64,000 nucleotides of DNA. Source: Crossaster papposus (lineage: Eukaryota; Echinodermata; Asteroidea; Velatida; Solasteridae). A program made the position numbers and the translations under genes. The stretch's first letter is position 1. Each line of letters opens with the position of its first letter. The notes under the pieces were generated by a model, which made no database searches, was not told the origin of the DNA, and was given only the letters and a program-made list of their open reading frames with translations. Shown here one piece after another: positions 1-64,000 of the stretch. The stretch covers positions 682,001-746,000 of the forward strand of contig JBAIAA010000412.1 in the NCBI GenBank assembly GCA_037893245.1. Reading direction: 5' to 3'.

Positions 1-564
1 GTATACTTATCGGCCCCACATATGGCGGAGTAAACAAAAAACAAACAAAAAAGTTCACTGCAAAATGGTCCCTTTTTCTCCTTTCTCAAACCCACACCTC
101 AAAGCATACCTCATAGCGTGCAGCAGTCATTCACGATGCTAATGATTCACTTGAAACAGAATAACAGTTACTAAAAGATGAAAAATATTGATGATTTCGG
201 TGGCCACTTCACAAGAAACGTTTATCGTCCGTGTATAGCTTCATGGTCAACTTGCCACATTGTGGTCATGTGACTGTTGGTTGCTATGCGCTTGTGCACA
301 TGCGGCTTGACTTGAATGTCGACAACAATTCACTAGTGGCATGCAGCTTTTTTCGTTTCACACCCCCCCCCCCCCCCCCCAATTTTTTTTTTTTTTTACA
401 GACAAATAAGTTTTCCTGTAACTTTTTGTACAAAAAAAACCAAATTCCACCCACACATCTCAAAATCAGAACTCCCAACATACAACTCATTTTGCTTGAT
501 TGTACCATAAACGTATTATCTTTGATTTTCTAATTTGATTATCCAGGTTGATTAGTCGTTGCAG
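1..564. other. Intron or upstream sequence of the first gene, no exon recognised
   Basis: I see no coding exon here. A C-run followed by a T-run sits near 361-397, and the only open frames come from that low-complexity tract. Confidence 0.5.
361..397. repeat. Poly-C / poly-T tract
   Basis: About 19 consecutive C residues are followed by AA and about 15 T residues. It is a plain homopolymer pair with no gene context, and its length in the assembly may be unreliable. Confidence 0.9.
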
Positions 565-1672
565 GATGGAGTCAGCGTGACAACGAACGAAATGCAGAAC
601 CTGACTTCAAAAGGTACTTGGCAATTTACCTATTCCCTGTTTGCGAGCTAGCCATGCCCCTTTTTAGACAACTGTGCACACGTTCGGCACAAAGGTGCAA
701 TATGCATAGCTCGGTAGCATCGCACTGCATAGGCACTTTCAAAGCGTTTGCTGTATGCATCTCTGACCGGGTACTGGAAATGCTTTAGATTACTGAGACC
801 ACTTTTCTTGTTGTGTGCAAGCAGACTTTCGTGCACCCACTGGTCACAGAAATTGAAAAATGTTAACCTTTCAATTTTCTATCCGCTCTTCATTACGCGT
901 GTCTATATTTGACATAGATTCGTATATATTGCATTTCATCGAACAGGGCGCTCAGAATGCATGCGGACGATTGCAAGCAATTGTTCGTCCAAGGTTTGCA
1001 ATAGCACGTGATTAGATAATGCTTGTGATTGGCGATAGATCGATTCCACGCAAACCATGCTATACTTAATTTCAAAGAGAATTTCCTATTTCAAGTGCAA
1101 GTGACATTGACATTGAACAAATGGATAACACATACATTTCAGTGGAAAATGAGCCTATATTGAAGATAATTGTTTTCTTCCAATTTTTGACCAAGCATTG
1201 GGAAGTTTGAGAAGCTATCTATCGTGTTTAATATTCACATTCTGGTTTCCTTGACAGTTCACCAGATCAACTCGGAAGCCGATAGGCTAGCGGGTCTGTT
1301 TGAAGCCATGGAGATAGTTGCCAAGGAACACCAAGCCGTGATGGGTCTCCTGGAAATACCACTAGAGACGCAACATACAAGTTTGTAAGTTGCCTTTTTT
1401 ACAAATTGTTATCCCAGTACATTTTTAAAGGTTGCAAGTTTTATGCAGGGTGCAAGCTGCGTACTTATTCGTTAAATTGGCTGCTGGGAAAAAGCAAACG
1501 GGGATAGGATGTAGCTTTCTTTACACCTATAGTCGGTGTCCACGTGGTTTATTTAAAAATTTGACTATTTTGTTGCAGAGACTTGTTGGAGTGGGAAGGC
1601 ACAATTGAAGAACAAGAGCTTGTCGACACGAAGACAACGGAGCAGCAGCTACTCGCCAAACTTGAGGAATGA
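565..1672 (+). CDS. 3' end of an unrecognised coiled-coil-like gene (three exons)
   Basis: Three exons join in one frame: 565-613, 1258-1384 and 1579-1672, with stop TGA at 1670-1672 followed by a second TGA. Each acceptor is a CAG (TTGCAG, TTGACAG, TTGCAG) and the donors are GTACTT and GTAAGT. Phases agree: one base is carried over the first junction and two over the second. The product is about 89 residues, acidic and predicted helical, with stretches such as NSEADRLAGLFEAMEIVAKE and LLEWEGTIEEQELVDTKTTE. It looks like the C-terminus of a coiled-coil subunit, but I do not recognise the family. Upstream exons lie outside the window. The splice phasing is strong evidence that this is a real gene; no function is assigned. 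Confidence 0.7.
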
Positions 1673-3530
1673 TGAGTACAATTTTATGTTTCAATTTTCC
1701 GTTTTTGAGTTGATCTGTTAAAATGAGACAAACTAACTGGGCAGAGGTCAAAATGAGGATTTGTGAATAACATGTTCTTACAATACCGTTTGTACTTGCA
1801 CTTCAATCGGAAACTCCCTTGAGTTATTGCTGTATAAAGTATGCACTTATCGACGTCATAATAGTAAAAAAAATTGTCGCGAAAATTTGTATGCCACAAT
1901 TTGTATGCTATTTCTTTAAACTGTGTGTAGTAGACATATCAGAGATTACCATTTATAAATTCGGATTATCAGAAAATTCACACCTATTGTGGTTTTTTTT
2001 CTCATTTTTCTTCTATATGGCCTGTGCCCAGTTCCGTCTCATTTTGCCAGAACACCTCACATTTATACGAGGGGTGATTCATAAGTTTGTGGCCTATAAA
2101 GGTAGTAATGAGTTTTAGAAAATTAAACGTTGTTTTTCAACATAGTACCCTCCTATTCCTAACAATTGTAAACCCTTCAAGTTTAATACAATTTTGCACA
2201 CACCCTATTGAGTTAGGGTTAACACACACAGCTTTACCTTACATACGTACTGTGGACATTCCTTTGTCTTCGTGTAGGTAAAAAACTTTGACTAAATACT
2301 CATTTTTCTCGCTTCCCCAAAACAAATTTACCCTCAAATTTGTATTATGGGCCTCTCAGCTGTTCCTTCTATCTTTTCTATATATAACCCTAACCCGTTT
2401 TTCCTCTAGCGCTCTTTTTCGGAAACTTAAAAACGGATTGTGGACCTGGGCAAGTCCACAAACCGTAACCTCTTCCCGCATCGTGTGGACCTATATTGTT
2501 CGGAGGTCCACAGTGCGTATGCAAGACTAACTCACTTAGTCCAGCGGTCCTGGAGCATATGAATCCCTTCTGTGTAGAAGCTGTTTTTAGGGCCCCCCAA
2601 AAAGTGGTCCACAGCATCAATGATGTCATCTGAGGCAAAATGGCCCGGAGTATTACCCTGGTGAAAGAGCACCCCTCTTGTCGACTCCACACGACAAATC
2701 GTTTTGATTTTCTCCTATAAATATATCAGAAGATCAGTGTAGTAGGCCTTGGTGTTAGTGCTACCTTTTTCGAACTTTCTGTGTTATCATTCAACAATTC
2801 AGTGAAAACTCTACGGCTCATCTCCTCCCTAATGCCCCAAACTTATCAATCACCCCTTGTATGTGTGCTTTGTTCTAGAAATTTGGGGTCCACTGTTCTT
2901 CCTGTACCTACGGTATCTGATTTTCATGATATTTTTTTTTTTTTTTTGGGGGGGGGGTCATTTTGGATGAACGCACTCCAGAAACAAATTAAGGCTGTTT
3001 GATTTCGAAAAGTTTGATTTTCCAAAAGTGCTTTTGACCAAATTTTGAGATATTTGAAACCTGAAGATAAAATTGTACACGTGCCAGCTGCAACTGCATG
3101 CCTAGGTGATCAACAACTTTCACGCAAAGTTTGCAAGTTAAAATGTTTGTGCGGCAATCGTTAAAATGACTGGGGCAGGAAAAATGTTGCACCTTGGACC
3201 CTAAATTTAGAGAATAATCCATGTACAATATATGGTAATTGTGTGTAAGTCCAGCATTTTTTTATTTATTGGATTACGAACATAACATGAAATTCGGCAG
3301 GATTGAAGGGTGGAACAAAATAAGAAATACAATTTTAAAATTCCTTTTTGTTTTTACAAATATTTTATTCAAGGTCGGGGGAATAATTCTTGTTTATGGT
3401 TATTGAACTGATCGATAGTATTAATCCAATCGCCCGAATTAATCGCGCGAATAAATGCTCCTGCGCTGCGTGCAGCAATTAGGTCTGACACCAGCGATAA
3501 GTAATTATAATAAATAATAATAAATCAAAT
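1673..3530. other. Non-coding, no gene recognised
   Basis: No exon is supported. The stretch contains two short dyads built on GTGGACC/GGTCCAC (about 2440-2515) and a T-run/G-run pair near 2931-2957. A segment near 2015-2065 resembles one near 53340-53390, so it is probably an old dispersed repeat. Confidence 0.5.
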
Positions 3531-3539
3531 TTATAAGGC

Positions 3540-3860
3540 GCAAAACTGATATGGAAGGCTGATATGGAAGGAGCAGGTCGGTGATGTATCCCGGAGCTTG
3601 TCCCTTGAAGACCCTAAAAGTGAGCAGGAGAATTTTGTATTGGATTCGCTGCTTGACAAGTAACCAATGAAGGTCTTTGAGGATTGGTGTGATGTGTTTG
3701 GAAAGAGAGACCAGTGGGCTCCAGAGTTTTGAAACTGTTTAAGTTTATCTACGTCCTTGTCGGGGAGGCCAGTAAGTAGATAGTTGCAGTTGTCAAGGAG
3801 AGAGGTGACCAAAGCATGAACTAACATTTCAGTCGTGCGCTTGTTGAGATAGTGAAGAAA
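3540..3860 (-). pseudogene. LINE reverse transcriptase remnant, C-terminal half, interrupted
   Basis: Read on the minus strand, the segment encodes a typical C-terminal RT/thumb motif of CR1/jockey-like non-LTR retrotransposons (EMLVHALVTSLLDNCNYLL, then GLPDKDVDKLKQFQNSGA). The preceding part of the same domain lies at 6221-6400, so the 2.36 kb between them is an insertion. Downstream the frame decays. The clade is inferred from motif style only. Confidence 0.75.
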
Positions 3861-4006
3861 TGCCATTTCTTTTCGGTATCGAACGACAGGTGGGCTCAAT
3901 AGAGCCGTTACATAACGTTTTCGTTACGCCCCAATGCTCTTAGCTTATAAAAGCGGGCATTGCATTCAATGCCTTTCTTCTCGGTCTAAGCATTCGAACC
4001 TCGCTT
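3861..4006 (+). repeat. Split repeat A1
   Basis: About 146 bp, near-identical to 5498-5643 (offset 1637). It begins TGCCATTTCTTTTCGG and ends ATTCGAACCTCGCTT. Confidence 0.9.
3946..3953 (+). promoter_or_regulatory. TATA-like box in repeat A1
   Basis: TATAAAAG lies in the distal half of A1 and is preserved in A2 at 5583-5590. A pyrimidine-rich TCTTCTCGGTC motif follows about 25 bp downstream. It is a plausible start site for the element's transcript; this is inference from position only. Confidence 0.45.
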
Positions 4007-4685
4007 ACCATAGGATTCGTACGTCTTGCCGATATATGTACTATACGATATATACGATATATGTACTTTCTATTTACTGTACCTTTGCGATAACACTTTA
4101 GGGCCTACTCCTATTAAGTCCATGATGTTCGACGATTAACAGACCAGCAATAGCAATATATTGTCGGCAATCAATTATCCCCAAAATAAGATAGCTCCAA
4201 CCAATATGAAACAGAAACCGTCGGAGAATTCGACGCCTCTCGATCAAGAGCGACGACAACCGCGAACAATTTGAGCACTATGAGAAGTTAAAGACTTCAC
4301 CGAATCTGCATTGGGTCTACGGAGGACGACGACGACCCTTCTGCCAAGGACAGCCTTACTGAAGCTTTGGATCTGGTAAAGAAACAACGAAAGCTCATCA
4401 AGTTGCCCGACAGATCCCCTCACGGCTGTTGAACCTCAAGGAAAATGTCGCCGACAATCTGACTGAAGACTCTGAAGACGAGAAACATCTTCGCAAAGCC
4501 GAGTGTCGACCACCGCCAAGACAGAACAGTTTTGTTATTATGTAATTCGTAAGTCAATAGGCTAATTTATCACCAGATGAATCGCACCCAACACGGCAAT
4601 TTGACTCCCATATTTAATTGTATTAGCACACCCCGTAAATTTAAACAGTCGAATCCTTAACCTTTGATCTCGATTATTGCAAATC

Positions 4686-5275
4686 GAGTATCGCTTGATT
4701 AGTGCATGCAAATACTGAACTTGGCCCCAAAGAGAAAACTTTGTTTTCCATCGAGACGCAATTTGTAAGACGGTCAGGCTGATTTTAGCTTTGCATTATC
4801 GGTCGATTGAGTACCGAGTGACATTGAATTGTGTTCCAAAATTATTTGGCAATCAAACAAGTCTGTTTAGTCATGGAGCAACTGCTCCATGGTTTAGTCG
4901 AGTATCACTTGAGTGTTGCATGCAAATACTGAACTTGGCCCCAAGAGGAAACATTGTTTTCCGCTGAGACGCAATTTGTAAGACGTCAAGCTGATTTGTA
5001 GCTTAGCATTATCGGTCGATTGAGTACCGAATGGACATCCTGAATTGTGTTCCAAAAGTATTTGGCAATCAAACGAGTCTGTTTAGTCAAGTATCACTTT
5101 ATTAGTGCATGCAAATACTGAATTTGGCCCCAAGAGGAAACATTGTTTCCTGTTGACGCAATTTGTAAGACGTCAAGCTGAATTTTAGCTTTGCATTATC
5201 AGTCGATTGAGTACCGAATGAAATACTGAATTGTGTTCCAAAATTATTTTGCAATCGAACAAGACTGTTTAGTCA
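4686..5275 (+). repeat. Three tandem ~190-bp repeats inside the split-repeat element
   Basis: Units run about 4686-4899, 4900-5090 and 5091-5275. Each begins near GAGTATC, carries GTGCATGCAAATACTGAA or close to it in units 1 and 3, and ends GTTTAGTC. The first unit has an extra ~27 bp that contains a hairpin (CATGGAGC-AACT-GCTCCATG). Internal tandem repeats may serve in dimerisation or priming, but nothing shows this directly. Confidence 0.85.
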
Positions 5276-5342
5276 AAAACAAAACAAAAAACCAACACCC
5301 AATTTGACGGCCAATCTAAGTTCCCTTTCTTTGGCGTTTCTC

Positions 5343-5495
5343 ATGAGCGAGTTCCAGTGCTCTACCATCCCAACATGTTCACCAAATCATTGTTGTCTTT
5401 TTCCTTTTCTTTCGGTTTATGAACTCTATAAATAGTATTGCATGAGGAAGATATAGAAAAGAAATTAATTTTCTGACGTAGGAACGTAGGAAGAA
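5343..5495 (+). repeat. Split repeat B1
   Basis: About 153 bp, near-identical to 6068-6220 (offset 725). It begins ATGAGCGAGTTCCAGTGC and ends ACGTAGGAACGTAGGAAGAA. It abuts A2. Confidence 0.9.
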
Positions 5496-5497
5496 AA

Positions 5498-5643
5498 TGC
5501 CATTTCTTTTCGGTATCGAACGACAGGTGGGCTCAATAGAGCCGTTACATAACGTTTTCGTTACGCCCCAATGCTCTTAGCTTATAAAAGCGGGCATTGC
5601 ATTCAATGCCTTTCTTCTCGGTCTAAGCATTCGAACCTCGCTT
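5498..5643 (+). repeat. Split repeat A2
   Basis: Second copy of repeat A, directly after B1. It carries the same TATAAAAG at 5583-5590. Confidence 0.9.
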
Positions 5644-6067
5644 GCCCTCCCTCCCGCCCGACTTAAGCCCATAATTAATAGTATTAACGGTATTAATAAT
5701 AATGACTAACCGCGGGGAACAGGGAGTGCACCCTCGATCGGTGTCCTAGGATGCAACCACGTTTCCTCTTAACAATAAGAGGTTTTTCGTGGCCTCCGAG
5801 TGCCTGCAGAAATGCAGGACCGTGGCACCGATCGCCCTGCCTTATTCACTTTCTATATCGAGACAATTTCCTGTTTTTTGGCGTTGTATTGTGTATAGAT
5901 TTTTTGACCATCATTCCTTCCAAACCTATCGGCAATTAGGACCTGTGTGTCCAACTGATATAAATATATCCATATACTATAAGAGATTGTAACTCTGGTA
6001 ACACACGCAGTTGTGTTCAAAATGTACCCAGATTCCAGGGTTTGTCTATACAATGTATACAAATAAA

Positions 6068-6220
6068 ATGAGCGAGTTCCAGTGCTCTACCATCCCAACA
6101 TGTTCACCAAATCATTGTTGTCTTTTTCCTTTTCTTTCGGTTTATGAACTCTATAAATAGTATTGCATGAGGAAGATATAGAAAAGAAATTAATTTTCTG
6201 ACGTAGGAACGTAGGAAGAA
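6068..6220 (+). repeat. Split repeat B2 (right end of the element)
   Basis: Second copy of repeat B. The interrupted LINE resumes immediately after it. An AATAAA at 6062-6067 just precedes it and could serve as a polyadenylation signal. Confidence 0.9.
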
Positions 6221-6400
6221 AGATTACAAATTTTCCTCAAAGCAAATTAAGCTCTACGACAGACGGCATTGACCTGTGGGCGCATGCCAAGGTGACTATC
6301 AAAGATCACTCCATGGTCAAAAACCGACTCCGAGGATTGAACCTGGTGGTCGCTGAAGGTTATAGGGGAGATCACTGCACTTTGTCTGGCATATGACGAA
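6221..6400 (-). pseudogene. LINE reverse transcriptase remnant, upstream half
   Basis: Minus-strand frame encodes a degenerate RT segment (SESVFDHGVIFDSHLGMRPQ, then VNAVCRRA and a stop). In related LINEs this immediately precedes the segment found at 3540-3860. It shows that the element at 3861-6220 landed within one LINE copy. Confidence 0.7.
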
Positions 6401-6839
6401 GAAAGACTTGCAACGTCACTCCATAACCAAATTTTATGCGAAACCGTGCGCATACCCCCGGGTACATTTGATTAAACAGGGTGGTCTCCCAAAACAAAAC
6501 AAAATTGGCCCAGTAGTTATCATTTTAGGGACGTTTTTCTGGAACCAAGTTGGTGGTAAATTGGACAAGCGTTTTAATTGCTTTTGCGTTTCTGTTGATC
6601 AACTTTGTTCTAGAAAAAGGCCACAAGAATGAAAACTATTGAACCGAATGGTTGGAGGGTACTGGAAATAGGCTGTCCCACCCTGTATAAGTAAATACAA
6701 TGCACATTGTCTGTAGTATCGAGCCTTGTACATGTATTATAACTGTTAAACATGTAGCTGAACAAGAGTAGCTGTACGAGTATCTGTGAGAATGTTAACA
6801 TTGAATTATCCATTTTTCTCTGTCTTTTTCTTTATATAG

Positions 6840-7611
6840 CCACGCAGTCCCACCGTAACTCGGTATCCAGTAGACCACCAATGAAGGCTTCCACAGAACC
6901 AGATACCAGTGAGGTCACGCCTTTCAGCGGTGCTAGTGATTGGAGGGAATTCCAGCGTATCACGTGGCAGTTGGAACCAACCATTACGTATGTGGGATGT
7001 TATTTTGTTGTTGATGGACCATAATTAGTTGGATAAATTATTACCTCCAAATAGGCACTTGGGTAGACAATCCCATAGAGATGTACACAAACTTAAAACC
7101 GTCCTAACTTGTTTACCCTAACCCTTTTCTCTATGATCTTCGATATTTATGCTATTTAGACCAAAATCTGTCGTTCTAGGACAAAAATAACCTCCAAATA
7201 TCGTGTTTTAGGGTAGCTAGACACTTAGGGAGACACTGAAATGTCTCCCTAAGTGCCGCTGTCTCCTTATTACCTAAAAGCTTATGCTAAATTGTCTCCC
7301 CAAGTGCCTATTTGGAAGAATTAAGCAAATATTTTCAATGGAAACTTGTTAATGCTTGTTTAATATCTAATTATGCAGCATTACTATATAATTATGCAGC
7401 ATTAATATCTATTGGTTTTTACAGGTTGTTGTCTTGGGGAGGCAAGAAGATTGAGCCGCTGGGTGTAGACTACATCCTACAGAAGTTGGGCTTCTCTCAT
7501 GCTCGGGTCACTATCCCTAAATGGATGCAGCGTGGGGCAATGGATCCACTAGACAAGACCCTGGCATTGCTTATGGAGAGACTTATTAAATACATTAAGG
7601 AGAAGGATTGA
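6840..7611 (+). CDS. BLTP1: BLTP1 (KIAA1109/tweek) C-terminus, last two exons
   Basis: Exons 6840-6987 (acceptor TATATAG, donor GTATGT) and 7425-7611 (acceptor TTTTTACAG, stop TGA 7609-7611) join with two bases carried over. The product ends with SDWREFQRITWQLEPTIT, then LLSWGGKKIEPLGVDYILQK and a segment containing TIPKWMQRGAMDPLDK. This matches the conserved C-terminus of bridge-like lipid transfer protein 1, a very large protein of membrane contact sites. The intron holds a MITE (7040-7320). The preceding conserved exons are not found in the 5.2 kb upstream, where another gene ends at 1672. The locus may therefore be a 3' fragment, or the missing exons may lie beyond the left edge. Both exons are open and correctly spliced in sequence. 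Confidence 0.82.
7040..7320. mobile_element. MITE family M1, copy 1 (BLTP1 intron)
   Basis: About 280 bp with terminal inverted repeats built on CCAAATAGGCACTTGGG. An inner inverted repeat (CACTTAGGGAGACA / TGTCTCCCTAAGTG) lies near 7229-7256. A near-identical copy sits at 48069-48352 in the CFAP47 gene, so the family moved recently compared with most repeats here. No coding capacity. Confidence 0.85.
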
Positions 7612-8757
7612 TGAGAGTCCAGGAACTAGACATTGTTTATAAGTAGAAACCAATATGGGTCATTCCATGAAGTTCCTTTTACTCTTCACAATTGTGAATA
7701 CAAATGGCAAGTATATTTAGACAATTAAGATGACTTACTCGGCTTTTTATTGATACCTTTCTTGCATTTTTGCTATAAAATGATGAAGTAAAATATTTAT
7801 TAAAAAGGACACATCAAAAACAAACTTTAACAAAAAATCGAAGTCTGAAAAATATGCATTACTTTTACACTATCAATTTGGTAAGATTGTAAAGCTGTTG
7901 TGGTATAAAAATAATAAAATCTTCACTATTGATTAATTTTGAGATCGTTGGAGTAAGTGAAAAGATGATTCCACTTACGAGTGAACATTGGACTGTCATC
8001 ATAACAATATAGTATCAAATTTAGAGGTTGCAGCAACATTGTGATACTTCCATAAGCAGAAACCATCTGGTCTTAATAAAAATATGAATGAATTACAACA
8101 CCAAAACAAAACATTGTTAAAACGTTGAGGCAAATATAATGTTATTAACACATTTACCAAAAGTTGTAAAAATGTCAGATATAAAACATTTAGCGTTAAC
8201 ATGTACTTGAAATATTTGTCGGACTGTGTAAATGTGTGGAATTTCAATGAAATGTTTGGACGATATTTGTGTAATGGTTAATTTACGTTACAACTATGAT
8301 ATCTGTAGACTATTACCATTGTAGTCGCATTTAACTTAATGTTTATATATTGTAACAGTTAGATTTTTAAAAGATATTTTAATTAAAATACCACAACATA
8401 TGAAAAAGTCACAAAACACAAAATGAAACTGTTTTTAAACACCATTTAAAAAAAGTAATGTCTGCAAAATCTTTCTAAACTATAACTCTCCAATATGTTT
8501 CATGTGTGCTGAAGCTTGTATAGTTTTACATAAAATATCTGAAACACAATGTAAATGTGATTAAATTGTCCTGAAATGTAATGAAAACATGGTTAGGTTG
8601 GCATTTACGTTACTCGCATGTTGTCCAGCTATCATAAAACATCTACACATTTAATTTACGATGCAATAGATTTGTGTGTTCTCAGTACCAGCCGTAATCC
8701 CTCCTGTCCGAGTTGTGTGGCCAGCCTCTAGAATTTGGTCAACGACAGATCTGTGTC
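7612..8757. other. BLTP1 3' UTR and AT-rich spacer
   Basis: Sequence after the BLTP1 stop is AT-rich with several AATAAA-like motifs (for example near 7910). I see no further exon or clear repeat. Confidence 0.4.
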
Positions 8758-8845
8758 TTCATCAGGCGTGTCTCTCCATTAGGTGTCCCTCTCCATCAGG
8801 TGTGTCTATCCATCAGGGGCGTGTCTCTCCATCGGGGGTTATTTT
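8758..8845 (+). repeat. Short degenerate tandem repeat (CCATCAGG...GTCTCT)
   Basis: Four to five imperfect units of about 16-22 bp built on CCATCAGGTGTGTCT. It lies just upstream of a decayed BLTP1 exon copy. Confidence 0.7.
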
Positions 8846-8873
8846 TCTAGTTGATTTGATGTTTTGTCTTTTC

Positions 8874-8999
8874 AAGTCCAGGCTGTGACGGCTAGTTGTT
8901 TGACTTATTTTATGGATCGCATCAATGTTGCCATGGATATTGAGCTGATTCTCTTCATTCATGCATTTGTTGCGGTCTGCATTAGCTACAAGGATAAAG
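8874..8999 (+). pseudogene. BLTP1 exon copy (VAMDIELILF exon), copy 2
   Basis: Open segment encoding FMDRINVAMDIELILFIHAF and then ISYKDK, with donor GTAAGCC. It corresponds to the BLTP1 exon that normally lies upstream of the SDWREF exon, yet here it lies downstream of the BLTP1 stop. The AG before it looks altered compared with the paralogous copy at 11176 (TTCAAG against TTCAG). Interpreted as part of a duplicated, disordered BLTP1 3' end. Confidence 0.7.
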
Positions 9000-9049
9000 G
9001 TAAGCCATGTAAACCATCAACTTATTTGTTGTATTGAAGGATATGGACT

Positions 9050-9177
9050 CTGTGCCCTCTGTTTACATCTAAATTGAAATGTGCCTGGTGTTATTTATTG
9101 CAACATCAATCAAATGTGAGAACATAAACATGTGGCAATACTACCAGGCACATTTGAATCTACATTCAAACAGAGGT
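9050..9177. mobile_element. Small MITE M2 in the intron after the exon copy
   Basis: Inverted termini CCCTCTGTTTACATCTAAAT and the reverse complement of ATTCAAACAGAGG, with an inner pair GTGCCTGGT / ACCAGGCAC. A paralogous copy sits at the same place after the exon copy at 11176-11311. It therefore predates that duplication. Confidence 0.7.
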
Positions 9178-9374
9178 AACTTTGTAAGGTAACATACTTG
9201 AAAGGCGATACGATGTCGCTTATGAAAATGTTATGCTATACACTACTTTCCTAAAAGACTTTGAAGAACATGTAGCAGAATGACTGGTGTTTATGACAAA
9301 TTGTGAGCAAATATTGTGTGTATGTTTGTGAGAAGTGTTGTGTAATTAAGTTTGTATTTTTTGTTGTGGTACAG

Positions 9375-9552
9375 GTTGTTGTGTGGAGGCAAGAAGATTG
9401 AGCGGTTGGGTGTAGACTACATTTTACAGAAGTTGGACTTGTCTCATGCTCGGGTGACCATTCCTAAATGGATGCAACATAGGGCAATGGATTAACTGGA
9501 CAAGACTCTGTGGATGGAGAGACTCATTAAATACATCAAGGAGAAGGACTGA
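9375..9552 (+). pseudogene. BLTP1 last-exon copy 2, nonsense-mutated
   Basis: Acceptor TACAG is kept and the frame opens like the 7425 exon (CGGKKIERLGVDYILQKLDL, then KWMQHRAMD). A TAA then replaces the proline codon, and about 9 nt are missing further on before the ancestral TGA. Not functional as the BLTP1 C-terminus. The ancestral 3' UTR beginning is still recognisable and is followed at once by the 9-bp tandem array. Confidence 0.85.
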
Positions 9553-9604
9553 TGAGAGTCTAGGAACTAGACAGAATACATTTTTTAAAGTTGCCACTGG
9601 GGCG

Positions 9605-9685
9605 GTTATAAAAGTTATAAAAGTTATAAAAGTTATAAAAGTTATAAAAGTTATAAAAGTTATAAAAGTTATAAAAGTTATAAAA
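9605..9685 (+). repeat. 9-bp tandem array, nine perfect GTTATAAAA units
   Basis: Exactly 81 bp of GTTATAAAA repeated. It starts about 53 bp after the ancestral stop of BLTP1 last-exon copy 2. A related 11-bp unit starts at the matching place after copy 3 (27467). Confidence 0.97.
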
Positions 9686-9900
9686 GTCAATGCGCATCCT
9701 GAACCATTATGTTTGCATCTTGTGCACTAAAGTTAAATGAACGACTTTGTACCCCAAAAGCTTTTCCAAATTATAGTGTTTTGTTACAGTACCAGTACCA
9801 GCTACTTTTATTCGCCCTGGTGTGTGAGCAATGACCAATAACAGAAGTCCTGGCTGTAATGTAACTATAATTGCTGTGATATCTCTGATTCCTTCAACAG

Positions 9901-10157
9901 ATCCTCGTCAGTCTACCTGGACGGTCAGTTGGAATGGGACACTTTCCAGCTGATGCTATCCCGCTCCAGTACCCCAGACCTCATCAAGATGACAAGTCGT
10001 CTGGAGGAGTTCTTCAGTCAACAATTCCAGAGTAGTAAGCGTATGCTGGCGTCTTGGCAGTTAGGGGGCGTGGCTAGCAGTCAGCCTTCCAGTGAGAGGA
10101 CCAGGACAGGGAGCGAGAGCAGTAGCAAACGGAGTCTGGAGAGACTTGCAGTCCAGG
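9901..10157 (+). pseudogene. BLTP1 exon copy (YLDGQLEWDTFQ exon)
   Basis: Exon-like block with acceptor CTTCAACAG and donor GTGGGT, open throughout. It encodes SSVYLDGQLEWDTFQLMLSR, then STPDLIKM, EEFFSQQF and a serine-rich tail. It matches a conserved BLTP1 segment that should precede the C-terminal exons but here lies after them. It may belong to a second, partly decayed BLTP1 3' end; the flanking exon copies are damaged, so I class it as pseudogenic. Confidence 0.7.
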
Positions 10158-10566
10158 GTGGGTACAACGTTTGCTCCAAAAGTAGATCACAGAGCACACT
10201 TAAGGCAAATCAAAGTTGCCCATTGTAAATTCACAAGTCAATCACATGTCAACCGTCGTCAATTCACATATAAAGTGCAATTTGTATTCCTAGTACAGTA
10301 AGGTATTTCACTCGTTTTGTTAAGAATGTTTTAGAGTTGCACTTTTAAAAGTTTCTGGCAACATAGTATGAAATGTTTCAACATTTGAATTTGTTTTTAA
10401 AAAAGTGAACCCATACTCTGGAAGGCATTCAACCCAAAGTGTTATTTTTAAATCTGTCATTTTTTCTTTGTTTTATGTTACAGATTTTGAGCATGTTTTA
10501 AGGTAAAGCAGCATGCCTGCCTGCCTGTATAACTCGAGATAGACCTTTGGACACTAACCCTAACCC

Positions 10567-10632
10567 TATCTTTGCTCTGCCCAAACTACAGCTGGAGATG
10601 AAGTCTAACCACACACAGCCCTGCATTCAATG
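10567..10632 (+). pseudogene. BLTP1 exon copy (IFALPKLQLEMKS)
   Basis: The frame IFALPKLQLEMKSNHTQPC before a GTAAGT donor matches the BLTP1 segment that follows the previous exon by several hundred residues in the protein. The intervening exons are missing. The 5' boundary is uncertain. Two CTAACC-type telomere-like repeats precede it by chance or by shared ancestry. Confidence 0.6.
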
Positions 10633-10859
10633 GTAAGTCATTGTGTGGCACTGAGTAGTGGCGTAGTCTTGTCTAAAGTCCCCAATGTATGAAACTAAAA
10701 AAATTGTATTCAGGTCAGAAACTTCTTGGACTTGAGACATAGACTATTGTCATAAATTAGACATGAACCGTTTTAAAGCTTAATATGTGTAACTTTTGGG
10801 AAGTGCAGCTACTGATTGAGAGTTGAAAGACCAGGCTTGCATTTTGAACAACTATTTCA

Positions 10860-11056
10860 TGAACTAGTTTGTGTCGGCGGAGGATGTGTAAACCAGTGAA
10901 GAATTTCTTTAATTAAAAGCGAATGACAGATAAACAGGTCATGAGCCATGTGAGAAATATCCGGGTGTGCTACCCACAGATGTTGGCCTGAACCTGTCTC
11001 AAATAAAGGTTTTAGAAAAAAATACCCAGTCCTGCGCCTGGTCAATGTTTAAGTAT
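10860..11056. mobile_element. Diverged MITE of family M3 (AACCAGTTCGCGCC type)
   Basis: It resembles the elements at 44496-44738 and 61496-61737 over most of their length, including GGGTGTGCTACCC-type and GGCCTGAACC segments, and keeps recognisable but decayed termini. It is an older copy. Confidence 0.6.
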
Positions 11057-11175
11057 AATCCTGGTGTGAACTGGGTAAAACAAAAACACTAGCATCTTTG
11101 TAAAAAGAAATTTAGTTACAAGCTGTGCAATATTTATTGTGTATTGACCATATGCCGTGTTTGTCTTTTGTTCAG

Positions 11176-11311
11176 GTCCACCTCGGGTAGTGACGGCGAG
11201 TTGTGCGACTCACTTCACAGATCACATCAAATCAATGTTGCCATGGATATGGAGCCGACTCTTCTCCTTCATGCGTTTTTCACGGCCGACATCCGAGCTA
11301 CAAGGACAAAG
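11176..11311 (+). pseudogene. BLTP1 exon copy (VAMDMEPTLLL exon), frameshifted
   Basis: Acceptor TTCAG and donor GTAGGC are intact. The 5' half (VVTASCATHFTDHI) and the 3' half (INVAMDMEPTLLLHAFF) lie in different frames, separated by a small insertion compared with the copy at 8874. Same exon as that copy, so the region has undergone at least one duplication. Confidence 0.75.
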
Positions 11312-11349
11312 GTAGGCCATTTACCTTTTTTTAGTCGGGGATATAGACC

Positions 11350-11485
11350 ATGTGCCCTCTGTTTTCATCTATATTCAAACGTCCCTGGCATTATGTGCAT
11401 GTATTGTGACATTATTCCAAGGCGATCTGACCCGAGACGTCACTCGTGCACATACATACTGCCAGGCACATTTGAATATACAAAT
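11350..11485. mobile_element. Small MITE M2, second copy
   Basis: Counterpart of 9050-9177 at the same distance downstream of the exon copy (GTGCCCTCTGTTTTCATC ... GCCAGGCACATTTGAAT). Confidence 0.65.
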
Positions 11486-11644
11486 GTACAGTGTTTTTAT
11501 TTTTTTAAATGCAAAGAAAATCTAACGGAATGCCACACACAGAATGTGTACCCAACATAGATAACACAGTTATGGTTTGAAACATACACCTTATATTAAA
11601 ATAAGATATGAAACGTCCATATCTGCTCAAATTGACTATGCGAC

Positions 11645-11775
11645 TGTAATGTATTCATACATATGTTAATGAGCAGAGGTTGAGCATGCGTACTGCATAG
11701 CTTATAATAAAGCACTCATGATACTGGCAAGTACCGTCACGCATGTTCGTTCATTTAGTTGTCCAGAACATTACA
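11645..11775 (+). repeat. Gypsy 5' LTR
   Basis: 131 bp, beginning TGTAATGT and ending ACATTACA, with AATAAA at about 11707. It is short for an LTR, but bounded by the target repeat on one side and the primer site on the other. Confidence 0.85.
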
Positions 11776-11778
11776 AAT

Positions 11779-11796
11779 TGGCGACGAGGATGGGAT
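11779..11796 (+). promoter_or_regulatory. Primer binding site
   Basis: TGGCGACGAGGATGGGAT, three bases after the LTR. It is complementary to what I recall as the 3' end of tRNA-Ser(GCT) plus CCA; that identification is from memory. Confidence 0.75.
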
Positions 11797-12071
11797 CTCA
11801 GACTGTATTTGTTTTTGTCGAGATCACCGTTAGCAAATATAGACTTCGTACAGCTAAGTTTTAGGTGGAGTTGTTACACCAAAACATACATTGTGAGAGT
11901 TTTATTGAGCGTACTTATTCAGCTCACCGACGAAAGTTTAGCACATGTGTACATGGAACGCAGTGACGACCAGCGCGTACGCACTGTTGTTATGAACACG
12001 ACGACGACTGGAGAACTTTTATGATAATCGTGTAGTGCACGAGTCAAAGGTCACGCAAGCACCGGGACAAA

Positions 12072-13804
12072 ATGGCGGCGTCCACGGGCTACATTGGAAA
12101 GCTTGGCACTTATGACAAATCTAAGGAGCCGTTTAGCTCTTACATGGAGAGAGCTGACATGTTCTTCATGGCTAACAACATAACGGAGACCAGCGGTGAA
12201 GGAGAGGCAGTGATTGCCGCAAATGAAGCCGTTCGAGAACGCATGAAAGCGATTCTGCTCACGGAGATCGGTCCGGAAGTGTACGGCACACTTGTAAATC
12301 TTCTCGCCCCCAAGAAAGCAAAGGATGTGCCCTTCAAGGACATTTTGAAAAAGTTGGAAGACCATTTCAATCCAACACCTCTGGAAATAGCTGAAAGCTA
12401 CAAATTCGGCACCAGAAACCAAAAACAGAATGAGAAAGTCAGTGAGTACATTCTTGCATTAAAAAACTTAACTTTGCACTGTAACTTTGGGACTTTTCTT
12501 GATCGAGCTTTACGAGACAGATTTGTTTGTGGGTTAGTGGATGAGCGAATTCAATCAAAGCTCTTGAATACTACAGATCTCACATTTGAGAGAGCATGTA
12601 AGGTAGCTACTACAATGGAGATGGCATCAAAGAATGCTCGTGAGTTTCGTCCACCACAAACTGTTGCAGCTGTTCATAGTCACAAAGCAGGGCCTGTCAC
12701 CAGAACAAAAAGCACTAAACAGAAACCAAAGCCAAGTGGGGAGACTAGTTCAGCCAGTTGTTATCGCTGCAATGGTAGTCACTCATCAAACTCGTGTTCG
12801 TTCAAAACAGCAAAGTGCTATAACTGTCAAAAGAAAGGTCACATCGCATCCGCATGTCGGGCTAAATCTAAAGTAGGGAATAGACAACCTGTGGGAAACA
12901 AGCGTCAATTCCAACAGAAAGGAGTTCACAACTTGGAGGTGGACCCAGATGGAGATGAACTTAGCTTGTACACCATTTATGCAACCAACGTTGACAAACC
13001 TACAACTAGCAAAGGCAAGGACTTTAAAACCCAACTACTGGTTAACGGCCAGTCACTTGAGATGCGCATCGACACTGCAGCAGACTGTTCCGTCATGAGC
13101 AAAGACATGTATGAAACCAAGTTTGGACAGATACCATTGTCTGCGAGTAAGGTTCAGCTTAAAACCTACTCGGGTGAAGTCTTGGAGACATGTGGACAAA
13201 TGGACTGTAAAGTTCAATACAAGGGCCAGTCTTTAACACTGCCCATCATCGTAGCTTGCTATCGCAACAAACCAACTCTCCTTGGTAAGGATTGGCTGTG
13301 TAAACTAAAGCTGGACTGGAAAAACATTTTCAGTGTTGATTCATCAGAATCATGCCTCAACAATCTGCTAGATAGATATGCAGAGATGTTTGCCGACAGT
13401 TACACAGGCATCACAGGATACACTGCACACATTCGACTAAGACAGGAAGTAAAACCAGTGTACTGTAGACCGAGACCTGTACCATACGCACTAAAGCAAC
13501 AAGTAGAGGAAGAACTGGAGAAGTTGGAGAAAAATGGGGTGCTAGTGAAGACAACACAGAGCGATTGGGCAACACCAGTAGTAGTTGTGCCCAAGGCTGA
13601 CAAAACTGTTAGACTCTGTGGTGACTACAAGGTCACTATCAATCAAGCGGTTGACGATGAACAATACCCATTGCCAACCTCGCAGGATCTGTATGCAGAA
13701 CTTAGCGGATCAAGAGTCTTCACAAAATTGGATTTGTCACACGCATATGCTGAACTCAATGTTGACAAGGAAAGTCAACCTTACTTAACAATCAACACAC
13801 ATAA
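12072..13804 (+). pseudogene. Gypsy gag-pol, first part (gag, protease, RT fingers)
   Basis: One frame from the ATG at 12072 runs through a capsid-like region, two CCHC knuckles (CYRCNGSHSSNSC and CYNCQKKGHIASAC, about residues 236-262), and a retropepsin-like site (IDTAADCSVM). It continues into the RT start (KPVYCRPRPVPYALK, then FTKLDLSHAY). The protease shows DTAAD where DTG or DSG is usual. Gag and pol share a frame with no slippage site. The frame is interrupted at 13805 by a MITE and continues after it. Confidence 0.88.
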
Positions 13805-14442
13805 GGGGCTGTCCAAAGTTGTCAACATTTTTAAGGTCGTACAGAGCGTACTACTTTTCAAGACCCCCCCTCCCTCCCCCCAAAGTAGTACTTTTCAACA
13901 TTTAGTCCAAACACCGGTAGAGCGCGGTGGGGCATTGCGTGCACGATGTCCATGCAGTGTCAAAGGTTATTCATTCACGTTTGGCACATTCCCGCGCTCA
14001 TTTAGGGCTAGGGCATCAATGTGTGTATTTACACCGCATGGTTAACGTTGCGCTATACAAAATCATTGACAACTCGGTCGCCGCGGCATGTAGTGCGGGC
14101 GGCGTAAAAAGTATCTCATCCTCGCAAGATAGCTAGCCAGGGACGCCTCGGTTTTTTTTTCTCGGAGTTGCACAATAGCTGTTAACAAGGTATAACCATA
14201 CCTGCCGAAGCAATCATTTTTGAACAGCGGACTTTGTATCGCTTCTGATTTTAACGTTGAAAATTCTTTAGAGATAAAAAAAGAAGGAAACAAAACCAAT
14301 TATATAATTATCTTTTGCTGTTTGTACGGTACAAAATCAACATTTTATTCACAATTTAAAGTTGTACGCGGCCTCCGACCCCCCTCCCCCCTGTCGTACG
14401 CTTTGTACGACCATTAAAATGTTGAAAACTTTGGACGGCCCC
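13805..14442. mobile_element. Harbinger-like MITE nested in the Gypsy RT
   Basis: 638 bp with imperfect ~50-bp terminal inverted repeats starting GGGGC(T/C)GTCCAAAGTT, flanked by the 3-bp duplication TAA (13802-13804 and 14443-14445). A TWA target duplication and G-rich termini are typical of PIF/Harbinger elements. The Gypsy reading frame continues on the far side once the insert and one TAA are left out of account. Subterminal C-rich/G-rich runs lie inside both ends. No transposase. Confidence 0.85.
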
Positions 14443-14445
14443 TAA

Positions 14446-15311
14446 GGGCTTATATTCATATACAAAGTTGCCCTATGGTGTGAAGTCTTCCCCGAAGATC
14501 TTCCAGTCGGTCATGGATAAAATGTTGCAAGGCATACCACATATTGTGTGCAACCAGGATGACCTACTCATATCCACGGTAGGCATGAAGGAACACCTGG
14601 AAATCCTCGGACAGGTTTTCGCACGACTCGAGAGTCACAATGTCAAACTGCGACAAAGTAAGTGTGCATTTGCGCAGTCTGAAGTGGTATACCTTGGACT
14701 CAGAGTAGACGCCAATGGACTTTGCCCCGTCAAGGCAAAAATTGAGGCCGTCGTGAATGCTCCAGAGCCTAAAAACGTGTCGGAGCTAAGATCATTCCTT
14801 GGAATGGTGCAGTTCTACGCACGATTCCTTCCAGATCTTGCAACTGTGCTACAGCCACTACATATCTTGCTACAGAAAGACCAGACTTGGATGTGGGGGA
14901 AGGAACAACAACGTGCATATGAAACCTGCAAGAAAAACTTGACAAGTAATAAACTCCTTGTTCACTATGACACGACACGCGAATTGAAACTTGCTTGTGA
15001 TGCTTCAAGCTATGGTGTAGGTGCAGTGATCTGCCACGTCATGGATGACGGACAGGAAAAGCCTATTGCTTTCGCATCTCGCACGCTATCATCGAGTGAA
15101 CGCAATTATGCACAGATAGAAAAGGAAGCACTCGGCATCATCTTTGGAGTCAAGAAGTTCCATCAATTCCTTTTGGGAAGACCATTCACGCTTGTGACTG
15201 ATCATAAGCCACTACTAACAATACTTGGTCCCAAGTCAGCAATACCTACCACGGCTGCATCGAGAATGCAACGATGGGCAATTCTGTTGTCCATGTATGA
15301 CTATAAAGTTG
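14446..15311 (+). pseudogene. Gypsy pol, second part (RT palm, thumb, RNase H)
   Basis: Resumes the RT with KLPYGVKSSPKIFQSVMDK. The catalytic block is VCNQDDLLIS, so the usual aromatic residue before the xDD is not seen. Connection (LRSFLGMVQFYARFLPDL) and RNase H (LACDASSYGVGAVICHVMDD, TDHKPLL) follow. The frame runs into the inverted LTR piece at 15312 and stops there, without integrase. Confidence 0.88.
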
Positions 15312-15392
15312 AGTATCATGAGTGCTTTATTATAAGCTATGCAGTACGCATGCTCAACCTCTGCTCATTAACATATGTATGAATACATTACA
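15312..15392 (-). repeat. Inverted 81-bp copy of the Gypsy LTR start
   Basis: A perfect reverse complement of 11645-11725. It directly follows RNase H coding sequence and ends at the GCGAC target repeat. Confidence 0.95.
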
Positions 15393-15479
15393 GCGACCAA
15401 TATAAACAACAACAAAAACTTGGTCCCAAAACCGTCCTTATTAGTGATCGTCTTGCTCCTAAGAAACCAAACGAGACTA

Positions 15480-16680
15480 TACTTACTGAAACAAGGGAAT
15501 AGTGGACAGGCCAGAAAAACATTTGAAGCCTACAGAATCCAGCATAATTGAATTTAGCCTGTGGCATGCAGGATGAGCGGATCCAGAAATTCCTGCTAGC
15601 TCAACCTGAGGACAAACTTGATCTGAAGCGCACAGTGGAACTTGCACAATCAATTGAACTTGCAGGTGAACAGGCTTAAACGTTGTCTGCCCCTGCCAGT
15701 GCCTCAGCAGAATCAAGTAATAATGCTTTCACAAAGAAACAAGCCTAACGCTCCAAGCCAAAATCAACGGAAACATTCTGCACAACCACAATGGTCAAGA
15801 AAGCCTTGTGAAAATTTTGCTACTTTCCACAACCGACGGGAGACACCGAACAATTATTTCACATTGGAGCCGTGGATTTGAAGACCGACATTAACACTAC
15901 GCTTGTGAAGGGCACAAACATCCCTGTCCAACATCTTATGGAGGAAATACCTTATAGAGGAAACAACCTTTACTGTCATGTTGCGTAGAATCATCGCAGA
16001 CTGGTCACATGATTGACCGATTGTCTCTGTTTAGCTTCCTCTCTGTCAGTAACAACAATGTCTCATGTGATACCTCATTGACCCAAGTCTTCAAAGACAA
16101 TGAGGGCCTGTTTGACGGTTCTTTGGGGTCACTTCCGGTTGTCTATATTCAATGACTGTTGACCCAAATGCTCCACCAGTTGTACGTCCCCTACGTTGTA
16201 TGTCCCTGCTGTAATGACAAGTCTTGGAGAGTAACCGTAGTTTCAAAAACAGACTGATTGGGTTTCCACCATGGTCGCTACACATAAGAAAAACAGTAAA
16301 GAAATCTGCTCCCGCTACTGTTTTTTCAGTGCTTGATGCAAAATGCTTCTTTTGGCCTATCTACTACTGACTAAGTTCAGCACACCATATCACAGGTATC
16401 GCTTCCTTTGTACATCTACCGAAAGACAATGGAGCTGTTATTTACCGATCTGCCATGCTCCCTCATCGTCTATGATCTGCCCGTTAATGGACGCAACAAA
16501 GAGGAGCACAATCATAACATGAACAAGTTCTTGTTCAAATTCGCAAAGTCACCATGCGTCTCAACCCTCGAGTGCCGAAGTGGTCACCGCTCTGCAATGC
16601 TGTCTTGGCATGGTTACATACCCATGTTCATTCCCAACCTAAGCAACATCCACCGGTGTTGGTTTGACCAGCATTCATGA
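15480..16680 (+). pseudogene. Decayed Gypsy relic: gag and RT fragments
   Basis: About 15560-15680 encodes a gag C-terminal piece (DERIQKFLLAQPEDKLDLKR, then TVELAQSIELAGEQA). About 16430-16560 encodes part of an RT palm (SLIVYDLPVNGRNKEEHNHN) with substituted catalytic residues. Many stops and frameshifts. It is a different, older Gypsy copy than the one at 11.6-15.4 kb. Confidence 0.65.
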
Positions 16681-16879
16681 AGATTAAAGACATGATCGCT
16701 ATTGCACCGACGCTCCAATACTTAGACGTTATATTGACCTGTGATGCATCCCGCCTAGAAGACGGGGCCCCTGTCACAAATGCTTGCTCACTCAGTTGCA
16801 CGACTACATATATTCTCGTGTGACAATTTTTTGTGCACTGAAACTTTGACTGAAATTTAAATCGTATAAAACCGGAAAG

Positions 16880-17400
16880 CTTTCCAGAGTGCTGTTCTAT
16901 CGACCGAGTCAAAGGCTGTCTTTAGATTGACGTAGGCCACAGATAAGGGTTGGTTGAACTTGTAATGCAGCTCGGACAACAGACGGAGTGCCAGAATGGC
17001 ACCCATCGTAGAGCAGCCAGTCGTGAATGCTGATTCCTAAGGTTGTCTGTGCTTAACCGGGCCAGGAGAACGTGGGCCAAACCTTTTCCCGGAACAGACA
17101 GAAGTTCTATTGGTCCATAGCTACTACATTCAGTGCGGGGGCCCTTCCCTTTGTAGAGTGTAATTATTATGCCCTCTTCACACTCTGCTGGTGTTTTTCC
17201 TGAACGTCATACATTAAGCGCACTTCAAGAGCTCAGGGGGGGATGTGATCAGAGCCAGATGCTCTAACATTCTTCAGCCTTTTGATGGCCGATTTCACTT
17301 CTTCAAGGGTGTGGGGGCGTCCTCGGAAGTTTCCGGATCGATTAGAGGAGCTACGGGGATGTGCAGGTCTTGACACGGTTGAGCTGGTGGGTGGTTAAGG
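16880..17400 (-). pseudogene. LINE reverse transcriptase fragment
   Basis: Minus strand reads GASGSDHIPPELLK, a broken LYKGKG-type block, and SVPGKGLAHVLLARL: motifs 0-2 of a non-LTR RT. It interrupts or abuts the Gypsy relics on either side, which run in the opposite direction. Confidence 0.65.
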
Positions 17401-17639
17401 GCAGCTTTAAAATGCCCTCTCTATCTATCTATCTAGAGAGTCCTCGTCTGATGAGCAGGGCGAACTATTGGTTTTATTAATGGTCAGGCTCGTGCTCCCT
17501 TCAGATTTTGGGCGAAGCTGAAACCGAACGACCAGCTACTAGTGATTGTCAAGAAGCCTCTGCACAGTGGCCCCTGCCCTACTGGATATCTGTCAAGGAT
17601 GGCCTTCTGGCATTAAACAATACTCCCTCCTAGGCTTGC

Positions 17640-18060
17640 CCGTGGAATTATCTTGAACTTTGAAGGGACAAAAGGCCATCATCTCCAAGTTACTACAGAT
17701 CCAAATACTGCACGACAGTCAATGCAGGTACCGAGGCTACCAAACACAGAGCCAGAGATGTAGTTGATGGATATTGAACAATTCGTCCCCACAATGCCAC
17801 CAAAGGTAGCCAACAGAAACAGTCATTGAAAAGCTTCTCCCAACCCAGCCTTGCATGGGAACTCATTGGTGTCGACTTATACTCGGGTTGGTTTGGTTTG
17901 GCTTCTTTTAGAGACAGCAGCACGTCTACGTCCTCAAGAGACATTTTTACCCACATGGCATACCCTGTATTGTGGCAATGCCCACCAGTTTGATTGCTTC
18001 GCCTTTTAAATATAGCACGAGTAGCCTCTTTTTCCATTATTGCAACGGCTTCGCTGAAAG
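17640..18060 (+). pseudogene. Decayed Gypsy integrase fragment
   Basis: A broken frame contains an HHCC-to-core transition, including PWELIGVDLYSG-like residues near 17850-17890 split over two frames. It fits the 3' part of the same relic as 15480-16680. Confidence 0.5.
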
Positions 18061-18950
18061 CTTTGTCAAAGTCACCATTGTAGAGGCTAATTTAGTGATG
18101 CCCCCACTGTCCACTCATGTATCCTAGCCCACTTGCATATTATCTATGTTGGTGGTACATTCTATGTGTGGCATTCCGTGATATTTTGTTAGCCTTTTCT
18201 TATATTTAATACACTGTAGATGCAAACAGAGGGCACATAGACCAGTTGCCTACTAAATTGTAATTGATGCATGTGCATAAATAGACCGGGAGGCAAGAAG
18301 CAAAGTGGCCCAATTTGAAATGTAATGGGATTTCAAATGTGTCTCTGAAATTGTCGTCAGAGATATTTATTATCTGGTCTAGTTGGTTTGTTGGGGGTAC
18401 AAAATAAGTATTACCCAAAAACTCAATTGAAGTGAGTAGGGCTTCTTTTAGCACGGAAATACTTAAACGTTGTTGGGGTCATATCGACCACTTTGTTTGC
18501 AGAATTGCAGCCTGCGGTTTTGTCTGCAATGTGGTGGATGGCACCCGAAAAAAAGTCTAGAAAGTAAATACATTTTGAATGGGTCGATTTTGCTTCCCAG
18601 ACTTTCCATGTGCATGAATTTATTTTGAAACTGGTCTCTTGGTCATTCCGTGTCAATTGAACATGGTTGTTGGTGTTATGATTGGCCTATGAGAAACCCT
18701 CATAATTGATTTGTTTGTTGTAATGTTTTTGAGATACGGGTCAGTGTATTTTGTAATAAAAAGTATGACCTTGAAACTGTATGTGTGTATACTTATTATC
18801 AAGAAAGGTATAGCACCTAGAGGGCCAAGTTGCATATCATTTTTAAGCTCTTTGAATGGTCTCCATTTGATGTAATAAAATGACCTTTGAGCTTGAATTA
18901 CAATGATGTGTTGGCTTCAAATGTTAGTTGATGATGTTAGCAACAATAAA
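18061..18950. other. Non-coding spacer
   Basis: No gene or intact element recognised. A fragment near 18218-18243 resembles one end of MITE M2 (CAAACAGAGGGCACATAGACCA). Confidence 0.4.
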
Positions 18951-19229
18951 AACTACTAATAGTTTGCGGCCACACCATGGTAATACTCTTTAGCGAGATG
19001 TGTGGTTGTGAAAAAGAACCAGAGGGAACTGCACGTTTTGTACAGTATGCTCTGCTCCTGTGTCAGGAGACTGAGAGATCCCAATGTGGAAGCCTGGAAG
19101 TGATGCAACTCCCCGGGAGTACTCATGCAGGACGGTCGCTGATGAGGCGTGTCTAGTGTGAAGGAAGGGGAAGGTTGCCAAGGCGACCCATAGGATGGAG
19201 AACTAGTAGTAGTAGGCGAGAGGTCATCT

Positions 19230-20843
19230 TCAGCCGATGCCTTCTCGGGAGCATCTGATGGTCGCCTCCCACACATCCCGGTCCAGCATGAGAGTCCTCA
19301 GTTCAGTGGTTTCTTGTTGTGCTGCGTCCTTCTTCAACTGGTCGACAAATGAGAGTCTCCTTCTGCCCCTGCTCCTAGCTCCATCAACAGGTTCCCATAG
19401 TATTAGAGGGCTCACAGCTAGCTCTGGATGACGCACACAGTGGCCTGCCAGCCTCATCCTCTGCTCTCTGACCTTAGCAGAGACTCTAGGCAGGGCATCG
19501 TAGAGCTGGATGTTAGGCACACGGTCTTCCCAACTGATGTTGAGTGCCATCCGTAGCATTCGTGTGTAGACGCCGTCTAGTGCTCTTTCTTGCTTGGCTG
19601 TCATCGTCCAAGTCTCGGCTCCATACAGAAGTACCGACTACGAATAGACGTCTCTTGATGTTGTCAGTGAGACTAGATCTCCATATTCGATTCATGCCAT
19701 GGAGGGCCTTCCATGCCATGGAGGGCCTTCCATGCCCAAGCTCTCCTCATTCTCATCTCACTTTCAGTCGATCCTATGAGGGCGCCGAGATATTTAAACT
19801 CCTCAACGACCTCTAGGGTAGCACCATCACGGGACTTGATGATACTGTCCTCCAAGTTCAATGCCATCACCTTGGTCTTCTTCGGATTAAGCTTCAACCC
19901 TACTCTACAGCATTGGAGCTCCACAGCTGCAAGCAACTCTTGTGCTTGGTCCACCGTGTCGGAGAGAAGACTGATATCATCAGCGAAGTCCAGATCAGTG
20001 ATTACCACTGCTGGTACTCTTCGACTCCGGCGTCTGGCGAGCGTGAAGCCTAGCTCCTCCTCCTTTCCCTCGACTGCCAGCCTCATCGCATAGTCCAACA
20101 CAAGTACGAACAAGAAGGGCGCCAGCGTGTCCCCCTACAGGACTCCGGCCTGGATCTCAAAAAGGTCTGTAGCACCGTCTGGGGTGACGACCTTTGCCAA
20201 CGTCTTGCTGTAACCTGCCAGAATTGCCATCACCATCTTCTCTGGGACGCCATACGCACGAAGAATCTCAATGAGTTTACCTCTGTGCACAGTGTCAAAT
20301 GCTTTTTTTAAATCGATGAAGGCGATGACACATGTCAGGTTTTTATCCTTGACTCCTTCCAGTAAGGATCTGCCCGACTGTGGATCGCATTGGGCAAAAG
20401 CCATTCTGCGAGTCTCGCAGGACTGGATCAAGTACAGGGCGTATGCGATGCAAGAGCATACGGTTGTATGTCTTCATGATAAGCGAGGACAGACTAATCC
20501 CTCGGTAGTTTCCAGGCTTTGAGAGGTCTCCTGACTTGGGTACTGGTACGATATTGAGAGTAACCCACTCCTCAGGTAATTCCCCCGACTGGTAGGCTTT
20601 GTTTATGAGAGCTAGTACTGTGTTGTCTAGTGGTACATACTTGAGTAACTCGGGTGTTACTCCGTCGCCGCCACAGCTTTTTCCCGTCTTGATGTTTGAC
20701 TTGGCCTTCTGGTACTCCTCTACGGTGAAGGGACCATCTGGTATGGGCAGATTACTAAACACCTGGGCTACTAGTGTGTCCACATCTTCTATCTCGGGCG
20801 GGTTCCCTAACAGCTTCTGAAAGTGTGCGTACCAGAGCAGCAC
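19230..20843 (-). pseudogene. LINE reverse transcriptase region
   Basis: Palm motifs appear in order over three overlapping frames: KTGKSCGGDGVTPELLK, NGFCPMRSTVGQIL, FIDLKKAFDTV, FADD, then LNPKKTKVMALN. The FADD catalytic pair is preserved. The element is inactive because of at least three frame breaks. Confidence 0.8.
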
Positions 20844-20991
20844 TCTTTCCTCAGAACTTGGGGCCTTGAGCTTAGCAGCTTGGGAGCTACGTCGACCAGT
20901 AATGTCGTTGATCAGCTTCCAGCTACTTGAGTGCCGCTGAGCTGCATGCGCATTCTCAACCTCTGCTATCTTTTGCTCCAGTTCCTCTCTC

Positions 20992-22294
20992 TCAACAGTA
21001 GCATAAAAAAACGTATAGCACCTGCTTCTTCAACGTGTACTCCTCCCGCAGTGGCTCAGAATTTGGATATCTGTTGAAGGCACTATGTGCCATGAGCATT
21101 CTCTGTCTAGCTGTGTCAACTCTTGGGTCCTTGCTTCTCTCTGTTTTCCTCTTCCTCTCCACTTTCTTCAGACAAGCTTCTGCAGCCTCATGGTTCGCGG
21201 ACAAAAAGTGCTTGTAGAGGTCTGAAAGCTCGTCCTCGTCACTTTGCAGTGCTTGGTACCTATTCTTGACTTTGACAGCATAGCGAGCCTGTAGCTCCTT
21301 GTTTGTGGCTAATTCGTCCCACTCGTACTTGGGCTTTCCAGCTGAGATTCTTGGTACTCTCAAGCTAAGACGCACTGTTTCTGTCACCACTCTATGATCC
21401 GAGTATAGGGACCCAGAAGAAGAGTAGGCTTCACAGTTGTTGACACTTGTCCTCCACTTCCTATGCACAAGTACGTAGTCCAGTTGGTGGGTCGTATTCT
21501 GCGGTGACCTCCATGTCCACATCTTGCCTCTCCTCTTCTGGAAAAGAGTGTTGGCTGCTAGAAGTCGGTTACCATTAGTGTTGGTTTTGGGGCTGGCTGT
21601 GAACGCTACATCATCAGGGCCTAGCGTGGCATTAAAGTCGCCAAGAACAGCAAGGAAGTTGTGTTGAGCGACTGACTCGAGTGCATGCCTCAATTTGCAG
21701 TAGAAGTTTACCTTGTTCTCAACGTCGTCACCCTCTGTTGGCGCATACGCCACGATGATGGTCAATACTGGGTTACCCTGGAACGTTGCCTTAATGATCC
21801 TCTCTGACACTCGCTCCACAGCTTTCAGAAGTTTCTGCGCTGTCATCCCAAGTACGAGACCCACTCCTCCAGTTGCTGCATTGCTCGAGTTGCGCCATGC
21901 TGATGCAGTGTAAAGTGCCAGTCCCAGTTCGGTCCTGATGGTGTTAATCTCTTGCTCTCTCCCTTCCTTGTGTACAAGTCTGTGTTCCTGTAAACCACAG
22001 ACCTCGATGTCCCACTTCGTTACATTCCAAGCGAGCTCCCCCCTTCCGTCCACTGCCTACATCCTGGGATGAGCCGAGTGTCCGGATATTGAAGGTCGCA
22101 AGTCTGAGAGGACGTTTGCACTTCAAGATTTTGGTAGCTGCTCCCCGCCGTCCATCTGTCGGTACCCTTCCACATGGTGGGTTTGGGGCAACAACTTCAT
22201 CATCAGACATCTTCTGTTGACGGGTCAAAGCTACCAGGCTCCTGGGGACTCCGGCCCCTGGAAGTATACGATTTGTGTTTCTTGCTTCCATCAT
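20992..22294 (-). pseudogene. LINE endonuclease region (two frames)
   Basis: An apurinic-type endonuclease with all main catalytic blocks visible, including SDHRVV near 21390-21410. One frameshift near 22040 separates its first ~80 residues from the rest. The long frame ends at 20992, before the RT starts. Confidence 0.8.
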
Positions 22295-22378
22295 TGTTTC
22301 CTTTCTTGGCTAAATACACAGGTCGGGACGCCACCCCTCTGGCCTGGGTCCGTTAGGGAATGGAAAGATTGAACATCC

Positions 22379-22557
22379 AGTAGGTGGTAGACTGCCAACC
22401 AAGGCTTACGAGTTCTACCTACCCGGGTTTACGATCAACGTTGTCCTTCTTCTAGGCAGACTGCCGACCTAGGCTAACGAGTTCTACCTACCCGGGTTTG
22501 TGATCAGAGTTTACCTTCTTCTAGGTGGACTGGCAACCAAGTCTTACGAGCTCCACC
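22379..22557. repeat. Tandem ~72-bp repeats, 2.5 units
   Basis: Units share TAGGTGG(A/T)..ACTG, TTACGAGTTCTACCTACCCG and CCTTCTTCTAGG. They lie immediately upstream of the LINE's 5' end, so they may be its promoter monomers; position is the only evidence. Confidence 0.75.
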
Positions 22558-22589
22558 TAAGAACTAAGTGTCCTAGGTTATAGAAGATG

Positions 22590-22930
22590 ATATGGGGCGC
22601 CAAATGTGGCTGATGTAGAAACCGATGTCTTTGGGAATTGTGCTTGATGATTTGGATGTCTTCTCTGATGCGGCGGGGGTACCAGCGTTTGGTGCTGGTG
22701 ATGTGTTTAGCCTGGTTCCAGTTGATCTGATGGTTATCAATGTGGAAGTGCTTGACGATGGATGATTTGTTGAGGTTTCCTTTCTGCCGTGGGCTTTGTG
22801 TTTGTGATTCTGGTGGGGATGAGGTCCTTTTTCAGTCTTGTCGATGTACATTTTGCCACATTGGCAGGGGATCCTGTACACTTCTGGTCTGCCCTCTGTG
22901 TGCGACTGGTCCTTGTGTGAATTTAGCACG
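22590..22930 (-). pseudogene. Penelope-like element, GIY-YIG endonuclease fragment
   Basis: Minus strand reads EVYRIPCQCGKMYIDKTEKG followed by a basic tract with HKHKAHGR. This is the start of the GIY-YIG domain found at the C-terminus of many Penelope-like reverse transcriptases. Downstream residues are shifted out of frame and no RT core is seen nearby. Confidence 0.65.
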
Positions 22931-23499
22931 TTGTGGATCGTCAGGGGAGCTGTGTGGACAACTTAAATTCGGTGGTTGTGGAGTATTTTGCTGGATGTGG
23001 TGTGATAGTATTACCTAGGTAGGGGAGAGTAATGGAAGTAGATGCCCTATCTAGTTGGCTTTGGGTATATGTGACCCTTCGGCCAGGGTCTTGACTCGGT
23101 TCCGAGTTGGACTTGGTTTCATTAGGTTCAATAAAAAAAAAATAGGTCCAGAGCGTACACACACAAATGAGCCAACCCGTTTTAACCGGAAATACCACAC
23201 ATGTCCAGCTGGCTGAGACCATGACTGAGTGCGGATTCTCCGGTTGCAGACAAGCAATACCCTGTGTGTAGTGGCAAACTGTACACTGTACATGCAATGC
23301 ATCCTTCTTGTTGATCTATGGCTGTCCAAAGAATCTTTGGCACTTGGAGACGGAGCTGTCTGTACAAGGTGTGGGAGATGTCGGATAGGAGCTTCTGCTG
23401 GGGTGAAGATCTGAGTAGGTCCACTTGCACTGAAGTATCGCAACTTATGACCATCTCCCTGAAAAAGACCTATGCTGAACCCCTTGTGATCATTGACAA

Positions 23500-23945
23500 T
23501 AGCCTTTGAAATCTTTCAAAAAGTTCTGTTACTTGGGCAGCATAATATCTAACTCTGCTACCATCGATGATGAAGTTATACAGTGCATAGCAAAAGCTAT
23601 AGTTCATCGTTTGTCAGACTCGATCATGGCATCAGACTTAGATCAGGGTCTACGAGGCCACGGTTCTTCCTTCCCTCGTCTAAGGTTGCAAAACATGTAT
23701 GGTATACTGCAGACACCTGAAGCAGATGGATAAGTTACACCATAGGTGCCTACGCTGCATATGCCATATCAAATGGCAGGATTGTTCAGGCAGTGCTCTA
23801 TGGACAACTTAAAAAGGGCAAACGCAAGAGAGTCACGCCTGAGGTACAGGGACACCCTGAAGCAGAACCTACGTACATGTACCTTTGAGACAGACTGGAG
23901 CACAGTCAATATGTGGTGTGAAGCCTGTCGAGAAGAAGGCTGAAG
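23500..23945 (+). pseudogene. LINE C-terminal fragment
   Basis: KKFCYLGSIISNSATIDDEV, a broken middle, then RCLRCICHI-like and YGQLKRAN-like segments. This is the order seen in the RT C-terminus of CR1/RTE-like LINEs. Frameshifted at least twice. Confidence 0.65.
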
Positions 23946-24329
23946 TGTGTTAGCATACAAGACCTTGGCTCTTGCCCGACGTGTGGTCGAGTGTGCCGAT
24001 AAAGAATTGAAGTCTACTCCCACAATAGGACATAAATGCTGAGTATTGATGTGTCGCCTATGATGCGAGACTCCATATATGGATTTATATGGGCTGGTGT
24101 TTGGCTTCAACACCTCATAATTTGAAGTGATGAGAGTTATCCATATCAAATGCAAATGGTTATCATGCTCCTGTACAAGTGCAACAATAGTAAAATCGAA
24201 TTTGTGACCTCTGGTGTAGGAACCTGTTGGTGGAGTTGTTGATTGTTGGATGAATGGAGACTTCCTGAATTTTTTGTGTGGATCTATTGGATGAATGATA
24301 GCTGAATTAACCATCCTCTATAATCAAAT

Positions 24330-25640
24330 CTTCATGGAACAAAAGATACCAAGACATTAGAATGAAGCGAAGGTCATTTTTCTTTATAAAAAAAGGCGAC
24401 AAAACTGACAAAGAATTACAGACCCATCAGTCTTTTATCTGATCTGTACAAAAATTTCACAAAAATCATACAAAAAGGATTACGACAGTTCTAGATGAAC
24501 ATCAACGAAGAGAACAGGCTGGGTTCAGAAAAGGCTTCTCAAGAACAGATCATTTACTAAAACAATGAGTATCAACTGGATTTGTGTGTGGGATTTATTG
24601 ATTACGAGAAGGCATTGAACTCTGTGGAAGATAAATATCTGTTTCAAGCTCTGAGGAAAATGGAAATTAGTGAAGGACATGTAAAGTTACTGGAAGATAT
24701 CTACATTGAAGCAACAGCAAGGATTTACATTGACAAAGACGTCTCACAGGAAATAAACATCAATAGAGGAGTTAGGCAAGGGGACCTAATATTACCCAAA
24801 ATATTCAGTGCGGTGTTGGAAGAGGTTTTCAAGAACACGTCACTGGATGAGAAAGGGTACAACATTGATGGAGAAATGTTAACAGATCTACGTTTTGCAG
24901 ATGATGTGGCTCTAATTACCTGTTGCATTAACAACTTAGAAGCGCAAATAAATGTAAACAGCAATAGTAAAGACAGATTTGAAGATGCACAAAGGAAAGA
25001 CAAAGTTCATGACAAATTTCAATACAGATGACTCAATAATGGTGGAGGACCAAGAGATCAGCAGGGTGAATGAATACAAATATGTAGGCCAAACAGTAAA
25101 AATGAACGACAACAGAAAAGACGAAGTATCAAACAGGATTAAGGCAGGATGGAGCTCCTTTGGATGATACAGAGGAATACTTGGTGATAAGAACATACCT
25201 ATGGCACTTAATAGGAGAAAAGTATATGATCAGTGTGTGCTACCAACAATAACTTATGGAGCAGAAACATGGACAACAACAAAATTAATAGAACATAAAC
25301 TCTGCACAGCACAAAGAGCAATGGAGAGATAAACGCTACATATATCAATTAGAGACAGGATTAAATGCACAGAAATACGAAAGAAAACTGGAGTAAGAGA
25401 CATCATAAGGACAATAAAACAAGCTAAATGGAGATGGGCTGGACACACTGCCCGAAGAAATGACAATAGATGGACAACAAGAATAATGGATTGGTAACCA
25501 AGGACAGGTAAAAGAGGTAGACAGAAAAGAAGATGGAATCAGGGTATATGCAGGAACAACATGGACCAGAACTGCAAGAAGTAGAAATGAATGGCATTTT
25601 CATGAGGAGGGCTACATCCTACATGATGATGATTAATTGT
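24330..25640 (+). mobile_element. 5'-truncated LINE (RTE-like) with frameshifted RT
   Basis: RT motifs on the plus strand: a NYRPISLLSDLYK-type block in broken frame (about 24415-24450), EQAGFRKGFSRTDHLL, FIDYEKALNSVEDKYLFQAL, RGVRQGDLILPKIFSAVLE, LRFADDVALIT. A C-terminal arm follows (VNEYKYVGQTVKMNDNRKDE, then CVLPTITYGAETWTTTK and GRQKRRW). The FADD catalytic pair is intact at about 24893-24904. Endonuclease is missing. Stops and shifts near 24565, 25030, 25168 and 25330. Confidence 0.8.
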
Positions 25641-26394
25641 GCACATTTGGGACAAGAAATCAAAGTGTTGTACTGTCATAAATGAGCTGTACTTGCTGTG
25701 ATGTTGTCTACTGGAGTAATGAGTTAGAGTTGATAGCATCATTAAAGCCAGTCCCTCATCTGTAGTGCTATGGGAATGTATCTTCTGCACTAGTAGTCTT
25801 ACCAATGTGAATGAGCTTTTGATATGGTGACACTCCCCAGCTTGAGTAGTAATTGAAAGGATTTATTTTGTATTTGTTAAGATGGTACTGGACAACGTAG
25901 TAAATGTGCACCCTGACAAGTTTCTGCTTGGAAATTATCTTGAGGTTGATTGCAATTCATGTATGTGTGCTTTGAAAGAGAGGTATGCCAACGGTGAGTT
26001 ATTAGGCAGCATGATGAGCTTACTGTTGAAGTGGTACTTTGATGTTGATCAAGAAGTAGTTGGTCTCCAAGTATTGGGAAAGTTTTGTTGAGCAGTGGAT
26101 CAATTAAGCCATGCTTGGTTCTGTGTAGTTGTTGTAGAAGTGTCATGATTGATTGATTGGGTCTATGGTGGAAAGGTTTTACAGGTAGTTTGTCATCTCA
26201 CATAGTCTTGATGAAATGCTGAACATGGAGTCTTTCTAGCAGGATATTCTTGAGTGTAACATTGATCTGATGATAGCCCTGTGGATACAGGTGTCATAGA
26301 GATGGCAGGATGCGAAGAAGATTCGTGGTTTGAAGTATATTGGATAATTCAGAGGACATGACAAAGGTAGCAGGTGCAGTTTATTGTGTTAATT
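25641..26394. other. Unassigned; one weak open frame
   Basis: An ATG frame at 25882-26091 (MVLDNVVNVHPDKFLLGNYL...) has no family I recognise and no splice context. It could be part of an unknown repeat. No RNA gene seen. Confidence 0.3.
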
Positions 26395-27315
26395 AGTGTG
26401 ACCAATTAGTTGGTTAATGCCGTGACTTTTTTTGTGTGCAGGTAGTGTGTACAACTTTGTTGGTAGATGTCATGATTTTGCCTACATTTACCTTGAGATT
26501 GTTCTGAAATTAATAGCACGGTGAACAGGATGGATGTTGATTTTCAGTTGCTTCAAGAAGTTATTATGGAGTTGTCAGCTTGAAGGTTCTGTCATCATAG
26601 GACTTGTTCTGTAGTTGGAACAAACAAAAATTTGCATGAAGTAAATTGAGATGTTAAATGATACTGTTTAAAAAATATGAAGGTGTGATTGGTCAGTTGT
26701 AGAGTGTAATAAGTTTGGTATGTTAATCTGTTGTTTTGATTGGGTTACCGTAATAAATATATGGTGAAGTTGTTTGGATAATAGAAATGTTTTATTGGAA
26801 GTAACTGTTTTAGTATTTATAGAGAGGTAATAGTATATGTTTTTGAGAATTGTTTAATGGAGTTTTGTTATATGTTGTGTGATTAATTAGTTGGCTTTTT
26901 AAATCTTTACTTTTTTTTTGTGTGGGTAGTGTGCACAAGTTACTTGGGAGATGTTATGATTACGTTTACCTTGAGGCTGTTGTGAAACTAATAGGATGAA
27001 GAGAGATTTTGAGTTGGTCTGAGAAGTTGTGAGCTTGAGTCATTATAGGACTTGTTTTGTAGGAATAAAAACAAATTGGCATGAAGTCAATTGAGATGTC
27101 AAGTAATACTGTTAAAAAAAAAAAATTATAAAGGTGTGATTGTAAAGTGTAATAATGTTAATAAGTATTTAGTGACATTTGAATGATTGATCTAGGTTAA
27201 TAAATATATGGTGAAGAGGTTGTTTGGATAATAGTATATGTTTTATTAAGAGTAATTGGTTGAGTGTGTATAGAGATGTAATGAGTATATGTTTTTGAGA
27301 ATTGTTGTGTAATAG
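26395..27315 (+). repeat. Diverged tandem duplication, two ~450-bp units
   Basis: Unit 1 is about 26395-26865 and unit 2 about 26880-27315. Shared landmarks in order are ATTAGTTGG, TTTTTTTGTGTG, TTTACCTTGAG, CATNATAGGACTTGTT, AAATATATGGTGAAG, GTTGTTTGGATAATAG and GTATATGTTTTTGAGAATTG. Unit 2 runs directly into a remnant of the BLTP1 last exon, so these are copies of the preceding intron. Confidence 0.8.
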
Positions 27316-27420
27316 GTTGTTGTGGTAGTACGGCAAGAAGATTGAGTGTAGAGTACATTGGACTTGTGTGATGACGATTTGTGAATAGAGACTCATTAAA
27401 TCATGAAGGGCTGATGGGAG
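27316..27420 (+). pseudogene. BLTP1 last-exon remnant, copy 3
   Basis: After an AATAG acceptor relic, GTTGTTGTGG, GGCAAGAAGATTGAG, TGTAGAGTACATT, GAGACTCATTAAAT and GGGCTGATGGGAG track copy 2 (9375-9552) with deletions. No reading frame survives. About 50 bp further on, the 11-bp satellite begins. Confidence 0.75.
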
Positions 27421-27466
27421 TTTAGGAAGTAGAGGGAATAATTTTTTTAAGTTTCTGCTGAATAAA

Positions 27467-30400
27467 GGTTATATAAAGGTTATATAAAGGTTATATAAAG
27501 GTTATATAAAGGTTATATAAAGGTTATATAAAGGTTATATAAAGGTTATATAAAGGTTATATAAAGGTTATATAAAGGTTATATAAAGGTTATATAAAGG
27601 TTATATAAAGGTTATATAAAGGTTATATAAAGGTTATATAAAGGTTATATAAAGGTTATATAAAGGTTATATAAAGGTTATATAAAGGTTATATAAAGGT
27701 TATATAAAGGTTATATAAAGGTTATATAAAGGTTATATAAAGGTTATATAAAGGTTATATAAAGGTTATATAAAGGTTATATAAAGGTTATATAAAGGTT
27801 ATATAAAGGTTATATAAAGGTTATATAAAGGTTATATAAAGGTTATATAAAGGTTATATAAAGGTTATATAAAGGTTATATAAAGGTTATATAAAGGTTA
27901 TATAAAGGTTATATAAAGGTTATATAAAGGTTATATAAAGGTTATATAAAGGTTATATAAAGGTTATATAAAGGTTATATAAAGGTTATATAAAGGTTAT
28001 ATAAAGGTTATATAAAGGTTATATAAAGGTTATATAAAGGTTATATAAAGGTTATATAAAGGTTATATAAAGGTTATATAAAGGTTATATAAAGGTTATA
28101 TAAAGGTTATATAAAGGTTATATAAAGGTTATATAAAGGTTATATAAAGGTTATATAAAGGTTATATAAAGGTTATATAAAGGTTATATAAAGGTTATAT
28201 AAAGGTTATATAAAGGTTATATAAAGGTTATATAAAGGTTATATAAAGGTTATATAAAGGTTATATAAAGGTTATATAAAGGTTATATAAAGGTTATATA
28301 AAGGTTATATAAAGGTTATATAAAGGTTATATAAAGGTTATATAAAGGTTATATAAAGGTTATATAAAGGTTATATAAAGGTTATATAAAGGTTATATAA
28401 AGGTTATATAAAGGTTATATAAAGGTTATATAAAGGTTATATAAAGGTTATATAAAGGTTATATAAAGGTTATATAAAGGTTATATAAAGGTTATATAAA
28501 GGTTATATAAAGGTTATATAAAGGTTATATAAAGGTTATATAAAGGTTATATAAAGGTTATATAAAGGTTATATAAAGGTTATATAAAGGTTATATAAAG
28601 GTTATATAAAGGTTATATAAAGGTTATATAAAGGTTATATAAAGGTTATATAAAGGTTATATAAAGGTTATATAAAGGTTATATAAAGGTTATATAAAGG
28701 TTATATAAAGGTTATATAAAGGTTATATAAAGGTTATATAAAGGTTATATAAAGGTTATATAAAGGTTATATAAAGGTTATATAAAGGTTATATAAAGGT
28801 TATATAAAGGTTATATAAAGGTTATATAAAGGTTATATAAAGGTTATATAAAGGTTATATAAAGGTTATATAAAGGTTATATAAAGGTTATATAAAGGTT
28901 ATATAAAGGTTATATAAAGGTTATATAAAGGTTATATAAAGGTTATATAAAGGTTATATAAAGGTTATATAAAGGTTATATAAAGGTTATATAAAGGTTA
29001 TATAAAGGTTATATAAAGGTTATATAAAGGTTATATAAAGGTTATATAAAGGTTATATAAAGGTTATATAAAGGTTATATAAAGGTTATATAAAGGTTAT
29101 ATAAAGGTTATATAAAGGTTATATAAAGGTTATATAAAGGTTATATAAAGGTTATATAAAGGTTATATAAAGGTTATATAAAGGTTATATAAAGGTTATA
29201 TAAAGGTTATATAAAGGTTATATAAAGGTTATATAAAGGTTATATAAAGGTTATATAAAGGTTATATAAAGGTTATATAAAGGTTATATAAAGGTTATAT
29301 AAAGGTTATATAAAGGTTATATAAAGGTTATATAAAGGTTATATAAAGGTTATATAAAGGTTATATAAAGGTTATATAAAGGTTATATAAAGGTTATATA
29401 AAGGTTATATAAAGGTTATATAAAGGTTATATAAAGGTTATATAAAGGTTATATAAAGGTTATATAAAGGTTATATAAAGGTTATATAAAGGTTATATAA
29501 AGGTTATATAAAGGTTATATAAAGGTTATATAAAGGTTATATAAAGGTTATATAAAGGTTATATAAAGGTTATATAAAGGTTATATAAAGGTTATATAAA
29601 GGTTATATAAAGGTTATATAAAGGTTATATAAAGGTTATATAAAGGTTATATAAAGGTTATATAAAGGTTATATAAAGGTTATATAAAGGTTATATAAAG
29701 GTTATATAAAGGTTATATAAAGGTTATATAAAGGTTATATAAAGGTTATATAAAGGTTATATAAAGGTTATATAAAGGTTATATAAAGGTTATATAAAGG
29801 TTATATAAAGGTTATATAAAGGTTATATAAAGGTTATATAAAGGTTATATAAAGGTTATATAAAGGTTATATAAAGGTTATATAAAGGTTATATAAAGGT
29901 TATATAAAGGTTATATAAAGGTTATATAAAGGTTATATAAAGGTTATATAAAGGTTATATAAAGGTTATATAAAGGTTATATAAAGGTTATATAAAGGTT
30001 ATATAAAGGTTATATAAAGGTTATATAAAGGTTATATAAAGGTTATATAAAGGTTATATAAAGGTTATATAAAGGTTATATAAAGGTTATATAAAGGTTA
30101 TATAAAGGTTATATAAAGGTTATATAAAGGTTATATAAAGGTTATATAAAGGTTATATAAAGGTTATATAAAGGTTATATAAAGGTTATATAAAGGTTAT
30201 ATAAAGGTTATATAAAGGTTATATAAAGGTTATATAAAGGTTATATAAAGGTTATATAAAGGTTATATAAAGGTTATATAAAGGTTATATAAAGGTTATA
30301 TAAAGGTTATATAAAGGTTATATAAAGGTTATATAAAGGTTATATAAAGGTTATATAAAGGTTATATAAAGGTTATATAAAGGTTATATAAAGGTTATAT

Positions 30401-33351
30401 AAAGGTTATATAAAGGTTATATAAAGGTTATATAAAGGTTATATAAAGGTTATATAAAGGTTATATAAAGGTTATATAAAGGTTATATAAAGGTTATATA
30501 AAGGTTATATAAAGGTTATATAAAGGTTATATAAAGGTTATATAAAGGTTATATAAAGGTTATATAAAGGTTATATAAAGGTTATATAAAGGTTATATAA
30601 AGGTTATATAAAGGTTATATAAAGGTTATATAAAGGTTATATAAAGGTTATATAAAGGTTATATAAAGGTTATATAAAGGTTATATAAAGGTTATATAAA
30701 GGTTATATAAAGGTTATATAAAGGTTATATAAAGGTTATATAAAGGTTATATAAAGGTTATATAAAGGTTATATAAAGGTTATATAAAGGTTATATAAAG
30801 GTTATATAAAGGTTATATAAAGGTTATATAAAGGTTATATAAAGGTTATATAAAGGTTATATAAAGGTTATATAAAGGTTATATAAAGGTTATATAAAGG
30901 TTATATAAAGGTTATATAAAGGTTATATAAAGGTTATATAAAGGTTATATAAAGGTTATATAAAGGTTATATAAAGGTTATATAAAGGTTATATAAAGGT
31001 TATATAAAGGTTATATAAAGGTTATATAAAGGTTATATAAAGGTTATATAAAGGTTATATAAAGGTTATATAAAGGTTATATAAAGGTTATATAAAGGTT
31101 ATATAAAGGTTATATAAAGGTTATATAAAGGTTATATAAAGGTTATATAAAGGTTATATAAAGGTTATATAAAGGTTATATAAAGGTTATATAAAGGTTA
31201 TATAAAGGTTATATAAAGGTTATATAAAGGTTATATAAAGGTTATATAAAGGTTATATAAAGGTTATATAAAGGTTATATAAAGGTTATATAAAGGTTAT
31301 ATAAAGGTTATATAAAGGTTATATAAAGGTTATATAAAGGTTATATAAAGGTTATATAAAGGTTATATAAAGGTTATATAAAGGTTATATAAAGGTTATA
31401 TAAAGGTTATATAAAGGTTATATAAAGGTTATATAAAGGTTATATAAAGGTTATATAAAGGTTATATAAAGGTTATATAAAGGTTATATAAAGGTTATAT
31501 AAAGGTTATATAAAGGTTATATAAAGGTTATATAAAGGTTATATAAAGGTTATATAAAGGTTATATAAAGGTTATATAAAGGTTATATAAAGGTTATATA
31601 AAGGTTATATAAAGGTTATATAAAGGTTATATAAAGGTTATATAAAGGTTATATAAAGGTTATATAAAGGTTATATAAAGGTTATATAAAGGTTATATAA
31701 AGGTTATATAAAGGTTATATAAAGGTTATATAAAGGTTATATAAAGGTTATATAAAGGTTATATAAAGGTTATATAAAGGTTATATAAAGGTTATATAAA
31801 GGTTATATAAAGGTTATATAAAGGTTATATAAAGGTTATATAAAGGTTATATAAAGGTTATATAAAGGTTATATAAAGGTTATATAAAGGTTATATAAAG
31901 GTTATATAAAGGTTATATAAAGGTTATATAAAGGTTATATAAAGGTTATATAAAGGTTATATAAAGGTTATATAAAGGTTATATAAAGGTTATATAAAGG
32001 TTATATAAAGGTTATATAAAGGTTATATAAAGGTTATATAAAGGTTATATAAAGGTTATATAAAGGTTATATAAAGGTTATATAAAGGTTATATAAAGGT
32101 TATATAAAGGTTATATAAAGGTTATATAAAGGTTATATAAAGGTTATATAAAGGTTATATAAAGGTTATATAAAGGTTATATAAAGGTTATATAAAGGTT
32201 ATATAAAGGTTATATAAAGGTTATATAAAGGTTATATAAAGGTTATATAAAGGTTATATAAAGGTTATATAAAGGTTATATAAAGGTTATATAAAGGTTA
32301 TATAAAGGTTATATAAAGGTTATATAAAGGTTATATAAAGGTTATATAAAGGTTATATAAAGGTTATATAAAGGTTATATAAAGGTTATATAAAGGTTAT
32401 ATAAAGGTTATATAAAGGTTATATAAAGGTTATATAAAGGTTATATAAAGGTTATATAAAGGTTATATAAAGGTTATATAAAGGTTATATAAAGGTTATA
32501 TAAAGGTTATATAAAGGTTATATAAAGGTTATATAAAGGTTATATAAAGGTTATATAAAGGTTATATAAAGGTTATATAAAGGTTATATAAAGGTTATAT
32601 AAAGGTTATATAAAGGTTATATAAAGGTTATATAAAGGTTATATAAAGGTTATATAAAGGTTATATAAAGGTTATATAAAGGTTATATAAAGGTTATATA
32701 AAGGTTATATAAAGGTTATATAAAGGTTATATAAAGGTTATATAAAGGTTATATAAAGGTTATATAAAGGTTATATAAAGGTTATATAAAGGTTATATAA
32801 AGGTTATATAAAGGTTATATAAAGGTTATATAAAGGTTATATAAAGGTTATATAAAGGTTATATAAAGGTTATATAAAGGTTATATAAAGGTTATATAAA
32901 GGTTATATAAAGGTTATATAAAGGTTATATAAAGGTTATATAAAGGTTATATAAAGGTTATATAAAGGTTATATAAAGGTTATATAAAGGTTATATAAAG
33001 GTTATATAAAGGTTATATAAAGGTTATATAAAGGTTATATAAAGGTTATATAAAGGTTATATAAAGGTTATATAAAGGTTATATAAAGGTTATATAAAGG
33101 TTATATAAAGGTTATATAAAGGTTATATAAAGGTTATATAAAGGTTATATAAAGGTTATATAAAGGTTATATAAAGGTTATATAAAGGTTATATAAAGGT
33201 TATATAAAGGTTATATAAAGGTTATATAAAGGTTATATAAAGGTTATATAAAGGTTATATAAAGGTTATATAAAGGTTATATAAAGGTTATATAAAGGTT
33301 ATATAAAGGTTATATAAAGGTTATATAAAGGTTATATAAAGGTTATATAAA
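27467..33351 (+). repeat. 11-bp satellite, 535 perfect GGTTATATAAA units
   Basis: 5885 bp of GGTTATATAAA with no substitution or change of phase that I could find by following the 660-bp (60 x 11) line cycle. Each unit contains the self-complementary octamer TTATATAA and a TATATAA core. Every frame on both strands has stops. It is bounded on the left by a BLTP1 3' UTR relic and on the right by GGTTATAATAAGGGG. Confidence 0.98.
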
Positions 33352-34561
33352 GGTTATAATAAGGGGTTACAAACGTGCAGTTTGGTTAATAGGAAAATGC
33401 CTTTCAATCCCTAAAACACCTCATTATACGGGGTCAAGTTTTTATTATTAACGAACATTAACAGGTTAAGGATATATTTGATCACATTTATGTTCAACAG
33501 TTTTCTAACATGAATTTATTACTATTCAATTTGCAGTTACACTATTGTATTTTAATTATTATAGGTTTTATTGCGAACTAGCAATAAATGCAACGCCAGT
33601 CTTTACATTCCATTTAAATTTGTCCTTATTTTTATTTTGTCATTTCAGGTTTAAAAAAGGGGTGGTTTGCCTATCATATTGTCAACATTTGGTTCTACAT
33701 TATAAAGACCGAGGCTTCCATTTTATAAATCGTGCACATTTGTTTAAACTAAAGATTAAGGGACTAGGCTTTACAGTTTAGTAATAATATAATTATATTT
33801 AATAAGGGGGTTAGCCTTACAGTTAAATTATCTTTAGTTACATTTCATTATTCCGCAATATTTAGAAATTTAAAATTTAAATGTCTTAAATTGTTAGTTG
33901 GCGGTATATTTATGGAAAATAGTTTCAACTTTGATTAAATTGCAATTTCAGTTTAAAAATGCTATTTAGTATTCACATTTTCTATATTTATAAGTGGTTG
34001 CTTCTTTAGGAAAAAATATCTATTTTTGAAAAATTCATATTCAGAATCATTAGTTTACCCTTAAATTTTTATTAAAATGTTGCAGATTAGCCTACTATTT
34101 TAAATTAATCACCATTTATTATTGGGGGTACTTTTCTATTACGTGTACGTTATAGCTTTGAATGTTTCTTCACTAATAAAATTGTCATGGCTTAGCCTTG
34201 CATTTTAACAAATAGCACACAGTTAATTGCTTGGGTTCTTTAGTTGTTGGTTTTTTTAAATAGGTTAAGGGCATTGTAAAAGCGAACCTTTTCGTTGACG
34301 GAAAATTTAGTTCTTACTATAAAACATGTTGAGTGGGGATGTATTCAAGGGATTTCAAGGCATCTTCCAAACAAAATCAAAATTGGTTAATTGAAGGTTG
34401 AATAAATATTAGACTAGTAAGAAAGTGAATAAACAGAAATGTGACATGCATGAAAAACATTTCAGTATTTTAACAATTAGTAATACAAAATATAATGCAT
34501 TTCAGTTTGGAATAATACACTCGACACAGTTTGGGGGTCATCTTTATTGTATTTCTTCAAT
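33352..34561. other. AT-rich spacer
   Basis: No gene found. An open frame of 78 codons at 33545-33781 has no recognisable features and fits chance in AT-rich DNA. Confidence 0.4.
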
Positions 34562-34927
34562 TTAAAGGCAAGATACACCATGGGTAATTGTTTAAATTAG
34601 GTGGATTTGGGGGAGTTGCATTTTATAGTAAATATCGTTTCACTAATCCGTCAGGAGTTTTATACAATTGTGGATGCCGAGGAACGGCATTCGTTTTCAA
34701 TCAGCGTCTAGCAGTTTTTATGTTCTTTTCACGATTGCCGGCTGGCAATTTTTTTTTTTTTTTTTTTTTTGTCCTAAAGTAAATGTTTTTTTGAACAATT
34801 ACAGGATATCTAGTGCCATCTTTTTTACTGGATGCCTACAATCATTTAGTTTCAAATAAGTAAGCTATTTCTGAATAATTTGCTAGTACATTTCTCAATA
34901 TCGGCAAATGGTGTATATTACCTTTAA
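34562..34927. mobile_element. TTAA-flanked MITE, family M4 copy 1
   Basis: Terminal inverted repeat related to TTAAAGGTAGGATACACCAT, with TTAA at both ends. An internal T-run lies at 34750-34770. It aligns over most of its length with 45969-46350. Confidence 0.85.
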
Positions 34928-35766
34928 AGGGGATAACCTGCAAGGTAAAAACAACAATCAAGCAACAGTAATCCCAGCAAACACACAACGTCATTGATAC
35001 TCGATAAAGTATTAACATTGTTACACACCAGATCTAGTGAGAACATTTGACCATTAACAAATGATGCTTTAAAAAAAAATTGCTAGATAACTATTTTTAA
35101 ATGCTTTATTTCAAATGGCAACTTCGATATTTTTTTTTATTAGGCTTTATTTTAAATTGAACAAGATGTCTTATACATTTAACGAGTATATCATTATAAT
35201 ATTAATACAAATTCATTTATTACTATAAGTATTGGGAAATTATTCCAACATTAATATTATATTAATATTTTCATAAATTTGTTCATTGAGAAATATTTCG
35301 TTTTTTTAAACATTGAATTACAGTTTAGGAAAAAGATTTCACTTGAATTTGTTTAAATGATAGCCTAAAAATGTTAGTATTTATATTGAATTCAAGTTAA
35401 TTTTCGTAAGGTTTATTGTATTAAACATCCAAGTTTTAATAACATATTTTCCCACAGTTATAACTAAGGTAATTAGATTCATTGTATTGTATTAAAAAAT
35501 CTAGGATTTAATTCTTTTTTTAACACTCGAGGCCAAAAATGTGCTTGCATTCATTTGCAACAGATGGGCAAAATGTCGGGCATTAAACATTTATTACATG
35601 TAGTTTTGCTTTAATCATTTATTTTACATCGCAACTGTCGTATATTTGAGATTAAATTAGATACTAAATTATTGGGGTCACATGCAACAAAACGTTTATA
35701 TAATTAAACATTTCATTTCTTTTTATATTAAAGTTAGTGTTTGTTTTAATATTAGTACATTAAATG
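34928..35766. other. AT-rich spacer
   Basis: No gene. A block near 35389-35430 recurs at about 36142-36185 (TTGTATTAAACATCCAA in both), part of the local duplication described next. Confidence 0.5.
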
Positions 35767-36815
35767 TCAACAAATTCCACATAATACATGTTAGAAACAT
35801 AATAAATATAGCATAATATGTTAGTCAAACAATGTAAAACTTTACTAAAATTATATATTATAAATTGTGTTAAAATACGTTTTATGTTTTGGTTATTAAA
35901 ATTAATCTACACAATGTTTACATAGATATAGGTTTCTTTTATAAGATTTTATAAAATTCCCTACAAATTTCAAAATAATAATATAATTAAAACGGTGAAA
36001 AAAAAAACAAGTGCGAAAATTATTCAAAAATATGGTTATTATGTCTATTAAGATTTTAGAAAATGTTTATTGCTTTAGATTAAAGTAAATCTACAAATTT
36101 TTTTAATGCGAGTACCTAGCATTTATAAATTATTCATATTGCATTCAAGTTAATTTTCATTACGTTTATTGTATTAAACATCCAAACGGCGATCGCGAAA
36201 AAAAACTAAAATAACATAAGAATAATTGCTCGACGCCGGTTGAAAACAAACGCTGTTTTTCGTGCTTTTCTCGGCATCCACGATTGTAAAACTTCGGACA
36301 GGTCAGTTAAACGATATTTACTATAAAACGCAACCCCCCCAAATCCACCCATTCATGATAATTCAAGCAATGACCAATGGTGTATTTTACCTTTAATGTC
36401 AACAAATTCCACATAATGCATGTTAGTAACATAATAAATATAGCATAATATGTTAGTCAAGCGATGTAAAACTTCTAAAGTTCTAAATTAAGTGATAAAA
36501 TACGTTTCACGTTTTGGTTATTACAGTTAACATACACAATGTTTACATAGAAATAGTTTAGTTTATTTTATAAGATTTTATGTACATTTCAATGCAATTC
36601 CCTTAATGTCAAGATAATCATACCATTGAAACGGTGGAAAACCACTGCAAAGATTATTCACAAATATGGTTCATTATATAAGCAATATGTCTATTAAGAT
36701 TTTAGAAAATGTTTATTGGTTTAGATTAGAATAAACCCATATATTTCAACATCAATTTATTTCATAATTTATTTATTTTTATTCTAATGCGAGTACCTAG
36801 CATTTATAATTGTTA
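35767..36815. repeat. Local tandem duplication, 370-420 bp units
   Basis: The blocks 35767-36135 and 36398-36815 share ordered landmarks: GTCAACAAATTCCACATAAT, TAAATATAGCATAATATGTT, CACAATGTTTACATAGA, TGTCTATTAAGATTTTAGAA and TGCGAGTACCTAGCATTTAT. A truncated M4 MITE lies between them. Confidence 0.85.
36187..36396 (-). mobile_element. M4 MITE, truncated, inverted copy
   Basis: Reverse orientation compared with 45969-46350. It keeps the terminus ACCAATGGTGTATTTTACC before TTAA and about half of the body, including GGCGATCGCG. Confidence 0.8.
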
Positions 36816-37255
36816 TGAATATGTCAAACACTGCTAAAATTATTGACAAAATGGATTGTATAGGAAAGACCATTACTATAATTTATATTTCGAGTTTAAG
36901 ATCCGAGTCTAAATAATGCAAGCATTTAATATTTTATTTTGTATTTTAATGCGAGTACCTAGCATTTAAAAATTGGTCAAACATTGCTAAAATTATTGAC
37001 AAAATGGATTGCATAGAAAAGACCATTAATAATTTATATTTAGAGTTATCAATATAATTTCAAGATCGGAGTCTAAATAGTGCAATAATTTAATACTTTA
37101 TTTCTTCTTATTTTAATGCAAGTACCTAGCATTTAGAAATTGGTTAACATTGCTAAAATTATTGAAAAAACGAATTGCATAGGAAATACCATCATTAATA
37201 ATTTATATTTAGAGTTATCAAGATAATTTCAAAATCAGAGTCTAAATAGTTTAAC
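36790..37255 (+). repeat. Three tandem ~163-bp repeats
   Basis: Units start near 36790, 36955 and 37116 with GCGAGTACCTAGCATTTA (GCAAGTACC in the third). They share GCTAAAATTATTGACAAAAT and a GAGTCTAAATA end. Confidence 0.85.
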
Positions 37256-37330
37256 TTTTCACTAAACAACTTCTTTTTGGCCGGTAAAACATTATGCGTT
37301 TGCTGGAATTTATTTTGCTCAAATAATTCA

Positions 37331-37515
37331 GAAATAATGTGGCATCCTGACGCTGTTATTTTTCATTATATATATCATCGCAAAGAAAAAGCCAAGCAGT
37401 ACAACAATATCGACAAACTAAAATATGAAAAACCTGGGGAAAGATAGATTATTTTCTAGACATAATGGATATTTACACAACCACTGAAGTAGCGTCAGGA
37501 TACTACATTATTTCC
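37331..37515. mobile_element. Small MITE M5 with ~27-bp inverted termini
   Basis: GAAATAATGTGGCATCCTGA at one end and its imperfect inverse at the other (TCAGGATACTACATTATTTC). 185 bp, non-coding. A separate dyad (TATACACTCTTT / AAAGAGTGTATA) follows at 37524-37548. Confidence 0.75.
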
Positions 37516-37548
37516 AATGACCATATACACTCTTTTAAAGAGTGTATA

Positions 37549-39980
37549 ATGGCTGCACAGACAAGTTGCTGTATAAACACAGGAAGCAACAAGTTTTTTC
37601 CGACCATAGTTAGTTGCACATGTTGGCCAATTTGAACTAATTGGTTTTAGCAGTGACGACATTAGCATTTTAGAAAATGGTCTGAAAATGTAACCAAAAA
37701 AAAGGCACCTTTCCGTTTAAAAACCATGCTTTTCTCAAAGATTCAAAATGTCAAACAAAAGTCTGCAAATTCGCATGCCCGTTTTTGAGGCAAATTGTAC
37801 ATCGTACTAGTCAGGAAAAACCACCGACAATTGTAACCCGGCCACATGCACAAGAAACGTACGAATCAGTAGAGAAATGGAAGTGAAAACGCAACTCACA
37901 TTTACTAGTATATGGAGCGAGAGCAATTCAGCAACAACTCGGTAGATGCTCTCAGGACGGTGTCGAAGCCAGGAATGACTCTGCAACGAAACTACTGCAC
38001 GTTTTATAGGGAAAACACAATTGATGTCGCCGAAATGTACACCTGGTTTCAGCACGTGCACCCCGTTTGTCACTGCACTACACTATACTCTATACACAGA
38101 ACTAGTGGCGCAACCCGTACCCGTATCTGAAAAGCATTCTTGAGATTGCGCGCACGTACCAGTGACCAACACAAAAGAGGGGGGCGTGTCCCTTTGCCTT
38201 ATCTTGCTTCATATGTATAACGTGGAATGAGGAACATACCAGGCACTGTTATTGAAGGCAGAGCAGACGCCCTTTTGTCTCTATACACTCCATGACTATA
38301 TAATAGATATACGTACGTATAGGAAAAAGAATTCCTGGGATACCAGGACCACATGGTCAACACAATTAAGGGATACTACCTCAGCGCAAACCCCTTGTCT
38401 CTATACCCTATACACGTCGTCGTACTCCAATTTATTGTTACATATCCAACAAGTATTTCTGATATTCGGGGAACACATGACTGACACTAAAGGGTGAAAA
38501 AGGGGGGGGGGGCGCACTCTGCCTTATATCTTGTGTCATAGGTTGGCATTAGAAGCCTCAATACGATAACAAAAGACCATTGAAGCTTGCTCTCTGGCCC
38601 TAGCAAAGAAAAGGAAATAGTCAGATCACTTCAAACAATACTGAGCTTAATTACCTATAAATGGCTAGTTACCTAACAAACCAACTTGGACTGTTCCATT
38701 TACTATTAAGCGCACGATGGGGTATAAAATATGCCAAAACAAACAAATTTAATTTTGTTACACTATTTGTAGAGTTTAAACGACTGTGGTTAATCATGGA
38801 GGAAGGAAAACAGAGTTGTCAATTTTGGACAAGTATTATTGGACAAAATGAAATGAGAGAAAACAAATTGCATCTTTAGATCTGTATCTTGGCCAGAGGT
38901 TCAGCTGTGTCCATACCGTATACTCATCAATATAACTTATTAGAATCAACACCAACATCTCAATACAAAATAGAGAAAGTTTGTGACAATTACAATGACA
39001 CATTTTATTTTCATATACAGCCTCGACTGAGGCAAAAGCGAATTCACAGAACCAGTCACAAAAAATAACATAACATTTGAGAACATAATTTTGCAAGTTC
39101 TTTTCAGGGTGTTGGGCTTATGATACGGCTTTATATATTTGGCTCTATCGGTGGACATTAATATTGAAATCCATCGCCTAATTTAGTGTTGGCACAGTAC
39201 ACAAACTTATGAATCCCTGCTTTTATTTTGGAATATTCAGCTAACGATAGGCATAAGTTAACACGATCACGGGCATGTAGTTTGACTAAGTAAAGTTTCA
39301 CACACAAGATCTTCAAAATTATATAATTAAATTTAGAGAGTCTAAGTTTGTGAACCGAATGATATAGGTTATTGATTATTCAACCAAGTTCCATTAATAA
39401 CAGCACAATTGTCCCAAAGACATTCCTAAATTATTCAGGGGACTCTTAATCTTTTTCATCCAAGGTCAACAAAAAAACATCCTTATCGTACAGTCATTTA
39501 AGTTGTGAATAACATTGGTCAACTTCCATCTTTTGCTATTAGCTATTAGCAACTTTACACCAACAATTACCGTCCTATTGTTAACAATCCTGCTAAGACT
39601 AATTCTGCTTAATTCCTCATACACCACACAATTAGCTGTGCACTTGCTCAGTCTAAACAAACGTTTACAATACTTCAAATGAAATACATTGTTTTCCTAT
39701 GTGGCTAAGATCTTCAGATCTTGTGATTACATAATTTATTTGTCCGGCTAGAATTCCCAATATGGCACATAATAGTAGGGATGTGGTTGCCAATTTACAC
39801 AACAAATCTAAACATAGATGAAATGTATGAACGATGCATACCTTCGTGTGGAAACAATGTCTTTCTCTACAAAGGTCTCACAAATCACCTGCATGATATA
39901 GACTACCTATGTAAGTCTCTGTATTTTAAACTTTGAAATCGAATTTCTAGACTGAACAAATTATAAATATGCACACAAAA
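37549..39980. other. No gene recognised
   Basis: Mixed-composition sequence with several chance open frames under 90 codons. A G-run lies at 38501-38511. Segments near 38260-38420 share CTCTATACCCTATACAC with the region at 51410-51450, so they may be old repeat copies. Confidence 0.4.
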
Positions 39981-39984
39981 ATGA

Positions 39985-40625
39985 ATATGGGCGGAGCTAA
40001 AGTTAATGGTCAGAGAGTTGTTGGAAACATAATGCACAAGTAATGTGGGCGGAGCTAAAGTTGTACGCACCACGTGGTCAAAGAGTATGAAACATTAATT
40101 AAATGTGATGTGTAACCATAGAGGAAGGTGTAACGAAGTTTATTCACAATTATGGGCGGAGCTAAAGTTGTATGCGCCGTATGGTGAAAGAGTATTTGTT
40201 GGAGCATGAATTCAATTAGGCTGAAAACATGCGATGTGTAAACAAGTTTCTTATAATGCACAATTATGGGCGGAGCTAAGGTTGTACGCACCGCATGGTC
40301 AAGGAGTATATTTGTGGGAGCATGGGTTCAATTGGGGTGAAAACATGCGTTGTGTAGCGAAGTGTAGCATATTTATGGGTGGAGCTATAGTTATATGCAC
40401 TGCATGCAGAGTATTTTTGTGGGTGCATGATTTTACGTTGGGTAAAAAGTTGTTCATAATGCATAATTATGGGCGGAGCTAAGGTTAATTGTGGGAGCAT
40501 GGGTTCAATTGGGGTGAAAACATGCAACGTGAAATAAAGTTTCTTACAGTGGAAATTGTGGGTGGAGATAGAGCATATTTGTGGGAGCATAAATTGAATT
40601 AGGCCGGAAACATGCTATGTAGTAC
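39985..40625 (+). repeat. Degenerate ~105-bp tandem repeats carrying GGGCGGAGCTA
   Basis: Six to seven units, each with (A)TGGGCGGAGCTAAAGTTGTA or a variant, a CGCA(C/T)GGTCAAAGAGTAT part, GGGAGCATG and GAAAACATGC. Core hits near 39989, 40048, 40155, 40267, 40376, 40468 and 40559. GGGCGGAGC resembles a GC box. Confidence 0.8.
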
Positions 40626-41807
40626 ACGTAGGACCATGAATTTTGGACCAATCCGGATTTGACCATAAGCCCCGCCCACCTTAGCAACGGCATGGCGACG
40701 CCATTACCTCGGTCAAGTTGCATACGTGAATGTACACGTGTAGGCTTGGCGTAGAACACGTACAACGAAAATATGGATTTCAACTTTAGGCGGGGACAAA
40801 ATTACTATCAGCAAGCTAGCGGGTGAACTAAAAAGATGACATTATTTTAAGGAAAGGCATGTACAGTACATGAAGGATGGTTAAGTTGCAGTTGGGGGAA
40901 ATAAAACATGCATGCCATGTCAATTTTATAGACGGTGTATGTGTTGCTTGGTAAAGGGTAAAGTACCGGTACTGGAATAAATCGCGTATTTTGTCACGAA
41001 AGGATTAAACCACAGCCTAATTAATAGACTGCTATACATATAGGCCCTATCCTACGGTACCTTAGACTGCACTGTCCTTGACCTTGTTTATCTTCTTGAC
41101 ATTCCCGCCGTTCACGTCACATGAGCCGCCGACGAGTTCAACCATTTTATGCATATTTTTGACAATTTTTTAAACTCCATACAGCCGTATTTCGATTGAT
41201 AAATACGGTGCCTTTTTGTACCAAAGACATTTGTTTGTGTACACTTTTCTAAGCACATGTGATACAGTTTGACCGAGCTAATGGCGGACCACGCCTGTAG
41301 CAACCGTTGCTAAGTTACCTGAACAAAACTCGTAATCTTATTGGTCAATGCGCGCGTAGTGATTGACAGGCCGGATCGGTCCAATGGGCTTGAAACTTTT
41401 GAGAAGAAAGTCAAAATGACCTGCTGAGACACTTTTGAGCTCTGCAACAACCATTTAATCCTGCTGAAAAATGTTAATGATTATCTATGAAGGAAAATCA
41501 GTGTCAAAAGCATTGGACGTGTGTTTTGTAAATGTTGTGTTATGTTGTTTTTTTGCAACACTCGGATGCTTTCTGAATCGAGATGCCTTTTTCAAACTCG
41601 GATGCTTTCCAACTTCGGATGCTTTACAAAACAAACATGTATCTTTATGTTGTCAAGTTGTAAATAGGGTAATTGCAAAAGTAGGCGAGACTTGCGGTTC
41701 AAGAACCATCCTTGTTTACCTCATGGGCGTGCATTTACAAATAGCGGAAGGCGTACTCGTCTGCGTCAATCAAAATGAAGATTGTGAAAGTTGACTCGGC
41801 TGCCCAC
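40626..41807. other. No gene recognised
   Basis: No exon supported. Three TCGGATGCTTT repeats occur at about 41560-41635. Confidence 0.4.
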
Positions 41808-43240
41808 CTACAGGTCCCTGGCCTGGTAGTACTCGGACAGCTCAGTGCCAAAACGTTCCTGGTTGGGCTTCTTGAACTTGTCACCAATTATGCCTGCAGA
41901 TTAGACAGAAAACAGTGAAATAGTATACAGACGGGTCATTCCATGAAGTTGGGACACAAAGTGTGACATTTTGCTATAGTTCTAGTTACACGCCATCTAT
42001 CGACTACATTATTTGAATATTTGAAGTTATTTGATTATCGTATATACTCTGCACTTGGAGCTCTCACTTATCTCATTTGTCTACTGTCAATTTTTGTTTA
42101 GCTTTGTTCGCAACAAACAGCTTAATATTTGGCAGTAAACAAAGTTATTTGAAAAGTACTCGACTACAACACTCCCTCTAGCTGACTACACGGAAACCTC
42201 TAGCAGTTCTCATTTGCCAGGGATGTAGTCGAGTCCATCACAAGTCCCTGCAAGTCCCTCTAAGTCCCTGCTGCAATTAGTCCATCACAAGTCCTTCAGT
42301 TCCAATTCAAATCACAAGCTATTCAAATCAGCTTTGACAAAAGCATTCCTTTGTCATTGTTCATCCAATTACTTGTGACTGCCTTTATGAAGGGACTTGT
42401 GACTGGCTTCACAAAAGGACTTGTGAAAGGACTTGCAGGGACTCGACTACAACCCTGTTATTTGCTAGTCAAATTTGTGTTGATTCATGACCTACCTGTC
42501 TTTCTCAATGAATTTGATGAAGTCTCTCCACGGCGGCTTGGGCAGAAGACCCATGCAGGAACAGAGATTCCTCGTCTGAACCAAAGACGGTGTAGGGCGG
42601 CCACTTGTACCGTAGGGCGGCCACTCGGACCTTATTGCTGGAACTGGCTCACCCTTGTAGTTCAACGGGGTGAAGGTCCCTGCAAAATTGAAACACGGGT
42701 TAGTCTGAATAACTACAGGTATAACACTACTTATCACTTGCAGATGTTATACATTTTTACCTAAAACTTTAAAGGTAGTATACATCATTTGCTTTTGCTG
42801 TAATTTTCGAAAATGATGGGTTAGGGGATTCGTATTTTATAATATTAACATTGTGACGCTGACCTCTTTAAAGTGCTGTTCTTGCAGTCTGGTTTCTTGA
42901 CTTCCTTCAGACGAATTCCATAAATTGGGGGCAGTGTTTAAAAATAGTCCGGTTTTACAATGATTGCCAGCCAGCAATCGATTGAAATTGATACAAAATT
43001 CAAATTTTCTTGAAAACCACATCACATATTGCCGTGATTTCACAGGATACTAAAGACTGTTATTCACTTTTAGACAAGTAAGGTATTTCATAATAATTCG
43101 GTAGTTTCGGTTTTTGACGTTTGTAAATGGTATATACAATGTACTACCTTTAACATACATACGATGATACGGTCATTAGGCTTGGCCGATTCCTTGCTAG
43201 AATCAATAGGAATCCATTCACTGATGAAGCCGTTCCAGTT
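41808..43240 (-). CDS. Candidate small conserved gene, 3' exons
   Basis: Three exon-like blocks on the minus strand. About 43163-43240 gives NWNGFISEWIPIDSSKES. 42496-42679 has acceptor TTTTGCAG and donor GTAGGT and contains TPLNYKGEPVPAIRSEWPPY and KPPWRDFIKFIEKD. 41808-41893 has acceptor CTGCAG and stop TAG at 41808-41810 and gives KFKKPNQERFGTELSEYYQA. The composition, with proline-tryptophan clusters and a short C-terminus ending QARDL, resembles small axonemal or microtubule-inner proteins, but I cannot name it. Phases of the last two blocks do not join, so an exon may be missing between them or one boundary may be wrong. Its position next to CFAP47 makes a ciliary role a guess only. Confidence 0.5.
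42225..42457. mobile_element. MITE-like element M6 (GTAGTCGAGTC termini)
   Basis: GTAGTCGAGTCCATCACAAG at the left is matched in reverse by GGACTTGCAGGGACTCGACT near 42424-42450. The inside is rich in CAAGTCC / GGACTTG copies in both orientations. Confidence 0.65.
42769..43153. mobile_element. M4 MITE, diverged copy
   Basis: TTAAAGGTAGTATACATCAT at one end and a TGTACTACCTTTAA end at the other. The AAGTAAGGTATTTCATAATA block near the right end is shared with 45969-46350. The middle differs. Confidence 0.75.
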
Positions 43241-43621
43241 CTCCGAGCGTCACGTCCGGTCTTAGCTCGACAACAAGCCTTCAAAGAATGCTAAATTCTT
43301 TAAAGAAATGGACCCTAACAAGTTTTAAAAGCATTCTCAAGTTTGCAATATGGCTAGATATTTGTTGACATTATTTTTATTATTTCCAATAAAAACAAGC
43401 TATTCTTTCCAACAAGAAAAAACAATTTACACATTAACCCCTAGCTACAGGATTCAAATTTTGACCTTTGACCTTTTGGGTAATAACTTCATAATCGTAC
43501 ATCCAAACTATATATTTTCTAAACCCTTATGACAAGTGGAATACATCTGTATGTTTTTAACACAGTTTGAGCAAATAGGAATTTTGACCTATGTACATCC
43601 AAAATGGCCGTTAACCAGTTT

Positions 43622-43795
43622 GCACCAAAGTCCGGTTGGCGTAGCGGTTCTTTCCTCGCCTTCCACCACTATGACCCGGTTTCGAACCCCGCCTGGGCCA
43701 ATTTATGGATTGGGTTTTCAGTCCCTGCCTGACTCTGTGGGTTTTCCCCAGGATATTCTTCTGGGGTTTTTCTCCCACCTCCAAAACTGTATATG
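43622..43795 (+). mobile_element. tRNA-derived SINE S1, copy 1
   Basis: A-box-like GGTTGGCGTAGCGGTT and B-box-like GGTTTCGAACCCC head the element, followed by CCCTGCCTGACTCTGTGGGT and CCAGGATATTCTTCTGGGG. The second copy is at 52018-52198. The 3' side at 43797-43833 joins a fragment of an M3 MITE end. Confidence 0.85.
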
Positions 43796-44495
43796 TGTAT
43801 ACGTCCTCCGGCGCGAACTGGTTAATGACCCCTTGGAATTTCGGGATGGGAACATAAAAATTTGTTTACTACACACCTTAAGGGCTACAAAAAGCAAGCT
43901 AAAAAAATATATCAACAAGTTGCATGGAACCCCTACCTTTCTACTGAACTAGATATATCTGTATATACAGATGACATTCAACAAGCCTTTTTCCGTACTT
44001 ATTCCTTATATATCCCCGGTATATATTCCTTACTTTATTTACTACATTAGACGTTAGATTTTTGATACAGGTTCTATACCTTACTACTGCTAGACTTTTT
44101 TGTTTTGTTTTTTGTTTTAATAACTGAAACCTGTATTTTTTTCCCCCGACAGCAAAAAATACAAACATATTTACACGTAAATCGTATATTGCTGAACAAT
44201 TGAAAGAATTTATTACACATGTACACCACACTACAGTTTTTAGGTTAATTTTGATAATTATAAAACCTCACCAACTGTGTTATGATTGGCCGAGAGCAAG
44301 TCACATGGCATTCGCTTTTTTGGGCTATATTCCTGTGCGCGGCCAAAAGTACCATACCCGTAGCAACCAACACACTATATGCATTGTTTCCAAGTGCTAG
44401 CGTTGCAGAGCTGGGTTCAAACATTTTGTCAAGAGGTATTTTTGAGAAGTGCTAGCACATTTTCAACTAATTTTGTACTGAGAAAGGAATATACT

Positions 44496-44738
44496 TTAAC
44501 CAGTTCGTGCCGGAAGGAGGTATATACACGCAAGGTTTCCCCAAGATTCAAAACGAATGACTTATAAACACGTCACGAGCAAGGTTGGAAATGTCTGTCA
44601 GCAGCGAGCAAGGCCGGAAATGCGTGGGTGTGCTCACCGGTACCGTCGGCCTGAACCCGCCTCGGATCGGGTTTCGTTAAAAATAATCCCGCGCCATGGC
44701 TCGGTGATGTTAAAATAATCCAGGCGCGAACTGGTTAA
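44496..44738. mobile_element. TTAA-flanked MITE, family M3 copy 1
   Basis: TTAACCAGTTCGTGCC at the left and GGCGCGAACTGGTTAA at the right. The body contains GTCACGAGCAAGG, TGTCTGTCAGCAGCGAGC and GGAAATGCGTGGGTGTGC. Nearly the same as 61496-61737. Confidence 0.88.
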
Positions 44739-44837
44739 TTGTTTTTAATCTTAAATTAATCTGTGGGAATTTGTGGGTGAGGTGTTATAAAACAAATATT
44801 GACTGCTTTAACTCGTGGTTTGGTCGAGGCATTCCCA

Positions 44838-45044
44838 CTACTTGGTGTTGATGGGGGCGCCTTTGATGGGCGATGACACGGCAGTCGTCGTCAGTTTCAA
44901 GTTTTCAAGGATGTAGTTGCGTGATCTGCTGTGCCGCGTTGCGCTGGTGTGAGGTCCAGCAATGGGCCGCTGTGATTGGCCGGTTGGAGGGACGTACTCT
45001 GGGGTTACACCAATCAGAGAGTAGGTCCACTGCATGTCGGCGGT
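44838..45044 (-). CDS. CFAP47: CFAP47 exon 14 (last coding exon)
   Basis: Acceptor TTTTTCAG, stop TAG at 44838-44840. Starts TADMQWTYSLIGVTPEYVPP and ends SSPIKGAPINTK, the recognisable CFAP47 C-terminus. Confidence 0.94.
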   Translation of the reverse strand, partial: TADMQWTYSLIGVTPEYVPPTGQSQRPIAGPHTSATRHSRSRNYILENLKLTTTAVSSPIKGAPINTK

Positions 45045-48000
45045 CTGAAAAAAAGACAATAAAACGGTGTCAAGATTTTTCAGGGAAATTAAATATGTTA
45101 AGGGCTTAACCTTACATGTTTAGAAAAACCCTTACATTTGATTCAATTTTACACTCAAACCCTTGTTAATTTTTCCCCAATGTTGGTCAACGAAATATCA
45201 AACTTTGCCCATTTTGTTTTTCTTTTGAGTATTCAACTTTTTAAAACAAAGGCATTTCTTTTGTTGCTATATGTTTTAAACCTTAAAAAGAAGAATATAT
45301 TTTAATCAAACATATCCGGCCAAATTACTTCCTAGCATTATTGGCAAAATGTACCACATAAAATGAAAAATACAAGAAACCCTTTCCGCCAGTGGGCATA
45401 TAATCTTGTGTGCCAAAGAATCTCAATCAAGCAGGGGTTGGACTTGTTCCAAAAAAGCCTGGACCATTACAGATCCAGGGAAGCAGGTGGGGGAAGGGGT
45501 GGGGGGTAGGGGGAAGGGGTGGGGGGTAGGGGGAAGGGGTGGGGGGTGGGGGAAGGGGTGGGGGGGAGAGAGGTTAAGGGAAGAGAGGTGAGGGAAAGGT
45601 TGCCAAATTATTCCACGATGTCATCAGCCAATGTCATCAGCCGTGACCACACAGCTGTATTGTATGTTAAGTCCGCAGGGTGCAGAAACATAAACAAGGT
45701 GGGTTCTTAAACCCCGTGTTTTGCCAGCTTTCACGATTACCCCAGCAGAATGCAGGGGCACTGATAGCATGAGCATCATATTCCAAGTTTCCAAAGTGCA
45801 TCTGTAATTAAAGTCTGATTGTAAATGAACTTCAAGTTTTCAAAGGATACCAGTTTTACATTTCCAGCCTATTTTACAACTTGACCTCAAAAGACATTTG
45901 ACCTCGGTACCATTATGATCGCGTTTGATTACTTACACTATACTCTTACAAGCAAGACAATGTTTGAATTAAAGGTAGGATACACCATTGGTAATTGCTT
46001 GAATTAACATGAATGGGTGGATTTGGAGGGTTGTATTTTATAGTAAATATTGTTTAATTAACCTGTCGGAAGTTTTACAATCATGAATGCCGAGAAAAGC
46101 ACAAAAAACAGCGTTTCTTTTCAACCGGCGTCGAGCAGTTATTTTTATGTTATTTGTGTTTTTTCTTAATCGCCGTCTGGCGATCGCGAATTTTTCTTTA
46201 TAAAATTTTTCAGAGTAATTAAAGGATATCTAGCGCAATCATTTTGCAGGATGCCTAGAATCATTAGTTACTTTCAGATGAGTAAGATATTTCTTAATAA
46301 TTCGGTAGTAATTTGTTTCAATATCTGCAAATGGTGTATCCTACCTTTAACTCTTACGCAACTTTTCGCGCTTACTTGAGCCTGGCCCTAGTAACTGACC
46401 CAATGAACCGGTTACTTGAGTAAGTATCCCATAAGGTCTGGCTAAAACATGGCTGCCATGTCTGGCAAGGCGCCAGCGGTAGAAAATTGAGAAAACAAAT
46501 CCAAATTAGTCTGAACAATGCAGCGACATGAATCCATTTCTAGAGTTTTCAAGAAAGGAAAACAGAAGTTATCACTCTTGCATGTGTTCCCGTATTTACG
46601 TATGAAAGTTACTCGTTGAGTCGAGTGACCCAAGATCGTTTTTAAACCAAACTTTAACTTATAACCAAAACGCCACAAACTTACATACAGTGTACATAGA
46701 TAATTACAGTAAACCAATGATGAAATCTGGATTTGTACCTGTACTACAAGCTTTGCCTGGGAGCTCTTGCCATATATTTTCGGTGTGAAGCCAACCGTTA
46801 TCAGTGTTCCGTTTGTACCGATGGGTTTCAGTTCACCGGATTGTGGGCTGACGGTAAATTCTTGATCACTACCAGCAACGAAATAGGCATTGAATGCAAC
46901 GGGATGTCTGCAGAAATACAAATATTTGTAAAAAAAGAAGAGAATTGTCACATTATTCGGTTTTTGTCCATTTAGATTCCTGACAATTTACAAAAATTGA
47001 CCGAAATCTCCCAAATTCAGGCGCTCAGAAAGTTAATACGTCGAAAATATGCTTCAACACCCAATTTGTTGGATGTTTAACTAGGCCTGCTACATGGGAG
47101 AATTGTGTCTCTTTAATCTTTGGATGAACAACATATCTTAACATTCTGCTTAATGAACAATGACGTTGTATTTATGCTAAATCTTGAAAACCTTGGAGTT
47201 TGTTAACTGCCAAATAATTTAACATTGAGCATTTTTACAAACTTTGGTCACAGTTGCATAAAACACAGTTACTAATTCCATCAAAAAATCCATAAAAATT
47301 ACATTTCTTCAAAATGTTGGGAGCTGACTGACCACTTGAAATCTAGCTAAGTTGTGACATAAATTTGGCCTTTACGTCTAACAATCAAAACCATGCACAT
47401 CTGACAGCAGGAGAAGCTGGCAACTTTCCAGCACACGTGTCTTGAGCCAGCCCAGGAAAACCACCCAGTACTTTATCCAACTCGCACCCAATCACATTTG
47501 TCATTTCTTAAAAGGCAACATCCGATCTGGTCTATACAGCAAGTTTTTTAAGTACAGGAAAATATCTGATCGCTTGTCATAATCAGGCCACAACTTCAAA
47601 CTTTGATATCCTTCTACAACTGGTTTTACAAAAAACGAAAAAACAAACAAAAAACAGCTAATCGGATTAGGTATTAAGATTTCCTTTTACTGACAGACGA
47701 GTGGAAGATTTGGCTAAGTTATAAAGCCCAACAGCATGGCAGAGTTGAGAGTCTCCGATCAATGTTTTGAGACGGAACTCAGGCCCAGCTGTTGGAAACC
47801 ACAAAGACGTCACGCGACGGGCCCTGGGCAAATTGGAGTTGACAGACTGCGTACTCCGTGCCAGGTGATATTAATCCAGCCCAGGATGCACCAGAGATCT
47901 TATTAATGTTATCAAAGGAAGCGTAGACGTGAAAAGTGTGGCACTGTGGCACTGGAGGGTATCAAAAGTGGGCTTTGTCTCGAGGCTTGGTGGCCCTGGT

Positions 48001-48419
48001 GGCCTCTTATATCCTGCCCTCTACTGCTAGTTTTCTTTTTACAGAATGCACTATAAGAACTGTTAAATATTACCTCCAAATAGGCACTTGGGGAAACAAT
48101 CCCATAGAGATGTACACAAACTTAAAACAGTCCTAACTTGTTTACCCTAACCCTTTTCTCTATAGATCTTCGAGATTTATGCTATTTAGACCAAAATCTG
48201 TCGTTCTAGGACAAAAATAACTCCCAAATATCGTTTTTTAGAGTAGCTAGACACTTAGGGAGACACTGAAATGTCTCCCTAAGTGCCACTGTCTCCTTAT
48301 TACCTAAAAACTTACGCTAATTTGTGTCCCCAAGTGCCTATTTGGAAGAATTATTCTGACAAAAAGAATATCATGAAGAAAGGTTTGAATCCAGTGATAT
48401 ACATATATACATGCATGTA

Positions 48420-48451
<32 letters not shown>

Positions 48452-51400
48452 TTTTTTATTTTTTTTAATAAATATATATTTTTTTGGGGGGGGGGATTCT
48501 CCATCCCTTTTGAGCCAAATCTTTTGCAGCGTACCTGAGTTTGTTAACATATTTTATTATCTTATTATCTTTAGATCAGTACTGTTGAGTACACAGAGTT
48601 TATTGTGTCAATAAAGTGTACGATTCAACATTTAAAAGTGCATGAAGTCTGTTGAATAAAGACGGAAGACTGGATTTTAACCTGCGACTTCCGGAATGCA
48701 AATGCAGTGATCTACAAACTGAGCTATCCATTCTACAGAACAATAGTCAGAAGTGAAGGTAAAACAAAAAAACAATTTAGAGTATAGGCCTACATGTCTA
48801 CAGAAGCATGACATAGTTAAAATATAGTTTAGATTTTGGAGATAATTGTGAAAGGCCCTATCATATTTAGTTCTTAGAGTGTTTTGATTTGAATGACAGA
48901 TAGGTGATGGAACTGTGCCTTTGATGATACAAGCATGATGGTACACAGTCAGAGTATGTCATGAAAAAGATATTTGGGCCATCGCAGATTTGTCCTTTCA
49001 AGAAATATTTGTAGAATAACCAGCAATAGCAGCCTTCAAATTTTTTGTGTAAATGACTGTGTGCCAAATTTCATGCTTGTATCATCAAAGGCACAATTCT
49101 TTCCCAAATATCTCCCCTATATGTCCCACTATATTGGTTTGAGAAAGACTTCAGACCCCTTATGCCACCTTCTTTGAATTCTACGGACTCTAGTTTCTGT
49201 AACTGTTGGACTGAACAAGTGATATTCTTACTGGAATTTCCATTTTAACACCATGCAAATCAATACCATTTCATTTAATCAGGGGTTAATTGTTGTCAAG
49301 GTTTTACCCCCGAATTTCCTTAAAAAATCACAACCTATTCTATTCTCACAATATTTACCGGTGCTTTTCCACTTCACCAGGGGCCAATTTCACGGAGCTG
49401 CTAAGCACAAAAATTTGCTTAGCATGAAAATTTGTCTTTGGTAAAAACAAGGTTACAGACCAAATTTTCACGTGATCTTTATTGTTTTTGATTGATAATC
49501 AGCTGGTTTTTTGCTTAGCATGAAAAACACGTAGAATTTTGGCGGATAACTTGTTTTTAATGAGCAAGACTTTTTTGTGCTAAGCAAATTTTTGTGCTTA
49601 GCAACTCCGTGAAATTGGCCCTAGCTATTTTGGGGACTCCACAAACACTAAAGACAGCTTTCATTTTCTCATACAACTGGTAGGAACATTATCTACACAG
49701 TAACTAAACTTTTAACAAAGGCAATGTCTGCAAGACGCATTTTACTAAAAGACCTGACTTCCTGACAGACTATAATACCAGGGAAGCCAAAAAACATGGG
49801 CGGTGAATGTTGGCGGTCCCCAGACGGCGCAGGGCAGAGGAAGGAACTCGTACATATGCAAGGGAAATTGCTTCGAGCCAGGGGGCTCGGGAAGGGCACA
49901 CAACTGTCAATAATTACTGAACACAACCAGATAACGGTGTTCGTTTGTCACAACACACCAAGGGGCCGGGGACAGCCGAGACGAGAGTATTTAGTTACGA
50001 TTCAGGGAAAAACCATAAGCCCAGATGGTGTTTTAGATGTCTCGTGTTGGATTCCCGTTCAGCGGCTGTGTTATTGAATGGACATGTGTTGTTAATCGGT
50101 GCGCTGAACAACATATGTTGTCACTGATCGAGACCCTTAGCTCAACAAAGTAGAGACACTGGCGCAGGTAGTTCAGGGGCCAATTTCATAGAGCTGTTAA
50201 GCACACCAAATTTGCTTAGCATGAAAATTCTTCCTTGTCAATAACAGGGTTACAAACCAAATTGTTAGGTAACATATATTGTTTCTGACTTATATTCAGT
50301 TGGTTTTTGCTTAGTATGAAATGCACATGGAGTTTTGGCTTGCAACCCGTTATTTTTTAGCAAGACTTTTTGGTGCTAAGCACATTTTTGTGCATAACAG
50401 CTCTCTGAAATTGACCCCAGGACTGTTAGATCAAACATGGGTTTCTACAAATCGAGGGTCCAAAGTGGGACATTTATTTTTCTGTCCCCGTTACCTTGGT
50501 ATTTTCCATTCAAGTATAATAAGAATGAGTTGCAAATATTTGTTATTTACTGGTTGGTAGCAGTAGTGGAAGAAATTGGAGATTTAAAAATCCAGTTTTC
50601 CGATTTGTTTTTTAAACTGAATACCGATTATTTGATTTCACTTGAAGTTCTCATCCAGCTTACAAGATGCCAACAAAAAGTGATGAGCATGGTGCCTGCA
50701 TAGACTCTGTATCGTTTGCAAGATTCAGTGACCACTGGGTCTCTACCAAAACACTAGAGAGCTGTACTGTGGGGTAATAACATTGAGGGGAACTCTCTAA
50801 TAAGTCAAATGGGCAGGCTAAAGAAACCACTAGTATAAAGTAAATGCAGTTACAAGAGCACAGAGCACATTGGAGGATGTTGCAGTTGTTTTCATTCAGC
50901 TGTGTTTTCAAACAAACTCGAATCACTAAATAATATGACAAAATCCCTTCTGGCCGTTCCCTGATGTCAGTTAAAAAGGTCACTTTTACATTTGCTTATA
51001 AATGAATACAAGTTATGAAGGCAGCTACGCAACTTGTTGAGAACATTTTATATTTTTTTAAAAACATTTAGTGACTCAAATATTTACAAATAAACCGAGC
51101 TCTCATATAAATAAGTCATTGACTTTCAAGTAGACCCGGGTAAAAAAGTAGGAAAAAACTGGGATAAAAAAAGGACTTTGGAAGACAAAACCCAGTATAA
51201 AAGTAGGACTTTTGCAGGCTTGCAGGAGTAGTTTTCATTAGCACTCGGTCACCCATGTTCACAGCATCATACGCCTCATTTGGAATGTTCTGTACTCACA
51301 ACACCATATGAAGCGTGCTATGTGGCAGCGAAACCCCCCCCCCCCCCCTCCCTCTTGTGTTGGCCATTGTGTTCCCAGAATCTAAGGAATTCTGTTTAGG

Positions 51401-54400
51401 TTTTAAGGGGGGTTGTCTTAGGTGTATAGGGTATAGAGATAAGAGGGGGGTACCCCTCTGCCATATATTGTGCTGGGTACACACAACACTTGTGCTCCAT
51501 CCTTAACTAAGCTCTCAGAAGCACAGTTGCAGAACTCTTGTGCCCAAGCAATTCATTGTGTGCTTTACATAGGACAGCGTGTATACTATTATGACAAATG
51601 TTCAATGAGATTTCATTCTAATGGAAGTTGTAGGAAAACAATCTAGAAAATAGTAGAAAATAGTAGCAATATCCAGAAACAATTTGGAAAATTAAGTGCG
51701 AGGTAACAAAAACTAGGAATTACAAGGCCTGAAGTTATCCCAACAGTGTGAATGAAACATGGAATAAAGTGCCGCATCTGTGTCCCACATGCCATCATGC
51801 CATAAGGCCATATGGCCATATGGAACACAGATGTACAACACTTTCCGTGTTCCCCAAGCGCGAGCAGGATAAACAATTTATCTTTCAGCTAACTTGACAA
51901 GTAATTAAGATGGATTGTGCATGTTGTAAGGACCTTTTTAGCAGTGATCCTACTACACGTTTTCAGAAGGAAAAAAAACCATGCATTTTAGAATAGTGTT
52001 ACACGGCATGTAACAGGGGAGTCAGGTTGGCGTAGCGGTTCTTTCCTAGCCTTCCACCACTATGACCCGGGTTCAAATCTGGCCTGGGCAACTATGTGGA
52101 TTGGGTTTTTAGTCCCTGCCTGACTCTGTGGGTTTTCCCCAGGATATTCTTCTGGGGTTTTCCTCCCACCTCTAAAACTGTACCTTCTTCTCATTGTCTT
52201 CTCTCTACAGGTTTCTTCAGGCTTGCGAGCTACAGTGCCTTGAGCGCTTTTGAGAGATCCTTGGTTTCATTACCAGAAATATATAATAATAACAGGAACT
52301 GCATGTGGAGTATGGGATGATACGCTGTTGTTGCCATGGATCGACCAATCAAGATTCACGTTTGCTCGGAGATCATATGTTTATCTAATGAGACAAGTTT
52401 TTGTTCTACTGCCTGATATCTTACCGTGCTTGGCTGGTGAGTCTAAATCCCACGGACGATTCCTTGTTTAAACCAATCGATTCGATAGTGATGACATCAT
52501 CGACTGTTGGCTCGGTTGACGTGAAGCGTAGTGGATAGCGCCATACGCCGCCCGTGGCTGCAGCAACGCACAGCTGTACGTCATGACTAGACAATGGTAC
52601 AAAACAAAAATAGCAAACAGAGTTTTGAAGTATCATGTCTTAGAGGTGTTTTAAATTACCGTTTTATCGACGAGATAAAACTGATTCTGTTAAAACAAAA
52701 ACCGTTCAGACATCGTTTTAGCTAAAACTTTTAATCAGGTTAAACTAGCGTTTTAAAGGAATTTTTAACGGTGTTTAAACGCACCCGTAGTATTTCAATT
52801 GATTGTCTCAATATCAAGTAAATGTGACCCAGCACGAGTAAATAAGACACTTTGTGGCAAAAATTAAAATTGAGATTTTGATTTCATCATTTAAAGCTTG
52901 TTTAGCTTTAAATGATGAAATCAAAATCTCAATTTTTATTTTTGCCGCAAAGTGTCTCATTTACTCGTGCTGGGTAACAAATGTGTGGGGTTCTGACAGA
53001 ATAAGACAGGACTGGGCAGTAGTTGAAATAAGTGTTTTAAGCATTAAGAAATAAAATAGAATTCTCCTTAAAATACCGTTTGTTGTGCTTCATTCGGACA
53101 TTCTGTTAATAAGTTATGCCCGTTTACAGTTTGTTTTTATCAACCTGTTTGCCAAAGTAAAAGGTCACAAAGTTTCTAGATTTGCTCATGTAATAAGGAC
53201 AAAAATCAATTGTTTTACCTTAAAAGCTCATCAATTTTTTCTTTACAAATTTGTTTAGTAGACATAACAAGGATTACAAATAGAAATACATCTGAAACTT
53301 GAGAAAAAAATCACCCTCATTTTACTATTTTGCATTTTTTTTCCCCTGGCCTGTGCCCATGCAGTTCTGTCTCATTTTGCCAAAACGCCTCACAAATAAC
53401 TCTACTCTTCCCTAGGTCCACTGGACATTCTTGGGTCCTTTGTGAGCAATAAACCCGCCAATTTGTAACTTGATACAGCGCCCGGTTCTGGAGATAATGG
53501 AAAATACGGACAGATACCCATCCTCACAGAGATTCCTAGAATTATAGATAGATTAAACAGATAGGTGGTGGTACATCAAAAACAGAAATTCCGAAGGTGT
53601 TTTACTCACTTCATGACTTTGAACGGAGCAAAGACCACATTGAAGACCAAGGTGACGACACCAGACAGTTTATCTCTCTGTTTACGGACTAAGTTGAGAG
53701 ACACGGCGTGCTCCAGATGAGCCTGAGCCTCCTCAGAACTGTAGAGAACCTCAAAGGAAAACTCACTCGCTACTGTGTTCCCTGAAAGAAAAATGTTGAA
53801 GAAAATAAAAAGGTCATAAAATTCAACAGGATAATTTGGTATTCTTGGAGTACAACTGTGGAAGTTTTGAGGTAGCACGTAGAAAGAAATTGAAAGTAAC
53901 CTATTGTGGTCACTAAGAGAGCATAGTCAAGTACTTGTACCCACCAAATTGGTCAATATCTGGTCAATATCTATTTATCACAAACTTTTACACATCTTCA
54001 TTCCTCATTGCCAGTCAATATCTAGGAACTAATCACTGTGGAATATCTCCTTAATACCTTCTCCAACCATCACACCATCTGTAATATTAGCCTTCTCCAT
54101 TCCTTTGGGAGTCACAGCTCTTGTCTATGTCTAGGTTTCTTTAGATCTTCACCACATGGTTCATAGATAACGACTATAGTGCCCTCACTACTGGTCGATA
54201 TCTCTATCTATAATCACTGTTAAATATCTCTCTACAATCACACCATCTGTAATATTAGCCTTCTCCGGTTCTTTGGGAGTCACAGCCCTTGTCTATGTCT
54301 AGGTTTCTATAGATCTATGAGTGACCACCACATGGTTCATAAACCACTAGTGCTCTCACTGCTGGTTAATATCTCTATCTATAATCACTGTGGAATATCC

Positions 54401-57400
54401 CCTTAATATACCTTCTCCAACCACCACACCATCTGTAATATTAGCCTTCTTCATTCCTTTGGGAGTCACAGCCCTTGTCGTCACACTGTGGTGGTAGCCG
54501 CTAGCCGAGCTAGGGACAGCGCCGGACAAGGATACCTCCAATCTTTCCTCAATGCGGCTCCGTGCCCGACAGCTGACCACAGCGCCGCGATCAATGACGG
54601 GCTGGGATTCTGGGATGCCATGGATGGGGTACAGCCAGCGAATGTCACACAGTCCACCTTGCGTGTCTCGCCGATCGTAGTCCCTGAAATCATGTATGGG
54701 GAACAAATTAAGACAGTTACATAATCAAGTTCCTCGATACTCAAAAGAGAAATCAAAAATGTTTCTATTAGAAAGCAACATCCTCACTCGCAGCAGAAGC
54801 CGAATTGTATTGGATACAGTTACCACGTGGTTGAGCCGAAGCCAAACACATGACCCATGTCCGACCACAAAGCACGTACAGCCAGTGTTGATTTTTTCCA
54901 GAGGGAGAAAAACCCTTAAGCTCAGAGAAAAACCCTTGTGGCACAGGAGAGAAATGAACAAACCACACTACTCACATAATGGTCCGAGCTGGGAATCGAA
55001 CCCGAGCCACAGTGGTGAGAGATAATCACTTTATGCCAAGATGTCACGGATGAAATTCATCTATCTTGCCACTTTGCCACAGGCTGATCGTTCATAATTA
55101 GTTCAGTATGATTTTTGTCAGTTCTAGTATATCTTGCTAACATCATGAAACATACTTGGCCACATTTCTTCTGTAATAATTAACCTTATTATCCTGAATA
55201 GTGCTGAATCAATTAATTTTAAACAAATTTTCATACAGTCTATAGGGGGTGAGGGTTAAGAGAGAACGATATCATTGAAAGAGTATTGGCTTTTTGATAA
55301 GAGAGTTTAGACAAATAATCCATCTGGTCCAAGAACTGCCTCTATATCTCATTCTGATACAGAATCTAGAAGCCTTCAGGACAAAGCCTATCCGAATATA
55401 CCAGGCATCCTAGTCCTCAATCTTACCTGCGTGCATACGGATGATCCGGATCCTTACACGGTTCGTACTCCCAGCTAGACCCGTCCTCCCTCCTGACGGC
55501 CACCACGCACAGTGCCTCGTGCAGTCTCATGTTGCCTGGGGCAAAGGTCAAGGGTATATCCAGGGTGCTCTTGGGCCCGACAGAGATCCCCGTGGTGTGC
55601 TTGAGGAGCAGACAGAAGGCCGATTCCGTCTGGATCCTGTTGCGCTCTAGCTTGTTGCGAGCCCGGTCCAGCAGATCCGTGTTATCTAGGATTGCGCGCC
55701 AAAAATCGATGACGTTATAAAATCTTTGTACGTAGCAGCCTTTAAAATGCTCATTTCACATTGGAAGTAAGTAAACTTATATGCCATGGTGTGTTACGAG
55801 CATGCATTTCTTAACAATGCAGTTAACGCCGGGTTTAATGTGACATTGATCTGGCCCAGGTGCGGGGTTGTTTTTCACGAACCTTGATCCAGGATGGGTT
55901 CAGACCAGCATCTGTGGGTAGCACACCCTAATATATTTATCCTGGCTCGTGCGAGGCGGTTGCTGACAGATATTTCCGGCCTTGCTCTGTTTTGAACTTT
56001 GCGTGTATACACATCCTCCGACATGTAATATTATTCAAGACTGGTTCATTATTCAAGTGAAGGTTGGTCTGAAGTGAATTTGTTAGGGATCAGTACAGCA
56101 AACTTTACAATGACACTTCCAATGTTGATGTCACAACATTTGCTTTGCTTTCACTTGAACCGGAGATTCTTGCATGTGGTTAGTACAGCCAGGGAAAAAA
56201 ACAAATTTGTACACAAATTTGGTAACTAATTCACATCTGCCAATAATTTACCCTTGCTTACCAGAGAGCACCACGTCAATCAACACTGCCTCGTTCAGCG
56301 GGTTTCTGAACGGTATGATGAGTGAGGTGTTTGACCCTAGGATGGCACTGACACTGACTGGGTCAAGAGGCGTAGGGGTCAAGCCGGTACCAGATGCCAT
56401 GAAGACCCAATCGCCCAGCTGCTCGCAGGAGAAGGCTAGCCGGGCCAGGTGATTACCTTGGCCCAGGGAGGAGGGCATGAACTGGAGGGGGACCTCTTGG
56501 GTCGAGTGTGGAGCAAGGATGATCTAGGCAGCAGGAATTAAAGCAGAGATCATTAGAAACTGGAAGGCTATGTCACAAAGAGAATGGCATGTACTGGAGA
56601 GGGGTCTCTTGGGTCGAGTGTGGAGCAAGGATGATCTAGGCATCAGGAAATAAAGTCAAAGATCATTAGAAACTGGAAGGCTATGTCCTTGGGAGGAGGG
56701 CATAAACTGGAGGGGGATCTCTTGGGTTGAATGGGGTGCTAGGATGATTTAGGTACCAGGAAATAAAGACAGATCATTAGAAACTGGAAGGCTATGCCCT
56801 AGAGAGGAGGGCATGGACTGGAGGGGGACCTCTTGGGTCGAGTGGAGTGCTAGGATGATCTAGGTACCAGGAGATAAAGACAGATCATTAGAAACTGGAA
56901 GGCTATGCCCTAGAGAGGAGGGCATGGACTGGAGGGGGACCTCTTGGGTCGAGTGGAGTGCTAGGATGATCTAGGTATGAGGAACTATAGGCTATGCCCT
57001 AGAGAGGAGGGCATGGACTGGAGGGAGACCTCTTGGGTCGGGTGGAGTGCTAGGATGATTTAGGTATGAGGAACTATAGGCTATGCCCTAGAGAGGAGGG
57101 CATGGACTGGAGGGGGACCTCTTGGGTCGAGTGGAGTGCTAGGATGATCTAGGTATGAGGAACTATAGGCTATGCCCTAGAGAGGAGGGCATGGACTGGA
57201 GGGGGACCTCTTGGGTCGAGTGGAGTGCTAGGATGATCTAGGTATGAGGAACTATAGGCTATGCCCTAGAGAGGAGGGCATGGACTGGAGGGGGACCTCT
57301 TGGGTCGAGTGGAGTGCTAGGATGATTTAGGTATGAGGAACTATAGGCTATGCCCTAGAGAGGAGGGCATGGACTGGAGGGGGACCTCTTGGGTCGAGTG

Positions 57401-60400
57401 GAGTGCTAGGATGATCTAGGTATGAGGAACTATAGGCTATGCCCTAGAGAGGAGGGCATGGACTGGAGGGGGACCTCTTGGGTCGAGTGGAGTGCTAGGA
57501 TGATCTAGGTATGAGGAACTATAGGCTATGCCCTAGAGAGGAGGGCATGGACTGGAGGGGGACCTCTTGGGTCGAGTGGAGTGCTAGGATGATCTAGGTA
57601 TGAGGAACTATAGGCTATGCCCTAGAGAGGAGGGCATGGACTGGAGGGGGACCTCTTGGGTCGAGTGGAGTGCTAGGATGATCTAGGTATGAGGAACTAT
57701 AGGCTATGCCCTAGAGAGGAGGGCATGGACTGGAGGGGGACCTCTTGGGTCGAGTGGAGTGCTAGGATGATTTAGGTATGAGGAACTATAGGCTATGCCC
57801 TAGAGAGGAGGGCATGGACTGGAGGGGGACCTCTTGGGTCGAGTGGAGTGCTAGGATGATCTAGGTATGAGGAACTATAGGCTATGCCCTAGAGAGGAGG
57901 GCATGGACTGGAGGGGGACCTCTTGGGTCGAGTGGAGTGCTAGGATGATCTAGGTATGAGGAACTATAGGCTATGCCCTAGAGAGGAGGGCATGGACTGG
58001 AGGGGGACCTCTTGGGTCGAGTGGAGTGCTAGGATGATCTAGGTATGAGGAACTATAGGCTATGCCCTAGAGAGGAGGGCATGGACTGGAGGGGGACCTC
58101 TTGGGTCGAGTGGAGTGCTAGGATGATCTAGGTATGAGGAACTATAGGCTATGCCCTAGAGAGGAGGGCATGGACTGGAGGGGGACCTCTTGGGTCGAGT
58201 GGAGTGCTAGGATGATCTAGGTATGAGGAACTATAGGCTATGCCCTAGAGAGGAGGGCATGGACTGGAGGGGAACCTCTTGGGTCGAGTGGGGTGCTAGG
58301 ATGATTTAGGTATGAGGAACTAAGGCTATGCCCTAGAGAGGAGGGCATGGACTGGAGGGGAACTTCTTGGGTCGAGTGGGGTGCTAGGATGATTTAGGTA
58401 TGAGGAACTAAGGCTATGCCCTAGAGAGGAGGGCATGGACTGGAGGAACCTCTTGGGTCGAGTGGGGAGCAAGGATAATCTAGGTATCAACAAATAATTC
58501 CAAATTTTTTACTGGAAAAACTAAGTTAGCTGCGTATACGGAGTCAATTCTTTCAGGACTGGAGAGGGGAGGAAATAAAAGGGGAAAACATAATAGCTGC
58601 GGCCAATTGACAAGAAATGTAATGACTTTTATATGAATTGCAAAAAAAATGGAAATATGCATTTTTGTGAGTCAAAACCATGGTTTCCCTTGGCATGAAG
58701 GACTGCACAGTTAAATTTTTAACAATTTTGTTTTAGTCAAATACCTTTTTAGCACATCTAGCATGAAAACAATTCAAAGCATTTATACCACTACCATATT
58801 AAGTACAACATTCGCCGCAAAAAGGACAGAACCCCCTCTACATGACCTTAGATACATAAAGTCGTTCTACCATATTCTAGGACAATGTGGCTCTACAACC
58901 ATTTTGTTCAACAAAGGTTTTCTCATACAAAATATTTCAACATTTCTAAATTAAAAACAAAAAACCGAGGTAGAGTTTTTGTACCTTGGTTTCTCCCTCT
59001 ACTTCCAGAGTGAAGTTATTGGTATTGGAGCAGCTAGGAGTTAGCTCTAGGGTCTCCTCTGTAGGGTTACTGAGTGTGATGAACTGACGGCTCCATTTAC
59101 CCAACTCACACTCCATGTGGGGGAGTACGGTAGGGGCCGGGGGCTCGGCGGTCAGGCTTAGGGTGTACCAGAACTCGCCCACAGTCTCGTTCTGGAAGAT
59201 AAGGCTGGAAGCAAAGACAATTACAGAGTAAAACTCCTGTTAAATTGTGGTTAAAGGGATCGTATATGTTTGGTAATTGGAACCCATTGTTTGTTTCAAT
59301 CCTATATAGTTATAGATATATACCATACAACTAACCTGTAAACATTTCATTTTAAAAGGTGGTAGCGATTTTGAGATATTGCCGAAAATCTGGAGCGGTT
59401 ATGTCCACGCAGGAAGAATAATCTGTATTGGAATACACAATCTGAGAAACGTCACTGCAGTAACGCTTCTCAGATTCAAATTTTTGGGAGTAAAAAGTGT
59501 TTTCTTTTTCCATAACCGCAGTACTTCGAAGTGAAAAGTTTCTAAAAATGCATTATACTATCCAAAGCTGCTGTACTTCTTACCAAGTAAGTTTTTATTG
59601 CCATTAATTTTTGGAGTAATTACCAAACGTATACGATCCAATTAAGTGTACATGTAAAATTCCATTTGCTTCAGTAACGACAGTTTGGTTTTGTTAGCTT
59701 GTTGACATTTAATACTGGATGTCTCATGTTTTGACGGGTTTAATCGACTGATGATTTTCTCTCACCTTCCCTCAGATTTGCCAACAATTGCCGGTGCATA
59801 CACCAACTGATACATCCGCTTCTCTTCTTGTGTCAACGTCACCTCCCCCTCCCCTCTTAGCCCCTCCCCCTCGACGACCGTCGAGAACGTCAGATCGTTG
59901 ACCGTCGGGTTGAAGATCTCGACCTCCATGGCCATGGCCGACTGCGCCGCACAGACGATCGCGATGTTGCGTTCGGGCGGGGGCGGACTACAACGCGCCT
60001 CGAGGGAGTACCAGACCCGGTAGCCAGGTTTGGATTGGTGGAGGCGGATGGAGGCGGAGCTTGACGAGGACTTGCCGCTGATTGGTCGCTTGTCGGAGTC
60101 CAGGCAGGAAGGGGCGTCGCTGTCTTCAGTCGATTGCTCATCTCTGTAGTACAGATGGAAAGTGAATTTCTTGTTGGGTTGGAAAATTTAGACAAAATGT
60201 TTCAAATGAACATCTAAATGGTAAACTCTATTGTTAAAATTAATAGTAAAAAAGTATAATGTGAAAGTTTGCAGTGTGACGTAGCGATGTTCAGATGAAC
60301 ATGTGTACATCCAACATTTCAAACATTATGCTTTTTGAAAGGCAATTAGAAGGGTCAACATTAATGTTATCTAAATTTCACGTTTTCCAAATTTACGTTT

Positions 60401-63400
60401 ACGCAAACCAAATTTACAGATCAATATTACTAAAATCAGCTTAGGCCAGAAAGAAACAGAATCAATGTCGTAGAATGTCAACACTTTTTAACTTACTTTA
60501 GATTTCCTGTGCCGCCAGCAATGAAGGACAGGATGCCTCGGAATGTACCCCGTTTCCATGGCGATACAGTGATGACGTAATCAGCCTCCTTGCCCGGTAG
60601 AACGGTGACACTTGGCACGGTGCCATTGACGAAGGAGAGATCAGACACGGCGCGGTAGGTCAGCTTGTGTTGGGTGACGTTAGGGACGCGAATCACACGC
60701 TTCACACTGTGACAGAAGAAAAAAAGACAGGTTGAAAAGAATAGTAAACACATCAAACTTTTACAACGGTTTTTCCTAATTTATGGAAAAGATTCAGATA
60801 GAAAAAGGGTATTTGATGCAATTTTGTCAACAAGAAATTGCAAGTCGTTGCAAATCTTCACAAGCCAATCACAAGTTAAGCTGTAAATAATTTGTTTAAA
60901 CGATTACAAAGTTACATTGTTCATGTGAGCTCTTATGACTATACTTTTGAATCGACTTGTGTTGACATCAAATCTGTGTGATAATGGAACTATTTTTCTG
61001 TTCCCGATTTCAAGAGATTGTTATTTAGACAATGTCGAACAGTTCTGACTTTTTGAAATTGTCAGTCGCAGTGAAGTGATAAATCGTGTGCACAGTCTAT
61101 CGAAAATAGGTCACTTCATCAGTGGTGTGGAAACCAAAATTGTGCCGCGTCTGTCAAGAAGTTCCTTTTGCCATTTGTGTACTTACGATTGGCGAACCTG
61201 ACAGTCTAAGATGACGTGATCCAGAGCCAGAGGTTTCTGTCCTTCTCCCTTCAGTCGGAAATGATGCTCTGTGCCGTCCTCGCTGTTAGTCAATACCAAC
61301 TTGCCCTGCAAGCAACAGAATAATTATAGGTCTAATTTTTACTCTAGGACATATGCTATCAACAAAATAAATTGGGAAATGAAGTCTAAAACACCAAACC
61401 TTACACTTTGTTATCTGTTTGAAGCTGGAGTAGACCATTTGTCAGTCAGTTGAGCATTTCTATCGTTTGAAGTAGAAAAAGTGTTCAAAATCTTTTTAAC
61501 CAGTTCACGCTAGAGGACGTATATAAACGCAAAGTTTTCCCCAGATTCAAAACGGATGACGCATAAACATGTCACGAGCAAGGCCGGAAATGTCTGTCAG
61601 CAGCGAGCGAGGCCGGAAATGCGTGGGTGTGCTTCCCGGTACCATCGGCTTGAACCTGCCTCGGATCGAATTTCAATAAAAATAATCCTGTGCCTCGGCT
61701 CGGTGATGTTTAAATAATCCTGGCGCGAACTGGTTAATTAAACAATGAGTACATAAGAGTATCTCTCGTGGAACTGCACAGACCATCAAGATGGCAGCCG
61801 CGCAAACAGTCTATATCAAAATAACTTACAGAGACGAGGGTCTCGAAGGCTGGTCTGAACATGAGCGGATACTGTGTGGTCTGCATAGCCTTAGCCAGGA
61901 TGAAGGGAGGACCATAGAATCCCTGGCCATCAATGGAGGCAGTCAAGGGCCAATCAACACTGGTCTGATTCACCTGCAGGAAACAAACCAGAATTACCAA
62001 TCCAAATTTGGTAATTTGCATAATAGACCACCCCCATGTTGTTTTGACCAACCACAGTCATGAATTCAAATGACTTCAAATTATTAACTAGGTGTAGGAC
62101 AAAGTTAACACCCTGTACAACTTGTCTGTTTTGTTTTTCCAAAATACATTCTGCTTTTATCCCTGGAACCTTCCTGAATCTATAAAAATCATCCACCGAT
62201 AGCAAATTCTATGAACCCAAGGTTGCAAGGGGTTCCAAATGCCTTGTATCGACGGCAAATCTTCCTCAATCCAACAAAATCTTGGTTTTTGAAGGCTTTT
62301 GAAGGGATTCAGATCAAAGAACACTACATGGAATCGCTACACGACAGTGAATGACTTACGAGTGGTATTTCCTGTGATACCGACTGATGCACCGGCGCAG
62401 TGAACTCTATCTGTGCTGCGTTGCCCTCAGGGTTGACTGTACACTCAATCAGATAGACGCGGATGTCGTTGGGTGATCTTAGAACCACTCGGCATGGGTA
62501 GTGACCGGCAGTCTTGGGGGTGAATTTGACCGACAGACTGACCGTACCGTCATCCAGAATCACGCCTGTTGACCCAAAAGGGTTGTTACAACTAATAATA
62601 TAGTAACCCAACGAATAATGTATCACCAACCGATAATGTCAGACAAATTGACCGATACTGTCCTCATACAATAATGAAACAACAAATGACCGATAGTGTA
62701 GTAACTTTTACTACAATGTCGGTCAATTTCGGTTAGGACCGATAATGTATAACAATTGACCGATAGTACTTGTAGTACATTTTACTCCCAGTCAATTTGT
62801 TGTTACATTATCGGCTAGTGATACAGTATCGGTCAATTTGTGTGACAATATCAATTGGTGATAGAAGGGTATATAAATGAAGTGACCAGATTACAAGTTG
62901 ATCAGCGAAATGTGTAGCTGTTGGACTAGTCTATATGCTTTGTGACAGTTATTAATGAACAATAGATGAATTGGTCTTCACAGTTTGTCATGTCAAACTA
63001 CCTCGATTCTTTTATTGATAAATAGTGACTTAAAGTTGTAGTAGACCATTTGTCACTTGTGCATTTTGATCGTTTGAAGCAGCAAAAATTAAAATTTAAA
63101 AAAAAGGTGTATGACAACTATTACCTGACAAAGTTTTGGCTCTGTGAATGCTGTATTCCAAGAAAATAATATTGTAAGATTTCAATTTTGACTAACTACT
63201 TCTTGTCACTTAATTGAAATTTCCAAAAATACTTCTCTGAGATGCATCTTTGGACTTTGTTTACTATTTTCTTCAAAATGACCGTATGCCAGAAGGAATA
63301 ATTTTACAGGGAGTTTATAGAGTCTTCAATAACATGAACTAAGCTTTTCACCTCCTAGTCCAATAAGTTCCCTATACCCTAGGACACTTAGTTCTCCAGC

Positions 63401-64000
63401 CTATGGGTTCTCTTTACCCTTGACAACCTTCCCCTTCGCCCCCTTCCTTCACACTGACGCGCACCAGTGATAATCCAGCATCCTCCACGTCCTACTTGAG
63501 TACCTCTGATTTCATCTTCTTACGCTTCACTGCTTCCAGGCTCCATATATTCTAGCTTAATCATATACTGTCCGAAACGTTGAGTTCCATCCGGTTCTTT
63601 TCAGAACCAGACAACTCACAAAAGAGAACTACCACATATTGCTACCACAAACGACTTCTCTTAATATCTAAATAAGTTATCTAAACAATTAGTTAGTTGG
63701 TTACTTTTTCGATAGCTGCTAAAAGTAATTGTTTGCAAAAAAAACACCAGATGTCCTGTATTAAAGTTGGATTTGGATGTTCGATATTGACGAGACATTT
63801 TGGCAAGTTCCCACCTGTACTTCCGACAAGCCCTGCTGGTGAGCGCTCCACCGTCTGACCGTTGGCGGCAATCTCCGCAGCAGACTTGGGCTTCAGGGTC
63901 AAAGGTGAAGGGACAAAGAGAGACGATGGTGTCTCAAAGTACTTGGAGTTGACCTCCACCGTGAAGTGAGTGCCGTCAGGCCTGTCTGATTTGGAGTTTG
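44838..64000 (-). CDS. CFAP47: CFAP47, C-terminal third (14 exons, continues past right edge)
   Basis: Fourteen minus-strand exons: 63815-64000+, 62360-62565, 61830-61973, 61187-61305, 60497-60706, 59766-60143, 58985-59204, 56262-56523, 55427-55685, 54412-54683, 53610-53781, 52425-52586, 46739-46907 and 44838-45044 (stop 44838-44840). Every junction is GT-AG and every phase agrees, giving about 987 codons. The product is a string of beta-rich ASH/Ig-like modules, ending DMQWTYSLIGVTPEYVPP and then NYILENLKLTTTAVSS. These match the conserved C-terminus of cilia- and flagella-associated protein 47, a large axonemal protein linked in mammals to sperm flagella. Introns hold MITEs, SINEs, a duplicated exon end and a minisatellite made from exon 8 (numbered from the right edge). 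No disabling change seen. Confidence 0.93.
45486..45600 (+). repeat. G-rich minisatellite (~20-bp units)
   Basis: GGGGGTAGGGGGAAGGGGTG repeated about four times, then a purine-rich tail. Runs of four to seven G make G-quadruplex formation plausible; on the transcribed CFAP47 strand this reads as C-rich RNA. Confidence 0.9.
45969..46350. mobile_element. TTAA-flanked MITE, family M4 copy 2 (best copy)
   Basis: Perfect 20-bp inverted ends TTAAAGGTAGGATACACCAT. 382 bp including TTAA on both sides, in the last CFAP47 intron. No coding capacity. The TTAA target suggests a piggyBac-type mobiliser; that is inference. Confidence 0.9.
46739..46907 (-). CDS. CFAP47: CFAP47 exon 13
   Basis: Acceptor TTCTGCAG, donor GTACAA. 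Contains FVAGSDQEFTVSPQSGEL and ITVGFTPKIYGKSSQAKL, the last ASH-like module. Confidence 0.94.
46908..48068 (-). other. CFAP47 intron sequence, nothing recognised
   Basis: Part of the 5.5-kb intron between exons 12 and 13. No exon, RNA gene or clear repeat seen. Confidence 0.5.
48069..48352. mobile_element. MITE M1 copy 2
   Basis: Near-identical to 7040-7320, with the same inverted ends (CCAAATAGGCACTTGGGG) and the same inner dyad near 48258-48285. It lies in a CFAP47 intron. Confidence 0.85.
48421..48495. repeat. (ATT)n tract with T-run and G-run
   Basis: About ten ATT units followed by T-rich runs and a G-run; simple low-complexity DNA. Confidence 0.9.
48672..48745 (-). mobile_element. 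tRNA-like head of a SINE (not a working tRNA)
   Basis: Minus strand: an A-box-like ATAGCTCAGTTTGTAGA and B-box-like GGTTAAAATCC about 30 bp later. A tRNA-like layout with mismatches in the B box and no good acceptor stem, so I call it a decayed tRNA-derived SINE. Confidence 0.55.
49380..49621. mobile_element. MITE M7 copy 1 (GGGCCAATTTCA termini)
   Basis: Long inverted termini: GGGCCAATTTCACGGAG and CTCCGTGAAATTGGCCC, with inner TGCTAAGCACAAAAATTTGC and its near-inverse. From memory, elements with this terminus are common in echinoderm genomes. Confidence 0.88.
50176..50418. mobile_element. MITE M7 copy 2 (GGGCCAATTTCA termini)
   Basis: GGGGCCAATTTCATAGAGCT at the left; TCTGAAATTGACCCC at the right. 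The subterminal TAAGCACA and GCTAAGCACA motifs are inverted. Confidence 0.85.
50419..52017 (-). other. CFAP47 intron sequence, mostly unassigned
   Basis: Contains a C-run at 51336-51350 and short blocks shared with 38.3-38.5 kb (CTATACCCTATACACC on the minus strand). No exon recognised; open frames here are short and lack splice context. Confidence 0.45.
52018..52198 (+). mobile_element. tRNA-derived SINE S1, copy 2
   Basis: Same family as 43622-43795: GTTGGCGTAGCGGTTCTTTC, B box GGTTCAAATCTGG, then CCCTGCCTGACTCTGTGGGT. It lies in a CFAP47 intron, antisense to the gene. Confidence 0.85.
52425..52586 (-). CDS. CFAP47: CFAP47 exon 12
   Basis: Acceptor GTCTAG, donor GTAAGA. Contains GGVWRYPLRFTSTEPTVDD and LNKESSVGFRLTSQ. 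Confidence 0.92.
52827..52975. mobile_element. Fold-back element, near-perfect 149-bp hairpin
   Basis: Arms of about 70 bp (ACCCAGCACGAGTAAATAAG ... and its inverse) around a ~10-nt centre. AAATGTG occurs immediately left and three bases right, a possible target duplication. It lies in the intron between CFAP47 exons 11 and 12. Confidence 0.9.
53610..53781 (-). CDS. CFAP47: CFAP47 exon 11
   Basis: Acceptor CTTTCAG, donor GTGAGT. Contains HAVSLNLVRKQRDKLSGVV. Two bases carried at each end. Confidence 0.92.
54037..54411 (-). repeat. Two extra tandem copies of the CFAP47 exon 10 end
   Basis: Copies of the exon's last ~68 bp lie at about 54058-54125 and 54227-54293, with intron sequence between them also repeated (CTATGTCTAGGTTTCT, GGTTCATA, AATCACTGT). 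Spacing is about 170-190 bp. The copy at 54058 keeps a good donor (AAG|GTATTA); the middle copy has lost it. Confidence 0.85.
54412..54683 (-). CDS. CFAP47: CFAP47 exon 10
   Basis: Acceptor GATTTCAG, donor GTATAT. Contains QGGLCDIRWLYPIHGIPES and ends TDGVVVGE. Its last ~68 bp and donor are duplicated twice in the following intron. Confidence 0.92.
54870..55035 (-). mobile_element. tRNA-derived SINE S2
   Basis: On the minus strand GGCTCGGGTTCGATTCCCAG is a good B box. It is followed by GGACCATTATGTGAG and a repeated AAGGGTTTTTCTC tail. It lies in the intron between CFAP47 exons 9 and 10, in the same orientation as the gene. Confidence 0.7.
55427..55685 (-). CDS. CFAP47: CFAP47 exon 9
   Basis: Acceptor CAATCCTAG, donor GTAAGA. 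Contains CLLLKHTTGISVGPKSTLD. The acceptor was chosen because it restores phase with exon 8 (one base carried) and gives LSDNTDLLDRARNKLE; an alternative AG 38 bp upstream would shift the frame. Confidence 0.9.
55835..56050. mobile_element. Diverged M3 MITE, inverted copy
   Basis: Reverse-orientation match to 44496-44738, including GGTTGCTGACAGATATTTCC and GTGTATACACATCCTCCG. It lies in the intron between exons 8 and 9. Confidence 0.65.
56262..56523 (-). CDS. CFAP47: CFAP47 exon 8 (source of the minisatellite)
   Basis: Acceptor CTGCCTAG, donor GTAAGC, phase 0 in. Starts IILAPHSTQEVPLQFMPSSL and contains GDWVFMASGTGLTPTPLDP. Its acceptor and first ~50-60 coding bases are the template for the array at 56524-58490. 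Confidence 0.93.
56524..58490 (-). repeat. Exon-derived minisatellite, 21 units of 88-113 bp
   Basis: Using GCATGG or its equivalent as a marker, units start at 56587, 56700 and 56811 (spacing 111-113 bp), then from 56922 every 89 bp to 58257, then 58345 and 58433 (88 bp). Each unit holds CFAP47 exon 8's acceptor, its first codons and intron sequence. The short units lack ~22 bp of the intron part (CAGATCATTAGAAACTGG). Fifteen of 21 keep the AG of the acceptor (CCTAG) and six read CCTAA. Confidence 0.95.
58985..59204 (-). CDS. CFAP47: CFAP47 exon 7
   Basis: Acceptor GCTTCCAG, donor GTACAA. Contains SRQFITLSNPTEETLELT. Ends in phase 0, just before the intron that holds the minisatellite. Confidence 0.92.
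59251..59645. mobile_element. TTAA-flanked MITE M8
   Basis: GGATCGTATATGTTTGGTAA at the left and the inverse of GGATCGTATACGTTTGGTAA at the right, with TTAA at both ends. It lies in a CFAP47 intron. An inner dyad (TCTGAGAA...TTCTCAGA) lies near 59441-59474. Confidence 0.85.
59766..60143 (-). CDS. CFAP47: CFAP47 exon 6
   Basis: 378 bp, the longest exon here. It starts with an acidic and serine-rich linker (DEQSTEDSDAP), then GYRVWYSLEARCSPPPP and MAMEVEIFNPTVNDLTF. GC-rich compared with its neighbours. Acceptor GTACTACAG, donor GTGAGA. Confidence 0.9.
60497..60706 (-). CDS. CFAP47: CFAP47 exon 5
   Basis: Acceptor TGTCACAG, donor GTAAGT. Contains LPGKEADYVITVSPWKRG, typical of the inter-module beta strand in this protein. 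Confidence 0.93.
61187..61305 (-). CDS. CFAP47: CFAP47 exon 4
   Basis: Acceptor CTTGCAG, donor GTAAGT. Contains EHHFRLKGEGQKPLALDH. Two bases carried over. Confidence 0.92.
61496..61737. mobile_element. MITE M3 copy 2, in a CFAP47 intron
   Basis: TTAACCAGTTCACGCTAGAG at the left and GGCGCGAACTGGTTAA at the right. Inserted between CFAP47 exons 3 and 4. Confidence 0.88.
61830..61973 (-). CDS. CFAP47: CFAP47 exon 3
   Basis: 144 bp, phase 0 at both ends, with acceptor CCTGCAG and donor GTAAGT. Contains DGQGFYGPPFILAKAMQT. Confidence 0.92.
62360..62565 (-). CDS. CFAP47: CFAP47 exon 2
   Basis: Acceptor GTCAACAG, donor GTAAGT. Contains LDDGTVSLSVKFTPKTAG and the strand-loop pattern of an ASH-like module. 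Ends in phase 0. Confidence 0.92.
62600..62870. repeat. Clustered inverted motifs GACCGATA(A/G)T / ACATTATCGG
   Basis: At least eight copies of a ~10-bp motif in both orientations within 270 bp, forming nested partial palindromes. It lies in the CFAP47 intron directly upstream of exon 2. Probably the ends and remains of a fold-back MITE. Confidence 0.7.
62871..63814 (-). other. CFAP47 intron sequence
   Basis: No exon recognised. A short block near 63040-63085 (AGTAGACCATTTGTCA ... ATCGTTTGAAG) recurs near 61428-61472, so it is part of a dispersed repeat. Confidence 0.45.
63815..64000 (-). CDS. CFAP47: CFAP47 exon 1 of window (partial)
   Basis: Encodes HFTVEVNSKYFETPSSLF and ERSPAGLVGST; donor GTGGGA. 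One base carried over. The 5' end is beyond the window. Confidence 0.9.

Follow-up and report, generated by a model that had tools for sequence, protein, structure and literature searches.

Within the 64,000-nucleotide stretch analyzed here (the window), an intron of the sperm-tail gene CFAP47 contains a minisatellite whose units repeat the splice acceptor of the exon that follows. The locus raises the question of whether these copies constitute a tunable array of decoy acceptors, as a preliminary description had proposed, or a mostly disarmed repeat that is removed together with the intron. The structure is real and striking, and its sequence favors a mostly disarmed, neutral minisatellite of the "mirage" type over a tunable decoy array.

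The host gene and the anatomy of the array

By its translated exons, the gene bearing the array is CFAP47. Hand-joined exon translations matched CFAP47 of PDB entry 9ijj (E 2.5e-80) and FAP47 of 7n6g (9e-40), and the neighboring exons of the array-bearing gene matched the upstream part of the same 9ijj chain. The real exon (56262..56523, minus strand) is preceded by CCTAG before 56523 and followed by the donor GTAAGC after 56262, and the array derives from roughly its first 62 bases. The preceding exon (58985..59204, minus strand) ends in a phase-0 donor, AAG|GTACAA, at 58985, while its own acceptor at 59204 was placed from frame and consensus. The join 58985/56523 (K|IILAPHST) aligned gap-free to 9ijj CFAP47 near residue 2689 of 3184, which makes this a late exon; the "exon 8" of the preliminary description is merely a count within the window.

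The minisatellite, delimited by TRF and copy alignment, is intronic (56524..58484, minus strand) and consists of 21 tandem head-to-tail copies upstream of the exon at 56523-56262, each containing the exon acceptor and approximately the first 62 exon bases. Every unit begins with the copied exon start and ends with the copied intron tail, and the array lies within the interval bounded by the donor at 58985 and by 56523, where the exon starts. The first exon-like base lies at 58479 in the first unit and at 56635 in the last; counting the real exon at 56523 as well, the minus strand holds 22 copies. Transcription crosses the copies before the real exon, in the order originally described. The original counts of 21 copies, 15 with CCTAG and 6 with CCTAA acceptor endings (units 2, 3, 9, 14, 17 and 20), were both reproduced, and the stated unit length of 89 bp applies to 15 of the 21 but not to the other six, the lengths in order being 86, 88, fifteen times 89, 111, 111, 113 and 112 bp.

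A tandem duplication across the intron/exon boundary is evident in all 21 units, whose exon-like parts share 84–89% identity with the 62 bases that open the real exon. The 89-bp core was scored 3029 by TRF, which shows that the array is not due to chance. This core is homogenized, with units 4–17 variable at only 3 of 89 positions, one of which is the acceptor G/A, and units 1, 20 and 21 are more diverged, so that the array displays a homogenized center and diverged edges.

Such near-identical core units are also what might lead an assembler to expand or collapse a real array, and the BflGb6 haplotype 1 array appears to be misassembled in the lancelet draft genome, as indicated by the Additional file 4 legend of PMC3087553. 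The edge units are nevertheless diverged and distinct, A/G variants tell units apart, and searches of the 1.02-Gb assembly with the array sequence, exon and flank, in which repeat counts are lower bounds, matched no place beyond the single locus. The same searches found no second haplotype or paralogue for copy-number comparison. A copy number that is partly an artefact of assembly is considered unlikely.

A mobile-element origin was rejected, as the 401-bp array query matches one place and the exon-like part belongs to the conserved coding sequence of CFAP47. Elsewhere in the window, long frames at 12036-15382 (plus strand) and 19230-22056 (minus strand) resemble what are presumably retrotransposon gag/reverse-transcriptase pieces. 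Searches of the window for RNA families and tRNAs found 0 and 0.

The 16.3-kb contig C1841 of the assembly is mitochondrial. Its COX1 gene scored 507.8 bits with genetic code table 9, which is common to echinoderms and flatworms, compared to 482.9 bits with table 5, and table 2 gives 8 stops. Its genes are arranged as COX1-ND4L-COX2-ATP6, then ND4-ND5-(minus)ND6, with ND1 and ND2 on the minus strand, which we take to be the echinoderm order in its sea-star form. The contig thus fits an echinoderm host, probably a sea star. Contig C8, perhaps bacterial, carries COX1 genes in long open frames besides the mitochondrial one, together with a long P450 frame.

Acceptor context of the copies

The tail of each unit sits before the acceptor of the next. 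The copied piece of the preceding intron, noted in the preliminary description, is indeed present but differs among units. Units 18–21 (56524..56970, minus strand; 111–113 bp) have long tails of 48–50 bases from CATAG on, which retain a pyrimidine tract and TTCTAAT, whose branch-like A lies 28–30 nt from the acceptor. These long tails serve acceptors 19, 20 and 21 and the real exon, with AG-free zones of 35–37 nt. In units 1–17 (56971..58479, minus strand; 86–89 bp) the tails are shorter by a net 22–23 bases and the parental branch-like CTAAT is removed. The acceptors that they precede, numbers 2–18, have no yTnAy 15–45 nt upstream and are separated from the preceding AG by only 14 nt. Parts of PMC1431707 describe a spliceosome that, in the introns studied, moves linearly from the branch point to the first downstream AG and can skip AGs that lie within ~12–15 nt of that point. 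On those rules, a 14-nt zone would be hard to use.

The real acceptor has a putative branch-like CTAAT, assigned by motif, at 56552..56556 (minus strand), with its A 29 nt from the intron end. Near-complete acceptors of the same kind, each with CTAAT and CCTAG, are found in the tails before decoy 21 (56636..56669, minus strand; 37 nt AG-free) and decoy 19 (56860..56891, minus strand; 35 nt AG-free). The tail before decoy 20 (56749..56780, minus strand) has CTAAT, with CCTAA replacing CCTAG and the next AG 10 nt further in. A diverged intron tail before unit 1 (TTCCAGT...TACCTAG; 58480..58525, minus strand) provides decoy 1 with a 32-nt AG-free zone, without CTAAT and with a poorer pyrimidine tract. 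CCTAG combined with an AG-free zone of at least 22 nt was thus found in 3/21 decoys (1, 19 and 21), and the parental CTAAT as well in 2/21 (19 and 21). The proposed set of 21 usable decoy acceptors was mostly unsupported by this comparison, since decoys 1, 19 and 21 alone resemble the other acceptors of the gene in their AG-free zone. Most copies seem, from their sequence, to have lost the features that a functional splice site requires, and two or three do look usable.

The comparison was calibrated with 11 acceptors of CFAP47 as positive control, the real one among them, all of which (11/11) have an AG-free zone of 22–100 nt. These controls were picked by hand and all border exon pieces in queries aligning to CFAP47; the exact edges at 60706, 62565 and L025:18 are either not covered by the alignments or sit in parts that align poorly, and they were set by frame and consensus. 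The AG-zone argument accordingly relies on 11 hand-chosen sites and on rules from human introns. AGs with an AG-free zone of at least 22 nt numbered 12/162 in the array, the real acceptor not counted, versus 775/2603 in the background, which comprised both strands of the rest of the window, including exons and other repeats. The array is therefore poorer in long AG-free zones than nearby DNA.

A combined branch and tract test, which required yTnAy within the AG-free zone together with 13 or more pyrimidines in 20, was passed by 4/11 control acceptors, the real acceptor being one of the four. This low pass rate indicates that the combined test is insensitive, and the argument rests on the AG-zone comparison instead; a missing yTnAy alone does not exclude acceptor use. 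By the combined test the array (10/162 AGs, real acceptor included) was not different from background (128/2592), and six of the ten passing AGs sit ten bases inside CCTAA-carrying units. The 17 short-tail acceptors seem to descend from one loss and do not count as 17 independent events.

These data bear directly on a functional tandem acceptor array, in which the copies would compete for the spliceosome and copy number would tune full-length versus truncated CFAP47. Retention of CCTAG in 15/21 decoys, the parental context at decoys 19 and 21, and an early stop from each of the 21 decoys are all consistent with such a function. Set against it are the 17/21 acceptors with 14 nt AG-free and without the parental branch-like site, the scarcity of long AG-free zones in the array, and similar lancelet minisatellites that, in the parts of PMC3087553 covered, seemed not to interfere with regular splicing. 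On balance, a functional array is very unlikely.

Decoy use and origin of the array

Entry at any of the 21 decoys in the frame of the exon leads to a stop after 20–51 codons, with 24 codons in 15/21; in the two 111-bp units this in-frame stop is formed by the TAG or TAA of the following acceptor. The early stop anticipated in the preliminary description is present in every copy. Use of a decoy would be predicted to truncate the protein or trigger decay. When the units were searched with four donor patterns (GTRAG, GTAA, GTGAG and AGGT), the sole match was AGGT followed by C or T, in agreement with the earlier statement that the unit has no consensus donor.

The donor search is pertinent to a further explanation, namely that the array represents a step towards the gain of an intron or exon, a process proposed for lancelet globins, in which a decoy exon start could pair with a donor and give rise to a new exon. 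A mirage model of intron gain exists (PMC3087553, in the parts covered), and a donor-like CCAAG|GTAATC occurs 67 nt into the real exon. The units themselves offer only the AGGT match, and the decoy frames contain stops, which together make this explanation highly improbable.

The locus is instead quite probably a mirage-type minisatellite that is spliced out with the intron and consists mostly of disarmed copies. A piece spanning the 3' intron end and the first ~62 exon bases would have been duplicated in tandem, and the copies would then have been multiplied by unequal exchange or slippage, with the real exon as the last copy, still under selection. Copying is likely to have proceeded from exon to array, because the exon side is conserved in 9ijj; this also supports the original view that the units derive from the real CFAP47 exon, namely from its acceptor and first codons. 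One copy may have lost the net 22–23 bases that include the branch-like site, a single loss followed by expansion, and the short-tail form now makes up 17/21 units. The stretch before unit 1 still resembles an intron tail and is probably its decayed first copy, as would be expected if duplication of a piece made of tail and exon start was followed by decay of the first tail. From these features we infer the order of duplication, decay of the first tail and retention of the last copy under selection.

Splicing would most likely join 58985 to 56523 and remove the array with the intron, and decoys 19 and 21, perhaps also 1, may see rare use that yields truncated messages. We do not expect the array to have a regulatory function. 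A broader rule of "disarm, then expand" for mirages across deuterostomes can be formulated, in which complete boundary copies near the exon could not multiply, because they would divert splicing from it, and expansion would be open only to a form that had lost branch site and AG-free zone; this generalization is offered tentatively and is rather doubtful.

A second boundary duplication was found in another intron of the same gene, on the minus strand of piece L025 (C412:746001-756000). Block comparison identified a donor-side tandem duplication (L025:1941-2240; C412:747941-748240) made of two 145-nt blocks, 2240-2096 and 2085-1941, that are 89% identical. A CFAP47 exon donor opens the first block (GACC|GTAAGT), and the second retains GTAAGT. 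Arrays with units of at least 25 bp, both CFAP47 cases included, cover 7482/144000 bases (5.2% of 144 kb), a density at which arrays meeting exon edges now and then need no special cause. Exon edges lay inside an array in 2/11 checked (56523 and L025:2236), both known beforehand, so this is not an unbiased rate. An fn3 survey of boundary arrays at other genes covered 30 loci, all on contig C220 within ~50 kb, and none had a TRF array of unit 25–500 bp. On the same contig, dozens of similar fn3 matches, mostly ~519 bp apart (C220:819235-841199), suggest that a single gene carries a tandem array of exons.

Other tandem repeats are present in the window. Positions 27462-33358 hold 536 copies of the 11-bp unit ATAAAGGTTAT with a TRF match of 100%, and the 2-kb steps from 28001 to 32000 within this repeat have a GC skew of 1.0. 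A G-rich 20-bp tandem repeat, GGGGGAAGGGGTGGGGGGTA, occupies 45489-45565.

Comparison with known systems

Boundary-duplicating minisatellites termed mirages are described, in the parts of PMC3087553 covered, in the amphioxus genes Adh3, BflGb6, BflGb9, TnC and PGBD5, and the covered part of PMC3902484 gives further lancelet cases. With several lancelet genes and a second boundary duplication in CFAP47 itself, the earlier impression that such structures are rare is doubtful for the kind as a whole. Among the titles and abstracts searched, with few subscription papers covered, boundary-duplication minisatellites were reported from lancelets only, with no echinoderm case; human "multiple splice donor" papers also exist. 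An echinoderm boundary minisatellite may therefore be new within the literature covered.

As far as the covered parts of these sources describe them, the amphioxus mirages and the CFAP47 array are alike in being tandem, minisatellite-like copies of an intron/exon boundary, in keeping AG/GT in many but not all copies, and in that duplication can affect either the 5' or the 3' boundary. BflGb6 has the closest anatomy, combining the 3' intron end with the 5' part of the exon, and shares concerted evolution within the cluster that leaves out the boundary units. The hosts differ, as the CFAP47 array resides in what is, by its mitochondrion, an echinoderm and the mirages in lancelets. The CFAP47 array has 21 extra copies compared to 6 and 3 units in two BflGb6 haplotypes, its units measure 86–113 bp compared to 150–160 bp in BflGb6 and 10–72 bp in Adh3, and a loss of the parental branch-like site common to most copies sets it apart from the mirages as described.

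If the mirage reading is correct, boundary-duplicating minisatellites are not specific to lancelets, are found in an echinoderm too and can exceed 20 copies beside a conserved gene. The mixture of short and long units would then constitute a natural test of which signals allow acceptor copies located immediately before a real one to be passed over by the spliceosome.

Outside the lancelets, the human gene 6-16 (IFI6/G1P3) reportedly carries a donor minisatellite, said to have been described by Turri in 1995, that resembles the CFAP47 array in being built from a splice boundary and in presenting repeated splice sites. The human repeat is reported to be on the donor side, with short units and donor use, whereas the CFAP47 array is on the acceptor side and known from sequence alone. 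NAGNAG and other tandem 3' splice sites likewise place competing acceptors near one exon; those of the NAGNAG type are 3 nt apart in the covered part of PMC3250501, while the CFAP47 copies are mostly 89 nt apart and mostly without the parental branch-like site. Among these systems, the CFAP47 array looks like a harmless repeat of the type already described in lancelets.
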